A stretch of DNA of 64,000 nucleotides from assembly GCA_021292105.1 (NCBI GenBank), contig CM037861.1:60371245-60435244 (forward strand), read 5' to 3'. A program made the translations under genes and the position numbers. Shown here piece by piece: positions 1 through 64,000 of this stretch (positions are counted from its first letter, which is position 1; each line of letters starts with the position of its first letter). This stretch comes from Anadara kagoshimensis. Lineage: Eukaryota; Mollusca; Bivalvia; Arcoida; Arcidae. Below the pieces are notes generated by a model. That model was given only the letters and a program-made list of their open reading frames with translations. It searched no databases and was not told the origin of the DNA.

Positions 1-842
1 GTGAGTTACGCGGGTCTAGTAAATGCTATACCAAAACACTGGAAAAATATCTTAAAAAATAATTTGTTTAATAAAGAAATTAAAAATGTTAATATACAAT
101 ATTTAAAACGGAAAGACAAAGTTTCAAAAATATTTTACAACATGTTCTTAAAATCGGTTAAAAAGGACCCTTTTAAAACACAAGATTTTTTTCATACACA
201 ACTTAACACTAGTATCCTCGAAATAAACTGGAAACAGATATATAAATCGCCTTTTATTATTACCAGTGATTCAAAGTTGCAGTCTTTGCAGTTCAAGATC
301 AATCATAATATAATTTTTACAAATGATCGATTATTTAAGTGTAAACTTTCAGAAAGAACTGTGTACTTTTTGTTTTGAAACAAAAGAAACATTGATTCAC
401 TTATTTTATGAATGTAGTTACAGTCGATCGGTTTGGTTTGGTCTTTTAGATGACCTTTACAATAGTTGTGGTTTATTATTATTTGACAAAACATACGACA
501 TTTTTATTCTTGGTTTGACAAATCATCCAAACAAACATATAATTAATCTCTGTTTTCTGATCATCAAAAATCACATATACTTATGTAAATTGAGAAAGAC
601 CAGGCCAAACTATAAAATTGCTTTACAATCAATCAAAGATTACAGAAAATTAGAACTGTTCTCTCTATATATGTTAAGTCCCAAAATAGCAAACAACATA
701 AGACAATCATGGAATATTATTAATTTACTTTTAGATAGAAATGGATGAATTTATAATTTGTATATTTTTCTCTGTTAAAGTGTGTATTTATATATTAATG
801 AAATGATTATGTTTAATGTATGGAAGATGGAATAAAAACTAT
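1..842 (+). pseudogene. 3' end of a non-LTR retrotransposon (LINE), frameshifted
   Basis: This is the C-terminal part of a LINE polyprotein cut by the window edge. The reading passes from frame 1 (1-378, no ATG at its start) to frame 2 (from about 323) through a one-base shift near 340-355. The joined reading holds a hydrophobic stretch with LQFKINHNI, then CTFCFETKETLIHLFYEC, a CxxC...H....C knuckle typical of the zinc-binding domain after the reverse transcriptase in L1/Tx1-like LINEs. It ends at a TGA at 746-748, followed by an AT-rich 3' UTR with AATAAA at 831-836. The 35-bp satellite begins about 12 bp later. The frameshift means this copy cannot make the full protein. The clade is inferred from the zinc-knuckle pattern only. 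Confidence 0.75.
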
Positions 843-853
843 TAATACCAAAA

Positions 854-2770
854 GAGTTTAAGCTAACGAGGAGACGAGATGAGCTGTCGAGTTTAAGCTA
901 ACGAGGAGCCAAGATGAGCTGTAGAGTTAAAACTAACGAGGAGCCAAGATGAGCTGTAGAGTTAAAGCTAACGAGGAGCCAAGATGAGCTGCCGACTTGA
1001 AGCTAACGAGGAGCCAAGATGAGCTGTCGAGTTAAAGCTAACGAGGAGCCAAGATGAGCTGTCGAGTTAAAGCTAACGAGGAGCCAAGATGAGCTGTCGA
1101 GTTAAAGCTAACGAGGAGCCAAGATGAGCTGTCGACTTGAAGCTAACGAGGAGCCAAGATGAGCTGTAGAGTTAAAACTAACGAGGAGCCAAGATGAGCT
1201 GTAGAGTTAAAGCTAACGAGGAGACGAGATGAGCTGTAGAATTAAAGCTAACGAGGAGCCAATATAAGCTGTAGAGTTAAAGCTAACGAGGAGCCAAGAT
1301 GAGCTGTAGAGTTAAAGCTAACGAGGAGCCAAGATGAGCTGTCGAGTTAAAGCTAACGAGGAGCCAAGATGAGCTGTAGAGTTAAAACTAACGAGGAGCC
1401 AAGATGAGCTGTAGAGTTAAAGCTAACGAGGAGCCAAGATGAGCTGCCGACTTGAAGCTAACGAGGAGCCAAGATGAGCTGTCGAGTTAAAGCTAACGAG
1501 GAGCCAAGATGAGCTGTCGAGTTAAAGCTAACGAGGAGCCAAGATGAGCTGTCGAGTTAAAGCTAACGAGGAGCCAAGATGAGCTGTCGACTTGAAGCTA
1601 ACGAGGAGCCAAGATGAGCTGTAGAGTTAAAACTAACGAGGAGCCAAGATGAGCTGTAGAGTTAAAGCTAACGAGGAGCCAAGATGAGCTGCCGACTTGA
1701 AGCTAACGAGGAGCCAATATAAACTGTAGAGTTAAAGCTAACGAAGAGCCAAGATGAGCTGTCGAGTTAAAGCTAACGAGGAGCCAATATAAGCTGTCGA
1801 GTTAAAGCTAACGAGGAGCCAAGATAAGCTGTAGAGTTAAAGCTAACGAGGAGCCAAGATGAGCTGTAGAGTTAAAGCTAACGAGGAGCCAAGATAAGCT
1901 GTCGAGTTAAAGCTAACGAGGAGCCAAGATAAGCTGTCGAGTTAAAGCTAACGAGGAGCCAAGATAAGCTGTCGAGTTAAAGCTAACGAGGAGCCAAGAT
2001 GAGCTGTCGAGTTAAAGCTAACGAGGAGCCAAGATAAGCTGTCGAGTTAAAGCTAACGAGGAGCCAAGATGAGCTGTCGAGTTAAAGCTAACGAGGAGAC
2101 GAGATAAGCTGTCGAGTTAAAGCTAACGAGGAGCCAATATAAGCTGTCGAGTTAAAGCTAACGAGGAGCCAAGATAAGCTGTCGAGTTAAAGCTAACGAG
2201 GAGACGAGATAAGCTGTCGAGTTAAAGCTAACGAGGAGCCAAGATGAGCTGTCGAGTTAAAGCTAACGAGGAGCCAAGATGAGCTGTCGAGTTAAAGCTA
2301 ACGAGGAGACGAGATAAGCTGTCGAGTTAAAGCTAACGAGGAGCCAAGATAAGCTGTCGAGTTAAAGCTAACGAGGAGCCAAGATAAGCTGTCGAGTTAA
2401 AGCTAACGAGGAGACGAGATAAGCTGTCGAGTTAAAGCTAACGAGGAGCCAAGATGAGCTGTCGAGTTAAAACTAACGAGGAGCCAAGATGAGCTGTCGA
2501 CTTGAAGCTAACGAGGAGACGAGATGAGCTGTCGAGTTAAAGCTAACGAGGAGCCAAGATGAGCTGTCGAGTTAAAGCTAACGAGGAGCCAAGATAAGCT
2601 GTCGAGTTAAAGCTAACGAGGAGCCAAGATGAGCTGTCGAGTTAAAACTAACGAGGAGCCAAGATAAGCTGTCGAGTTAAAGCTAACGAGGAGCCAAGAT
2701 GAGCTGTCGAGTTAAAACTAACGAGGAGCCAAGATGAGCTGTAGAGTTAAAGCTAACGAGGAGCCAATAT
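854..2770. repeat. 35-bp satellite array, about 55 copies
   Basis: A head-to-tail array of a 35-bp unit built on AAGCTAACGAGGAGCCAAGA followed by TGAGCTGTCGAGTTA. Variants sit at a few sites: CAAGATGAG/CAATATAAG/CGAGATAAG, GTCGAG/GTAGAG and GACTTGA. Rare variants recur at multiples of 35 bp: GCCGACTTGA at 991, 1446 and 1691; GTCGACTTGA at 1131, 1586 and 2496. The 455-bp offset (13 units) shows block duplication within the array. It starts directly after the LINE end and stops abruptly at about 2770. Single units occur inside TIR elements at 23.2 kb and 58.7 kb. Confidence 0.97.
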
Positions 2771-2917
2771 GATCTCATGATCCAACGATCCAATCAAATT
2801 ACAGATAGTATCGAATTTTTCTAATGAGGTATAATAATATTATTTATCTAACATTAGACTAGTTTTTCTATCTGATTTGACGAAATACAAATTTTATCGA
2901 ACACGCATTGTTACGCC

Positions 2918-3030
2918 ACGTAGCGGTGTTGTCGCATAAACGTGTTCCAACACGTCTATGCGGGGAATTTCAACGCATAAAGATAACGCTTTTATGCGGC
3001 AAAAAGGCTACCTTCAGCCGCATAAAGAAA
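2918..3030. repeat. Cluster of short GCATAAA hairpins at one end of arm A
   Basis: The segment contains CGCATAAACGTGTT followed at once by CCAACACGTCTATGCG, a near-perfect hairpin, then further copies of CGCATAAAG and TTTATGCGGC. The same cluster, inverted, ends arm B at 11485-11640. Subterminal hairpin arrays are common in non-autonomous DNA transposons; that role here is inference. Confidence 0.75.
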
Positions 3031-3181
3031 ACATTTAAAGCACGATACCATAATAGCTTTCACTATCATCACCTACACCTCCATCGTCATTACCAGCTTC
3101 ACTAAAAACACCACCATCATCATTATCATCGTGACGATGATATGATGGTGATCGTCATTATCATTATATTATTATCTTTCC

Positions 3182-3182
<1 letters not shown>

Positions 3183-3229
<47 letters not shown>
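3183..3229. repeat. (GT)n microsatellite
   Basis: Uninterrupted GT dinucleotides within the extra DNA of arm A, flanked by TCATTA/CCACCA-rich simple sequence at 3060-3180 and 3310-3350. Confidence 0.98.
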
Positions 3230-3230
<1 letters not shown>

Positions 3231-4706
3231 TTTAGTTTGCGTGCATTTGAAAGAAAACCGCACATCCGATTGAGCTGAAACTTAGTTCATTAATTACGAT
3301 GGGGATGGGATTGCCACCACCACCACGTCATCATCAATATCACCACCACCGTTTTTGTCAAGATATAAAAAACTTTTTAAGAGTCATTCTCTGTAAGGAC
3401 CAGACGATTTGGCTATATTTTTGAAATCACATGTCTCAGATTTTGATGATATTGCATATAATTGTTAAATACACATAAAAAATCAAAATGAAAAGCCCCA
3501 TGTAGTGTAATCTAAATAATAATAATAATGAAACAAACTATAGTTAGATATTGATGACGTATGCTTTTACGTCATATATTATAACATGTGCGGGAGCCAT
3601 CTTTAATAAAACGCTCAACATGTCAAAGATGTCTTATTGTCTGTTTTAAAGAGTAGATATAAAACCCGCCCTGGCCACACAACACCCCATGCAAAATTTT
3701 AAATTATCATCTCCATGGTAACCAACCACTCAGAGGCTAATCTCTGGAATTTCAGTCAATTTTAGGTGCATATCAAATATGCCACCAGAATATGCTATTT
3801 ATGATAGTGATCTTCAATATTTTGTTTTTATTCGGAACTTTGATGGTCATCCTTATCTTTTTCAAGTCAAAACTGTATGATTTTACAAGTTTTCATTTAT
3901 TTTGAGTCAATTTTATCTTTAAAAAATGCTCTAAAATTCACCTAAACTAGCTGAACTTTGAGATTGATTATTTTGAAAACGCGGGCACTGGAATAGTATC
4001 ACAAACATTTAAGTTATAGGGGAAAGTGAGTTCAACAAAATATCAAAAAATTAGAGTGGTACTTTTTGATTAAAGAAAATAAATCAGTTTCAAAGTTACA
4101 GAAATAGCCCTATAGCAGGGTCCCCTTTTTAAGAAAGAATGATCTCCCCTTAGTAAACAATATGACATTTATTTTCTCTTTTTGATATGTTTCATCTCCT
4201 AAGTGCCAAACATTTAATCAATTAGTTATTTGTAAAACATATGTATATTAACTTATACATATTTTGATTAACATCTTGGCAAGAAAGCACAAAAATTAGA
4301 TTTGTAATGAACTATTTTATTAAACACTTGAAAAAGTATTTTGATTTTACATGTTTTTAGTAATAGGTCCCCTTTATCAACAGAATTAGCTCCCTTTGTT
4401 TAACAAGAAATGGAATTTCTTTTCTCTTTGTCGCGTTTTTTTTTAATTCCATGAAAAATATCTATTTTTTTGTACTCACAAATATCATGGTTTCTTAATT
4501 GTATGTTTGAATCTTTATATATGTTTACAGTTTTAATAAAAAATGTTTTTATTATGTGATTCATTACAAAGCACTGAAACATCGTAATATTCTTATACTT
4601 TTTAGGTGTTGGTGAATTTTGTTAAACCTTGTTAACTATATACACTGTCTTCTCATTACAATTTGGTTAATAATAGTTTTATGTTCTATTTTTATTATAT
4701 CATAGA

Positions 4707-4853
4707 GTTGAGTTCACCACTGGGACAGTGGTTGGCGAAAGAATAAGTAGTACCAAACTTCAGGTATAGGGATAGACTTGGTCGGGGTTCAAACCCACGA
4801 CCTACCTCTTACAGAGAGAGCATTTTACCAACTGAGCTACAGCAGTGGTATAT
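4707..4853 (-). mobile_element. tRNA-derived SINE, minus strand
   Basis: Read on the minus strand it starts with a tRNA-like head: GTAGCTCAGTTGGTAAAATG (A box) and, about 40 bases on, GTGGGTTTGAACCC (B box, with GGGTTTGAACC in place of GGTTCGAATCC). The 3' body is short. It is related to the other SINE heads in this window. It begins close to where homology to arm A ends. Confidence 0.8.
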
Positions 4854-4859
4854 TATTAT

Positions 4860-6190
4860 GAAAGAAAAAAACTGTAATGTTTATTAATTGAAGGCTCTAA
4901 TAGATTTCAATACATGTTCTGATTTTTACAAATGGCGTCTTTGGGTCAAAGGTCAAAAGGGAAAAAACGCGGAAATGAAACCAAGGTAAACAACATGACG
5001 GCAATCGACGGCACATTTTTTGGTTTATTGTATTTGCTCTTGCATTGCTGTATTTTATGCGATGGAAAGTACGATGCACTCGGGGAATTACCTATCAATT
5101 TGGAAACACGAGATATGACAATAAAGGTGAACTTACCGCGATGTTTTGCAGTCAACACAAGAGATATGACGTACGCTCGTCAAATCAGTCTATGTCATAG
5201 ACTACGGATTTTTTTGTTGATAGCGCAATATTCCCTATGCTTCAAGTTTGATAGTTAGCTGACTGGATTAGAAAATGTGGTCTCAGATAGTGGTCATTCA
5301 TCTTAATTGCGGATATAATCATTTTATGGCCAGTACATGATAGGGACGCAAGAACACTAGTTTGTATAAATTTGATTTTACAATTTACTTCAGTATTTTA
5401 AATACACTTTAGAAATGTGTGAAATTCCAAAATAAAATCATCAACATATTACATCATCAGTTTTTTTCTTCTTATTTTTTATTTATTCATTTTTATTTAT
5501 TTATTTATTTATTTAAATAAAAATTTATTTATTTATTTATTTATTTATTATATTTGCCTATATGACTACAGAATCAGATGGATTTACAAAATAAAAAATA
5601 CTTTTATTGCTATAATTAAAGTAATTTTTTTGAATATTGGGAATAATAAGTATATTTTAATTTTTAGCTTGCTTGCATACCTTGGATTTTATATTTTCGA
5701 ATATATTTGTAACATACATTTTGTTATTAAAAACATGGATTTGGATAACTAATGCATTGTATATTTGATTTCCATTAACATTTAAAGAAAAATTGAAAAC
5801 TGACTGTATTTTACATTTTCATAATTCAATAGCTATACAAGTGATATTTCAGTTATAGATGCAGAGAAAATTATCATCACTTAATATCTCTTAAGTCCTT
5901 ATATCAACTGTTTGAGTTTTATAATTGGTGGTCTAAAATGTTAAAATATTATGTAGACTAATATTGGCCTGTCATATCCTCTGTCCCCATCAAACCAGCC
6001 TATTCTGGCCTGGTAGTTTCTATGTAGCCTTATACTAGCTGCTAATAACTGTTTATCATACTTCCACTGCCCCCCATCCCTCAAGATCTGTTAAAACTAC
6101 CACCAGCCTGACAGTATCTATACAATATTAAACTAACATGCAAAGAGCTTAACCATACTTACAGTTCTCTGTCAAGATCTAGTGTAGTTT
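4860..6190. other. AT-rich intergenic DNA, no gene recognised
   Basis: This lies between the two inverted arms. A 108-codon ATG-started ORF at 4932-5258 (+) has a hydrophobic run (GLLYLLLHCCILC) but matches no family I know and overlaps antisense ORFs. A TTTA repeat sits at 5470-5550. Nothing else stands out. Confidence 0.5.
5470..5550. repeat. (TTTA)n microsatellite
   Basis: TTTA tetranucleotides interrupted once in the middle by TAAATAAAAAT. Confidence 0.95.
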
Positions 6191-6191
6191 A

Positions 6192-6390
6192 CACTGGCCT
6201 GTCAACATCAATGAACAATTGCACTGGCCCATTACAGCTATGCTGTATACAAACTGGCCTGTCAAAGCTATACTGTATACATACTGGCCAATTAAAGCTA
6301 TACTGTATACATACTGGCCCATCAAAGCTATATATACTGTAGACATACAGGGCTGTCAAAGCTATACTGTATACATACTGACCCATCAGT
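6192..6390. repeat. 30-bp tandem repeat, about 6 copies
   Basis: The unit is ACTGGCCTGTCAAAGCTATA plus CTGTATACAT, with CCAATTAAAG and CCCATCAAAG variants and one longer copy carrying ATATATACTGTAGACAT. Looser ACTGGCC-like segments extend back to about 5960. Confidence 0.9.
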
Positions 6391-6508
6391 ATTTATTTAT
6401 TTATATATGATATATTTATTTTTTTCCAATGACTCTGATTTTGGTATTTTGGCATTGACCTGTAAATTTAAATATGGTAAACTTTGATTATATTTTATGG
6501 TACTAGTG

Positions 6509-6577
6509 AGTAGTGTCATGTGCTGATCTTGAATGCATTATTTTAATAAAAATTCAAAATTAGCACACGACACTACT
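6509..6577. mobile_element. Small hairpin MITE (about 70 bp)
   Basis: AGTAGTGTCATGTGCT on the left pairs with AGCACACGACACTACT on the right around a core of TTGAATGCATTATTTTAATA and AAAATTCAAAA. Sister copies lie at 14764-14827 and 31877-31963. Confidence 0.75.
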
Positions 6578-6589
6578 AATAAAATATTT

Positions 6590-8290
6590 AAAGTTAAACC
6601 AAATCATAATATAAATGCAATAAGCTTAGAGTTTTCTTCAAATTGACACCTTAAATTTATGAATATCTTGAAAACTAACAAAATCATACAGATTTAAAAG
6701 TCCCCACATTTAAGTTAAAAATTCAGATTAAAAAAATATTGGGAAACTGGGTCCATAGGAAGTCTCAATAGTTTCATGATCATTGGTCTCAATGTTTTTA
6801 ATATGATGTTGCTTTTCTGGTATACTTTAATTATTTTATCATGCTCTCTAAATAAGAGAAAAGTGAACTTAATTGTGAATCATGGCATTGATCTTTGAAG
6901 ATCAAAGCTTTTGTACTAGCAAGTTTCTCTTGTCTGGCAGGTGACAGCTGCCAAATATTAACAGAAACATATACCATTTTATTAAATATATGTTTCTGAT
7001 TTTAAACATTACAAACTAATAATTGGAAATTTATGATGCAAACCTCACACTGAATTGGACAGAAAATTCCCTAAATTTATCAGTTGATATGTTCCCTCCA
7101 TGTTTTAATAAGGGTAACCCAAACATGAGCCAGTTGAGTATGGGAATGATTATTTTCTGATTGGTTGCTTTAAATACATGTTGGTGTTGATCTCAATGAA
7201 GCTACAACAACAGTTCCCATGAAAAAGAAAGAAGAGTGATATTAAATGATCATTCCAAATACGCCAATCACTTGACAAGCTTACACATAAATCCAAAGTG
7301 TTTCATCTAGAAAATACCATAAAATACTAGTAGTGATGTTGACAATTTTCAGTTTATTTTATTAAAATTTCTTAGATAAACATCACCAAATCCACAGATC
7401 AAAGTACTTAACACAGTACCAAGCTCACCACCAACACCTATGCCACCTGACTCTAAACTCCTGTTGATTAAATATCAGTAGCACGCTGCTCTTGTATATC
7501 CAGAAAACCAGAATGCAAAGTGACATTGTATCCCAGTATCTCCCATCAAAACTGACACAAAATTATTTGACATGATAAATTAACACTCAGATGACTTTTA
7601 TAGTTGCTACAGGTGTTTCATCAGCAGAGTGACATAAATCAAATCACCTTTTGTTTCTGATATATTTTTGATTGATCACATAAAACCTTTTTAGATGCTG
7701 ATCTTGTATAATATAAATTCTAGATTGATATTTTTTAATGTTCGAGAGGATGGCAAACCAATAAAAAAACAACTGCTAAATTTAGATAACAATAAAGCAA
7801 TCAAAGTACCTGACCATTCAAAAGCAATTGTGATTTATAGGCACTGTAAGATATGTTATTACAGGTATTTGCTGACTTAGTACTTTAGACAAAAGTACAT
7901 GTAATAATATATGTACTGATGTTTATAAAATGTTTATTATGAAGTCCATAAATGCAAAAAATTATATATTATTGCTATTATTTATGTGGTTTTCAAAATT
8001 TAAACACCTAGATAATGGACTTCCTATATTAAAGACAAATGGCAACAAATTTAATAATTTATTTTATATACTTCAGACTATAAAGTCTTCAGTAGTTTAA
8101 AGATTCAGTAACACTAAAATGTATTTTTTCAAGTTGGACACTTTTCTATATGTCCGTTTGGACAAACAAATACCACTATAATACAAGCAGGCCAGTTTCA
8201 CAATTATTCCTTACTGTAGTTAAGATTTTCCTTAACCTAAATTTAGCAAAATTTGGTAATACTTTTTTTTTAATCACTGATAAATATTTT
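6590..8290. other. AT-rich intergenic DNA, nothing recognised
   Basis: No long ORF, TIR pair or tandem structure was found. A 61-codon ORF at 7695-7880 shows no family features. Confidence 0.5.
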
Positions 8291-8297
8291 AATCCAA

Positions 8298-9640
8298 ATT
8301 AAATGTAAATGTTGTTATCTAGAGGTGATATTTAAAATGAAATTCCTTCATATCTTGAAAAGTAAAAAAAATTCTAAAGATTTTAAATTTTGAAAGATTT
8401 AATTTTAGATAAACAATAGCCAAGGAATGATTGTGAAACTGGGGTCTGGATTCCAGTGTTTATAGAGTAGAATGCTGTCTAGTCAAGATTGGGCCTGGAT
8501 TCCAGTGTTTATAGAGCAGAATGCGGTCTAGTCAAGATTGGGCCTGGATTCAAGTGTTTATAGAGTAGAATGTTGTCTAGTCAAGATTGGGCCTGGATTC
8601 AAGTGTTTATAGAGCAGAATGTTGTCTAGTCAAGATTGGGCCTGGATTCAAGTGTTTATAGAGTAGAATGCTGTCTAGTCAAGATTGGGCCTGGATTCCA
8701 GTGTTTATAGAGCAGAATGCTGTCTAGTCAAGATTGGGCCTGGATTCAAGTGTTTATAGAGTAGAATGTTGTCTACAGTAGTCAAGATTGGGCCTGGATT
8801 CCAGTGTTTATAGAGCAGAATGCTGTCTAGTCAAGATTGGGCCTGGATTCAAGTGTTTATAGAGTAAACTAAATTAAATGTAAATGTTGTTATCTAGAGG
8901 TGATATTTAAAATGAAATTCCTTCATATCTTGAAAAGTAAAAAAATTCTAAAGATTTTAAATTTTGAAAGATTTAATTTTAGATAAACAATAGCCAAGGA
9001 ATGATTGTGAAACTGGGGCCTGGATTCAAGTGTTTATAGAGTAGAATGTTGTCTAATCAAGATTGGGCCTGGATTCAAGTGTTTATAGAGTAAACTAAAT
9101 TAAATGTAAATGTTGTTATCTAGAGGTGATATTTAAAATGAAATTCCTTCATATCTTGAAAAGTAAAAAAATTCTAAAGATTTTAAATTTTGAAAGATTT
9201 AATTTTAGATAAACAATAGCCAAGGAATGATTGTGAAACTGGGGCCTGGATTCAAGTGTTTATAGAGTAGAATGTTGTCTAGTCAAGATTGGGCCTGGAT
9301 TCAAGTGTTTATAGAGCAGAATGTTGTCTAGTCAAGATTGGGCCTGGATTCAAGTGTTTATAGAGTAGAATGCTGTCTAGTCAAGATTGGGCCTGGATTC
9401 CAGTGTTTATAGAGCAGAATGCTGTCTAGTCAAGATTGGGCCTGGATTCAAGTGTTTATAGAGTAGAATGTTGTCTACAGTAGTCAAGATTGGGCCTGGA
9501 TTCCAGTGTTTATAGAGCAGAATGCTGTCTAGTCAAGATTGGGCCTGGATTCAAGTGTTTATAGAGTAGAATGCTGTCTAATCAAGATTGGGCCTGGATT
9601 CAAGTGTTTATAGAGTAGAATGCTGTCTAGTCAAGATTGT
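8298..9640. repeat. 49-bp tandem array with an interspersed 150-bp spacer
   Basis: The 49-bp unit GGCCTGGATTCAAGTGTTTA... TAGTCAAGATTG repeats through the region. A spacer of about 150 bp (from AATTAAATGTAAATGTTGTT to CCAAGGAATGATTGTGAAAC) occurs three times, at 8298-8452, 8873-9015 and 9098-9245. A 3-bp insertion variant, GTCTACAGTAGTCAAG, occurs at 8771 and 9473, about 702 bp apart, so a multi-unit block was duplicated as a whole. Confidence 0.93.
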
Positions 9641-9649
9641 TTCCACTAT

Positions 9650-10345
9650 AATTGAATGGAATCAGTTTTTGAAAAAAGTGGATGGAGCCACAGTACCAGA
9701 AAAAACATCTACTTAACTTCACATTGAAGAGACCAAAACGATATGTAGTAAAACTTAAGTGCGAATGCACGCACGGCCCGGGTTTGTCATAATTTTGACG
9801 GTGATAAATTGCAGTAAACAGGAGATTAAACCTACTTAATATTACTCTTTGTAAAATTTAGATGTAGACCGAGTTCCGTAAACTTGTTAAAGTCTTATAA
9901 AAATGATTGCTTATTGTAGTATAAACATAAATTTTACACGTGTTAATCGAATCCTGTCTGTCTCGATGTCTGACATGTGTTGATTTCTGAGGCGATTGAC
10001 ATGGATTAGAGTCACTGATTTATATGGGAGTTAACAAAATGAACATGTCTAAAGCCTAGATTTAACTCTTATTTATAATAGATGCACCAAGATTCGTTGA
10101 AACTTGCAGCTAGCGATAGTAAATACAATTTGTGTAACGTAGGTCGGATCAACTTCATTGTTTTTGCTTGTCAAAATGATATAAGCGACATTGTTTTTTT
10201 CCCTTATGACCTTTGACCTAGCAGGCGAAACCGCTTATAACATTCACGTGTCAAATCATGTATAGATGCATGTTTACTTGTCATGAGCAAGATCATGTTT
10301 ATTTTCAAGCTGCAACAACTGTAGGAAAATAGAGTGCTTAGTTTA
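9650..10345. other. Intergenic DNA next to arm B, nothing recognised
   Basis: AT-rich single-copy-looking sequence with no ORF of note. Confidence 0.5.
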
Positions 10346-11660
10346 AAATGAGAAACTGTAATTAACCAAAATTTTAATGACAAGAGAGTGTATATGATTA
10401 ACAAGATTTAACCAAATTCACCAACCAATTGTTAGAAAATTCCTATAAAGTATAAGAATATTACGATGTTTCAGTGCTTCGTAATCAATCACATAATAAA
10501 AGCATATTCCTTAAAATTGTAAACATATATAAAGATTCAAACATACAATTAATAAATCATGATATTTGTGAGTGCAAAAAATTAGATATTTTTCATGGAA
10601 TTTAAAAAAGTGCGACAAAGAGAAAAGAAATCCCATTTCTTGGTAAATAAAGGGAACTAATTCTGTTGATAAAGGGTACCTATTACTAAAAACATGTAAA
10701 ATCAAAATACTTTTTCAAGTGTTTAATAAAATAGTTCATTACAAATCTAATTTTGTACTTTCTTGTCAAGATGTTAATCAAAATATGTATAAGTTAATAT
10801 ACATATTTTTTAAAAATAACTAATTGATTAAATGTTTGGCACTTACGAGATGAAACATATCAAAAAAGAGAAAATAAATACCATTTTGTTAACTAAGGGG
10901 AGGTAATTCTTTCTTAAAAAGGGACCCTGCTAGGGCTATTTCTGTAACTTTGAAACTGATTTATTTTCTTTAATCAAAAAGTACCACTCTAATTTTTTGA
11001 TATTTTGTTGAACTTACTTTCCCCTATAACTTAAATGTTTGTGATACTTTTCCAGTGCCCGCGTTTTCAAAATATTCAATCTCAAAGTTCAGCTAGTTTA
11101 GGTCAATTTTAGAGCATTTTTTGAGATAAAATTGACTCAAAATAAATGAAAACTTGTAAAATCATACAGTTTTGACTTGAAAAAGATAAGGATGACCATC
11201 AAAGTTTTGAATAAAAACAAAATATTGAAGACAACCATCATAAGTGGCATATTCTAGCGGCATATTTAACACGCACCCAAATTTGACCGAAAATCTAGAG
11301 ATTGGCCTCTTAGTGGTTGGTTACCATGGAAACGATATAAAAAATTCTAAGTTTGATCATTTTTTCTTGGTTTCTTTTATTTAGCCATTGTTTAGGTAAA
11401 ATATTTTCAAAATCTGTGACATGCAATTTCCAGAGGAGTTTGGTCCTTACAGAGAATGACTCTTAAGATTCGTTTAAATTAGTCCTCTTTATGCGCTAAA
11501 AAGGCACCCTTCCGCCGCATATAAGCAACACATCTTTATGCGTTGAACGTCACCGCATAAACGTGACCGACCTCTTTATGCGTTGAAATTCCCCGCATAA
11601 ACGTGTTGGGCGCGTTTATGCAGCAACACCGCTATGAGGCGTAACAACGCATGCTACAGA
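10345..11660 (-). repeat. Arm B of the long inverted repeat
   Basis: Reverse-complement counterpart of arm A at 2885-4690. It lacks the GT-rich insertion of arm A, so it is probably nearer the element's original length of about 1.3 kb. The hairpin cluster lies at its right end (11485-11640: TTTATGCG, CCGCATAAACGTG and GCGTTTATGC). No coding domain was seen. Confidence 0.85.
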
Positions 11661-11689
11661 ATGTTTTATCACATATCCATTTAATCTTA

Positions 11690-12560
11690 CTATAGTAATA
11701 CACTGTTTTTTCCAGCTATGTGATATGGAAGTCTGTATCACACGCGTGTGTGATACAACATTCCGTATCACCATAGTAGCCGGAACTCCTTTTAGGGGAA
11801 TTCCCTTTTCCGACAACAATAATATGACGTCATTATGTGATACGTAATGACAAAAATAATATGACGTCAATATGTGTTACATACGTCATGGTAAGTTGGG
11901 AGAATTTACTCGAATTGGGAGAATCGCGGACGATAATAAATAATTTTGTAAAATCAATGTTTGTTTTTTAATTTTTCCCAGTGTTTACGATGGTATTAGT
12001 AAAATGTTAACCAATGATGCGTAAACGAAGAGTTGTCTGTTGTTTTTAATTACTTCTTTAGCAGTTTTTCCAGACAGGTATCAGATTTTTCGAATCAGAT
12101 CAAAAATCGATATGAAATACTGAGTTAATTGTGAACTCTTTGACAGATTAAGCCAAAGAAAGCTTTTCATTTAGTTTGGTAGGGTATGTGATAAATACAA
12201 AACCACACATAAGTGGTTTTCTGACGTAGCTTGATCGCACTCGTTTATTGTGCGAACGCATACATTACACTCGTGCGCAGAGCGCACTCGTGTAATGTAT
12301 CCGTCCGCACAATAAACTCGTGCGATTAGCTACGTCAGAAAACCACATATGAGTGGTTTTGCGTATGTATCACCACACTGTGGTGATACAACAATGGCGG
12401 TAAAGTGCACGTGCACTTTCTCATTGTGACGTCATTAGGGAGTCTTCGATTTGTCAAGTCATAACATAATTTAGTGGTTTTCTGTGGTAAAATGTAATTT
12501 TTGTAAAATGCGCGACTCGTAGTGATACGGCTACAAAAAAAGGGCTCGACCTGATACTGA
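11690..12560. mobile_element. Palindromic element with GTGATAC / GACGTCA motifs
   Basis: The region centres on the large hairpin at 12182-12373. It has related outer motifs on both sides: ACACGCGTGTGTGATACAAC with TATCACCATAGTAGCC at left, and CACCACACTGTGGTGATACA with GTGATACGGCTAC at right. TGACGTCA occurs on both sides near 11825-11870 and 12427. This suggests a TIR element of about 0.8 kb. No transposase remnant is visible. Confidence 0.55.
12182..12373. repeat. Near-perfect 190-bp hairpin
   Basis: The left arm 12182-12279 and right arm 12282-12373 are reverse complements with few mismatches. They meet at CGTGCGCAGAGCGCACTCG, so the loop is only a few bases. The arms carry ACGTAGC, AATCGCAC, GTTTATTGTGCG and ATACATTACAC blocks. 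An inner GTGGTTTT/AAAACCAC hairpin lies near each outer end. Confidence 0.9.
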
Positions 12561-12660
12561 GTGTTACAAGTACATACACACTGTGTATATAATATGTATT
12601 TATTTCGATGTTTTGTATGTGACGGTTTTGGTGTCAATAGTCATTTCAATTAAATTAAAT

Positions 12661-12708
12661 ATCACACACACACACCTACCCACCCACCCACACCCCCCAC
12701 ACACAAGC
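12661..12708. repeat. CA/CCCA-rich microsatellite
   Basis: Imperfect (CA)n with CCTACCCACCCACCCACACC interruptions. Confidence 0.9.
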
Positions 12709-12795
12709 CTGTCAATAAAGGCCACCAAAGGGAACATGTATAAAATGACCTTTATGGGCATGTGACCCATATACACAGGTTCAATCAACCTGAAT
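12708..12795. mobile_element. MITE-like repeat with CCTGTCAATAAAGGCCACC ends
   Basis: It begins AAGCCTGTCAATAAAGGCCA and later has ACCTTTATGGGCATGTGACC and ACAGGTTCAA, partly palindromic. A related copy is at 48390-48545. Confidence 0.55.
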
Positions 12796-12848
12796 TAAGA
12801 GTGATTGGGTTAAATGTTCCATTCACACAATTTTAAATACACACGTTA

Positions 12849-13010
12849 TCAACGCTAAACAGAAGGTGCTTACCCATCCGGAGCACCCTGTCTCACTTCC
12901 CTGGTGTAAGTTTACGTGTCTAACCTGACTTGTCAGTTCCAAAGTATTTACTTTGCTTCTGGGTTGTGATTCGGACATGGATTAGTATGTTTGTTTTTTT
13001 TATTAAATAA
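12849..13010 (+). mobile_element. 3' UTR fragment of the RT element family
   Basis: It matches the 3' UTR seen complete at 39520-39685: GGTGCTTACCCATCCGGAGC, TCACTTCCCTGG, AAGTTTACGTGTCTAACC, then CGGACATGGATTAGTATG. No coding part is present. Confidence 0.85.
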
Positions 13011-13471
13011 ATATCACGCCTTACAATTTAACTGAAGGTTGTATATTGCCAGATCCAGGTGAAAACGTTAATTCATTATATTTACACTCGCTGCTTTTTT
13101 CCTAACAGAAACTTATTGACAAGAACGTTTTCATTTTCAGTAACCTAGCATCGCTTGTCAACCTCTTGGTTGGGGTTCTTTATTGTGACGTCAAAGAAAG
13201 CAACGCTTATTTTAAAGCGTTGAAGTGCTAAAATGACGTCAAAGAAGGCGGAACTGAATGCTTTGAAATGAGTGGCGCTGTTCCATTCACTGACAAAACC
13301 AGTAGATAAAAAATGAAAACCAGTATTTTGAAATATTAAATGATTGGCCTTTTTGCAAATTCTAAGTAGAAATGCCAACGGTTAATATTGTAAATATAAG
13401 AATTCATTTTCTATTTGTTGTGGTTTACGGGGTATAAACAAGATTTTGGAAGTGACAATTTTCATAAAATA

Positions 13472-13477
13472 TTTATT
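13472..13477 (-). terminator. AATAAA poly(A) signal of the claudin-like gene
   Basis: AATAAA on the minus strand 56 bp past the TAA stop at 13533-13535. Position and orientation fit; usage is inferred. Confidence 0.5.
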
Positions 13478-13532
13478 TTTAAAATAAACAGAGCACACAC
13501 TTGGCGTTGTTGCTAAGTTGCGATGTTAGAAG

Positions 13533-13753
13533 TTATGATTTTACGACTTGCATTTGCAGATCAACGTGGTTCAGTCTTGGTACCTCCCAATTACAGAGCG
13601 CTTTGCACATAATAATGAAAGCAACAACACTGAAAAAACCTCCTATTCCAATGGCAATGAGGGACCACGGTAAATTTGATGCTCCTAGGTTTGCTGTCGG
13701 GGTACCTGCAGCAACAACTGCCATAAATCCCGTAACACCCAATGCCAGTATAC
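13533..13753 (-). CDS. Claudin-like gene, exon 3
   Basis: 221 bp encoding the rest of TM3 (ILALGVTGFMAVVAAG), a short loop, TM4 (LPWSLIAIGIGGFFSVVAFI) and a short tail ending QVVKS. The acceptor ATTTTCAG lies just above 13753. Confidence 0.78.
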
Positions 13754-13782
13754 CTGAAAATAAAAGAAAACATATTTGTCAC

Positions 13783-13845
<63 letters not shown>

Positions 13846-15301
13846 CGCAAGCCTTATAAATAAACCAACTTATATTTGCGTGCCATTGCATTTCGCGTGT
13901 TTCGCGAGGAACAATAATTGCGAAAGGTAATCTAATTCTTATAAGTTGCATTATTTATACCAAATATTCGCGAAACTTAATACTCATGAACTGGTTTTGG
14001 TGACAGAATGGCAAAACTTCGAACATTCTCTCTAAAATTGGCTGCATTTGATCCCCGTGAATTATTAAAAATTGTAATATTTCGTCTCCGCGATAAATGG
14101 ATATTTATCTACGCGAATTACCTGTTGACTAGGTAAATGTAAACATGTATATGAAGGTTTACGACACCGATATGAAATTTGTGACAAAACATCCCCGAAA
14201 ACATGTGCCAGAAAAGAAGGGACTTTCTTTTTACTGTAATAACCACTCTGTTTGTGACAGTGAAATATTCGTCATATCCATAATTTGAATAAAGATTGAT
14301 ATTTTTCACTTACTTGTGCCTAGCCGTAACAGGAAATCTGTATGCGCATCCGCGATTAGCCCACAATATATCAACATAGGGTAAAACGTTGGTGCTATGG
14401 GGATTTAACATATTGAAAAAACCAGGCAAATGGCGGATTCTGTTGCGCATATGACGTAAAACGTCACCAAGGTCATCACTTCCGGTGTTAACATCGTCAT
14501 TTTCGCATCTGTAAAATGCCCATTCCGCCAACATTTTCCTTTCTACAGACATACTTTATGACAATCGCGGATGCGCATACAGATTTCCTATTACGACTAG
14601 GTACAAGTAAGTGAAAAATATCAAACTTTATTAAAATTTATTTGATTTTCTATGGATATAAAGAGAATTTCACTGTCACAGTCACAGTGGTTTCTACAGT
14701 AATTATCATTCGCAGTGTTAAAATATTTCAATTTAAAAAAATCACGAATTCAAAAGTAGCAATTGTCACGTGCTACTTTTGAATGTGTTATTCTATAAAA
14801 ATTCAAAAGTAGCACATGAAACTACTAGTACTCGCGGGGATGAAAAATTTTACTCGCGGATATGATATTATGCTAATCCGTTTAAATTAATACACAACAC
14901 CAACCTGAAACGATCTGAGAGACGCACGCTATCTGGTAGTTCCACTTCCTTGGATCCACTCTGCATCCAGCAGTCAAAAGTGTGATAAATCCACCACCCA
15001 GGATCAACCCACAAGATACACCAGCAACAATTTTAAGGATGAGCATTAACATATAGAGTGCTGAAACATTATGTAATGTGTAATGAAAATATTACATATG
15101 CATGCAGTGCTGAAACATTACACAATGACAATGTGTAATGAAAATATTACATATGCAGTGTTGAACTATTACATGTTTGTTGGTTTTAATGCAAAAATGT
15201 TTAATGAAAATATTACAATACATAATATAATGTTCCAAAAAACAGGACACTTACTGTAGAACAATCCATGCGTGCAGAAAAGCATATTTTGAATCAATCC
15301 T

Positions 15302-15361
<60 letters not shown>

Positions 15362-16026
15362 ACTGACATCCACAATAACTGGGGTGAATACTGGTGAGAT
15401 GAACACCGGTGATTCTGTAACAGGAAGGAGAAAAACGCAGTGTCAGACCGGGGATCGAACCCGAAGCTACGACTGAGCTATCTACCCTGACGGTTGACCG
15501 CCATAAATGTACATCCCTCCCATGTTACTTTTGAGTTCCCCACGGTCCTAAGTAGGAAATCTCGCACAAATTCCCTCGGGTGGACTTTATTTGGCTCGTA
15601 ATTGCCACTCTACGACTCCCGAGGGTCACACTGACCAACAAACTGTATCAGGGAGGAGAAAAATCCAGTGTCGGACCGGAGATCGAACCCGGGACCTCCC
15701 ACAATATATGCGAGTATTTTACCACTGAGGTGTCCCCAACACGTGTATCGTTATATCTTACCTTCTAGTGCGCTCCGCTCGTCGCCAGTACCCGACTGAA
15801 GTATGGTTTCATATGTCATAATCTTACATTCACTCATGACACTTTCAGTTAGTGCAGTGGGACAAACTAACATGAAAAACAATCCAACATAAAAACTGAC
15901 CAAATGACTATGCACTATAAACCAAAATGGCATTGCATATGACAAAACTTGAAGGAATGCTGCCAGTGATGTTGCTGCAAATGAATAAGTTATTTTTCGA
16001 TTCGGAAAAAGGAAACGGAAACCCAT
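13533..16026 (-). CDS. Four-transmembrane claudin/PMP22-like protein, three exons
   Basis: Join 16026-15762, 15060-14905 and 13753-13533 on the minus strand. The coding length is 642 bp (213 aa plus stop). Both introns are phase 1 with canonical sites (GAAG/GTAAGATA...TTTCAG/CACTC; TTTCAG/GTTGGT...ATTTTCAG/GTATAC), and the frame stays open across both joins. The protein has four hydrophobic segments: about residues 12-36, 89-120, 131-160 and 170-195. The first loop contains PFWFIV and YVGLFFMLVC, then a second cysteine (SECK). This resembles the W..GLW..C....C signature of the claudin/PMP22/EMP superfamily, with F in place of the second W. Such proteins act at cell junctions or in the plasma membrane; the exact subfamily cannot be fixed. 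Intron 1 holds a CT repeat and a SINE pair; intron 2 holds a palindromic element. AATAAA follows the stop. The first exon, at least, may have an untranslated 5' leader not resolved here. Confidence 0.8.
13788..13842. repeat. (CT)n microsatellite
   Basis: Uninterrupted CT dinucleotides about 35 bp inside intron 2 from the exon 3 acceptor. Confidence 0.98.
14233..14705. mobile_element. Palindromic MITE-like element in intron 2
   Basis: The left arm 14233-14356 and right arm 14563-14705 are inverted copies. Shared blocks are ACTGTAATAACCAC/GTGGTTTCTACAGT, TTTTTCACTTACTTGT/ACAAGTAAGTGAAAAA and ATGCGCATCCGCGATT/AATCGCGGATGCGCAT. The 206-bp loop contains most of an 80-codon ORF (14310-14552, minus) that I do not take as a gene because its ends fall in the arms. 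Confidence 0.75.
14764..14827. mobile_element. Small hairpin MITE, second copy
   Basis: GTGCTACTTTTGAATGTGTT and AATTCAAAAGTAGCAC form the hairpin around TTCTATAAA. It is related to 6509-6577 and 31877-31963. A further ATTCAAAAGTAGC lies just upstream at 14748. Confidence 0.72.
14905..15060 (-). CDS. Claudin-like gene, exon 2
   Basis: 156 bp, too short and internal to be listed as an ORF. It reads LYMLMLILKIVAGVSCGLIL..., then a charged DPRKWNYQ segment and the start of TM3. It has an AG acceptor at 15061-15062 and a GT donor at 14904-14903. Confidence 0.78.
15308..15358. repeat. (CT)n microsatellite
   Basis: CT dinucleotides in intron 1, preceded by a C run. Confidence 0.97.
15424..15745 (-). 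mobile_element. Two tRNA-like SINE heads in intron 1, minus strand
   Basis: Two related units, 15424-15505 and 15652-15745, each read on the minus strand as a tRNA-like head with B boxes GGGTTCGATCCCC and CGGGTTCGATCTCC. Each is followed by an ACACTG..TTTTTCTCCT body. The second stops only about 16 bp from the exon 1 donor. Confidence 0.65.
15762..16026 (-). CDS. Claudin-like gene, exon 1
   Basis: ATG at 16026-16024, 88 codons plus one base, encoding TM1 and the first extracellular loop with the GLF..C motif. It ends at GAAG before GTAAGATA (phase 1). Confidence 0.78.
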
Positions 16027-16086
16027 TTTTTTTCAAAACAATGACCAACTGGCAGCCATCAAATATACGTCACACGTTCATGTATA

Positions 16087-16094
16087 TGACGTCA
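16087..16094. promoter_or_regulatory. CRE-like TGACGTCA upstream of the claudin-like gene
   Basis: A perfect CRE palindrome about 60 bp upstream of the ATG. TGACGTCA also occurs in nearby repeats, so function is uncertain. Confidence 0.3.
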
Positions 16095-16707
16095 TAGATG
16101 AAAGACGTAAACATCAAGCCTTCTTGTGACGAGACAGATACTGTGTACAAAACAGTTGACAGATTGACGCATGTTAACTAATGCATTGACCAATACATTG
16201 TAAAAATAATTTAAAATTAAGTTTTGTTTCACTAATTTTAAACGAGATTTATTTATTTATTTATTTATTCCTTTGTTTTTCAATAATGCAAAAATTTCGA
16301 AAAATCCATTTATTCCGATTTTCGCGATTTATTTACTGATTCAGGTGAGATTTTTTTTTAAGTTTTTGATTTAAAAAAATGAACGCAATTTTGTTCTTAC
16401 TATCGGCTTAGTATGCTGCAGAAAAAGGAACAACGCTAATATTTCAAAGATTTGATCGCACGGTTAAAAATTATTTACTTACATGAGCCGAGTCGTTGCT
16501 TATAATCCTAATTTCGATCTAATCCATGCATTTTAACTCCTTTAATACACCAAAACGTATTTTGGATGGGTGTTTACAATGGTAAAAAAATTGACAAAAT
16601 GGTGGTGTGTTTCGTGTGACGTAATGATGACGAAAGAATCTATTATTGACGTAGGTTCGCCGCGGGGTAGGCCTACTATGAAGGGTAGCTCAAAGGTCGG
16701 GTTGAGT

Positions 16708-16785
16708 TTAACCCTCTTGCTGCCAGAGGTACCATATGTGGTCTCTACCGGCTCGCTGCCAGAGGTACCATATATGGTCTCTAAA
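16708..16785. repeat. 36-bp duplication (GCTGCCAGAGGTACCATAT)
   Basis: Two copies of CTGCCAGAGGTACCATATGT followed by GGTCTCTA, inside the left arm of the 4.4 kb element. Confidence 0.85.
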
Positions 16786-17188
16786 ACATGTTTCATGTAC
16801 CTTCCAATATTTTGTTCATATTTCGGGAGTAAAAGGACAGTTTGGAAAAAAAAAGTAATAAAAACGTAATATTTAATAGTTTTGCTCGAAATCAAGCGTT
16901 ATATTAGTGACGTCATCGAAGTATTGATTACGTCATATCATTTTGCGTACTTGCGTTGGATGAAAAATGGATAAAGAAAGTCTTTCAGTGATTGGGAGGA
17001 AATAGTGTCATCTTTACTTCGTCCTCGGATATGCTTCTCTGTCAATGAACCACAAAATTATAGTCCCCGTTAAGTTATTTATTTATTTGTTTATTTATTT
17101 ATTTTGTCATTAACATCAACAAGAGAAACTACTAGGTATACTGCCCAAAAACTGGAAGAACATTTAGTAGAAAGCACAGTAAAAAGTT

Positions 17189-17345
17189 GACATGTCGAGA
17201 TACTTATGTCGACTAGTCATGGTAAATATCTCGACATAAGTATCTCGACATTTTGTGCTATTTACCGAAACTCACAACTTTCCTTCATATGTTATCTCGA
17301 CTTGTCGTGATATTAAGTCAACATGTCGAGATAATTTTATGTCGA
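17189..17345. repeat. Palindromic ATGTCGAGATA repeats
   Basis: Several direct and inverted copies of ACATGTCGAGATA and TATCTCGACATAAGTA form overlapping hairpins. Confidence 0.85.
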
Positions 17346-17584
17346 CTGAAATTTGTAATATGTAGTATTTTTATTGTTTATTAGGTTAATAATTTTGTTG
17401 TATTCTGCCGCTATCAATATATGTACTTATGTTGTTGTGCTATAAGCTGTACTGCTTTTTATGCAATAAAGAGTACGTTATGTTATGTTACGAAATTATC
17501 TGGATGTCAGAAATTACCCACCATACACAAGCCTTAGGATTTATTTGACATGTTAGTACAATTGGAAACCTAAAGAGTGTATAA

Positions 17585-17715
17585 AAAAACTTATTTCGTA
17601 TATTCGAAATAGTTATATGGTATTTTCAATTCAGTATTTCGTATATTCGCAATAATTATTTGTATTTTCGCAATCATTATATTTTTTATTCGGAATCGTA
17701 TTTCGTATTTTACGC
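17585..17715. repeat. TTTCGTATATTCG-type array, left inverted copy
   Basis: About five degenerate units such as TATTTCGTATATTCGCAATA. It is the inverted partner of 19440-19650. Confidence 0.8.
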
Positions 17716-18364
17716 GTACAGAAGCCCGTTAGTTCAAGATCATGAAATATTTACTACCTGGGATTTTATTTTATCTTACGATCGCAACATAATAGCTAGA
17801 TAAACATCATAAAGCTAGCTACTTGTAACTGGCCACTAAATAGCTGACTACTTGTAGAAGGTAGTTAATTGGGTAAGTGTTGTTTTACGTCGTATCAGCT
17901 ATTTATATTGATCTTATTAACCACATATTAGTGTGAACGGTGCGTGAGTCTGTGCAAGTATTCCAGAGCTACTATAGGTATTCCAAAATCTGATGACAGT
18001 CAGCTGAACATCCGACGGACTTATGAATTATAAAAATGAAACGAAACTGCCGTGGGCCTATCCCAACACAGAAAACATGTCTTGCTTAAAAACTTCAGAG
18101 TAAGAGTAGAGTATCAATAAAAACAAATCAATCGGTCAGAAAGTCAACAAGTATAGTACATGGTGATTTCTATTAACAATATTAAGTATCTAAATGATTG
18201 ATTGGTAGGCGGCGGTCTCGGGTTCGATTCTCAAGTTTCAACTTGTCAAAATACATAATAATAAAGTGGTTGTCAGGACCATATCTGAAGTGCGTTACTT
18301 ATTTAACATTCGATAATATGTTCCTTTAATTTGTAAAACATCTAACCAAACGATTATTATCACA

Positions 18365-18810
18365 CTTCACGATGAGTTGTCACTACCAAGTATGGTAACC
18401 CCCAGTGCCTCGAAACACATTGGCTTAAATCATCAATGTAAGCACATACCATTATACAGTATATTTCATATAGACGGGAAATACAGTGTCTAAGCAAAGT
18501 AAAGCTTGGACTGTGCTGAAAATTTCGAAATATCATTTTGTAACACTATGCTTTAAGCCAATGTGTTCCGAGGCACTTGGGATAACCGCACTTGGTAGTG
18601 ACATTGCCTACAGAGTATTACAAAATATACTTCGAAAGATTCAGTACAGCGAAAGTTTAACTAGAAAGCTTCACTATGCTCGAATACTTTACTCTCAGAA
18701 CATATGAAATATCCCGTGTAATGATATATGTGCTTACATTGATGCTTTAAGCCAATTTGTTCCTAGGCTCTGGGGATGACCATACTTGGTAGTGACATTG
18801 CATAGAATGT
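18365..18810. repeat. Triplicated block, one copy inverted
   Basis: Copies at 18365-18470 (inverted), 18550-18625 and 18700-18810 share TTTAAGCCAATGTGTTCC and CTTGGTAGTGACATTGC; the outer two also share ATGTGCTTACATTGATG. Confidence 0.85.
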
Positions 18811-19107
18811 AATCGAGTGGAATACATATAATTTCTTATTCAATGTTGAATAGGTAACGTACTTGAGGTATCATTGCCGGTATAACATTCATCTGTGATA
18901 CCAAGTGTTCATTGTTAATAAGAATTACCAATTTGAAAAATATATATTGATGTACCTGAAAATGATTATCTAATAGTCTTTTTATAAAACATTTATTTCT
19001 TTAAAGAACTGATTACTAGTAGCTAACTTTTTCCCAGAGGTGACTAACTTTTCCACAAGTAACTGCATCTGTTGTAAACTTTGACGCATGCATACGAATC
19101 ATTGTGC

Positions 19108-19312
19108 CTCTCAACACCTAGGTTTGGATCGCCCTTGGACAGATCCTAGTATAAGAAAGTGCAGTTCGTTCGCAGATGTCGGTGGTTTTCCTCCAGATTC
19201 CGCTTTCCTCAACCATCTCAGTCCACCATCTCAGAAATGACCCTCTTGATATGAGTGATAGAATCTTGACTGCGGCGTAAAACACCATTATTCTAATCCA
19301 ATCCACTTCAAA
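19108..19312 (+). mobile_element. SINE-like fragment with ACACCATTATTCTAATCC tail
   Basis: It contains TCGGTGGTTTTCCTCCAGAT and TTGACTGCGGCGTAAAACAC, then CATTATTCTAATCCAATCCA. This looks like the 3' body of an invertebrate SINE with a short-repeat tail. A similar tail is at 47297-47325. Confidence 0.55.
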
Positions 19313-19439
19313 AGTTAACCGATTGTAGCGAGCTTTTCATTGCTTGTCTTACAGGAAGTAAGTTGATATAATTGAGCTCCGCCGCAAGATAATTACTTGC
19401 GATCGGAAGATAAAATATTTTCACAGCCTTGCACAAACA

Positions 19440-19650
19440 GGCTTCCGTAGAATACGACAAACCATTTCGAAAATACGATATAATTACTGCGAAAATACGA
19501 AATAACTATAGGCGAATATACGCAATAGTAATTCTGAAATTCAAAATACGATTTCTTCGAAAATACGAAATTACTATAGCTAAAATACGAAAAACTTTTT
19601 TCGAAAATGAGATAAAACTATTGCGAAATTTCGAATATATATAAATGCGA
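19440..19650. repeat. CGAAAATACGAAATA array, right inverted copy
   Basis: About ten degenerate units of roughly 20 bp, such as CGAAAATACGAAATTACTAT, inverted relative to 17585-17715. Confidence 0.85.
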
Positions 19651-20872
19651 AATAACCTTTTTTACACATGTCACCTTACGGGCTCTGTTGAAAACTCATA
19701 CCAAGGACGAAGAATTTAGATGATGTATACTACTAAACTTACCTCTTGACTGCTCGATTTTACACTTAATTAAATATTGTAGATTATACAAAAATAAGTC
19801 TGATTAGGTGAAACATCACAACAGCGCCTTTAGTTAAAGGCCCCCTAATTTATTTTAATAAAATTAATTTATAGTCTTTTTAAAACTACCTATAAGATTT
19901 AAAACACTTAAAAGAAGTTCAAAAGAGATTTTTGGTGGAGAAAGTTTCAATTTATGATTATTTAAAATGATGTCATAGCGTTTTACCATATCAAAACAGT
20001 AGTGTTTACAAATAAAGCAATAAAAAGTGCTCTAAATTAAGTCACGTGGTGATTAAATTCACACTACACATATTCCGTAACATTATATATCGGTATCAGT
20101 GAGGGAGTGTGGCGGCGTACTGACTCGGTGATCTAGCTACTTATAATTAAAGTCGCCCCGAGTGCGCTAGTACAAGGCAGACCATACAACACACTCGCAC
20201 TTCACAAGCATACACGAAATTGTTCATAGATTAATCCATAGAAATTATTAAAATGCTTCTCGTCGCGAATAGCTGAAAAATTGCTGATGCGAGAAAGAGC
20301 GTATTAAAACTTCAACTCTATGTTCAACACTTTTAATTCTGGAATTATACAATTCCCTAAAATTTACTTTATGAGAAAGATCTACAAATAAATCTGTCTA
20401 TAATACTGAAAATTTCATCAAAATCGGCCAAATAACAACTTCAGAATGAATGTTTTAATACTGTGTATAAAATAAATAAAGACAGGTGCTGTTTTTTTCT
20501 GTGGTCATTTTTTGATGACGCAGTAATGATGACGTTACAATCTCGGCGCAGCGTTGACGTAATTTGAACTGTTCTGTGGCAGCAAGAGGGTTAAAAGTTT
20601 GAATTTACGTCATTTTTTTTTTTTTCAAAAAATTGAAAATGGAGAAAGGTAGCTCACTTTATTAAATCAATTTTGGTCATTCCAGTTCTTGAGCTGCACT
20701 ATCTACGTAAATAGTCGACTCTTTCGTTATGAGAACCCCGCCATTTTGTAAAAATGATTACCATTGTAAACACCCATCCAAGTGATATTTTGTCGCATAA
20801 AATGATATAAATTAAGCGATATAGCCAAAACAGGATTTTTTAGTAACGACTCGGCCCATGTAAGTAAAAGAA

Positions 20873-21300
20873 TCATTGATTTGTACCCGTCATATTAAAA
20901 TTTATAAAATATTTTGCGATTTTGCTTTCTCCGAAATAGGCTAAATAAACAGTAGTTTCCATTAGTTATGTAACCCATGTATCCGATCTGAGGAGATGGA
21001 GATACAAGGTTCAGATTTTTTCTCTAAACTGATTAGAGTTGTGTCTCTTCTTCCTGGCTTAGAAATGATTTTTATCACGATCATAAGTTGATCTAGAATT
21101 ACAAGACAGTTATCTCTTAATTTCTCATATTGTGGCATTTTTCTTGTCATAAATATCTCTCTTACCTTGAAAACTAAATGTATATACTTTGTAGTGGCGG
21201 ACACAGGGGTGGGGGTTCTGGGGGTCGGGATCCCCCTTTATTTCCGTCCATGATATTACAATTACTTAGATTGCAGTAAATGTGCAGGATTTTATTCAAC
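20873..21300. other. Intergenic DNA with a G-rich element fragment
   Basis: No gene was recognised. At 21197-21300 GTGGCGGACACAGGGGTGGG and CCTTTATTTCCGTCCATG resemble 59100-59215, so the right part is a dispersed repeat fragment. Confidence 0.5.
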
Positions 21301-21315
21301 ACCACCCCACCCAAC

Positions 21316-21490
21316 CCAGATGATGATCTGATGATGATGATGGTGGTGGTGGTGGTGGTGATGTTGGTGGTGGCTGTGGTGAAGATGATGATGATGGTAA
21401 TGATGGTGATGATGATTGGTTAATTGTTGTTGTGTTGTTGTTGTTGATGATGATGGTGGTGGTGGTGGTGGTGGTGGTGGTGGTGGTGAT
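21316..21490. repeat. TGG/TGA trinucleotide-rich repeat
   Basis: Runs of GATGATGATGGTGGTGGTGG and TGTTGTTGTTG. Confidence 0.95.
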
Positions 21491-21499
21491 GACTACGAC

Positions 21500-22286
21500 G
21501 ACGTTATTTGATATAGCTGCCAGAATATTCATTTTTATAACTTTTAAGATGATAGAAATCGAATTCCCCCGTTAATTTTTATTCGACGGGACCTCTATTT
21601 GAGGCCACTTATCGCATCAATAATTACAACATAATCAAGTCTACTATATTTACTTAATTTGCTTACCAGCATTAGGGTTTTTATACAAGAAAAAAAAACA
21701 CTGTCGAATGACAAAAGTCTGGTCCCATCTTTTTGTAAATTGACAGCCAGCTACAAAAACCAAGCCAAAATGTCAATTTCTAGATCGTTTGGGAATTTAT
21801 AAGCGTTTAAAATACTGGCATAATCGTATATAAACATAATGAATATACGTATAGTTCTGATTCGGTTTGTATGCAATGAAAATCAACGTTTTTATTGTTC
21901 AAATGTATTTTGCTGTTTATTTACTGATGTATACATATATCAATCGTGACAAACGACAACCATGGGAATATAATCGTCAAATATGAACCAGAACGCATTT
22001 CTAATCTTTATATAGCAAATAAAATAGCCTAATGCAACTCGGTCTTAGAATTGCCTTATTTGCATTATAATCAGTTCCAAAAGATGAAATTGATATTTTG
22101 TATTGTCCCATAGGAACGAAAACCGCCAATTGTCCATTTCTCGGCCATTACTTAACTTCTAGAGTTTATCAGTAGACATATTTAAAAATGGTAATTCGTG
22201 TCTAGAATGTCACGGCAAATAATCGAGAGTGTATGTCACAGGGATAACCTTTGCTGAGTTTTGTATTACAAGTGAGTCATATTCTG
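21500..22286. other. Intergenic DNA, nothing recognised
   Basis: No ORF, TIR or tandem structure of note. Confidence 0.5.
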
Positions 22287-22514
22287 TATAGGCAAACAAC
22301 ATTAACCTGTCGACTTGGCCTTTAATTTAAGTTATTTATTATGGACCATGGCAGTAGAGTTACCTGGGTTTATTTCGTTTATATCATGGGGAAACGTGTA
22401 TTTATTATGTATTATCTGCGAATCTTAACACTGCTTATGTATTGAGTTGACTATTGTATATATGAATAGTTGTAATGAAAGATCAAGCGGACAGGTCAAT
22501 GTTGTTTGCCTATA
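22287..22514. mobile_element. TATAGGCAAACAACA MITE, copy 1
   Basis: 228 bp with terminal inverted repeats TATAGGCAAACAACATTAAC and (read inward from the right) TATAGGCAAACAACATTGAC, continuing CTGTCCGCTTGATC. This is the best-preserved of five copies in the window. Confidence 0.88.
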
Positions 22515-22609
22515 TCAGGATTTCACTGTTTAAAACGTTTAACCCGACTGTTTAAGCCTTTAATCACAGTTTTATATTGATTTGAAAACATAAACATTTT
22601 AGGTATCAT

Positions 22610-22815
22610 TATCGAGCATTCAATATTTCAATTCGATAGTATGTGGGAGGTCGTGGGTTCGAAAACCGAACGGGGTATGACCAAGACTTAAAATAGGTAG
22701 TGAATGTTCTTTCGCCAAGCGCTCGGCATTTAGAAATAAAAATCACGGGTTCCGTCGGCAGAGACCTTGAACACCGATACCCCGTGTACATAACGACAGG
22801 TGTGACACGTTAAAA
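22610..22815 (+). mobile_element. tRNA-derived SINE, head truncated
   Basis: Starts at the B-box region (GTCGTGGGTTCGAAAACC). The body has CAAGACTTAAAATAGGTAGT, GAATGTTCTTTCGCCAAGCG, AAAAATCACGGGTTCC and a CACGTTAAA end. Confidence 0.8.
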
Positions 22816-22898
22816 ATAACAAATTGTTGACGTATCGACAAGTCCTCGATACCCATACAGCAGCTGTTTTATATCTCTCGACAGTTTTACATCAGCTG

Positions 22899-22946
<48 letters not shown>

Positions 22947-22965
22947 TTATATCTATCTATCTATA

Positions 22966-23000
<35 letters not shown>

Positions 23001-23013
23001 TTATATCTATCTA

Positions 23014-23060
<47 letters not shown>
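22899..23060. repeat. (CTAT)n microsatellite
   Basis: CTAT tetranucleotides with a few TTATAT interruptions. Confidence 0.98.
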
Positions 23061-23061
<1 letters not shown>

Positions 23062-23117
23062 ATCTCGGTAGTTTTCTGTCCACTAGCTGTCCATATCTCG
23101 GCTCACGGCATCCAGCG

Positions 23118-23290
23118 GTTTCACTCGTTTTTAGTTAGCTCACTGTAAAACTTTCGACAGGTCTGTACGGTATGGGCAGCTAGTGACCGAAAGCTGTTGG
23201 TAGTTAGATAGCAGCCAGCTGACAAGCTAACGAGGAGTCGAAACGTCCTGCCGATTTGCTAGCTTAGTGTTAAACAAGTCTGTTCTGTAC
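23118..23290. mobile_element. TIR element containing one 35-bp satellite unit
   Basis: The region contains AAACTTTCGACAGGTCTGTA, an AGCTAGTGACCGAAAGCTGT segment and then AAGCTAACGAGGAGTCGAAA... at 23224-23258. That last part is a 35-bp match in length and register to the 0.9-2.8 kb satellite unit. It ends in GCTAGCTTAGTGTTAAACAA. Sister elements lie at 58.4-58.8 kb. Confidence 0.7.
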
Positions 23291-23365
23291 CATTCCCAAG
23301 TGCTTAAATGTCAAGAGGTCTTTTTATTTAAAGTCTATCTTTTCTTTTGAGTTTTTTGTGAAATT

Positions 23366-23600
23366 GAGCCTAGGCTTATCAAGGCCCTCAAAAAATTTAT
23401 GGCCGTCATCACAGTATTGTTGATAAGTATGATGTCTTTGTGTCCTGGATTGCCCTGGATATATTTGACGTCACATAGTTTCATGTTCCTTTCACTCTCA
23501 ATTTTGATTACACACGTGATGTGTGTAGCTAGCTTAACAGAAAGTGTTTACGGAGCACCCGGTGATTTTGACATGGATAGTATGTTTGTTTTTTATATGA
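23366..23600 (+). pseudogene. 5'-truncated RT element copy (C-terminus plus 3' UTR)
   Basis: Begins in the coding C-terminus; an in-frame reading gives YGRHHSIVDKYDV and ALDIFDVT before TAG. It continues into the family 3' UTR (GATTACACACGTGATGTGTG, GGAGCACCCGGT, GACATGGATAGTATG) with an internal deletion. Confidence 0.82.
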
Positions 23601-23609
23601 AACTATCCT

Positions 23610-24010
23610 CATATGCACAGGCAAGTTAGCACCTGCATTGAGAATTCGCGAAATTATTTCCTTTTCTTATCTTGCTCAGTCTGTTTCAATCGCTTCTAGT
23701 TGTTACAGGCGGCACACTCTTTATCTAACTCTACAGAGTGGTCTGTAGCGTGCTTCATCCGAAGGGCTGCTCTAGTATCGAGCTTTTTACAGCTGTAGTA
23801 TGGGCAGGAGATGAAAACCATCTCAGAAAATTTCGAAGTCCCAAGTGAGGGACGAAACTACAACCTTGACTTCTAAAGCCCGCTAATCTCTCCAATACCA
23901 ATCGATTTATTAATTTTACTTATATCGGGGTAAAATTATTGAATTCGCATCGTCCTCTTTTTTACGTTCCAAGGTTATTAAAACAATATGCAACAAGAGC
24001 ACCACTGAGC
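23610..24010. other. Intergenic DNA, nothing recognised
   Basis: No feature found before the 24-bp array. Confidence 0.5.
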
Positions 24011-24012
24011 GG

Positions 24013-24826
24013 GACAATATAGCCCGTCAATGTAAGGACAATATAGCCCGTCAATGTAAGGACAATATAGCCTGTCAATGTAAGGACAATATAGCCCGTC
24101 AATGTAAGGACAATATAGCCTGTCAATGTAAGGACAATATAGCCTGTCAATGTAAGGACAATATAGCCTGTCAATGTAAGGACAATATAGCCCGTCAATG
24201 TAAGGACAATATAGCCCGTCAATGTAAGGACAATATAGCCTGTCAATGTAAGGACAATATAGCCCGTCAATGTAAGGACAATATAGCCTGTCAATGTAAG
24301 GACAATATAGCCTGTCAATGTAAGGACAATATAGCCCGTCAATGTAAGGACAATATAGCCTGTCAATGTAAGGACAATATAGCCTGTCAATGTAAGGACA
24401 ATATAGCCTGTCAATGTAAGGACAATATAGCCCGTCAATGTAAGGACAATATAGCCTGTCAATGTAAGGACAATATAGCCTGTCAATGTAAGGACAATAT
24501 AGCCCGTCAATGTAAGGACAATATAGCCTGTCAATGTAAGGACAATATAGCCCGTCAATGTAAGGACAATATAGCCCGTCAATGTAAGGACAATATAGCC
24601 TGTCAATGTAAGGACAATATAGCCTGTCAATGTAAGGACAATATAGCCCGTCAATGTAAGGACAATATAGCCTGTCAATGTAAGGACAATATAGCCTGTC
24701 AATGTAAGGACAATATAGCCTGTCAATGTAAGGACAATATAGCCCGTCAATGTAAGGACAATATAGCCCGTCAATGTAAGGACAATATAGCCCGTCAATG
24801 TAAGGACAATATAGCCCGTCAATGTC
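24013..24826. repeat. 24-bp satellite, 34 near-identical copies
   Basis: The unit GACAATATAGCCYGTCAATG plus TAAG repeats 34 times without indels. The only variable site is Y: 16 units have C (a CpG) and 18 have T (TpG). The minus strand is open through the array (repeating LTGYIVLT) only because 24 is divisible by 3. That frame has no ATG at its upstream end, so it is not called as a gene. Confidence 0.98.
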
Positions 24827-24829
24827 TAT

Positions 24830-26015
24830 AATGTAAGCAGGAATAATAAAAGCCAGAACGAAACTTTTGTCGAAAGTTGAAACGTTTTAAATGTTAAACA
24901 TTATTGCTTCTTGTGAAACCATACCACACTTGAAAGGAATTAAAATTAAAATTATAAAATGCACGTATACGTTAGAGTGACAACTATATTCCAAGGATGC
25001 AATAGACCTTTTATTTTTGCTCGGATTGGCACTGTTTTGTTCAATTGAGTGTATTGTTGATTTTAAAACGTATCTGATGGTTTCTAACCGACTTCGCATT
25101 ATCTTCTATTTAATTGTAATGGTTTTAATTGGTTTTATCATCAAATCACCTAACTCAATTGTATTGCTGTCTGGAAAAAGGAAATGTAATCGTCTGCTCA
25201 AAGGGAACAGAACATAAACAGCGGGAAACGTATCATGCTTGATTGACGATGATAGATGTTCATTACCCGCTCTTTGTTTGAACAAATTGAATTAAAAGTT
25301 TTCAAACATTTTTATGCGTGCTATTCACGCTGACTGTAAACATTTACTTAGTTTTTCTTTATCGAAAAAGGATAATTCTCATTATTGCGAGAGACCAGGT
25401 TACATGGGTAGAGGGATTCGGTTCCTCAGTAACGAAAGGTAAAAAAGTTGTTCCCTCGTCAGCTAGTATTAGTGATCCGATGATGATGATCATCATCATC
25501 ATCCAGGGACGTAGGGACGTAGCTTACTAAAAGGCAGCCGCCTCGGTAAAACTCAGACCGTATGATTTCATTTTTTACAGAGACACGGGGCTTAAAACAA
25601 TATGTCCTTAGTAGTGCAGACTTGATTATTCAAACGGTCTTTTGACATCCGTTTTCATTCTAACAATACTAAATATTATTCATTATTATATTCTTCCTGT
25701 TTTGCGACCTTCCATCAAAAGGGTACCAAAGACTTACTTACTTGTGAAAGGTGTTTTTGGTGTCACATTAAAGAATTAGTTGTGACTGACTAAATAAACA
25801 TTTTCCAAACCATTTCCTATTTTCCATTTTATTAGCTCAGAATTGTGTCCAGTAAAACTTGAGTTATAAAGTTGTTTTATTTGTTCGTTTTGGGTAAAAT
25901 TTTGCTTTCCCTTTTTGACCGTGATATTTATGAATATAAAATGGTTTGTTTATATTTAAATTCATAAGTTTTCTTCTATATTTACTAGTTTCATTTAACA
26001 GCAAATGCATATTAG
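24830..26015. other. Intergenic DNA, nothing recognised
   Basis: AT-rich. A perfect GATGATGATGAT/ATCATCATCATC-type palindrome sits at 25479-25500. No gene was recognised. Confidence 0.5.
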
Positions 26016-26019
26016 TTTT

Positions 26020-26102
26020 TCAGGTCTCGACACGGGGGTTCGAACCTAAGACCTCCGACATACGAAGCGAGCACTCTACCAACTGAGCTACCGTAGTAGT
26101 AT
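26020..26102 (-). mobile_element. tRNA-like SINE head, minus strand
   Basis: Reads on the minus strand as GTAGCTCAGTTGGTAGAGTG, CTCGCTTCGTATGTCGGAGG and GGTTCGAACCCC, with almost no body left. Confidence 0.8.
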
Positions 26103-26391
26103 AGTTCTATTTAGGATTAATGATGGCATCTGGTTATTTTACCCATTATTTCTGAAACTCATATTAACAGATTTGATTTAAATTAAAATACTTAAACTGT
26201 CTAATTGATCGTACTAATTACTAAGGGTTACTAAAGGATTGCTGCCAATTTCTCGTGCTACTCCACAAGACTTAAATAATATGTTTGGATCTGTTTAACG
26301 TCTTTTAATAATTCAATATTTGTATGTTTAAAACATAAGTTATAGGAACTCGGTCGGATTAAAACAAAATGTTGGATTTTGCAGCTAAATA

Positions 26392-26431
26392 ACACACACA
26401 CACACACCCACCCACACACACACACACACAC
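26392..26431. repeat. (CA)n microsatellite
   Basis: CA dinucleotides with CCCACCC interruptions. Confidence 0.95.
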
Positions 26432-26508
26432 TGAAAAGGTGAATATTAATAACAAATATGTTTCATTTCAAACTAGGTTTTATTTTATTCATGATGGTCT
26501 CTCAGTGG

Positions 26509-26578
26509 CGAATGCAGCGGGGGGGGGGCACAGGGGGGCCCGTGCGCCCCCCCCCCCGGTTGCCCCGACTTTCCCCCT
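26509..26578. repeat. Poly-G / poly-C tract at a dispersed-repeat end
   Basis: AGTGGCGAATGCAGC is followed by ten Gs, CACAGGGGGGCCCG and a run of Cs. The GTGGCGGA-like start is shared with 21197 and, inverted, with 28100-28130. Confidence 0.7.
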
Positions 26579-26911
26579 CTCTTTCACAGCTAACTGTCAA
26601 TCAACAAGCGTTGTGACCAGTTAATTAGTGGTACTGAATAATTACTTCGTGTACATAGGCAGGAAATTGCAATCAGGTGTTGATGTAATTTACCAGTTCC
26701 CTGAAGCATGAAAGAATCCAGGTAGTACTGACCAGTCTTAGGTGATAATGTTATTTAGCTGATCGCTGAGGCGTGAAAGAAACCAGGCAGTATCAGTAGA
26801 TAACGTTAATTAGTAATACTACATGTATAATTAAGAGACTTTCATGAAGAGTGATTCCATTAATCATACGTGAATTCATCTAATGTACCTTTTTAAACCA
26901 ACGGACACGGC

Positions 26912-26914
<3 letters not shown>

Positions 26915-26943
<29 letters not shown>
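26915..26943. repeat. (GA)n microsatellite
   Basis: GA dinucleotides. Confidence 0.95.
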
Positions 26944-26946
<3 letters not shown>

Positions 26947-27339
26947 GAGAGCTAATTTTTAGGACACAAGATTATCTTTTTTGTATATTTTTATAGCACG
27001 ATGTTCTATTTCCATATAAGTCTCCAAATTTTTCTACAATTTTTGTACATTTTTATTTTTAATTGGTTTTAATGGGAAAAAAATCTGTCTCATTTGGCTT
27101 TTTATTCTATTCGTCCGTTTATCTTCTTTACGGAACAAATTCGTCTACAAAATAATCAGTGTTTTTTTCTAGTGACAAGATTCTTGTGTTCGGTTGCACC
27201 TTTAATGCGCATTAAACAATAATGGAACTGACTAACTAGTCATTTTAAAACTAATAATATAATAAAATTGGCTTGAAAGTTCAGATGGATGTCATACAGT
27301 TCATTTTAAACAAGTGTGGTAAAAGGGTTGTGGTAGTAG

Positions 27340-27530
27340 AGGTATATGTAGCAGGCAGGTCAGTTGATAGAGTGCTTGCTCCGTAAGTCAAGGAGGTCGA
27401 GGGTTTGGTCTCTGGTCAGGTCTGACCCAAGAATTGAAAAAGTGTAGTGACTGTTTGCTCGGTGACGTCTCGATATAAGTGAAATATTATTGGCTTAGAA
27501 GTTAAACCCCATTAATCAATGATCAATCAA
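27340..27530 (+). mobile_element. SINE, internally deleted
   Basis: The head GCAGGTCAGTTGATAGAGTG, CTTGCTCCGTAAGTCAAGGA and GAGGGTTTGGTC leads to AAAGTGTAGTGACTGTTTGC. It then jumps to the 3' end (GACGTCTCGATATAAGTGAA, AAACCCCATTAATCAATGAT), so the middle of the body is missing. Confidence 0.82.
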
Positions 27531-29480
27531 ACTTAGGACCGGGATTCAAACAGAAAGACTTTCCACTGATGAGCTTGATTTATCAATCCAACTGGATCAC
27601 CCAGACCACGTTCATCCATTTATCGACCAAATTAAATCAAAACACTGGTATCCCTCCGATTGATCGACGTATCGATCTACAACTTCAAAAGGTCGAACGA
27701 ACTCCTTTAATATATTGCAAAAAAGAGTCGGCCTGGATCTGCGGTGCACAACTACACCTCGACAGATAAAAAAACCGACAATACAAGTTACCGACGGCGA
27801 CAAATTTCGACAGTACAGTTTGATAGACATAATATATTATATCGATAAAGATATTATGAGCTCGCCGACACTCATAGCCACCTGCGTCAATATTACAATT
27901 TTTAAAAAAAGCTAGACTGATTAGTTCTTTGACTGGTTTAGATCCACTTTAAATGCGAGGTAAAAAGGACGCTCGACAGTGTTCAAGATGCAGGAAATTG
28001 CACCATTTGTACTGAAAAAAACCGAAATTTTTCTGGAGGAACATGCCCCCAGACCCCCCTAACAGGTCGCGCCTTTGGCACATACTTGTGCCCCCCCCCT
28101 TCACCAAGACTCTTGATCCGCCCCTGGTTCTTTTTTGTGGCAAAACTACATCTTCTTATAAGCGATATTTATCTCGAAAAGCTTTCAGACTATGAGTAAC
28201 TTTGCTTAAAGTCAGTCATTGAATAGGGTATACTACTCGTAGGACTACAGTATCCTACATGTATTTAATTATGTATTCTTCTGGTATTCAAGTCTTTTCA
28301 AAATATGTTACACAGGTGCAAAATTTAAAGAATTTAACAATTATTATGATTACATTTAACTGTGTGAAAAATGTCTATGAATGGTAGTGTTTTAGTGTTG
28401 TAACTTTCACGTAATATAACTGAATAACGACAATGAAGTCAACCAAAGTATTGAAAAATTGGTAGGTCTACAATAATTGCCTTAATTTTACTAAACTAAT
28501 ACGCACCCATATTTATTTTAGCTTTTCAGATTTCTTTGATATGTTTTCATCTGTCCAAAATATGATACTTTTAGAAAGGAGTATATTGACAAGAAATTTC
28601 TTGCAGATCCCTCACCAAACCAAGAGAAAATATCCAGATTATTAAATCCCAAGAATTATTCTGAATTGTATAAGATCTCGTCATTCCACTAGAAATACAA
28701 ATATTAAGTAATCCGTTTATTATTATCATTATTTTATATCTATATACATGCTAGTACATATATTTGCTAATTATATAATATGTTAATATTACATGTTATA
28801 ATTGTTATATGTTACATGTTATAATGGAGATCACTGTTTACGTTATATATACTCGATGATAATTTATATATGTATTTGCAGTATTCCAATAAAAATATTG
28901 TATTTTTAATATAACTATTTACAGTCAATTATTCAGCAAATAGTTTTAATTCTCTTTGATCGAAATACATCGAAAAAGCACAAGTTTAAATAAAATTCTT
29001 CATCATTGTATTGAACAAGAAAATCATGTTCTTCTATTAACATTAACATATAGTCATTTTTCTCTATTTATTCAAACTCGTGAGATCTATCTCAAAGGAA
29101 AGTATAAAAAAGTTGAATTAAAGAACCTTTTTGGGGTTTTTGTCCCGAAAATATGAGGACAATTGGGATATATTTTTCGTCACGCATGGTTTGATTGATG
29201 TAAGAAGTTTCGAATTCACCAAGTTTTGAAACCATCAATTTAGGAATTACCCTACTATATTGACAAGTGACAAAATAAATCATATTTTATATGTTTATTC
29301 TTTTGGCGACATAATTACAGTAAGTGGTCATATCTTAACGTATAACTCCAATAAAACTGGAGATTAGAAACATTTTGAGCTACACAAAGTGAGCTCTATG
29401 GTCCATCAAACCATGTGTCAGAGCCTCTGTACTCCAATCTGAATGCGTGTTCCTTTTACAATTTCTCCGTTAGCTTAAAG
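27530..29480. other. Intergenic DNA, no gene recognised
   Basis: Small overlapping ORFs at 27569-27830 on both strands match no family I know. At 27990-28135 a fragment with TCGCGCCTTTGGCACATACT and GATCCGCCCCTGG looks like a DNA-transposon end. The rest is AT-rich. Confidence 0.5.
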
Positions 29481-29670
29481 GGGATATGAACCATAATGGT
29501 ACATCGGTAGGCACAGTTAGAACAAGACAATATTCCGGTAACTTTCGGCTTCTTTTCACCAAAAATAATGAAATTCAAATGCAAAAAACTATATAAAAAA
29601 AAACCCTTGAAGTAATGTTTGAAATGAATTCCCACACCTGAAATGTGATAGTTTTTAATGTTTTTTTTTT

Positions 29671-29787
29671 ATAGTATCCCCAGGTAAAATACACGTGTTG
29701 TTATCCAGTGATACTTACGCAAAAAAAATGAGTGGGATATGCATATACATGAGTTATATACATACGAACTTAACCTGGGGATAATAT
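29671..29787. repeat. Short inverted repeat (ATCCCCAGGT / ACCTGGGGAT)
   Basis: TATCCCCAGGTAAAA and TTAACCTGGGGATAATAT flank about 80 bp. Surrounding AT-rich inverted similarity is too weak to set element ends. Confidence 0.5.
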
Positions 29788-30374
29788 TCATCACAATTTA
29801 TACATCATTATTAAATTTCAGATTTAGCAAGTGGCTGGGAGGATTCATTTCAAATATCTTTTGCTGGTTTTGTTAATTTTTCATATTGATAATACCCTAT
29901 TTCATGACAAAGTAACATTAAATTGTCAAAGCATTGTCTCAATAGGCCCGTGGAATCCAGTAGTCAATATAAGGGCAAAATTCCCAATACTAATGTCATG
30001 ACTCTTAACTTAATAGTTAGTGAAAATTAGTAACTATTAAATAAATACCAGAACGGCGGTTCGTAGTTATATTTATATGATTCCAATTACGTTATATGTG
30101 TAACAGTATCACACTGTGCAAAAGACTATGTCATGATGATATTTATTTATTTATTCAGTATTTACACCGAAAAAACAAGGTCGAGCTGATTACAGAGAAA
30201 ACTCATAACAATACAAAACATAAGACAATCAACTGATTACATAGAATAATCATGAAAATACAAGACATATATGACAATCAAATACAAGTTAGTTTGATAC
30301 TCGATGATACAAACAGACAACTGTTGACAAAAATCATTCGACTCAACGCGTGTATTTGCATTATACTGCGTGTT

Positions 30375-30690
30375 CGTTTCGTATGTGGGAGTTCTTGGGT
30401 TCGAGCACAGGACGGGTTTGACCAAGGCTTGAAAATAGGTAGCGACTGTTCTTTCATAAAACACTCTGCATTTAAAAATGAAATTAACGGGGTCCTTGAG
30501 AAAAGACCTTAAAAACCGAGGACCCATGTCACGACAGACGTGGCTCATTAAAGAACCTTCCCTGCACATTGCCCTGAGCCCAATGCAAAGGTCAAAATTT
30601 ATACCACTTCATCTATAGTTGGTGACCTCTCTGTATAAGTTAAATATTTTTTACTAGAACGTTAAACCACATTAAATTAATCAATCAATT
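30375..30690 (+). mobile_element. Nearly full-length SINE
   Basis: Starts at the B-box region (CTTGGGTTCGAGC). The body has TTGACCAAGGCTTGAAAATA, GACTGTTCTTTC, TGCATTTAAAAATGAAATTA, a GACGTGGCTCATTAAAGAAC block and ATAGTTGGTGACCTCTCTGT. It ends in GTTAAACCACATTAAATTAA and TCAATCAAT. Confidence 0.85.
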
Positions 30691-30844
30691 ATACTGGAAT
30701 CTTGTAAAATGGGAATTTGAATTTGAATTTCCAATCCCTGTTAAAACATAAAACAGACTTGATAAAGATGCTTTTTGTAATCGTTTGACATAATATAATT
30801 GCTTTATCAATAATAAATATGCACATTGTAATACAATTGTTTGT

Positions 30845-31062
30845 TATAGGTAAACAACATTGACCTGTCCGCTTGACCTTTTAGGAAGGTATATACACGA
30901 TGATCCAGCTAATACATGGATAGTGTAAGGATACTCACCTTATACATAAACAATGAACGCCTTCAATGATGAAGACGAAAACAATCTGTGAACGCTTTAC
31001 GTAAATACTCTGACCCATAATTATTATTTATGAAGAGGTCAAGCGGTATAATGGAAAACATC
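30845..31062. mobile_element. TATAGGTAAACAACA MITE, copy 2
   Basis: Left TIR TATAGGTAAACAACATTGAC plus CTGTCCGCTTGACC; the right TIR is degraded (AGGTCAAGCGG). Confidence 0.78.
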
Positions 31063-31454
31063 AAAATCTAAAATACGTGAAATTAAACCCCAGCCCCAAT
31101 TTTAGATTTGGCAGAAATCGATCGAGCACCATTAGTTTTCACCCAAAAAATCGTGTAGTTTACTGGTAAACTTTTAACATTTGATCATTGAGTCTAGACT
31201 TTGCAATCGTAAGGCATTTCTTTGGATCTATTTAATAGTTTCTGTTATAATTCCAAATAAATTAATTTCAGGGTCGTACAGTTAAAAGTCTACTCAAACT
31301 TCTGTATTATTCTTATTTAGCCAATATGTTGTCGATTTTTAACAATTCTGAATAATTTAAACAAAATCGAGATTTCTTGATAATTTGAGAACGAAGTAAA
31401 AATGGAAATTTTATCCAAGGACTCAGCTATCAACAGACAAAAAGGGATGAAAAT

Positions 31455-31795
31455 TCTGAGTTGAGTTGAGTAATGTAGTTCTACGTCCCAGTCAAAAATA
31501 TTTCACTTATACCGAGACGTCGAAAGCTATAGGCGAAGGTACAGAATTTTTGACTGTTCGTTGCGCTTATGACATTATACAACAGGATTGTTTACCATGC
31601 CAATCCTACCGTGACAAGGGACCTCGTTTATTTTAAGTTCCCATCAGAAAGGACGGTGACTTTCATTTTGTAGAGAACAGTCACTACCAACTTTCAAGTC
31701 TTGGGTCAAACCCAGATCATGGTTCGAACTGACGACCTCCCACTTACGGAGCGAGCACTGTACCAACTGAGCTACCGCAGTGCTTATTTCTGAAT
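31455..31795 (-). mobile_element. Full-length SINE, minus strand
   Basis: On the minus strand: head GCGGTAGCTCAGTTGGTACA, CTCGCTCCGTAAGTGGG and GTTCGAACCATG. The body follows with CCAAGACTTGAAAGTTGG, a degraded central part, TCGACGTCTCGGTATAAGTG and GGGACGTAGAACTACATTAC at the 3' end. Confidence 0.87.
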
Positions 31796-31876
31796 AATTC
31801 AAACAAATGAGTTCCCTTGATAATTTGAGAACATTTTTCTGCGCGATTTGCCCTACCAAATTGACAAATCGTCTGA

Positions 31877-31963
31877 AGTGTCATGTGCCAAGTTTTGTCA
31901 TGTGATATTTTGAATGTATTATTTCATAAAAATTCAAAAGCAGAACATGGCAAAAGTATCACC
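31877..31963. mobile_element. Small hairpin MITE, third copy
   Basis: AAGTGTCATGTGCC and GGCAAAAGTATCACC flank the family core TTTTGAATGTATTATTTCAT and AAAAATTCAAAAGCAG, with an extra GTCATGTGA insertion. Confidence 0.68.
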
Positions 31964-32019
31964 TAGCTAAACGATGTATACTCAGTCATTAAAACAGAAG
32001 GGGCGTAAATAAACATAGT

Positions 32020-32225
32020 TATAGGCAAACAACGTTGACTTGTCCGCTCGACCTTAACTTAAATATTTATTATGAGTGAGTCCATATAAACACCATAGTT
32101 TATTTTGTTTATATTGTGTATGTACAAACTGCGAATCTTAACCGTATCCATATATTGAGTTGATCCTCCTATATGAATATTCTGAACGAAAAGTTCAGCG
32201 GGCAGGTCAGCGTTGTTTGACTATA
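32020..32225. mobile_element. TATAGGCAAACAACG MITE, copy 3
   Basis: Left TIR TATAGGCAAACAACGTTGAC; right TIR read inward TATAGTCAAACAACGCTGAC. The internal sequence follows copy 1 (CTGCGAATCTTAAC, ATATTGAGTTGA). Confidence 0.87.
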
Positions 32226-32339
32226 TACATTTGACAATAAATGTCTGCTTATAGGCTTTACTGAGCGGTTGCAGTTTTTAAATCTAATGAACGCAAATCA
32301 AAGTAATTTTGAAAACATGGGTACTTTCTTAAAAATATC

Positions 32340-32655
32340 AAGATTGATTAAATTGGGGTTTTATGTCCCAGTCAAAAGTATTTCACTTATATGTCACCAG
32401 CTATAGGTGAAATGGCAGAAATTTTTACCTTTGCATTGCGACAAGGGCAATGCACACGGAGGGTTTTCAACGTGACACACCTTCCGTATCACGAGGCGTC
32501 GGTTTTTATGGTTTCTTCCGAGAGATCCAGTGACTTGCATTTCCAAATGCCGAGTGCTTGGCAAAAGAACATTCCCTACCTATTTTCAAGTCTTAATCAG
32601 ACCCTGCCAGGGTTCGAAACCACGACCTCCCACATAGGGACTCTACCAACTAAGA
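32340..32655 (-). mobile_element. Full-length SINE, minus strand, head eroded
   Basis: On the minus strand: GTGGGAGGTCGTGGTTTCGA, AAGACTTGAAAATAGGTAGG, GGAATGTTCTTTTGCCAAGC, GTGTGTCACGTTGAAAACCC and TAGCTGGTGACATATAAGTG. The A-box part is partly lost. Confidence 0.85.
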
Positions 32656-33097
32656 AAAAATTACTAAGACCAATGCTGAAACAACAACACAATCTCTATA
32701 TCAAACAATGGACATTCTTTTAAGAACATTAAACCCAGTAGAGGGAAACACATTAAGTAGAGATACAAAACTCAGTGAAGGTAAGCAAAATGATTAAGTT
32801 TGAACAGATATTTTACTGTATGAAATTGAGACAAAATAATTATACCAAGTCTTATATCACATAGAACGAATTTAAGCTTGATGCAAATTGTTAGCAAAAC
32901 ATTATAATAATAAATGATTAATTAAAAAGAAGGTCATCATCTGAGAGTATGTCACATATCCGACTTTTCAGCTCAGGTTAGCTAAACATTAATGAAACCA
33001 TGTAAGATCCTTTTTCAAATTTTGAAAATTACCGAAGATGATATTACTCTACTATAACATTTCAATAACGGTAAAACTTTCAAAATGGCGATTGTAG

Positions 33098-33103
33098 TTT
33101 ATT
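33098..33103 (-). terminator. Possible poly(A) signal of GPCR copy 1
   Basis: AATAAA on the minus strand about 140 bp past the stop codon. This is weak evidence in AT-rich DNA. Confidence 0.3.
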
Positions 33104-33240
33104 TCCGGCAAAGCCTAACAATTGTGTCATGTATCAAGATTTCAAAAAGCTATAACTGATAGATATGAATTCATTTCAAATCAGCTGGTCAAATATTCGT
33201 GAAACTAGACTCTAATTTCTTTTTTTTTTCACCAATATCT

Positions 33241-34326
33241 TTACAAACACTCTTTTTCTTTTTCAATTTGCTTTTCCTCATTAACAGGTTTGTATGTTTG
33301 ATTGAGTTCATAGCCTCCATTGCTCAGTCGCTGTGATCTGGAACCATCTGAATGGAAACCTTTTCTAGACATTCGTTTAAAAATCTTGAATAAAATTTTC
33401 CTAAATTTCCTTCCGGCGGCAGTGTAAATGAGAAAATTCACGGCTGAGTTCATAACAAACAAGGTGTTACTAACTGCTATCCATTTTAGCATAACTCCTT
33501 TATCAAAGAGAAAGTTAAACTGAGCAAACAATCCTGGTGTTTGACAAAGTATAAAAACAACAACTATCAACACTAGAACGAGGCTCAAATTAGCTTCACT
33601 TTCCTCTTGAATATTTGTTCCGGTGCGCCTTTTACGCATGCGCATTAGCTCTACGATAAGCAGAGTATTTAACACTGACAATAGCGTTAGGGGTATTATA
33701 TAAATTATAAATGCAAACATCCAAACCATATAAACATTAATATAGAAATAACTTTTTCCAAAATATGTCGTCACCAATTCAAAACATTCTACTTCCGGTT
33801 TCTCTTTGCATGGCGTCTGTGGTTGAGTTGCAAACAGTCGTGGGATATTGTAAATAACTGAAATGATTGATATTGTAATTAACGAAACCCAGGTTTTACG
33901 TTTTGTACAAATCCTTGTGGCAATAAATGGATGACATATCGCTATATACCGTTCCACGGACACAAAAACTGTTATCCAAACATTACACAATTGAATTGTC
34001 ATGACTATATAATTTATTGCTGTATAGATATTTGGGTATATAACATCTTTGAAGTAATGTAATTCCGGATGAAAAAGTGACATAGTGTGTAGACTGGTTG
34101 GAGTACTAGCAAATATTAATATTCCAGTATCCGTGACAACTAAAGCGCGAAGAAACAAAATCGTCGTGGACTGCATTTCCCGTCGCCATAGGACCACCAT
34201 TGTAAGTATATTCCCAATAACTCCAAATAAGGATAATAGGCAGCGTAATCCCCATGAAAATATACTGCAGTCGAAAAGCTTCGTTGGATTCTGTGTCGTT
34301 AGCATAGTCTTGCAATACTTCGCCAT
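33241..34326 (-). CDS. FMRFamide-receptor-like GPCR, copy 1
   Basis: A 361-aa ORF with seven hydrophobic segments, so a rhodopsin-family plasma-membrane receptor. Landmarks: GNILTMVVLW in TM1 (39-47), ERYIAICHPF at the end of TM3 (125-134, the E/DRY position), a long TM5 (YMVWMFAFIIYIIPLTLLS), MRMRKRRTGTNIQEESEANLS before TM6, CQTPG in TM6 (261-265), NFLIY in TM7 (297-301), then a basic GRKFRKILFKIFKR helix 8 and a roughly 45-residue tail. The ERYIAICHPF/CQTPG/NFLIY set resembles lophotrochozoan FMRFamide-type peptide receptors; the ligand is inferred. The family's N-terminus lies in another frame (ATG at 34369, MTIREINLAVSLEYNGEVLQ, glycosylation site NDT). It is cut off by a missing dinucleotide near 34232-34238 compared with copy 2. 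The ATG at 34326 overlaps it in the alternative frame and re-enters before GVIGN, so a seven-helix product with a different N-terminus is still possible. There are no introns in the ORF. Confidence 0.85.
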   Translation of the reverse strand: MAKYCKTMLTTQNPTKLFDCSIFSWGLRCLLSLFGVIGNILTMVVLWRREMQSTTILFLRALVVTDTGILIFASTPTSLHTMSLFHPELHYFKDVIYPNIYTAINYIVMTIQLCNVWITVFVSVERYIAICHPFIATRICTKRKTWVSLITISIISVIYNIPRLFATQPQTPCKEKPEVECFELVTTYFGKSYFYINVYMVWMFAFIIYIIPLTLLSVLNTLLIVELMRMRKRRTGTNIQEESEANLSLVLVLIVVVFILCQTPGLFAQFNFLFDKGVMLKWIAVSNTLFVMNSAVNFLIYTAAGRKFRKILFKIFKRMSRKGFHSDGSRSQRLSNGGYELNQTYKPVNEEKQIEKEKECL

Positions 34327-34369
34327 TATATTCCAAACTAACAGCTAAGTTAATCTCGCGTATTGTCAT
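34106..34369 (-). pseudogene. Original N-terminal frame of GPCR copy 1
   Basis: The ATG at 34369 begins a peptide parallel to the start of copy 2 (YNGEVLQDYANDT against YGGEYLQDNGNDT, then LQYIFMGITLPII against LQYVFMGILLPII). After PII the frame goes out of register because two bases are missing, and it ends without TM helices. If the deletion is a sequencing error, this is the true start of the receptor. Confidence 0.8.
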
Positions 34370-34545
34370 GGTTAAATATGTATTTATGGTACATGTACGA
34401 AATTTTACCTTTCCGTTTGTTGTAAATTTATGTCCAAATTTTAGTCAAATCAACTATGTGACCGTTTTGAATACTCATTCTTTGTTGTTTAACCTGGAAA
34501 ATAAAAAAAATTCCATTTACATCAAGTAATCTATCCGTGAGAAAG

Positions 34546-34752
34546 ATATGTCACAACATTGACATGTTGGCTTAACCTTTCATCAGAAATTTTTATATAG
34601 GGTGATCCAACTATTTCATGGGTGATGTTAGATTCACAGTTAATGCATTAATGCATGATTCCCGTAATGAGCCTCTTCCTTATACATTATTGTCCTGGTC
34701 CATGTAATATTTAATTTCAAGGTCAAGCTAGCAGGCTAATGTTGTTAACTAA
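34546..34752. mobile_element. MITE of the TATAGGCAAACAACA family, copy 4 (diverged)
   Basis: TCACAACATTGACATGTTGG and CTTAACCTTTC at left; AAGGTCAAGCTAGCAGG, CTAATGTTGTTAACTA at right. It keeps the TIR pattern with several substitutions and lies about 180 bp upstream of GPCR copy 1. Confidence 0.68.
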
Positions 34753-34759
34753 TACCTGT

Positions 34760-35540
34760 TATGTACACTGGGATCCAGTTGTTCAAGCTAAGTCAGCTTA
34801 GTCAAATGCATGGTTAGTGAAAATTCAAAATTTTATCAAAAGTACACTATTTAAAATTATCGTCATACAATTTTGGCTTCAATAATATCAAATTTCATGC
34901 ATTAAAGTTTGAACAGAAAGTTATTTTTTTTTAAATATATTCTACCTTCTACGCAAAATAAAACAGATCACTAATCAAGTAGTAGAATAAGGACTCAGTT
35001 TTGAACAACCGTACCCAGTAAAATGGTTGGAATGTAAGAGAAGAATATGTGCTTAATGCAAGTAAATGCAACCAAGAACACAAATCAACAAACGAACGAG
35101 ATAGGAAAATATAAAACACACGTACGAATAGAATCATACAGAACACAATATATCTCATAAACAAAATTGTACTCTTGCAGCATACTTGCCATGCTTCGAA
35201 TTTGACTAATTTACTAACTTCTCCAATAGAATCTTTTGGTTACTATGGAAATAGTATTTAAAACATTCGATTTGTCTTTGTACAAGCTATTTTTATGTTA
35301 CAAAAATCCATTATAAGTTATTTCATCGCTAAAGAGAATACTCTTTATATTTTAATACATTTGATAAAATCATCGAAATATCATATATTAAAAGATACTT
35401 AGGGTTATTGTTATTATTATTGATAGTAAGAATTATCCCCTTTGCTTGTAAAATATATTTATTAAGTGTCAAAATGTTAATTAGAATAAAATTGAATTAA
35501 AAAAGTTAATAATGTATGTAATCATTAGAAAAACCTACTT
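34760..35540. other. AT-rich intergenic DNA, nothing recognised
   Basis: No ORF or repeat of note. Confidence 0.5.
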
Positions 35541-35544
35541 TTAT

Positions 35545-35880
35545 AACACTCAAGTTATGTGTTTTATGAATTTATACCAATTCAGCCAGATATTATTTAG
35601 AAAGTGAGCGTTATAGGCCAATTAGTTCTAATATTTTCAATTTTATTCCTTACAAACACTTTATAAACACCACAGTTATGCGTTTTAAGGATTGATAGCA
35701 TTTCAGCCAGACCAGACATTATTTGTCAGGTGAGCGTTGAAAGGCCCATTTTGTCTCTTGTTGCCTACAAACACTGTTATAAAACCGTAGCTGTATGTGT
35801 AATGGATTTACAACATTTCCACCAGACAAGACATTATTTACTAGTTGAGCGTTATAGGCCCAATGGGTTTCTTGTTTTTA
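35545..35880. repeat. Degenerate tandem repeat of about 115 bp, three copies
   Basis: Each copy has ACAAACACT..TATAA, a TTATGYGTTTTA segment, TTTCAGCCAGA, CAGACATTATTT and GTGAGCGTTATAGGCCCA. Confidence 0.82.
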
Positions 35881-36269
35881 TTTAATGCCAATGATTTTTA
35901 ATACCAAATCGTAGTGATTTGTTATAAACGTCAGATTACAAACATGCTTATAACAAACATTACAAAGCGTATATGTCAGTGGTTTGTTAAAAAGTTTTGT
36001 TATGTCAGTGGTAATAACATTATGTTTTGTTATAAGTGTTAAGGTAAATAAGAAAATATTATGATCATAAAATGTAAAATAATGACGAACATTATCAATC
36101 TGAATAATTACCTTTCACCAGTACACCTGTACGTATCTGTTGATCCGAGGTATATATGGGTTTTTGTTTTATAAAACTAATTCCTTTGGTGCTGTAAAAT
36201 GAGCTTTCATTCTTTATTTAATACAATAATGATTGTTGTTAGTAATATTATAACAAGAAAAGATTAGCT

Positions 36270-36610
36270 TAAAATAAAAAAGGACAGACAAATATGAAGC
36301 TAAATAGAAATATAGGTAATAAAAAACAACACTACAAAAAACATGATAAAAGAAACAAAACAAAAGAGGCTAGGCGTAACACTATGCTACTAAATAGAAG
36401 ACAAAAGACAACAGCAACACTATTATGATGAAAGAAAGAATATAGATATAGAAATAAGCAGTTAAATAGAAATACAGTAGACAAAAGACAAAAATAACAG
36501 AAACAAGAAATAAAGCTAGACATAGAAATATGCTATGCTACCTAATAGAAATACAGTTGACAAAAGACGACAACAACAGAACAACATGACAAAATAAACA
36601 ATCAAAACAA
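36270..36610. repeat. Degenerate AAATAGAAATACAGTAGACA tandem repeat
   Basis: Purine-rich units with CTACTAAATAGAA, ATACAGTWGACAAAAGAC and AACAACAGAAACAA repeat with irregular spacing (about 75-120 bp). Confidence 0.65.
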
Positions 36611-36619
36611 AAAAAAAAA

Positions 36620-37250
36620 GATATGAAATATGCATTTTTTCACTTATTCTTACGAGTTATCCTAAAAATTCAGTAATTTGGAAAAAAGCTGGATTTAGCA
36701 GAAAGAAAAATTCTATTGAATGTTTAGATAACGAAAATATGTAACTTTGTAATCATTTAAAAATATTGAATTTTAATTGACATTTTATCTCCTTCGGTGC
36801 GAATGGTTTTTGTTGTGAAACCTGAACAAAAATCTAAACAAACTTTCCTGATCAACAATTTTTTTTCATTTTCACCAAATTTTATTTTTGTTGAACAAAT
36901 ATATACTAGAATGAACATTTACCCATTAATTACATATTGATAAACTTTTAATTTAATTTTTGTTAAGTCTCATAACAAAAAAAAAAGTTTTGCCGCAGAA
37001 GGACATATACCAAATGAAATTAATAAGTTAATGGAATTTTCAAAAATGATTTAAATATTTTGTATTTGTACCATTATGTATTCAGCAGCAATAAAATAAC
37101 AAAATTCAAATCCATGTCAAAATGGAAAAATATACTAATCTCTTTATTAATGTATTTCTATCGGTATGTATCTAGTGGCAATCCAAAACAAACATACCAA
37201 TCCATGTCCAACAAACATACCACTCCATATCCAAATGAACCAATATATAT
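36620..37250. other. AT-rich intergenic DNA, nothing recognised
   Basis: A diffuse pair of AACATACCAATCCATGTCCA segments near 37190-37225 is shared with the flanks of other RT-family copies. Confidence 0.5.
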
Positions 37251-37254
37251 GCTG

Positions 37255-37605
37255 CTTGGAAATAAATTGTTGACTCAGGGATACGGGATATTGCAAGCCT
37301 AGGCTTATCAAGACCCTCAAAAAGATTTATGGTCGTCATCACAGAATTGTTGATACGTTGGATGTCTCTATGTCCAGGATTTCCCTGGATATTTTTGACG
37401 TCCCATAGTTCCATGTTTCTTTCACACAATTTTGACACACGTGGCGGGTGTAGTTCGCTATACAGGATGTGCTTACCCTTCCGGAGCACCCGGTCTCACT
37501 TACCTGGTGGAAGTTTACGTGTCTATCCAGACTGTTCGTTCAGTTTCAAAGTTTTTATTTTGCCTCTGGGTTGTGGTTCGGACATGGGTAAGTATGTTTG
37601 TTTTT
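37255..37605 (+). pseudogene. 5'-truncated RT element copy (C-terminus plus 3' UTR)
   Basis: It begins at the LLGNKLLTQGY region, continues through TATCAAGACCCTCAAAAAG and GGTCGTCATCACAGAATTG to GACGTCCCATAG, then a well-preserved 3' UTR ending GACATGGGTAAGTATGTTTG. Small indels break the frame. Confidence 0.87.
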
Positions 37606-37674
37606 GATATTGATATACGAATATACAATTGTCGTTAGTCTTATTAAATATTATGATAATTTTGAAATATATCG

Positions 37675-38870
37675 GGATCAATTACCTACAAAGATTGTAT
37701 CCTGCTTTCTCAGTTTACTGCGTGTTTATGATAGGTAATTATTGTTTTCAGTTACTTCGTGTTTAAGTCTTTAATAAACATGGTATTGTGTTACAGGTGA
37801 TACACTGTAAATGCTTTGACAGAGCTTTGTCATATTTAGTTTTGAAACAATGAAATCGGGCCCCATTTTCACAATCATTTTTAAAATAAGTTTTTTCTTT
37901 ACTTTTACCTGGATAATAAATTAAAGATTTTTTAGAAATAAAATAAAATAAAGAACGTATTTCTATCACTTAGTACTAAGAGACAATATGTTTACACATC
38001 AAAATATTACTCGTCTGTTGTCATATTCTAAATATTTTGAATATTCTATTAAGAAAATTTATACAACGTCTCTTTCTGCCAAACCCTGCTGTCATTCCCC
38101 TTACAGTAAAACCGGACTAGATTAACTATAAAGATTATTTCCAACTTTCTTGGTTTATTGTAAGTGATTATTGTTCTGTTTTTATGTTTAAGTCATTATT
38201 AACCATAAAAGTTCATTGTTGGCAATACACCGTGAAAGATGTTTACAAACGTTCTGACAGAGAACTTTGTCATATTCAGTTTTGAAGAAAAAAATAACCA
38301 GACCCTATTTTCACAATCATTTCTTAAATAAGATTTCGCTAAAATAAAATCTGGATAACTGATTAAAGAAATTAAAAAAAGAGTACAAAGAAGCAAATGT
38401 CTATCGTTAAGTATTCAGTGCCAATCTTTTTATACATTTGTATATAAAAATGACATCTATCTTCTGTCATATTATAAATATTTTGATTTCAATTAGGAAA
38501 TTCAAATCTTTATAAAATGACTCGTCTCTTTCTGCTGAGCCCTTTTTTATCCCCTTAAAGTAACTACTGGGGTGGATTACCTACAAAGATTATATTCTTC
38601 TTTCTCGGTTACCTGTTAATTAAGATTAATATTATAATTCGTTAGTAAACATTAAATTGTTGTGTTACAGGCGATACATTGTGGAAGATGTAAACGCTTT
38701 GGCACATAACTATGTCATATTAAGTATCACAGTTATTTCTTAAATAAGAGTTTCTTCAATTTTAACATGAAAAATTAATTAAAGAAATTTTTAAAAAATA
38801 CAAATAAGCCAATTTCTATCATTAAGTATTCAGTGGCAAGTAATAATAAATAATAATTAAAATGGATAAG
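37675..38870. repeat. Degenerate tandem repeat of about 450 bp, units 1-3
   Basis: The anchor GATTACCTACAAAGATTGTA recurs at about 37680, 38112 and 38573. Each unit then has a TTTCTCGGTTTACTGCGT block, GTTACAGGYGATACACTGTG, CTTTGYCATATTTAGTTTTG and CCATTTTCACAATCATTT. The third unit is interrupted by the RT pseudogene; further units follow at 39820-40680. Confidence 0.8.
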
Positions 38871-38883
38871 ATACCATCAACAA

Positions 38884-39480
38884 AATGTTGGAGTTTTTGA
38901 TAGATAACATATTTGTTGTGTTTGCTAATTAAATACTTTTTCAGCAAACAATCGGTATACCAATGGGTACAAACTGTGCACCATTGCTTGCTGATCTGTT
39001 TCTTTATTCTTATGAAGCAGAATTTATGCAGAACCTTGTTAAATCTGGAGAGAAGACTGTCGCCAAATCATTCAACTCAACATACAGATTTATAGATGAC
39101 GTTCTGTCTCTTAACAATCCCAAATATGTAAATGTCATCTATCCTAGTGAGCTTGAAATAAAAGGCACGACTGATTCCTCAAGTTCTGCTTCTAATTTAG
39201 ACTTATACCTGAATTACCTTTTTTATGCAGCAATATACCTACTTCCCCTGCTTATGGTGTATTTGTTTCCCAATTAAGACGCTATGGTAGAGCTTGTTCC
39301 CACAACGCGGACTTTGTACAACGAAGTAGGCTGCTTGCAAATAAATTGTTGACTCGGGGATATTGCAAGCCTATGCTTATCAAGGCCCTCAAAAAGTTTT
39401 ATGGCCGCCATCACAGTATTGTTAATAAGTTTTACGTCTCTGTGTCCAGGATTGCCCTGGATATATTTGACGTCTCATAG
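38884..39480 (+). pseudogene. Reverse-transcriptase retroelement, longest copy, degraded
   Basis: The reading starts LEFLIDNIFVVFAN, stop, ILFQQTIGIPMGTNCAPLLA; the GIPMGTNCAPLLADLF motif is the RT palm region. FRFIDDV-like YRFIDDVLSL follows (YxDD catalytic motif, here IDD). After DLYLN about 26 residues of the family are missing. From 39217 a different frame gives PFLCSNIPTSPAYGVFVSQL, KLLTRGYCKP, KKFYGRHHSIVNKF and ALDIFDVS, ending at TAG 39478-39480. So it has one in-frame stop, one deletion with frameshift and no 5' part. I know this RT type as widespread in aquatic animals but do not assign its clade; Penelope-like origin is possible, not shown. Confidence 0.85.
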
Positions 39481-39685
39481 TTCCATTTTCCTTTCACACA
39501 ATTTTGATTACACACGTGGCGGGTGTAGCTAGCTAAACAGGAGGTGCTTACCCTTCCGGAGCACCCGGTCTCACTTCCCTGCTGGAAGTTTACGTGTATA
39601 ACCTAACTTGTCAGTTCCAAAGTTTTTACTTTGCTTCTGGATTCTGATTCGGACATGGATAAGTATGTTTGTTTTTGATAAATAA
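39481..39685 (+). mobile_element. 3' UTR of the RT element family (reference copy)
   Basis: The best-preserved 3' UTR: GATTACACACGTGGCGGGTG, AGGTGCTTACCCTTCCGGAG, CACCCGGTCTCACTTCCC, AAGTTTACGTGTATAACC, then TCGGACATGGATAAGTATG and TTTGTTTTTGAT. Confidence 0.88.
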
Positions 39686-39819
39686 TTGATGAATTTTTTT
39701 TTTAAATTATAAAAAAGCGCATTTTAATCTTCTGTCAAAGAATAAGTATTTTTAATATTTAAAAAATAAAATAAATGTTTGAATATGACACTTCTCTTTT
39801 TGCTGAACCCTACTTTTAT

Positions 39820-40680
39820 TTTCTATAACGTACAAACCGGGTGGATTATCTGCAAAGATTATATCCTACGTTCTCGGTTTACTGCGTATTTATCATAAGT
39901 AATTACTGTATCAGTTACCTCATGTTTCAGTCAACATTAGACGGCCGTTTCAGAATATAATTCCTGATCAGTAGTGCTTGGACCAAAATTATGAAACCAA
40001 ATTGTTTACAAAATGTTGAAAAGATTATCAAAGGGCCGACATATATTTTATTAAATTTAGTTAAGGAAATACTTTGCATGAGAGTATACCTTAGTTTTTG
40101 AGGAATTTCACATTTTATCTACCAGCAATTTTAGACAATAGTATATTTCTGACAATAATACATAATGCACCGTGAAATGTGTAAACGCTTTGGCACCGAA
40201 TTTTGCCACATTTAGTTTTAAAACAAAATAACCAGGCTTCATTTTCACAATCGGTTTTTAACCTGGATAATTAATTTTAAAAAAGTAAAAAATCAAAGAA
40301 GCGTATTTCTATCATTAAGTAATCGGTGGCAATATATTTACATATCAAAATACCCTATTCAAAAACATAATTAAGATTTAATAATTTGACACTTACTAAA
40401 CCCTAGTCTTATCCTCCTTAATGAAACCATCGGGGTGGATTACCTACAAAGATTGTATCCGACTTTCTCGATTTACTCCGTATATATTATATATCAGTAT
40501 GTAGCTAGTTGTTTTTCAAACAAACATGGCAATCTATATTTATGCCCAACATACATACTAATCCATGTAAGATCCAAATGAACAAATATATTTATATATA
40601 AAAATACAATAGACATTCGTCTTCTGTAATATTATCAATTATTTGAAATATATCGCGGTGGATTACCTACAAAGATTGTA
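39820..40680. repeat. About 450-bp tandem repeat, later units
   Basis: The GGTGGATTAYCTRCAAAGAT anchors recur at about 39843, 40437 and 40663. One unit is split by the hammerhead element at 39930-40160. Confidence 0.75.
39934..39979 (-). ncRNA. Hammerhead ribozyme remnant (core mutated)
   Basis: The minus strand keeps GAAAC, stem III ACGGCCGT and GTC, but the CTGATGA box reads CTGATCA (G8 changed), which should abolish cleavage. Stem I has one mismatch (AGCACTA/TAATGT). Confidence 0.75.
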
Positions 40681-40683
40681 TTA

Positions 40684-41030
40684 CATATTATACCGGTACT
40701 AGTTTTAATTTTACAGCCAGCACTAGACGGCCGTTTCGGAATACAATTCCTTATCAGTTAGTGCTTGGACCAAAATTATGAAACCAAAATTATTTTGAAG
40801 ATGTTGAAAAGCTACCCAAAGGATCAAAATATATTTTACCAAATTTAGCTAAGGAAATACTTTGCATAAGGAGTATACCTTAGTTTTTGAGAAATTTTAA
40901 ATTTTAACTTGCAGGAAATTTAGACAGTTATAGTATATTTCTGACAATAATACGAAATTATTACCTATTGAGTTTGTGATATCCTCAGAGCACCAGCCAA
41001 CAGCAGAGATATTGGCTCAGGGGTTTAAAT
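40684..41030 (-). mobile_element. Hammerhead element, tandem copy 1
   Basis: On the plus strand the unit runs from TATTATACCGGTACTAG through the ribozyme, then TGCTTGGACCAAAATTATGA, CTAAGGAAATACTTTGCATA, TATACCTTAGTTTTTGAGAA, and GAGTTTGTGATATCCTC to the start of the next copy. Direct repetition 339 bp apart matches 41031 onward. Confidence 0.85.
40719..40766 (-). ncRNA. Hammerhead ribozyme remnant (core mutated), tandem unit 1
   Basis: Minus strand: AGCACTA, an extra A, then CTGATAA (G8 to A), stem II GGAAT/ATTCC, CGAAAC, GGCCGTC and TAGTGCT. All helices are intact but one invariant core base is lost. It lies 339 bp from the next copy in the same orientation. Confidence 0.8.
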
Positions 41031-41057
41031 TACATATTATACCAGTTTTAATTTTAC

Positions 41058-41104
41058 AGCACTAGACGGCCGTTTCGGAATACAATTCCTCATCAGTAGT
41101 GCTT
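41058..41104 (-). ncRNA. Type I hammerhead ribozyme, intact core, tandem unit 2
   Basis: Minus strand order: stem I AGCACTA; box CTGATGA; stem II GGAAT-TGT-ATTCC (5 bp, 3-nt loop); box GAA; stem III ACGGCCGT; cleavage triplet GTC; stem I TAGTGCT (7 of 7 pairs). All invariant core bases are present. Stem III is a perfect 8-nt palindrome with no room for a loop. In known minimal type I hammerheads of retrozymes and Penelope-like elements this favours a dimeric active form. The element body downstream on the plus strand is interrupted by a Tc1/mariner-type MITE from 41170, outside the ribozyme. Confidence 0.9.
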
Positions 41105-41169
41105 GGACCAAAATTATGAAAGCAAAATTATTTTGAAGATGTTGAAAAGCTACCCAAAGGACCAAAATA

Positions 41170-41936
41170 CAGGTCCAACAAGAAAGTTTGGGCACCCCAT
41201 GAAAGTGATTCATAGCTAGCCACAAATTTGTTCGTTATAATAATTTTTGACATGCTTTATCAATGATTTGTTTAATAGTTTGTTACATGTGACATACCAC
41301 TAGATCTAATCGATGTAACTTGGACACAATAAAATTGCAAAAGACTCTGTTATCTCCCTTTATATTACAGACACAAAAACGGGTGTCTTTTGGCAAAAAT
41401 GATTTTAAACAATGAGAACAAAGCATTTGTTCCACAACATAAGTAAAAAAAAAATTTTAAGTCAAATAATACTTTAAAACATCTTTTTGCAGTAGAAAAT
41501 GGACATTATACGAAAAATGAATGATCATTAAATACACTAACCAAAAATCCAATTTTACCTTATTTCTAAGTATTTTAGTATTTTCAATACAAATTGAATT
41601 TAAACAGATAAAATGACACATTTTACTAAAAAAAGTGCTTAATAATCACTTTGAACTAAGCGTTTAAAGTCGTTTCCGGTATTTCTATTTATTAAGTCCA
41701 TATTTGAAGAAATGGGATTTTTCCCAAATATTTTCATTTTTTTTATCACTCACTGTTCACTAAAAACTAAAATTGAAACTTTTATCAATTATGCCATTTA
41801 AATAACATTCTAGGTAGTATATAAAAATAGTCTTTTAACGAATATAAGTTAACAAAACACCAAGTACTAAGACCATTAACATTGCTTTTTTACAAAGGTT
41901 ATAGAAGGGGGTGTCCAAACTTTCTTGTTGGACCTG
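41170..41936. mobile_element. Tc1/mariner-type MITE with TA duplication
   Basis: 767 bp with inverted ends CAGGTCCAACAAGAAAGTTT plus GGGCACCCC at left and, read inward, CAGGTCCAACAAGAAAGTTT plus GGACACCCC at right. TA lies on both sides (41168-41169 and 41937-41938). Removing it restores the AAAATATATTTT seen in sister hammerhead copies. There is no transposase ORF, so it is non-autonomous. Confidence 0.92.
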
Positions 41937-42224
41937 TATATTTTACCAAATTTAGCTAAGGAAATACTTTGCATAAGGAGTATACCTTAGTTTTTGAGAA
42001 ATATCAAATTTTAACTTGCAGGAAATTTAGACAATTATAGTATTCTTCTGACAATAATACGAAATTATTGCCTACTGAGTTTGTGATATTCTCGGGGCAC
42101 CAGCCACCTACTCTCTCAGTTTACTGCGTATTTATCATAGGTAATTATTGTTTTCAGTTACTTCGTGTTTACATGTTTAAGTCAATAACAACGTTCACAT
42201 TGGTATTGTGTTACAGTTCGATAT

Positions 42225-42400
42225 TATACCAATGTCAATTTTACAGCACTAGACGGACGTTTTGGAATACAAAGTACTTAAACAATTAATTGTGAAACCA
42301 AAATTTTCTAAGAGGTTTAAACATATTAAGATCCAAAATATATTTAAACAAATTTAGCTAAGTAAATACTTTGCATGAGGAAGTATACCTTCGCGACAGG
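42225..42400 (-). mobile_element. Degraded hammerhead element copy
   Basis: AGCACTAGACGGACGTTTTG and GAATAC remain from the ribozyme; the CTGATGA box is lost. The body has AAATTTAGCTAAGTAAATAC and GAGGAAGTATACCTT. Confidence 0.7.
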
Positions 42401-42409
42401 CGATACACT

Positions 42410-43290
42410 GTGAACATGTTAATGCTTTTACACGTGACCTTGTCATGCAATGCTTTAGGTTTTAAACAAAATAATCAGACCCCAGTTTTACAATTATTAT
42501 AAATAATATTGTCCCTCAATTGCATCTGGTAAATTTTAAATCTTAACTTGTTCAGTTTTAACATAGTCAGGAGTTTTAGGTGTAATTTTGAGAATTCTAA
42601 AACTTTAGAACATTTGTATTCAGTTATGTCAAATATGTTTATTTGTAGTTAAAAAATGCCAAAATTTGGTAAATTTAAGTTATTGAAAATCTCAATTAAG
42701 CCTAGGACCTGTCACTCTGAACAACACCCATTAAATGTGCATTTAAAATACCATAGTCAAGGACTAGAAAAACACAACGTCTCCTATGGAACCGAAATAT
42801 CTTATATATGCCTTACCGGTATCAGACAATTCTCAATAAAATAATATTTTCTAAACTTACCAGAAATAAAGTTCTGTCGGAAGATAACCGTAAAAACAAA
42901 ATAAAGCCGCTTGTAAATGCTTATGAATTGGTTGGAAATCAAACTTAAACATACCGCTGTATGTCCATTTTATGAAAATTAAAGATTTATATTTTTAATT
43001 TAGCTAATATCAAACACAAATCCAACAATCATATTTTAAAATATTGTATCAATCAACCATGAGTCTTGAAATGTCAGAAATATCTAGAAACTACATGTGT
43101 TTGAGTAAACTTAAATCAATTTATTAGTTTTCGTAATGTATTTGATTCTTTTAAAAGTACGTGCTTCCCTAATCCTAATGTGAAAAAAGTCACTACTTTG
43201 TTTCTTTAAGCGATTAATATCTATAACAACATTTCACGTAAAAAAATTATTACAATTAGAGAAAAGTGTTTTTGTAACTCTTAACTTTGT
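42410..43290. other. AT-rich DNA with a further 450-bp-unit fragment
   Basis: 42405-42500 repeats GGCGATACACTGTGAACATG and TTTTAAACAAAATAATCAGA of the 450-bp unit. The rest holds no recognised feature. Confidence 0.5.
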
Positions 43291-43291
43291 A

Positions 43292-43435
43292 TCTAGCTAA
43301 GCAGGAGATGCTTACTCTTCCGGAGGTCCTGACCTCAATTTTTGGTGGAAGTTTATGTGTTTACCTGAATTGGCCAGTTTGTATTACTTTTCACTTTGCT
43401 TTTTTGTGTGACGATTTGAACATGGATTAGAAAAC
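43292..43435 (+). mobile_element. 3' UTR fragment of the RT element family
   Basis: TAGCTAAGCAGGAGATGCTT, ACTCTTCCGGAGG, TGGTGGAAGTTTATGTG and GAACATGGATTAG match the reference 3' UTR with divergence. Confidence 0.8.
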
Positions 43436-43647
43436 CTATTCAATCAACAACCGTCATTCAAAATAATCCTATATTGTGTGTTAGATAGATTGTCGGTTGG
43501 TATTCTCCAGTCACTCAGTTTCTTATATACCCGATCTTAACGCCCCGATAGAAGATAAATGATTCTGAAATGGGTATTAAACCCCATGAAACTATTCATG
43601 TTTTCCATGTTGAATATTATATTTTTGATAAAAAAAATGTCAGTAGC

Positions 43648-43669
43648 TCTCTCTCTCTCTCTCTCTCTC
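43648..43669. repeat. (CT)n microsatellite
   Basis: CT dinucleotides. Confidence 0.93.
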
Positions 43670-43679
43670 ATATCATTTA

Positions 43680-44450
43680 TTTTTAATGATATACATGTAA
43701 TACAAAATGCATAAATTAAATTTTTCAACTTGTTTACCTAATAGTACTGTCAAGTACTTCAAACAAAGTCTTTGGAACCTTGATCTTTCTCTCGAATCCA
43801 TTTGACATTATATATGTATCTTTTTGTAGAATTGATTGTATATTTTCTACTTTATTGTGAAAAAATATCGTTTAAATACCATTGCTTCACTCTAATAAAT
43901 AATAATAAAATATAATTATTTTATGAAACAAATAAGAACAACTAATATCTGAAAATATAAGTACATGGCAACTGTCTGTATAATTGAAGTTGTCAAAAAA
44001 TAAAATAAATTGAAATAATGACAATTGTATGAACACAAAATGTTAAAACAATTATTACCTTTGTTAGTGACGTTGTAGGAAATAACATCCCGATTCATTG
44101 TAATGTTGAAATCCAAAAACAAATACTGAAATATTGACATCCTACATCTTTGGTGACTGAAACATAAAACAAAACATTGATATCAAAAACTCCCGGTCTG
44201 TATAGCGGACCATCACTTAATATCAAAATAATATTTCATATGGCACTATACAATGAATCACATAAGGAGTGTGTTTATCAGAATCTGTCATTTCCAATAC
44301 ACTGATTAATCAAAATTACTGAAACTTGATCATTTATATCAAAATCAATTATACAATCCACATCAAAGATACTTTATGTTACTGTTGACGAGTTGGACAT
44401 ATGGTGATATTACTTTGTCCAATGTTTGATTACGCAATGACTTCCTCAAC
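43680..44450. other. AT-rich intergenic DNA, nothing recognised
   Basis: Short ORFs only; no TIR or tandem structure found. Confidence 0.5.
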
Positions 44451-44457
44451 CACTTAA

Positions 44458-45032
44458 GCCTTGGTCACAACCCGCCGTACGTGCAAGTGCGTGCTGTCTA
44501 CGTGTAAAAACGTGGGGGAAATTTGGCGATCCGTACGTGGCAAGTACGGCCTCCGTGCGTTTTGGTGAATACGCAGGAGAACGCAGACACGACGTAGCAC
44601 TTTTAGTGCATGCAGAACTTTCTCTGCGTGCAAGCTGCGTTCGCATTACAGATTCACGGCAGTACGTGTGACGTGCGTGCCCTGCACAGCCAACTACCCC
44701 ACAACGCACTGACGCCGTGAGTCACGTTCATTGTACTTGCACGCACTTACAACATACGAGTGAGTAAGGAAAGCGTGCGTCAGCTGCATGTGTACGTACG
44801 GCCTCCGTACGACAACGTGGCAATCGCACGGAGATTGTACGTGGTAAGCACGATACACGCACGCACAACTCACTTACCACGTGCGCAACGTATGCTGAAA
44901 GCCGCCGCCCACGGCGTACGTCCTCCCTGCGCTTGCCACTCCCTACTCACGTTTTCAGAAAAACGTGGTGCCCGTGGCGTCCGCAGAAAACGTACGAACA
45001 ATAAACACGCACGGCGGGTTGTGACCATAGCT
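44458..45032. mobile_element. GC-rich TIR element, candidate TTAA duplication
   Basis: 575 bp, strikingly CpG- and GTACG-rich inside AT-rich DNA. The inverted ends share TGGTCACAACCCGCCGT; the left continues ACGTG and the right (read inward) GCGTG. TTAA flanks both sides (44454-44457 and 45033-45036). Subterminal inverted motifs such as GTACGGCCTCCGT repeat inside. ORFs of 87-101 codons on both strands follow from the base composition and show no family features. Likely a non-autonomous DNA transposon; TTAA would suit a piggyBac-type target, unproven. Confidence 0.8.
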
Positions 45033-45119
45033 TTAACGACTCTGGTTTTCAAATATCGAAGTTGAAGTAACACATGCTGTTGACAACAAATGCATATATG
45101 GCTAAAACAAAATTATACA

Positions 45120-45120
<1 letters not shown>

Positions 45121-45176
<56 letters not shown>
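45121..45176. repeat. (TA)n microsatellite
   Basis: Nearly pure TA dinucleotides. Confidence 0.97.
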
Positions 45177-45177
<1 letters not shown>

Positions 45178-45179
45178 TT

Positions 45180-45690
45180 TGGCTAGTTTTGTACATTGAC
45201 TTGTAATTATTTTTCCAATCCGTTTAGTCCTTTCAAAGTATACCAACATTAGATCGGTAGAGGGTTTTTCGTTCCGCAATTAGTTTTTTCTGAAAATTAA
45301 CGTTGGATGTTATATTTCGATATAGCGTTTTTATATATTTCGTTTGGTTTTATCCATACACGTTGTTGTATGATACTGTTTCTTTCATTTTTTCGCCCAA
45401 TAGTATACAAAATATTTACCTCTTGGTGTTTGCGTTTTTTCGGTCGAATTGATAAGATATTAACGTTAATCCGTTGGGGAAGTTTGCAGCAAATATTGTT
45501 TTATGAAACCAAAATCACTGTCCTATATCCATGAATATTGAGTTATACTGTGTATCGTGTGTCTCTCTACTGATCAGAATAATTCCATTGATATGAAACA
45601 TATTTATATTTACATATACAATATGTTACATTATGGTCGACCCTTGGGCCATTGATAGGTTATAGAATTAGAATAATTTAATTCTAGATT
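45180..45690. other. Intergenic DNA, nothing recognised
   Basis: AT-rich; a 75-codon ORF at 45307-45534 has no recognisable motif. Confidence 0.5.
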
Positions 45691-45699
45691 TATTTAGTT

Positions 45700-46045
45700 T
45701 CTACGGGAACTTTATACAACGAAGCAAGCTGCTTACAAAAATTTGTTGACTCAGGGATATTGCAATCGTAGAGATATCAACTCCCACAAAAACGTTTTAT
45801 GTCCGTCACCACTAAGTTCTTGATAAGTTTGATGTCTGTATCCAAAATGACCATGGATATATTTGACGTTCTATAATTCCATTTTTCTTTCATTTTCAAG
45901 TTTGATTACACATGTGATGTGTGGAGCTAGCTAAAATAGGTGCTTACTCTTCCGGAGCATCCGGTCGCGCATCGTAATAACGTTATATGCCAGTTTTCAA
46001 AGATATTCAATATTGATTGTGGTTTGGACATGGATTGGTATATTC
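45700..46045 (+). pseudogene. 5'-truncated RT element copy
   Basis: ACTTTATACAACGAAGCAAG, TTGTTGACTCAGGGATATTG, ATGGATATATTTGACGTTC and the 3' UTR AGGTGCTTACTCTTCCGGAG. Heavily mutated and frame-broken. Confidence 0.8.
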
Positions 46046-46076
46046 GATTAAATATTTGTCACTGTGTGTGTGTATG

Positions 46077-46119
46077 AGAGAGAGGGGGTGGGGAGAGAGA
46101 GAGAGAGAGAGAGAGAGAT
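46077..46119. repeat. (GA)n microsatellite
   Basis: GA dinucleotides interrupted by GGGGGTGGGG. Confidence 0.95.
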
Positions 46120-46339
46120 ACTGACCGTTTCGTGTTATTGTATATAGATATTTAGACAGTGACTCGTATACCTTTAAGCTTTGTTTTATATGTTCATAAT
46201 TTTGCTCCTATGACAGATGTGCAATATTTTTATGTTGATATCGAAAAAAAAACCAATCCACGTCTAAATTACAACCGCAAAGCAAAATCGGTAAAATCTT
46301 TGAAACTGGCCAGTGAGATTTCACACGCGAACTTCCACT

Positions 46340-46480
46340 AGCGAAATGAAGGCAGTGGCTCCGGAGGAGTATGTCCCCTCTGTTTAGTTAGTCACACCCG
46401 TCACGTGTATATTCAAAATGAGGAATAAAAGGTTCGTGGAACTATTGTACGTCAAAGTATCCAGGGCAAGTTTTTATGCG
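46340..46480 (-). mobile_element. RT-family 3' fragment, minus strand
   Basis: On the minus strand: ACACGTGACGGGTGTGACTA, ACTAAACAGAGGGGACATAC, CTCCGGAGCCAC. A diverged 3' UTR piece. Confidence 0.6.
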
Positions 46481-46735
46481 ACACTTTCATAAATCATTGT
46501 TCCTTAACTATTACTGCTAATACAACCATAGTATACGGTAATTAGTAGATTAGAAAATGATTAAAGCTGTGTTTATCATCAAATATTTAAACCATGTTGT
46601 TTTATTTGGTTACAGGCGAAGACAATCTTATTAACAATCGACTTTCAGTAGGTATGACTGATGATTTTATACTTTATCTACCGGGTTATAATCAAAATCG
46701 AACCATACTAAACAAATAACGAAGATACATGTATG

Positions 46736-46938
46736 TATAGGCAAATAACATTAACCTGTTCAGTTGACATTTACTTTCATTCTTTGTGGACAGGTGCATT
46801 TATAGATAGGGAACATGGGTGTTTATTTAGACTTCAGTATGAAATCACTAACACTCCGTGTATTAGGTGGATTCTCATATGTAATTATTCTCAATGAAAC
46901 GTCAAGCGGACATTTTAATGTGTCCTTGCGTTCTATAT
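46736..46938. mobile_element. MITE of the TATAGGCAAACAACA family, copy 5
   Basis: Left end TATAGGCAAATAACATTAAC, CTGTTCAGTTGAC; right end AAACGTCAAGCGGACATTTT, AATGTGTCC. Diverged but in the expected layout. Confidence 0.72.
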
Positions 46939-47009
46939 ATCTATGTATGCCACTATAAATAAATTGTAATGTTTCACTTAACTTACTCTGAAAAATCGTA
47001 AGTTTTAAG

Positions 47010-47085
47010 GGGGCCGTCTGTGGCCGGCATACTGACCACAGTGCCGCGCAATCTCTTGGTTCGAATCTCCTAGTGTGAGAAAGTT
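47010..47085 (+). mobile_element. tRNA-like SINE head fragment
   Basis: GGGGCCGTCTGTGGCCGGCA leads to a CTCTTGGTTCGAATCTCC B box, about 15 bp before the hammerhead element. Confidence 0.5.
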
Positions 47086-47205
47086 TGGTATCTTCAAAAT
47101 AATTTTGGTTTCATAATTTTTGTCCAAGCACAACTGACGAGGAATTGTTTTCTGAAACGGCCGTCTAGTGCTGTAAAATTAAAACTGGTATAATATGTAA
47201 TTTGT
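47085..47205 (+). mobile_element. Hammerhead element fragment, plus strand
   Basis: Starts near ATCTTCAAAATAATTTTGGT, TTCATAATTTTTGTCCAAGC, then the ribozyme, CTGTAAAATTAAAACTGGTA and TAATATGTAATTT. Confidence 0.83.
47127..47172 (+). ncRNA. Type I hammerhead ribozyme, core preserved
   Basis: AGCACAA, box CTGACGA (C at the free N7 position, which is allowed), stem II GGAATTGTTTTCT (weakened, with a mismatch), GAAAC, stem III ACGGCCGT, GTC, TAGTGCT. Stem I has one A/A mismatch. The invariant core is complete; activity may be reduced. Confidence 0.8.
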
Positions 47206-47330
47206 TATAGATCCGTAGTTTTCTCGTATAACTTTATCTTCGCATTGATTTCCCCTTACTGAACTGACTGGCTCGATTTGAGTGAAGAAAAAATCTTGAC
47301 TGGGGCGTGAAACACCATTTAAACAAGTTT
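47205..47330 (+). mobile_element. SINE-like 3' tail fragment
   Basis: ATCTTGACTGGGGCGTGAAA and CACCATTTAAACAAG resemble the tail at 19256-19312. Confidence 0.4.
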
Positions 47331-48200
47331 GTATTGTAAAGTACGTAGATATCTGTTGTTATGTATTGAAGAACAACAATCGGACAAGACACGCAAACAT
47401 GCATTTATTGAAACCATTGATGGTTAATACTGCTTTTGACTGTAGACAGACTTTTGTCTGTTTTTTACAAAGGAGCAGGACCTTTACTGTTGGACCTTTT
47501 CAATCGACTTATTTGATGATTGATCCCCAAAATATAAACAAATGGCTGAAAATAAACTGGTTTGGCCTTTGTATTAATAGTATTTTTGGGAAATTGGGAA
47601 AAACAATTTGGCATGTTGATAATATTCATATCTTTTTATTTTATTTTTAATTTATATATTTAGTATCAGTAGTATTGCTATTATTATAATTAGTAGTAGT
47701 AGTAGTAGTAGTATATAAATCCGATATATAATCAGAGACACAGTAATCGAGACCATATACCTCCATAGAACTTAAGGATTGCTCATCAATGGTTTCCTCC
47801 ATTGCCATGTTGTATGCAACTTAAAGATAAAGACTTCTTAAATCAGAAAACACCATAATATTGCCATAACTAACCTATCATAGAACAGTCGTTCTTATAA
47901 CGCTATATAATGACACATTACCAACCAACAGTAATCTGTCGTTTCCTTTGAACTCATGTAAATGCAGATTTACAGATTTATGAAATCCGACAATGAAAAC
48001 TAGTAAAAGCTAATCAAAGCTCAAGTAGAAATATAATTGAAAATTACTGGATAATAAACCTATGTTTTTAAATGCCGAGTTACGTGCTGTGTCGCCATAT
48101 TCCTCATTGGTAAATCAGCCCTCAACAAAATCAATCATTCTTATATAATAAAGCGTCATAGAAGTTAAAGATTTCTGAAGACGTTCTAGTGATGACGTGG
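47330..48200. other. AT-rich intergenic DNA with an AGT repeat
   Basis: A 94-codon ORF at 47366-47650 was not recognised. (AGT)n lies at 47690-47712. Confidence 0.5.
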
Positions 48201-48202
48201 TT

Positions 48203-48375
48203 ATACAGTACAGACCTGTCGAAAATTTAACACTGAGTTAAGAATTCCGTGTATCTTATCTCGATTCATCGTTACTTATAACTCGGCAACTGCTATCTGT
48301 CACAAGTTACTAGTATCTCCATCTCGAGAACTTGGTAGTCTTTTCGTTATCCCGGTTTTAAACTTTTGACTGGTT
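48203..48375. mobile_element. Possible TIR element of the 58 kb family
   Basis: The left end ACAGTACAGACCTGTCGAAA plus ATTTAACACTGAGTTAAGAA matches the inverted end of the elements at 58371-58785. The other end is weak (GTTTTAAACTTTTGACTGG). Confidence 0.45.
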
Positions 48376-48389
48376 TCAATATACAATGA

Positions 48390-48545
48390 AACCTGTCTGT
48401 AAATGTCACCCAAGGGAACCAGTAAAAGTGGCTTTTATGGACAGGTGACCTTTATATTATACAGGTTCAAATAATATGATTAAAGAACAAATAAGATAAT
48501 TTTACTGGCCTTTATAAGCAGGTGGCCCTTATATAGAGTTTTCTT
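48390..48545. mobile_element. MITE-like repeat with CCTGTCTGTAAATGTCACC end
   Basis: GAAACCTGTCTGTAAATGTC, GGCTTTTATGGACAGGTGAC, TATACAGGTTCAAATAATA and CTGGCCTTTATAAGCAGGTG. Related to 12708-12795. Confidence 0.55.
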
Positions 48546-48669
48546 TTAAAGCAGATTGAACTGTAGATGTAAACATCTATACTCAGAAGGAGTAATCCTA
48601 CAGATCACAGGTCATGCTTGAAAAGTGATACAAAGACATGACATAGTCAATGATCACATTGTTATCATA

Positions 48670-49285
48670 TTGAGATGATGTGGATGTCATCTATCTATTC
48701 CAGATATTGAAATGAAAGATACGACTAATTCTTCAATTTCATATTTAGACTTATACCTTCGTAGTTATGAATGCTACATTTGAAGCTGTATGACAAACGC
48801 GATGACTTCAATTTTCCTACTGTTAACGGTCCTTCTTTATGCAGCAATTTCTATGCTTCGTGCTTCTTCTGCTTATTGTATATTTATTTCACAATTAATA
48901 TGACATTGTAGAGCTTGTTCCCACTACGGAAACTTTATACAACGAAACAAGTTTCCAACAAATAAATTGTTCACCTAGGGATATTGCAAGCCTGTGCTTA
49001 TCAATGCCTTCAAAAAGTTTTATGCCCGTCGTCACAGTATTGTTAATAAGTATACTGTTTCTGTATCCAAAATTACTTTGGATATATTTGACGTCCCATA
49101 GTTCTTCTAAATTTGATTTTAACACGCGGCGATTTTAGCTAGCTAATTAGGACGAGCTTACCCTATCGGAGCACCCGACCTCACTTCCCTGGCGGAGGTT
49201 CACGGATTTAACATAATTTGCCAGCTTCATAGTATTTATTTAACTTATGGATTGTTATTGGACATGGATTGGTATGTTTATCTTT
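48670..49285 (+). pseudogene. RT element copy, more complete C-terminal coding, degraded
   Basis: In pieces it reads PDIEMKDTTNSSISYLDLYL, then (after a shift) KLYDKRDDFNFPTVNGPSLC, the part deleted in the 38.9 kb copy. Further on come KKFYARRHSIVNKYTVSV-like sequence and LDIFDVP, then the family 3' UTR to GACATGGATTGGTATG. Several stops and frameshifts. Confidence 0.83.
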
Positions 49286-49419
49286 GATTTATAATCAGAC
49301 ATTATTATTATTATAATTATATTATAATATACATGCTTGAGACAATATATGCCATACATTAGTTGAAAACAACTTCATACGAGAGGAAAACGGTTATGCA
49401 TATTACTAATCTAAAAACA

Positions 49420-49730
49420 CATACCAGTCCATTTTCAAACTACAATCCAAAAATCCAAGTAAAAACTTTAACAACTGGCAAATTTAGTTAAACACATGGA
49501 CGCCCGCCAAGGACGTGGGGCAGGGTAAACACCTCACATTTGCTAGGCACATCGCCATGTGTGATTACAATCAAAATTCAGAATGAAAAAAACATTAAAA
49601 AATAATGTCAAACATATCCATGGTAATTTTGGATGAAGCGACAATCATACTTACCAACATTACTGTGACCCAGAAAACGTTATGATTTTAAACATGGGCT
49701 TGCAATATCCCTGCGGCAAAAATTAAATGG
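49420..49730 (-). pseudogene. RT element copy, minus strand
   Basis: Reverse complement of the family: ACTGGCAAATTTAGTTAAAC, CACATGGACGCCCGCCAAGG, CAGGGTAAACACC, TCCATGGTAATTTTGGATGA and GGGCTTGCAATATCCCTG. Confidence 0.78.
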
Positions 49731-49894
49731 TGACGCAAATTGACTTTGTTTTGATAATGAAATGTTTAGGAGTGGTCAATAAACGAAACAAAATGAATCT
49801 TTTATTAAAACATTTATATACCTGATACAATTAGAGCGATTAGCGAGTTGATTAAAAAAATACTATTGTCTAAATTTGCTACTAGTTAAAAGTT

Positions 49895-50110
49895 GAAATT
49901 CAACAAAAACTAAGGCATACTCCCTCATGCAAAGTATTTCCTTAGCTAAAATTGATAAAATATATTTTGGCCCTTTAAATATCTTTTCAACATGGTGAAA
50001 ACAATTTTGGTTTCATAATTTTGGTCCAAGTACTACTGATGAGGAATTATATTCCGAAACGGTCGTCTAGTGCTGTAAAATTAACAATGGTATAATATGT
50101 AATTGTGACA
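49895..50110 (+). mobile_element. Hammerhead element, plus strand
   Basis: AACTAAGGCATACTCCCTCA, GCAAAGTATTTCCTTAGCTA, AATATATTTTGGCCC, then TTTCATAATTTTGGTCCAAG, the ribozyme, and CTGTAAAATTAACAATGGTA with TAATATGTAATTG. Confidence 0.88.
50029..50073 (+). ncRNA. Type I hammerhead ribozyme, intact core
   Basis: AGTACTA, CTGATGA, stem II GGAAT-TAT-ATTCC, GAA, stem III ACGGTCGT (pairs with one G-U), GTC, TAGTGCT (stem I pairs with one wobble). All invariant bases are present. Confidence 0.9.
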
Positions 50111-50299
50111 TCATTATTTTCGCGGTATGTAATTGTAACATCATTATTTTCGTGGCGTCCCAATTTTCGTTGTTTTCGTGAACACACTGATCCATGAATT
50201 TACATGTCAACAAAATAGTATATTACAAATGCATCTTTAATGGTAACCGCAGACAGCGAATTTACCATTTCACGTAATGGCATTTTTAATCAGAAGATT

Positions 50300-50560
50300 A
50301 ATTGATTAAACGAGGTTTAACGTCCCAGTGACTATTTCACTTATATCGAGACGTCATCAACTGTATATGAAATGGCATAGTTTTAAACTTTGTAGTGCAA
50401 TCAGGGCGATGTGCAAGAAAAGTATTTAAACGTGTCATGTCTGCCGTGACACGGGACCAGTGCCTTTTGTTTCTAAATACCGAGTGCTTGTCGAGAGATC
50501 AGTCATTACCTATTTTTGATTCTTAGTCACACCCGACATATCGCCCCTAGCTCATTTTTA
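50300..50560 (-). mobile_element. SINE, head truncated, minus strand
   Basis: 3' part on the plus strand: GATTAATTGATTAAACGAGG, TTTAACGTCCCAGT, ATATCGAGACGTCATCAACT, GATGTGCAAGAAAAG, AAATACCGAGTGCTTGTCGA. The tRNA head is missing. Confidence 0.82.
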
Positions 50561-52355
50561 TTTTTTGAATTTAAAACATCTGTCGCTTATGTAAATGATG
50601 ATAAAAGAGATTCACTATAAAATAAAAGTGTTTTAGTTATTTGTTGTAACAATACAAACGGATCATTTTTTTAATGATAATAAATGCAATACATTAAATA
50701 TTTATCAGTTTACGCATGATTAACAATAAACAACAGTAAAATATATTTATTTTGCTACAAAATCGGTATTTTGTAAACTTTCTAGATAATGTTAGTTTAA
50801 TTTAATGTTGCCGTTTCTTTTTCTTTATCGTTTAAAATCGGGAATTTATATTTGAATGTTGTTGTTGATGATGGTGTGATGATGATAATGATTATGATGC
50901 CGTGGATAATGTTGTTGTTGTTGTATACTATTTTTACTTATTAAATTTGAATAACACATTTTAGATTTTTCTTCATCACAAAGTCGTTTGATTAACATGC
51001 AAGAAGCATTTTTTGCAATTCCAATATCGTTATTGCAGTAATGATACAAATACTTTTAACATAACAACAAATAAATGTTAGATAAACTGGTGACAACAGT
51101 AATATTTGAATATCATAAATAATGCATTGAAAAACAATCAGGCCTCACATATACACATAAGTAATAATATATTATGTTTCAATACATTTGAATAGCAAAT
51201 TTAAAAATTGCAACATTTTTTATATTAAACATAATAACAATGTTTTTGTGTTATTTTTTATTCCGACTTTTTGAGGATGCCCGGTGACAAGCTAAATCTG
51301 TATTAAGTAGCCAGATGTTAACAAAAACACAGATATTAAAAGTTTTAAGCGTCTCATATGTCATTTGAATGTAACATAAATTGATTTTATTTTTTTTTTA
51401 AATTAAGATTTCGGTTTTTATACAGCTTACCCAATTCAACAGAGCAATTCATATTGAATGTATTTAAATTTTAAAATATACAATGATTTGAATAAATAAA
51501 TAAATAAATAACATCGCTAAATAAACAAAAAAAAACTAGACATTTTCTTTGCATTAAACGTTTAACAATTGCAAAACTGAATCTTAATTCCACCAAGTAA
51601 TTCTAAATCTTTTTTAGAAATTTTATGTAGGAAATGACAAATTAGAAGTGACTAGAATATCTGAAATTGCCAGTGTTTTATTGGGTTTTTTTTTTTTTTT
51701 TTTTTTTGTAGAAAATACTATAATCTAAGTCCGGCAATCAAGTTTAGCATATGTCTTAATTCTTACCTTCTGATTTGCTGAAAATATCCAAACAGTCCAG
51801 AAATAATCTATTGGTACTAAAGTGTTTGAAATAGCACTAAAAGTATCGCCATTTTCCTGTTTTACTGTGAGATATTAATTGGTGTTTGGCACGCTAACGT
51901 TCACATAGCCTTAACAAAGATTCTGACCAGTTTGATCATCATAACAGCGTGCTAACCAAACAATACAGAGTTTTGCCGTCACGTCAACTTAATTTGTGGA
52001 GTATGTTATAAATCTGGAGATATTGACTGGCTTTATTACATAATAATGCCTTATTATTGATTCAATTTCCCACAAAACACACATAATCTTTTTTGTAGTA
52101 GCTAATATCATCTAGCATCCATTTATATTATTAATGTTTTAATCCGACAACTGGGAAATAAATATAACCATTGCTATTTTGGTGTTATTTTTCGCGGGAG
52201 AGATTAAAGGGATCAGATTTTGTACAGCGAGTCACAGATATCGGTATAATTTATTAGTTGTATTCTAATTACAATCAATGTCAGTGCACGTCCAAAATCG
52301 GGAGGTTAAAATCAAATTTAAAACACATTTTTTTCCTTTAAGTTATTAATAATTA
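50560..52355. other. AT-rich intergenic DNA, nothing recognised
   Basis: Contains a TTG/ATG-rich stretch (50850-50925), an (AAAT)n run (51493-51512) and a T run (51687-51708). No gene features. Confidence 0.5.
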
Positions 52356-52440
52356 GTTATGCTTATTTCCATAATCCAAGATCTCCACCATTTGACTAGG
52401 CTTAAACACTTTCGTCTATTTACATTATATGGCATTTATG

Positions 52441-52442
<2 letters not shown>

Positions 52443-52484
<42 letters not shown>
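52443..52484. repeat. (CT)n microsatellite
   Basis: CT dinucleotides. Confidence 0.97.
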
Positions 52485-52486
<2 letters not shown>

Positions 52487-52489
52487 CAT

Positions 52490-52825
52490 GGTATTGAAGA
52501 TCAATCAAATTAAAGTCTACAAACAAACAAATAATTCTCTTTCTCTCTTACTAATCACAATATCTGCATACACTTGTGATTTGAAGCTCGCTTGCTGTTT
52601 TTATTTGAAAACAACATAAGATAAAAACGCCAATTTTTATGGATGATATCATTATTCTTCAAACGTTTAGAATGACATTTACAGACGCATGGAGTACACA
52701 TATATACGTTATATAAATCAATCACATGTTATACGATCTGATTATGTAATGAATTCAAATCAAATGTAATCCATTTACCAAATAACTATTTATTTTTTAT
52801 GCGGTTTTCATTCTAAACGAACACC
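52490..52825. other. Intergenic DNA, nothing recognised
   Basis: AT-rich without features. Confidence 0.5.
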
Positions 52826-52827
52826 GC

Positions 52828-52925
52828 TGCAGTAGCTCAGTTGGTACATAGCTCACTCCGTAAGTGGAAGGATGTGGGTTCAATCCCCGATCGGGTCTGA
52901 CCTAAGACTTGAAAGTGGACAGGCC
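52828..52925 (+). mobile_element. tRNA-like SINE head
   Basis: GCAGTAGCTCAGTTGGTACA, GCTCACTCCGTAAGTGGAAG, GGGTTCAATCCCC, then TCTGACCTAAGACTTGAAAG. After this it departs from the family and runs into an unrelated segment and an (AAT)n repeat at 53078-53102. Confidence 0.85.
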
Positions 52926-53154
52926 TACCTACGAAACACATTGATCTGCCTTAGCTGTTTCCACGAAAGAGCGCTCTTCTACAACCCGGCTGCCATCTTA
53001 GTCTCGCCAAGGAAACCAAAAGGGCTACCCCATACCGTCAGCCGGTTACCTATTGGTAATGTTACAACAAGAACGTCAATAATAATAATAATAATAATAA
53101 TATTACATGTTTTGTTAATTCTTTTACAGATGACATCTACATGTACATGAAAGG

Positions 53155-53470
53155 ACCATTACGGTCTCTCAATTGGTGGAGTGCTCGCTTCGCATGTAAG
53201 AAGTCGATGGTTCAAATCCCGGCCAAGTCTGGTTCAAATCCCGGCATAGTCTGACCTAGACTTGAAAAAGGTAGTGACTGTTCTTTTGTTGATCATTCGC
53301 ATGTAGAAATGAAAGTCACGGAAGAGACCTAAAAAACTACTGCCGCCCCCCCCCCCCCCCGACACTGCAGGCATGGCACGTTAAAGAATCCTCCTGAGCG
53401 CACTGCATATGTAAAACATTCTGTCACTTTACATCTCGATGTAAATGGAATTAAATCCATCCATCAATAC
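53155..53470 (+). mobile_element. Nearly full-length SINE with duplicated B-box segment
   Basis: TCTCTCAATTGGTGGAGTGC, TCGCTTCGCATGTAAGAAGT, then TGGTTCAAATCCCGGC twice (53208-53224 and 53232-53246). The body has GACTTGAAAAAGGTAGTGAC, GCATGTAGAAATGAAAGTCA, a C run, GGCACGTTAAAGAATCC and ATGGAATTAAATCCATCCAT at the end. Confidence 0.87.
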
Positions 53471-53474
53471 ATGC

Positions 53475-54240
53475 AAGGGTTACTGGTTCATTGTTTGAAA
53501 AGATAGGGCTTTTTAAATGTCTTTATAGAAAGTTGATCAGTAATACTCTAAGTGTAAACGTTGATCTCTATGACAAAGTGGTCAAAATCGCTAACTTATA
53601 TGAGTTCACTGTGTCTCTCACTCAGGGGCAGATTTTTGTGTGAATTACTAAACAAGTCGGTTAGTTAGTTGGGTGTGCTTCAATAAATATAGCCACTAAA
53701 ATCGACATTTGTTCCAGTGACCGTCAAAAATTGGAAACTTAACAACCAGTGGTTTCAATGTCTTTGACTTTTCTTGTCTTATCATTTTGGCTGTTTCGGT
53801 TACCTTATTGCATTGTTTCGTTATCTTGATTGCGTTAGCTGTTGTCAACTTCGTGCTTTTTTCAGGTCCAAATTTCTTTCTTCAAAATTATAAATTAATA
53901 CGTAGAAAGGTTCTTCCTTCTTCCACTTTGTTAGGATTTTTTGTTGCTAATTGTCCTAAATCTTGTACCAAGAGATAACACCAGTTTTTCACTCATGTAG
54001 ATCAAAGTTTAGAAAGTTTGACGTTTTACTCACAGAGGATTAGTGGTTTTATCCAGTTTCTTACCGCATCCATCTACTGTACTAGATACTAACTGGTTAC
54101 TTTGCATTATACAGGTTTTTTTTACCAAAAACGGGAAAAACAAATAAAATAAATAAAACTTTACATCACCCGTAACTGTAACGTTTTCAGATCGATTGAT
54201 TGATTGAATGATGGGTTGGTCGACTGATTAGTTGGTTGAT
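53475..54240. other. Intergenic DNA, nothing recognised
   Basis: A 63-codon ORF at 53787-53978 starts with a hydrophobic run, but no family is evident. Confidence 0.5.
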
Positions 54241-54244
54241 TGAT

Positions 54245-54450
54245 TAATTGATTGATTAAATGCGAGTTTTGCTTTACAGTCAAGAAGATTTCACTTATAT
54301 CGAGATGTCGCTAGCTATAGATGAAGTGGCAGAAATTTTGACCTTTGCAGTGCACTTAGGATAATGTGCAAGAAGGTCCCTTCAACGTGCTACGTCTCTT
54401 CCGAAGAAGTCCTTGATTTTCATTTCTAATAGTGTTCGGCGAAGGAATTA
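54245..54450 (-). mobile_element. SINE 3' part, minus strand
   Basis: Plus strand: TATATCGAGATGTCGCTAGC, TATAGATGAAGTGGCAGAAA, GCAGTGCACTTAGGATAATG, TGTTCGGCGAAGGAATTAAG. The head is missing. Confidence 0.82.
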
Positions 54451-54524
54451 AGAACATGTAGACGTAAAATTGCCATGAAATACATAACTGTAATTGTATA
54501 TATATATATTATGTTGTGTTGTGT

Positions 54525-54755
54525 TTTATTGTATTATGCTATGCTATGCTATGCTATGCTATGTTATGTTATGTTGTATTATGCTATGCTATGTTATATT
54601 ATATTATATTATATTATGTTATGCTATGTTATGTTATGTAATGTTATGTTATGTTGTATTATGCTATGCTATGCTATGTTATATTATATTATGTTATGTT
54701 ATGTTATGTTATGTTATGTTATGTTATGTTATGTTATGTTATGTTATGTTATGTT
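54525..54755. repeat. TATGT/TATGC pentanucleotide repeat
   Basis: ATGTT/ATGCT pentamers with some ATATT, pure in the last 80 bp. Open frames through it are a by-product of the 5-bp period. Confidence 0.97.
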
Positions 54756-54759
54756 ATTA

Positions 54760-55125
54760 GTACGTTAGTATGTTCAAAGCAGGGTTAGCGTTGGTTCTAG
54801 TTAGACCCAAAACATTAGCGGATTTCAAAATTAAGAAGTCGTCAAATCTAAAACAAAGACAAATATTTCTAAAATGTTTTTTTACTAATCTGCTGCATAG
54901 ATTGTTTTGCATACTTATGTTAAAAAAGAAAGAATGAAAGAACATACTTTAGCAATTCTCTCTGTCTCTTACTGCTATTGAAAAACTTTAGCCAAAAAAT
55001 ATTTTTGAGACAGGCATCGTAAAAATTAGCAATTGAAAAGATTGGCAAATGGCATACCTAACCCTATTCAAAGTTTAAACTAAAACAATGGAAGGTATGT
55101 AAAATTATAAAAAAACACTAACAAT
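54760..55125. other. Intergenic DNA, nothing recognised
   Basis: No features. Confidence 0.5.
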
Positions 55126-55129
55126 TCTG

Positions 55130-55890
55130 ATAAATCAAAAATAAACATACAATTCCAATGCAAAGTACAAACTTTGAAAACTGGCAAATTAAATTATACG
55201 CAAGGACTTTCAACAGGGAAGTAAGATCAGGAGCTTCGGCAAGGTAAGCACGCCTTGTTTAGCTAGGTGTAAGCAAATTAAAGAATAAAATATATCCTTA
55301 CCTGACCTTAATGCTCTCCTCGCAAGAAGGTGCATAAGGCTGCAACACTGTCCTTCCATTTTTGTCTGTCCTTTTCTGTCACTTTGGCTGTGTTCCAACT
55401 ACTCCATCCAGTGACGTTTCTTTCTTTTTCCGTTATTCCCCTTCATGTGGACTTGGGTCTTTCCCGTTTTCTTTTTCCCTCTGACTGCCACCCCAGTGCT
55501 GTCTTGTAGTCATGTGTTCCCTCTTTCCTTAGTATGTGTCGGAGTAAGTTGTTCCACTTTCTTTTCCTGGTCTCGCAGCTATTGTTGTTAAATCTAGCTG
55601 TTGCGAATATTTTTTCATTTAGAACTCACTGTTGCCATCTTGTTCTTAATATCTTACGGAGACATTTTGTTTAGAAAGTTTCTAAGAAGTGTTCACCTTT
55701 TTTCGTTGTTTTCTACGCTTTACTTCGATAAAGCAATACTGGTCTTACTAAGGTCTCAAATAGAACTATAGCACGTAAAATATATCAAGGGTAGTCCTGG
55801 GCACATCATATTTATCAACAATGTTACAATGACGGCCATAAAACTTTTTGTGGGCCCCGGTTTGCATTATCCCTGGGTGTAAATATGTGA
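55130..55890 (-). pseudogene. RT element copy, minus strand, split by a LINE insertion
   Basis: Left part 55130-55296: AACTGGCAAATTAAATTATA, AGGGAAGTAAGATCAGGAGC, GGTAAGCACGCCTTGTTTAG. Right part 55777-55890: ACAATGACGGCCATAAAACT, TTTGCATTATCCCTGGG. A 480-bp LINE fragment with a 10-bp duplication lies between them. Confidence 0.8.
55297..55776 (-). pseudogene. 5'-truncated LINE insertion with target-site duplication
   Basis: Minus-strand reading in pieces: KCLRKILRTRWQ-like, IFATARFNNNSCETRKRKWN, LLRHILRKEGTHDYKTALGW, EGKRKRERPKST, stop, then EKERNVTGWSSWNTAKVTEK, DRQKWKDSVAALCTF. This is the C-terminus of a non-LTR element of the kind ending GRPKTTW..GWSSW..A..DR..WK..V.ALC. Frameshifts and a stop make it dead. 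It ends in AAGGTCAGGTAAGG and is flanked by AAAATATATC at 55287-55296 and 55777-55786. Confidence 0.87.
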
Positions 55891-56174
55891 AAATATAAAA
55901 AGCTAACATTTCAAGTAAATCAGTTTTATAGATGTTTCAAACTGAGCATTACTCCCCTTTGTACAAAAATATACAGTAAATTTATCAACGTCGTCTTTGT
56001 GCTAAAGTATTTTAAAGTAAAAGTTTTCGGTGCTCGCTTGTTCAAAGTTCTAGTAGCTTAACCTGTTGGTTTGCAAAATTTGTATTTTGTGTTTTAAGCA
56101 AATATTTTCTAAAAAATTGAATTATTTTAAATATGGTATGGTGTTTTACAACAGCTTTAAAGCAATTAAAGCAA

Positions 56175-56560
56175 TAAATAATTACATAATGTACCGGTGT
56201 TAATTTTACAGCACTAAACGGCCGTTTCGGAAGAATGCAATTCCTTATCAGTAATGCTTGGGCCAAAATTGTGAAACCAAAACTTTTTCAAGGGGTAAAA
56301 ATACATCCGAAAGACCAAAATATATTTAACAAAATTAGCTAAGGAGGGAGTATACCTTAGTGTTTTAGAATCTTCAGATTTCAACTTACACCAAAATCAG
56401 ACAATAGTATATTGCTGACAAAACAAAAGTATTTGTGTACTAAGTTTATGATACTCGCGGGGAACATCCACATTCACCAGTAGAGACACCGGCTAAGTGG
56501 TTTTAATTTCATATTATACCAGTGTTAATTTACAACACTAGACGGCCGTTTCGAAATAAG
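56175..56560 (-). mobile_element. Tandem pair of hammerhead elements, minus strand
   Basis: Two direct copies 324 bp apart: GCACTAAACGGCCGTTTCGG at 56211 and ACACTAGACGGCCGTTTCGA at 56535. Each is preceded by an ACCRGTGTTAATTT(T)ACA leader. The second is cut off soon after the GAAA box. Confidence 0.82.
56211..56259 (-). ncRNA. Hammerhead ribozyme remnant (core mutated)
   Basis: Minus strand: AGCATTA, CTGATAA (G8 to A), stem II GGAATTGCATTCTTCC, GAAACGGCCG, GTT instead of GTC at the cleavage site, TAGTGCT. The G8 change predicts no activity. Confidence 0.75.
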
Positions 56561-57400
56561 GAATGGGAATTATTTTGACATATTTATATGTTTTTGGTTG
56601 TGCTAAGTGTTTTGCGTTTCTTCATTTAAATACCTTCTTATAGACCATCAATAAGTAAATAAACAAATGTTGCAATAGCATGTTCAGCTTACGAGTTACT
56701 TCATCGGTATTTACGTACAGTATAGGTCCGTGGAACGAGTTCGTTCTGAATTTGCAGGATACCTTGTCCCATTATTACCTATATCGTGTATACCTCGACG
56801 ACATTTCATTCAACATATCTAGCGACTCACCAGCTGAGCTTCCACTCATTTCATCAGTTCAATGTTAAACTTTAGACATGGCTGTACTTTATGTAGGTAT
56901 ATATGTTATCTGTCCCGTTCGTCTCGATGCAATGTGATCATCAAGGCTTCAACAGTTGTCGGCTGCAACGATTTGTTTCTCATTCGTCACGATGTGGCGT
57001 GTGTCTCGAAGCTCCGACAGTTGTCAGCTGCAGCGATTTGTTCCTCATTTAAATCAATAATTATTTTACTGAAAATGAATTTTCCATTATCGAATTAAAA
57101 AAACAAGAATATCCTGCTTTTCCGGTGGCTAACATCTAAAAATCGCACCAAGTGCGCTCAAATACTAAGCAGACACAAGCATTACTTACCACCAGACATC
57201 TGCATATCCGGACAGACGGTTTTGTCCAAGACATCAAGAATAAGACAAATATGTTTCATCGATAGCTATATGCAAGTCCGTTCAGTCTTGTCCAAGACAT
57301 CTAGTGCATCAAAAATTATTCGCCTATCTGAAAACTCTTGTCCTAGATATGTGCAAGATAAATAGTACAGAAGGACCGAAATAGTCAGTCGACTGGATAC
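56560..57400. other. Intergenic DNA with a 70-bp duplication
   Basis: 56917-57055 holds two copies of a segment with GCTYCRACAGTTGTC and GCTGCARCGATTTGTT. No gene was recognised. Confidence 0.5.
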
Positions 57401-57450
57401 TAATTCGTTAGCCTAGTGTTAAATTTTCAACATGTCTGTTACTATAGTGG
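57400..57450. mobile_element. Single end of the 58 kb TIR family
   Basis: ACTAATTCGTTAGCCTAGTG plus TTAAATTTTCAACATGTCTG matches the right ends at 58521-58565 and 58740-58785. Confidence 0.6.
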
Positions 57451-57459
57451 TCTTTTTCA

Positions 57460-57785
57460 AGTACCTAATTATAATCAAACACAAAAATACCTGTTCATGT
57501 CCAAATCACAATCCCAAAAGTGAAGTAAAAACTGGCAAATTCAGGTTAGTACGTGAATGTCCACCAAGGAAGTAAGGCCTGGTACTCCGGAAGGGTAAGA
57601 ATCCCCAGTTTAGTTAGATACAACTACCATATTTAAACTCAAAATAGAATAAAAGGAACATTGCCACGTCAATATTTTCGGAATTTTTTAAAATCAATAA
57701 TACGTGTTCATTGATGATGGTCATAAAACTTTTTCATGGCCTAGAGAAGCCAAGTCTTGCAATATCCTGGGGTCAACAGTTTATT
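57460..57785 (-). pseudogene. RT element copy, minus strand
   Basis: Plus strand: CAAAAATACCTGTTCATGTC, AGTAAAAACTGGCAAATTCA, TCCACCAAGGAAGTAAGGCC, TGGTACTCCGGAAGGGTAAG, then GGTCATAAAACTTTTTCATG and GCAATATCCTGGGG. Confidence 0.82.
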
Positions 57786-57789
57786 TGTT

Positions 57790-58370
57790 TAATTGATGTT
57801 GGTTTCTTTTTATGGCAATTATATATACATGTACAGCAAATGAATCGTTGACAACAGAAAGTGGTTTTGGACACCTGGTCACAGGCTCGAAGTTGTGTTT
57901 AATACCATTTTCTTTTAGTATTAGAAATTTGTCAGAATATTTGTTATGCAATTCACATAACCAGCTATCAATTAGAAGTATAAAAAAGGTTGAGTTGATG
58001 GACACAGAAATTGTCAGTTTGAAGTGAAATGGTAAAAAATTTACAGAATATGCTAACTTTTTTAAATACAATTTTCAGCAGAGATTGACATTTTACATTA
58101 GGTCATTTTCTTACATAATGATACCACTGGAAAAAATTGTATAGTTTTGGAACATGTGGCTACAATCTCTGGAAAAATAATGAATATGATTTAACGAATT
58201 GGTGCCGAATCGACCAACTAATCTCGTCCCCTCATTACCTGTACCTCTTCAGTTGCTAAATATCTCTTTGTAGCTTTTTGACCACTAGTTATTACCTCGT
58301 ACTTTGGCCACTTGGCAGTAGATCTTGACCATTTTTTCCTTAGCTGAGTGTTAAATTTTCCACTCGTCAG
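57790..58370. other. Intergenic DNA, nothing recognised
   Basis: ORFs of 71 and 96 codons on opposite strands (57781-58071) show no family features. Confidence 0.5.
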
Positions 58371-58822
58371 TACAGTACAAAACTGTTGAAAGATTAACAC
58401 TGAACAAACTAAAAATAGTCGACACTCGGTTATGAAATGGTCAATATGTGGGTAGCTAGTTGTCGAAAAATGTCAAAAATGAATTAAGGTGGACGTGGGG
58501 CCGTGATAAACCGCCAATTCGGCATTAATTCGTTAGCTCATTGTTAAACGTTTGAAAGGTCTGTATGTAAAATAAAACAAAAAAGCCATCATGTAAAGGC
58601 ATGTCGAAAGTTTAACATCGAGCTAATGAATGATTAACTAATGACCAAAAAGCTGTCAATATATAGACAACAGCTACAGAAAGGTTATCGAGATACGTAA
58701 AGCTAACGAGGAACCAAAATCAGCTGTCAAATAGGCACTAATTCGTTAGCCTAGTGTTAACTTTCGACAGGTATGTAGAGTATGTAAAATAAAACAAAAA
58801 CCATCATGTAGTTAGTTTGTTT
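58371..58822. mobile_element. Two tandem TIR elements, one with a satellite-like unit
   Basis: Element 1 (58371-58565) and element 2 (58598-58785) each start with TGTTGAAAGATTAACACTGA / CATGTCGAAAGTTTAACATC. They end with the inverse (TTCGTTAGCYYAGTGTTAA plus CTTTCGACAGGT). Each is followed by TGTAAAATAAAACAAAAA and CCATCATGTA, so the pair arose by tandem duplication. Element 2 holds AAAGCTAACGAGGAACCAAA plus ATCAGCTGTC at 58698, matching the 35-bp satellite unit. Confidence 0.8.
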
Positions 58823-58984
58823 TATATCTTTATTTCAACATAATGATGATTGGATGCATAAACTGTATAAAGAGTTCTTTTATTATTAATTATAAATACA
58901 GACTGCAATCTTATGTCACAAAAATATCACAGGTATATTATAACAGAGTCTGCTTTAAATTACGTCCTATGCTATAACAATAAT

Positions 58985-59340
58985 AATGGCGAACCTAGAA
59001 AGGGGGTTTCGGGGAGTCGGGGCACTATATATCTGTCCAGTGTGTGTGTGGTGTGTGTGTGTGTGTGTGTTGTGTGTGTGTGTGCTTTAAATTACGCCCT
59101 ATGGGGTGGGCGTCCGGGGGTTGGAAACCCCTTTATTTCTGTCCATGGTGTGCGTGTGTGTGGTTTTTACTTTCTCATATTGCAGGAATTTGCGGGATTT
59201 TATTCTACATTTTAAAAAATACTTATGAGGGGTGGCGGGTGCATGCCACCAGCCCCCTTCCCCAACTTGATGTGTCTTCAGTGTGCGTTCTTCAGTATCA
59301 ACCAAAATTGAATACATTTTCCAAAATCACTGGTTAAGCC
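58985..59340. repeat. G-rich dispersed repeat with (GT)n
   Basis: AAATTACGYCCTATG occurs twice (58957 and 59089) around a GT-rich microsatellite at 59040-59083. GGGGGTTGGAAACCCCTTTA and TTTCTGTCCATG relate it to 21200-21290. Confidence 0.65.
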
Positions 59341-59609
59341 ACTGAACAATACACAGATTCATAATCATTCCGTAAGACTTTATTTAAATTTGACAACATG
59401 TTTTTTTTTAATGTACATTTTGTATCAAAATTAAAAACATAGAAATTTCATCAGAAACATAACAGTTATTTAATATAAAATATGATTAAAAAATGTCTGC
59501 AAAGTAACAAAACTGTTACAGAAACAACCTACTGTTGCCACAGAAACGGATATACTTCCAACGAAATTGTAATATATCATTACTTGTAAATTTAATCATT
59601 AAATGCGTC

Positions 59610-60045
59610 CAAAAATGTATGTTGCCATATACCCTTTTTTAAAATGTTTTAATGATTGTTTTAAATGGCCCTTGTTTGAACTGAAAGTAAATGAAAGTGT
59701 TCCAATTTTATTCCAATTTTTTTTTTTTTAAATCAACCAAAATCAGATTTTCAAAAAATGCGAATTGTAAATACAACCATTTCACTATCTAGAGTCGGCG
59801 TTTATAGTGCTATAACTTCCATTTCGTACAAAGCAAATTAACCATAACGCTAGCGGACACCATTCAGATTGCTTCAACGACATTGGAAGTTATAGAACTG
59901 CCATGTACCCTTTTTTAAATTTTAGCTAAAAATACATTAAAAAAAGGTATATGACAATACCATTTTAATGCAGTTTATGATTAACTAAAAAGATATATGA
60001 CGGGAACTATAAATGCCGTTTCTAGACAGCCAATGGTGAAGTAGA
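59610..60045. mobile_element. Palindromic AT-rich element
   Basis: The outer blocks ACCATTTCACTATCTAGAG...TTTATAGTGCTATAACTTCC (59775-59820) and GGAACTATAAATGCCGTTTC...CAGCCAATGGTGAAGT (60003-60045) are inverted. ATACCCTTTTTTAAA / AAAAAAAGGTATATG pairs occur inside. Confidence 0.55.
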
Positions 60046-60049
60046 AGCA

Positions 60050-60755
60050 GGTTATATAGTATTCATTGATATAAACCAATACCAACCCCTCAGAAGACAA
60101 TATTATATTAAATTAAAACATTTTGATTTAAATAATATTTTGATTTTGGTAAAACAGGTGTCGTGTTCGGGAAATTGCATAACCAATAACATTTTGTGAC
60201 ATGGCATGTTAATTTAAATTGTAAAAATGAAATGACAACAAACTTGAATCAAGTTAACCAAGCATCTTCTCACTAAATATTTTCCACATCACAGATTTAT
60301 ATTTATGCAAGGGAATAATAGACACCTTTCTTTAAAAAATTAAGACTATGATGCCATTTTATACATGCATGCGCAGATATGTCATATATTAATTTGTTTG
60401 TAATTTTCTGAATGAAATGATCCATGATCATTTAGAAAATTAAAAAAAAATTACAACAAGACAGATCGGCTTATACAAATAATTTGAAACGGTTTGTAAA
60501 TTTTAGTCCTGCATAGATTAACAGAAAGGCACGTCTACAAGCACCGGAAACTACTTCTGCGCATGCCTAGAACGTCTTTACGTTTTGGAAGACATTAAAT
60601 AAATCATTAAATCATTGCATGTCTCGTGAAAAGTTAAACTTGTGTAAACCAGGAGTGCATTTCACATGCTTAGGAAAACGTTCTATCCTAAGTGTGTTGA
60701 AGAAATAAAAAATTTCCTTGATTTGTTTCACAAAATTTTAAATTCTAATTTTAGA
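60050..60755. other. AT-rich intergenic DNA, nothing recognised
   Basis: No features apart from short ORFs. Confidence 0.5.
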
Positions 60756-60759
60756 AATG

Positions 60760-60905
60760 TTGCAAGTTCAAATAAAAACAACGTACCAATCCATGTCTAT
60801 TCCAAAATTCCAAAGCAAAATAAAAACTCTGAAGCTGGCAAATTAGGTTAAACACGCGAATTTCCCACACGAAAGCGAGACCGGGTGCTCCGGAAGGGAA
60901 AGCTT
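60760..60905 (-). mobile_element. 3' UTR fragment of the RT element family, minus strand
   Basis: AACAACGTACCAATCCATGT, ACTCTGAAGCTGGCAAATTA, ACCGGGTGCTCCGGAAGGGA. Confidence 0.83.
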
Positions 60906-61740
60906 AGGAAATGAACATAGGAAAAACATAAACATAGGTTACGTACGTGAAAAGCGCCCAGATCTCTATGTCATTGTTTAAAATACTTGTATGTGTACGA
61001 ATGCATATAGTACACCCACCTCAAGTATCTATGTTCCCTTTCCCGACAATGGCTGCTTATTTCTAAAAAAAATCTTTCAAATAGTAACCTATTTTAGCCA
61101 TTTAATAATACTTTCACTGATAGTATTATATATTTACAAATATTGAAAATTTGGTCAGTAGTAATATTTAATAAATTATACCCAGACTTAATTGAAGATG
61201 TACCCTGATCAGTCAGATATCATTGGCGTCACATGAATTCAGCATGTTCTTAATTGTTTTTTTTTTAAATTACATTTTAGAAAATGACGGTAATGAGAGC
61301 AATTATGGTCCCGAGTCATGACAAGAATGGTTTTTAAAATTTGACTAGATATTCATGATACAATTACTGTTATTTGATTTTACAGTCATTTTTCGCTTAT
61401 AATACAAGTATATTTTACACTATTTTTATCCTATAAAAACTAGCAAAAATAAAAAAGAAATCCACTTTTATTTATATATCTGAGTTGGACAAAAAATTAA
61501 TGCAACCCGTTCAAAAATGCATTTTTTAAATATAAAAACCGTTGAAAAGGTTCTTTTTTCAAAAGTTTTGTTTTAAATCTGCAATGAAATGGATAACGTT
61601 ATTATTCCAGCAAATGAAATGAAGTAACATAAAATTTGAACCCGATTTTGAATTTCAAAATTTCAAATTGAAAAAGTACAAAAAAGGACAAGTTTTTGTG
61701 CGTAAAAACATATCAAAAAATTTACAATTGTCAGTATTTG
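60905..61740. other. AT-rich intergenic DNA, nothing recognised
   Basis: No ORF or repeat of note downstream of GPCR copy 2. Confidence 0.5.
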
Positions 61741-61744
61741 TATT

Positions 61745-61895
61745 TAATCTTTAAGCGAACCTTTTCCAAATTTTCGATCTGCGTGTCTTCATTTACTGGC
61801 TTGTACAACTGGCTCATTTCATATCCTCCGATGCTCATGCGCGATGACCTAGATACATCGGACAGAATTGATTTTCCGATAATCGTCTGAAAACT
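61745..61895 (-). pseudogene. Orphaned C-terminal tail of GPCR copy 2
   Basis: In the same frame as the main ORF but past its stop: GKSILSDVSRSSRMSIGGYE, MSQLYKPVNEDTQIENLEK. It parallels copy 1 GFHSDGSRSQRLSNGGYELN and QTYKPVNEEKQIEKEK. Conserved protein-level similarity suggests the disruption is recent. Confidence 0.8.
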
Positions 61896-62876
61896 TTAAC
61901 AATGTTTTAAACTTTCTTCAACGGCAGTATAAATGAGGAAATTCACTGATGAGTTTGTCACAAATAAAGTATTGCTGACTGCCAGCCATTCAACATGACA
62001 ATTCCGTTGATAAAAAACAAATTGAGCAAATAAACCCGGCGTTTGACAAAGTATAAAAACAACAACTATTAACACCAGAACGAGGCTCAAATTGGCTTCA
62101 CTATCTTCTTGAATATTAGTTCCTGCGCGTCGTTCACGCATGCGCATTAATTCTTTGATAATTAAAATATTTAGCACTGATAATAAAGTTAAGGGTATTA
62201 TATAAATAATGATTGCGTACATCCAAACCATGTACACTGTCACATACATATAACTCTCACCAAATGCTGTATTCACCAATACAAAACACGAACCTTCTAC
62301 TGAGTTATGTGGGCAAGGCGTCTTAGCGCGAGTTGCCAGTGCTCGCGGAATGTTATAAATAACGGCAATTATTGAAATAGAAATTAATGAAACCCAGGTT
62401 TTACGTTTTGTGCAAATCCTTGTGGCTATAAATGGATGACATATCGCTATATACCGCTCCACGGACACAAAAACCGTTATCCAAACATTACACAATTGAA
62501 TTGTCATGACTATATAATTCACTGCTGTGTAGATATTTGGGTATATAACATCTTTGAAGACATACATTTCAGGGTGGAACAAAGCAATAGTAAATGGACT
62601 TATAGCGACACACGCCACAATGATAATTCCAGTATCTGTTATAACCAAAGCACGGAGAAACAAAATCGTCGTGGACTGCATTTCCCGTCGCCATAGGACC
62701 ACCATTGTTAGTATATTCCCAATAACTCCAAATAAGGATATTATAGGCAACAGGATTCCCATGAAAACATATTGCAGTTGAAAAGCTTCCCATAATGCCG
62801 TGTCATTTCCGTTATCCTGTAGATACTCGCCTCCATATGTCATATTAATCGCAAAGTTTACCTCGTGAACTCCCAT
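61896..62876 (-). CDS. FMRFamide-receptor-like GPCR, copy 2, tail truncated
   Basis: A 326-aa ORF, ATG at 62876. The extracellular N-terminus carries two N-glycosylation sites (NMT, NDT). TM1 has GNILTMVVLW, TM3 ends ERYIAICHPF, then IPLTLLSVLNILIIKELMRM (TM5), GTNIQEDSEANLSLVLVLIV, CQTPG in TM6 and NFLIY in TM7. It is nearly identical to copy 1 over long runs, especially TM1, TM3-TM4 and TM6. After NFLIYTA the reading becomes VEESLKHC and stops at TAA (61896-61898), while copy 1 continues AGRKFRKILFKIF. A missing base near 61918-61922 explains this, and one extra base further on restores the frame. The old tail (SIGGYEMSQLYKPVNE) is still readable to about 61745. As it stands the product would lack helix 8 and the tail. 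Such receptors couple to G proteins at the plasma membrane and bind RFamide-type peptides; the ligand is inferred. Confidence 0.85.
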   Translation of the reverse strand: MGVHEVNFAINMTYGGEYLQDNGNDTALWEAFQLQYVFMGILLPIISLFGVIGNILTMVVLWRREMQSTTILFLRALVITDTGIIIVACVAISPFTIALFHPEMYVFKDVIYPNIYTAVNYIVMTIQLCNVWITVFVSVERYIAICHPFIATRICTKRKTWVSLISISIIAVIYNIPRALATRAKTPCPHNSVEGSCFVLVNTAFGESYMYVTVYMVWMYAIIIYIIPLTLLSVLNILIIKELMRMRERRAGTNIQEDSEANLSLVLVLIVVVFILCQTPGLFAQFVFYQRNCHVEWLAVSNTLFVTNSSVNFLIYTAVEESLKHC

Positions 62877-62879
62877 GTT

Positions 62880-64000
62880 TTATTTATTTTTAAATTTACT
62901 TAACTTTCTTCAACACACAATTCGTACTTGTAAAAACATCCTGGTATCATCGAATATTCAAAATTGTGAATCACATTGTTATATATATCCGTTGTTTTCC
63001 ATTTTGAATGTTTGTATTAAAATTGTTTGTTCATTACTCGTATTTAAGGTTTCCTTACTTCCCAGAAATCTCCAAAGGCAATTCTATAACTTTAATGGTT
63101 TTTGTTAAATCTGCAAAAAGAATTAAAAACATAAAAGTTACAAAGTTATAAAGAATTTGAGACGAACTCAATCGTATAAAATAACTACCAAAGATTCTGC
63201 GTAAATGTAATACGTCCCTATAATGTTACCTCTTCTTTGTTGTGGACACCTTCAGCCATAGTTATGTGTAAAACTCCAACAACTTTTGTTTAAAGTACAA
63301 CTTTATGTGCAAAATTCCTACAGCTTTTGTTTGAAATAAAACTAAGTTTATTTTCTTTTTTTTATCATTTTATATAAAGACGAAGAGCGTCGAAGTGTTT
63401 ATATATAAAGTTTTTACACTGCAGGTCGTTAAGTATCTCTGAACACATGGCTTAGAAACCAGCACCATATCATTACTATGATTGAATCATGCTAAGCTTT
63501 CAGTTGTATTGTTAACACTTTTATTGCTAAAGTGGCCAGGTGCTCTTAATCAAATTTGCTATGTCCAACAGGTATTCAAAAAACCCTGTACCTTTGAGAA
63601 ATAACTCTGCAATAAAACCCAATTCCTATAGTAGAAATGCAATTAAATTCCAAAAGAAAAGTTTAACCAGTGCCAATTTAATGGCGTTACATTTTAACGT
63701 AGTCCATACATATAAAAAGAAAGAATATTGACAAATCACAGAAAGGTCAAAGGCAGTGGCATTTGACACATGCATATAAAAATTTAAGTTATGTAATTCG
63801 GAAAAAAATTTCGCGATCATTTCATTTTCGAATAACTTCGCCAATGTAACAAGGCGCGAAAAGAAAACCTGAACTTTGAAAACTTAATTGATATGATTCA
63901 AGTGCATTTGTATTAAAAGTACGCAAATATCTTGATATGACGACTCTTGTGAATAAAATCAGATTTACAGTATAATTGCAATAACTTAAGGATGTAAGGA
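62880..64000. other. Intergenic DNA upstream of GPCR copy 2
   Basis: A two-copy direct repeat of about 40 bp (ATGTGYAAAAYTCC, ACAGCTTTTGTTTGAA) lies at 63264-63345. Nothing else was recognised, and no clear similarity to the upstream region of GPCR copy 1 was seen. Confidence 0.5.

Follow-up and report, generated by a model that had tools for sequence, protein, structure and literature searches.

The repeats at this locus belong to a family whose anatomy, as read from the sequence, fits a metazoan non-LTR retrozyme and not a Penelope element. Most of the copies examined have a fixed 3′ end about 37 nt beyond the cut site of a type I hammerhead ribozyme, with scattered 5′ ends and no signal of target-site duplication; the template appears continuous over the cut, and there are young copies with intact motifs. 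We consider it probable that this is a non-autonomous retrozyme with a ~340-nt unit, copied from a hammerhead-cut, circular template by reverse transcription from a fixed site. All positions refer to the window, i.e. the whole 64-kb stretch of DNA that was analysed.

The original prediction of two minus-strand hammerhead motifs inside copies of one unit was borne out (hammerheads b and c, Table 1). The cut sites fall between 40725/40726 and 41064/41065, which gives the predicted spacing of 339 bp; the second motif has the intact core CTGATGA, GAAA and GTC, the first reads CTGATAA and thus carries the G8 mutation, and stem III is the 8-nt palindrome ACGGCCGT. In hammerhead c, stem I has 6-7 bp and stem II 5 bp, and ACGGCCGT within a single molecule folds into only 2 bp with a GGCC cap. 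The stems are nearly invariant across 13 aligned sequences. Hammerhead b is expected to be inactive.

In the covariance-model check proposed for the type I assignment, RF00163 scores in 101-base scans, with 28.1 bits at 41059-41102 (minus) and 23.5 bits at 50030-50073 (plus), both below the gathering score of 34. At gathering thresholds Rfam has no match in the whole 64-kb window, a 2.4-kb scan at E≤10 has no hammerhead among its matches, and an Rfam hammerhead search returned 0 matches in the organism's own genome and likewise 0 in its 14 control genomes, and was flagged as uninformative. A type I descriptor recognizes two sites in the 64 kb (41096 minus and 50036 plus). The mean count was 0.033 over 150 dinucleotide shuffles, of which 3 had at least one site and 2 had at least two. 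Eight positions match the core pattern, four of them in 39.9-42.4 kb and the others at 47.1, 50.0 and 56.2-56.5 kb. A chance motif was dropped as an explanation because shuffles rarely give sites and family members lie around it.

Folding was predicted for single and paired motifs. For hammerhead c alone, the hammerhead fold (−6.2 kcal/mol) is less stable than the best fold (−10.7 kcal/mol), while two copies cofold into a complete dimeric hammerhead through the palindrome ACGGCCGU at a predicted −31.3 kcal/mol. Hammerhead e is predicted to pair similarly to c; two copies of hammerhead f gave no dimeric hammerhead in the cofold. Of 500 shuffles, 127 equal the energy gain of the c dimer; the case for a dimer is therefore structural and not statistical. 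A 339-nt circle would be 51% paired, with an energy z of 0.16 against 60 shuffles and hence no extra stability; the high self-pairing reported for circular retrozyme RNA, which is not a strict criterion, is not seen here.

The unit profile matches nine stretches of the window, corresponding to six insertions (Table 1). G8 is changed in a, b and g (3/6 copies) and kept in c, e and f. The second unit of insertion bc is split by a MITE-like element, for which BLAST found no second copy in the window. Insertions a, bc and d lie in a diverged tandem repeat with a period of ~440 bp (37607-42500; 37681-38424 and 38121-38839 are 65% identical), and this host allows the target sites to be compared with uninterrupted sequence. 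The joined flanks of bc match the repeat copy at 37607-37796, where no more than 2 bp are lost and nothing is duplicated; those of d match 37701-37889, where a 4-bp duplication is possible; those of a match the host repeat with a gap, so that part of the target is missing there. No empty site for e, f or g was found in the window. Scattered 5′ ends, together with the target repeat in its uninterrupted form, led us to drop the idea that the units are only a local satellite.

Table 1 Hammerhead motifs, unit and insertions of the family in the 64-kb window, with the element that interrupts insertion bc.
Feature	Position	Strand	Description
Hammerhead b	40719..40766	-	G8 replaced by A, with one additional A
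Hammerhead c	41058..41104	-	intact core; cut between 41065 and 41064; type I descriptor and RF00163
Unit, cut to cut	40726..41064	-	339 nt, 31% GC
Insertion a	39932..40161	-	0.7 unit; G8 replaced by C; 3′ end off the common point, 8 nt beyond the cut
Insertion bc	40680..42106	-	~1.9 tandem units; 3′ end 40680, 5′ end 42106 (ribozyme sense)
Insertion d	42214..42391	-	0.55 unit; hammerhead lacks its 5′ half; a 4-bp target duplication is possible
Insertion e	47092..47203	+	0.34 unit; core residues intact; mismatch in stem I
Insertion f	49856..50104	+	0.74 unit; hammerhead intact; RF00163 and descriptor
Insertion g	56180..56558	-	1.16 units, more diverged; hammerhead 1 with G8 changed to A, hammerhead 2 only 3′ half
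MITE-like element	41170..41937 (approx.)		inverted arms of 35 nt, 94% complementary; TA on both sides

Other features of the window were recorded alongside. A 30-bp tandem duplication at 50096-50152 takes in the last nucleotides of insertion f. A decayed reverse transcriptase fragment lies at 38945-39480 (RVT_1 E 0.018 for its first part, 38945-39211), and about a dozen occurrences of its 3′ part were found in the window. Two similar open reading frames for rhodopsin-family receptors (PF00001) are found on the minus strand at 33241-34344 and 61896-62879, and minisatellites at 854-2772 (35-bp units), 8442-9639 (49-bp) and 24012-24825 (24-bp).

The insertions in the window are ragged at one end and mostly uniform at the other. 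In the ribozyme sense, their 3′ ends lie 36 (bc), 31 (d), 38 (e), 37 (f), 37 (g) and 8 nt (a) past the cut. Five of the six thus fall within 7 nt of each other (31-38 past the cut), a clustering as tight as which occurred in 1 of 200,000 random draws. The 5′ ends, at unit positions 66 (bc), 184 (d), 263 (e), 125 (f), 322 (g) and 112 (a), are compatible with a uniform distribution (p 0.80).

The same pattern holds in a sample of 26 stretches of 10 kb each (260 kb) from contigs C1-C7 of the same assembly, placed at round-number coordinates except for two that adjoin the window. It holds 13 copies, the first 11 of them hand-chained from profile matches; L010a and L013b match weakly; L019b may be two insertions and was counted once. 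With the cut after consensus position 298, 10 of the 13 copies end at 331-336 (observed 333-336), or 35-38 nt past it, giving a binomial tail of 9e-16 against uniform ends; none of the 13 has its 5′ end at 331-336. The exceptions are L005, with its 3′ end at 151, L013b, at 180, and L013a, at 297 in pairwise alignment and ~324 with a rotated profile. Rotating the query to put the junction inside it gave similar ends.

Young copies were sought with a 170-bp query from the bc locus that spans the unit junction. This genome search gave 293 candidates and 40 scored matches; the 39 scored matches other than the query's own locus are 93-99% identical to the query, and the 40 are spread over 14 contigs. 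From the 40 we picked 12 recent loci for dispersion and high identity, a choice that favours tandem copies since the query spans the junction. The 3′ end is visible in 11 of them and lies at model position 331-332 in 11/11 by profile. L028 and L030 have a common 3′ flank, which leaves 10 distinct 3′ ends; in pairwise alignment six of these fall at consensus 334-336 and the other four 1 to 6 nt further out, because the aligner extends into the start of the next unit; all lie within 8 nt of the common point. L028 and L030 are one insertion present twice on contig C2, ~0.3 Mb apart, probably as a segmental duplication.

Pooling all sets gives 29 distinct insertions, of which 24 share the common end point, or 25 when d is counted. 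Ends within 3 nt of the cut are seen in no window copy and in one of the 13 sampled copies (L013a). Evidence against a fixed start comes from three of the 13 sampled copies and from window copy a, which have their 3′ ends at other positions. The family thus combines a constant 3′ end with variable 5′ truncation, as in LINE/SINE-type insertion. The target-site duplications of several bp that go with that type were not found: across 22 insertions the mean longest flank match is 3.82, compared with 3.63 (sd 0.17) for swapped flanks, and the longest match reaches at least 6 bp in 2/22. Duplications of up to ~5 bp remain compatible with this test.

The recent loci hold 1.8 to at least 4.5 units each, and in 12/12 the units adjoin head to tail, their profile matches separated by no more than a few nt; the 30 full units are 308-350 nt long. 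Of 41 hammerhead positions in these loci, 29 satisfy the descriptor; every position does so in L027 (4/4), L028 (5/5), L031 and L033, and no position in L034. In the 13 copies of the 260-kb sample, one hammerhead passes (L004). All 30 full units keep G8, as judged by eye. We had entertained the G8 change as the mark of an uncleaved template, and abandoned this because few copies carry it and the 30 full units retain G8.

Units diverge by a mean of 1.9% inside an insertion and 4.3% between insertions, and on a tree most insertions group by locus. Within-locus distances are all smaller than that to the nearest foreign unit in only 2 of the 10 loci with at least two full units (L028 and L031), and the case for one monomer per insertion is therefore modest. 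Two arrays are mixed: in L032 a deletion is common to the 5′ and 3′ units and absent from the middle ones, and in L031 the 5′ unit differs, so that a multimeric template or later exchange is needed. The two units of L004 share 22 variants relative to the window consensus (two at the edges); we gave these up as proof of a single monomer, as the nearest unit of another locus is equally close (2.1%). In L027, L028, L029 and L030 divergence tends to be greatest in the 3′-most unit, where reverse transcription would begin, a trend absent in L031, L032 and L038.

Scaled to the whole genome, the 12 copies in the 24 sampled stretches away from the window would amount to ~56,000 copies or fragments (Poisson range 29,000 to 97,000) if the stretches are representative. 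Outside the animal genome, no matches were found in viral contigs or bacterial and archaeal genomes (exact pattern) or in phages, and none would be expected for an animal element.

These features agree with those of metazoan non-LTR retrozymes. The type I hammerhead is present at two window sites and 29/41 positions in recent loci, with RF00163 below gathering; the unit, at 339 bp and 31% GC, lies within the short, low-GC tandem repeats of 150-450 bp; and the copies are dispersed and mobile, on 14 contigs and, for bc and d, in a target whose uninterrupted form is at hand. Of the family that the original prediction envisaged, with type I hammerheads and monomers of roughly 340 nt, the unit length and the type I hammerheads in direct repeats stand. 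Release of a monomer by two cuts is unlikely at bc itself, which has one intact core and one with a changed G8. The suggestion that intact copies might exist elsewhere is borne out by the recent loci, L027 and L028 among them. As for the two element classes named as carriers, the anatomy is that of a retrozyme, and nothing found ties the units to a Penelope open reading frame.

In the mechanism we favour, multimeric transcripts would be cut by their type I hammerheads, perhaps acting as pairs, since two copies of c form a dimeric hammerhead and the single motif prefers another fold. The monomers would be ligated into circles, as published work on mussels leads us to suppose (PMC7229834; this and the other papers cited are drawn on in excerpt). 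Synthesis by a borrowed reverse transcriptase would then begin at a single fixed internal site, ~37 nt 3′ of the cut, proceed back over the ribozyme and go round the template, covering anything from part of one lap to 4 laps or more. The resulting cDNA would be inserted with a ragged 5′ end and without a detectable target duplication. The circularity of the template, the dimeric cleavage and the enzyme are what we infer in this scheme. A ribozyme-cut RNA would end at the cut and most copies end ~37 nt beyond it, so the template was presumably either ligated or never cut.

A template that was never cut is the basis of one alternative, in which the element and its fixed start are the same, the RNA is the uncleaved linear multimer of a tandem locus, no circle forms and the ribozyme is dispensable. 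It would account for copies with the common end reading through the cut site, for the mixed arrays of L032 and L031, and for the finding that 8 of the 10 multi-unit loci have a foreign unit no more distant than some unit of their own; in addition, hammerhead mutants of the Anolis Penelope element leave in vitro insertion unaffected (PMC11167929). However, most insertions still group by locus on the tree, and mussel retrozyme RNA is mostly circular (PMC7229834). We regard a linear template as rather unlikely.

Spread at the DNA level, as an ordinary satellite with the hammerhead as a passenger (through DNA circles, unequal exchange or a Helitron-like element), appears highly improbable. Tandem arrays and the want of a duplication signal would suit it, and a single fixed end recalls Helitrons. 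Helitrons have a fixed 5′ end in addition to their other fixed end, whereas the 5′ ends here are scattered, and reinserted DNA circles should yield whole units. We give just as little credence to the units as pseudo-LTR fragments of an autonomous Penelope-like element, although such elements do have tandem type I hammerheads and a fixed internal start 3′ of the hammerhead (PMC11167929). The units stand head to tail in 12/12 loci, with gaps of a few nt that are too short for a reverse transcriptase, and the open reading frame with reverse transcriptase and GIY-YIG domains that Penelope-like elements have between their repeats was not found in these arrays. The reverse transcriptase fragment beside the array (38945-39211) lies on the opposite strand, and a GIY-YIG regular expression had no match in the window and one unconvincing match in the loci.

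The retrozyme we favour has its closest counterparts in mussels. Those of Mytilus galloprovincialis likewise combine type I hammerheads with tandem repeats, low GC and a high copy number, and have a unit of 350-390 bp compared with ~340 here (PMC7229834); the likeness drawn here is one of anatomy. Their RNAs are mainly circles (PMC7229834; Cervera and de la Pena 2020; also PMC7761336), and Penelope-like elements are described as a strong candidate for mobilising them (PMC7229834; also PMC7761336). The satellite retrozymes of newt and axolotl resemble the present family in their weak stem III, palindromic tetraloop and supposed dimeric action, and differ in having vertebrate hosts (PMC7229834). 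The LTR retrozymes of plants share a model of variable-length cDNAs made off a circular template, but carry type III hammerheads, LTRs, a PBS, a PPT and 4-bp target duplications; hammerhead repeats of Nematostella, with 15-bp duplications, also differ from this family (PMC4918200).

The fixed end finds its parallel in Poseidon, a Penelope-like element of Anolis (Frangieh 2024, PMC11167929). It too has a tandem type I hammerhead, and downstream of the hammerhead cut its genomic copies share a fixed internal end point. With purified Anolis Penelope protein, reverse transcription begins at an internal site that likewise lies downstream of the hammerhead, and in vitro the main template is unprocessed RNA (PMC11167929). 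Unlike the family here, Poseidon is autonomous, with an open reading frame for reverse transcriptase and GIY-YIG; it has two adjacent start sites where we see one, and they lie ~85-92 nt past the cut (by subtraction from the paper's numbers) compared with ~37 nt (PMC11167929). Insertion without target duplication has been described for a bdelloid Penelope element (PMC3846280). The fixed-end anatomy of our copies resembles this Penelope signature, and the same class of enzyme could be at work. Because the internal-start anatomy is common to both, our guess for the partner is a Penelope-type reverse transcriptase.

The 2020 mussel paper proposed a primed circle and a borrowed reverse transcriptase and left the primer open (PMC7229834). 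Variable-length cDNAs off a circle were likewise already proposed (PMC4918200), so the rolling idea is not new; the addition made here is the fixed start point. Fixed 3′ ends of animal retrozymes were the subject of no paper found in our search of titles and abstract openings, with supplements and most subscription papers outside its coverage. We put forward tentatively, as quite possible, that animal retrozymes in general are reverse transcribed from a fixed internal start on circular RNA, ~37 nt past the ligated cut, by an enzyme, likely of Penelope type, that rolls around the circle, and that their arrays are frozen laps.

How retrozyme RNA finds its way back into DNA is an open question on which the fixed 3′ junction bears. 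Its position past the cut argues against priming at the 3′ end of a cleaved linear monomer and indicates a template that is continuous there. The fixed-end signature can be mapped in any retrozyme-bearing genome and compared with the Penelope elements of that genome.
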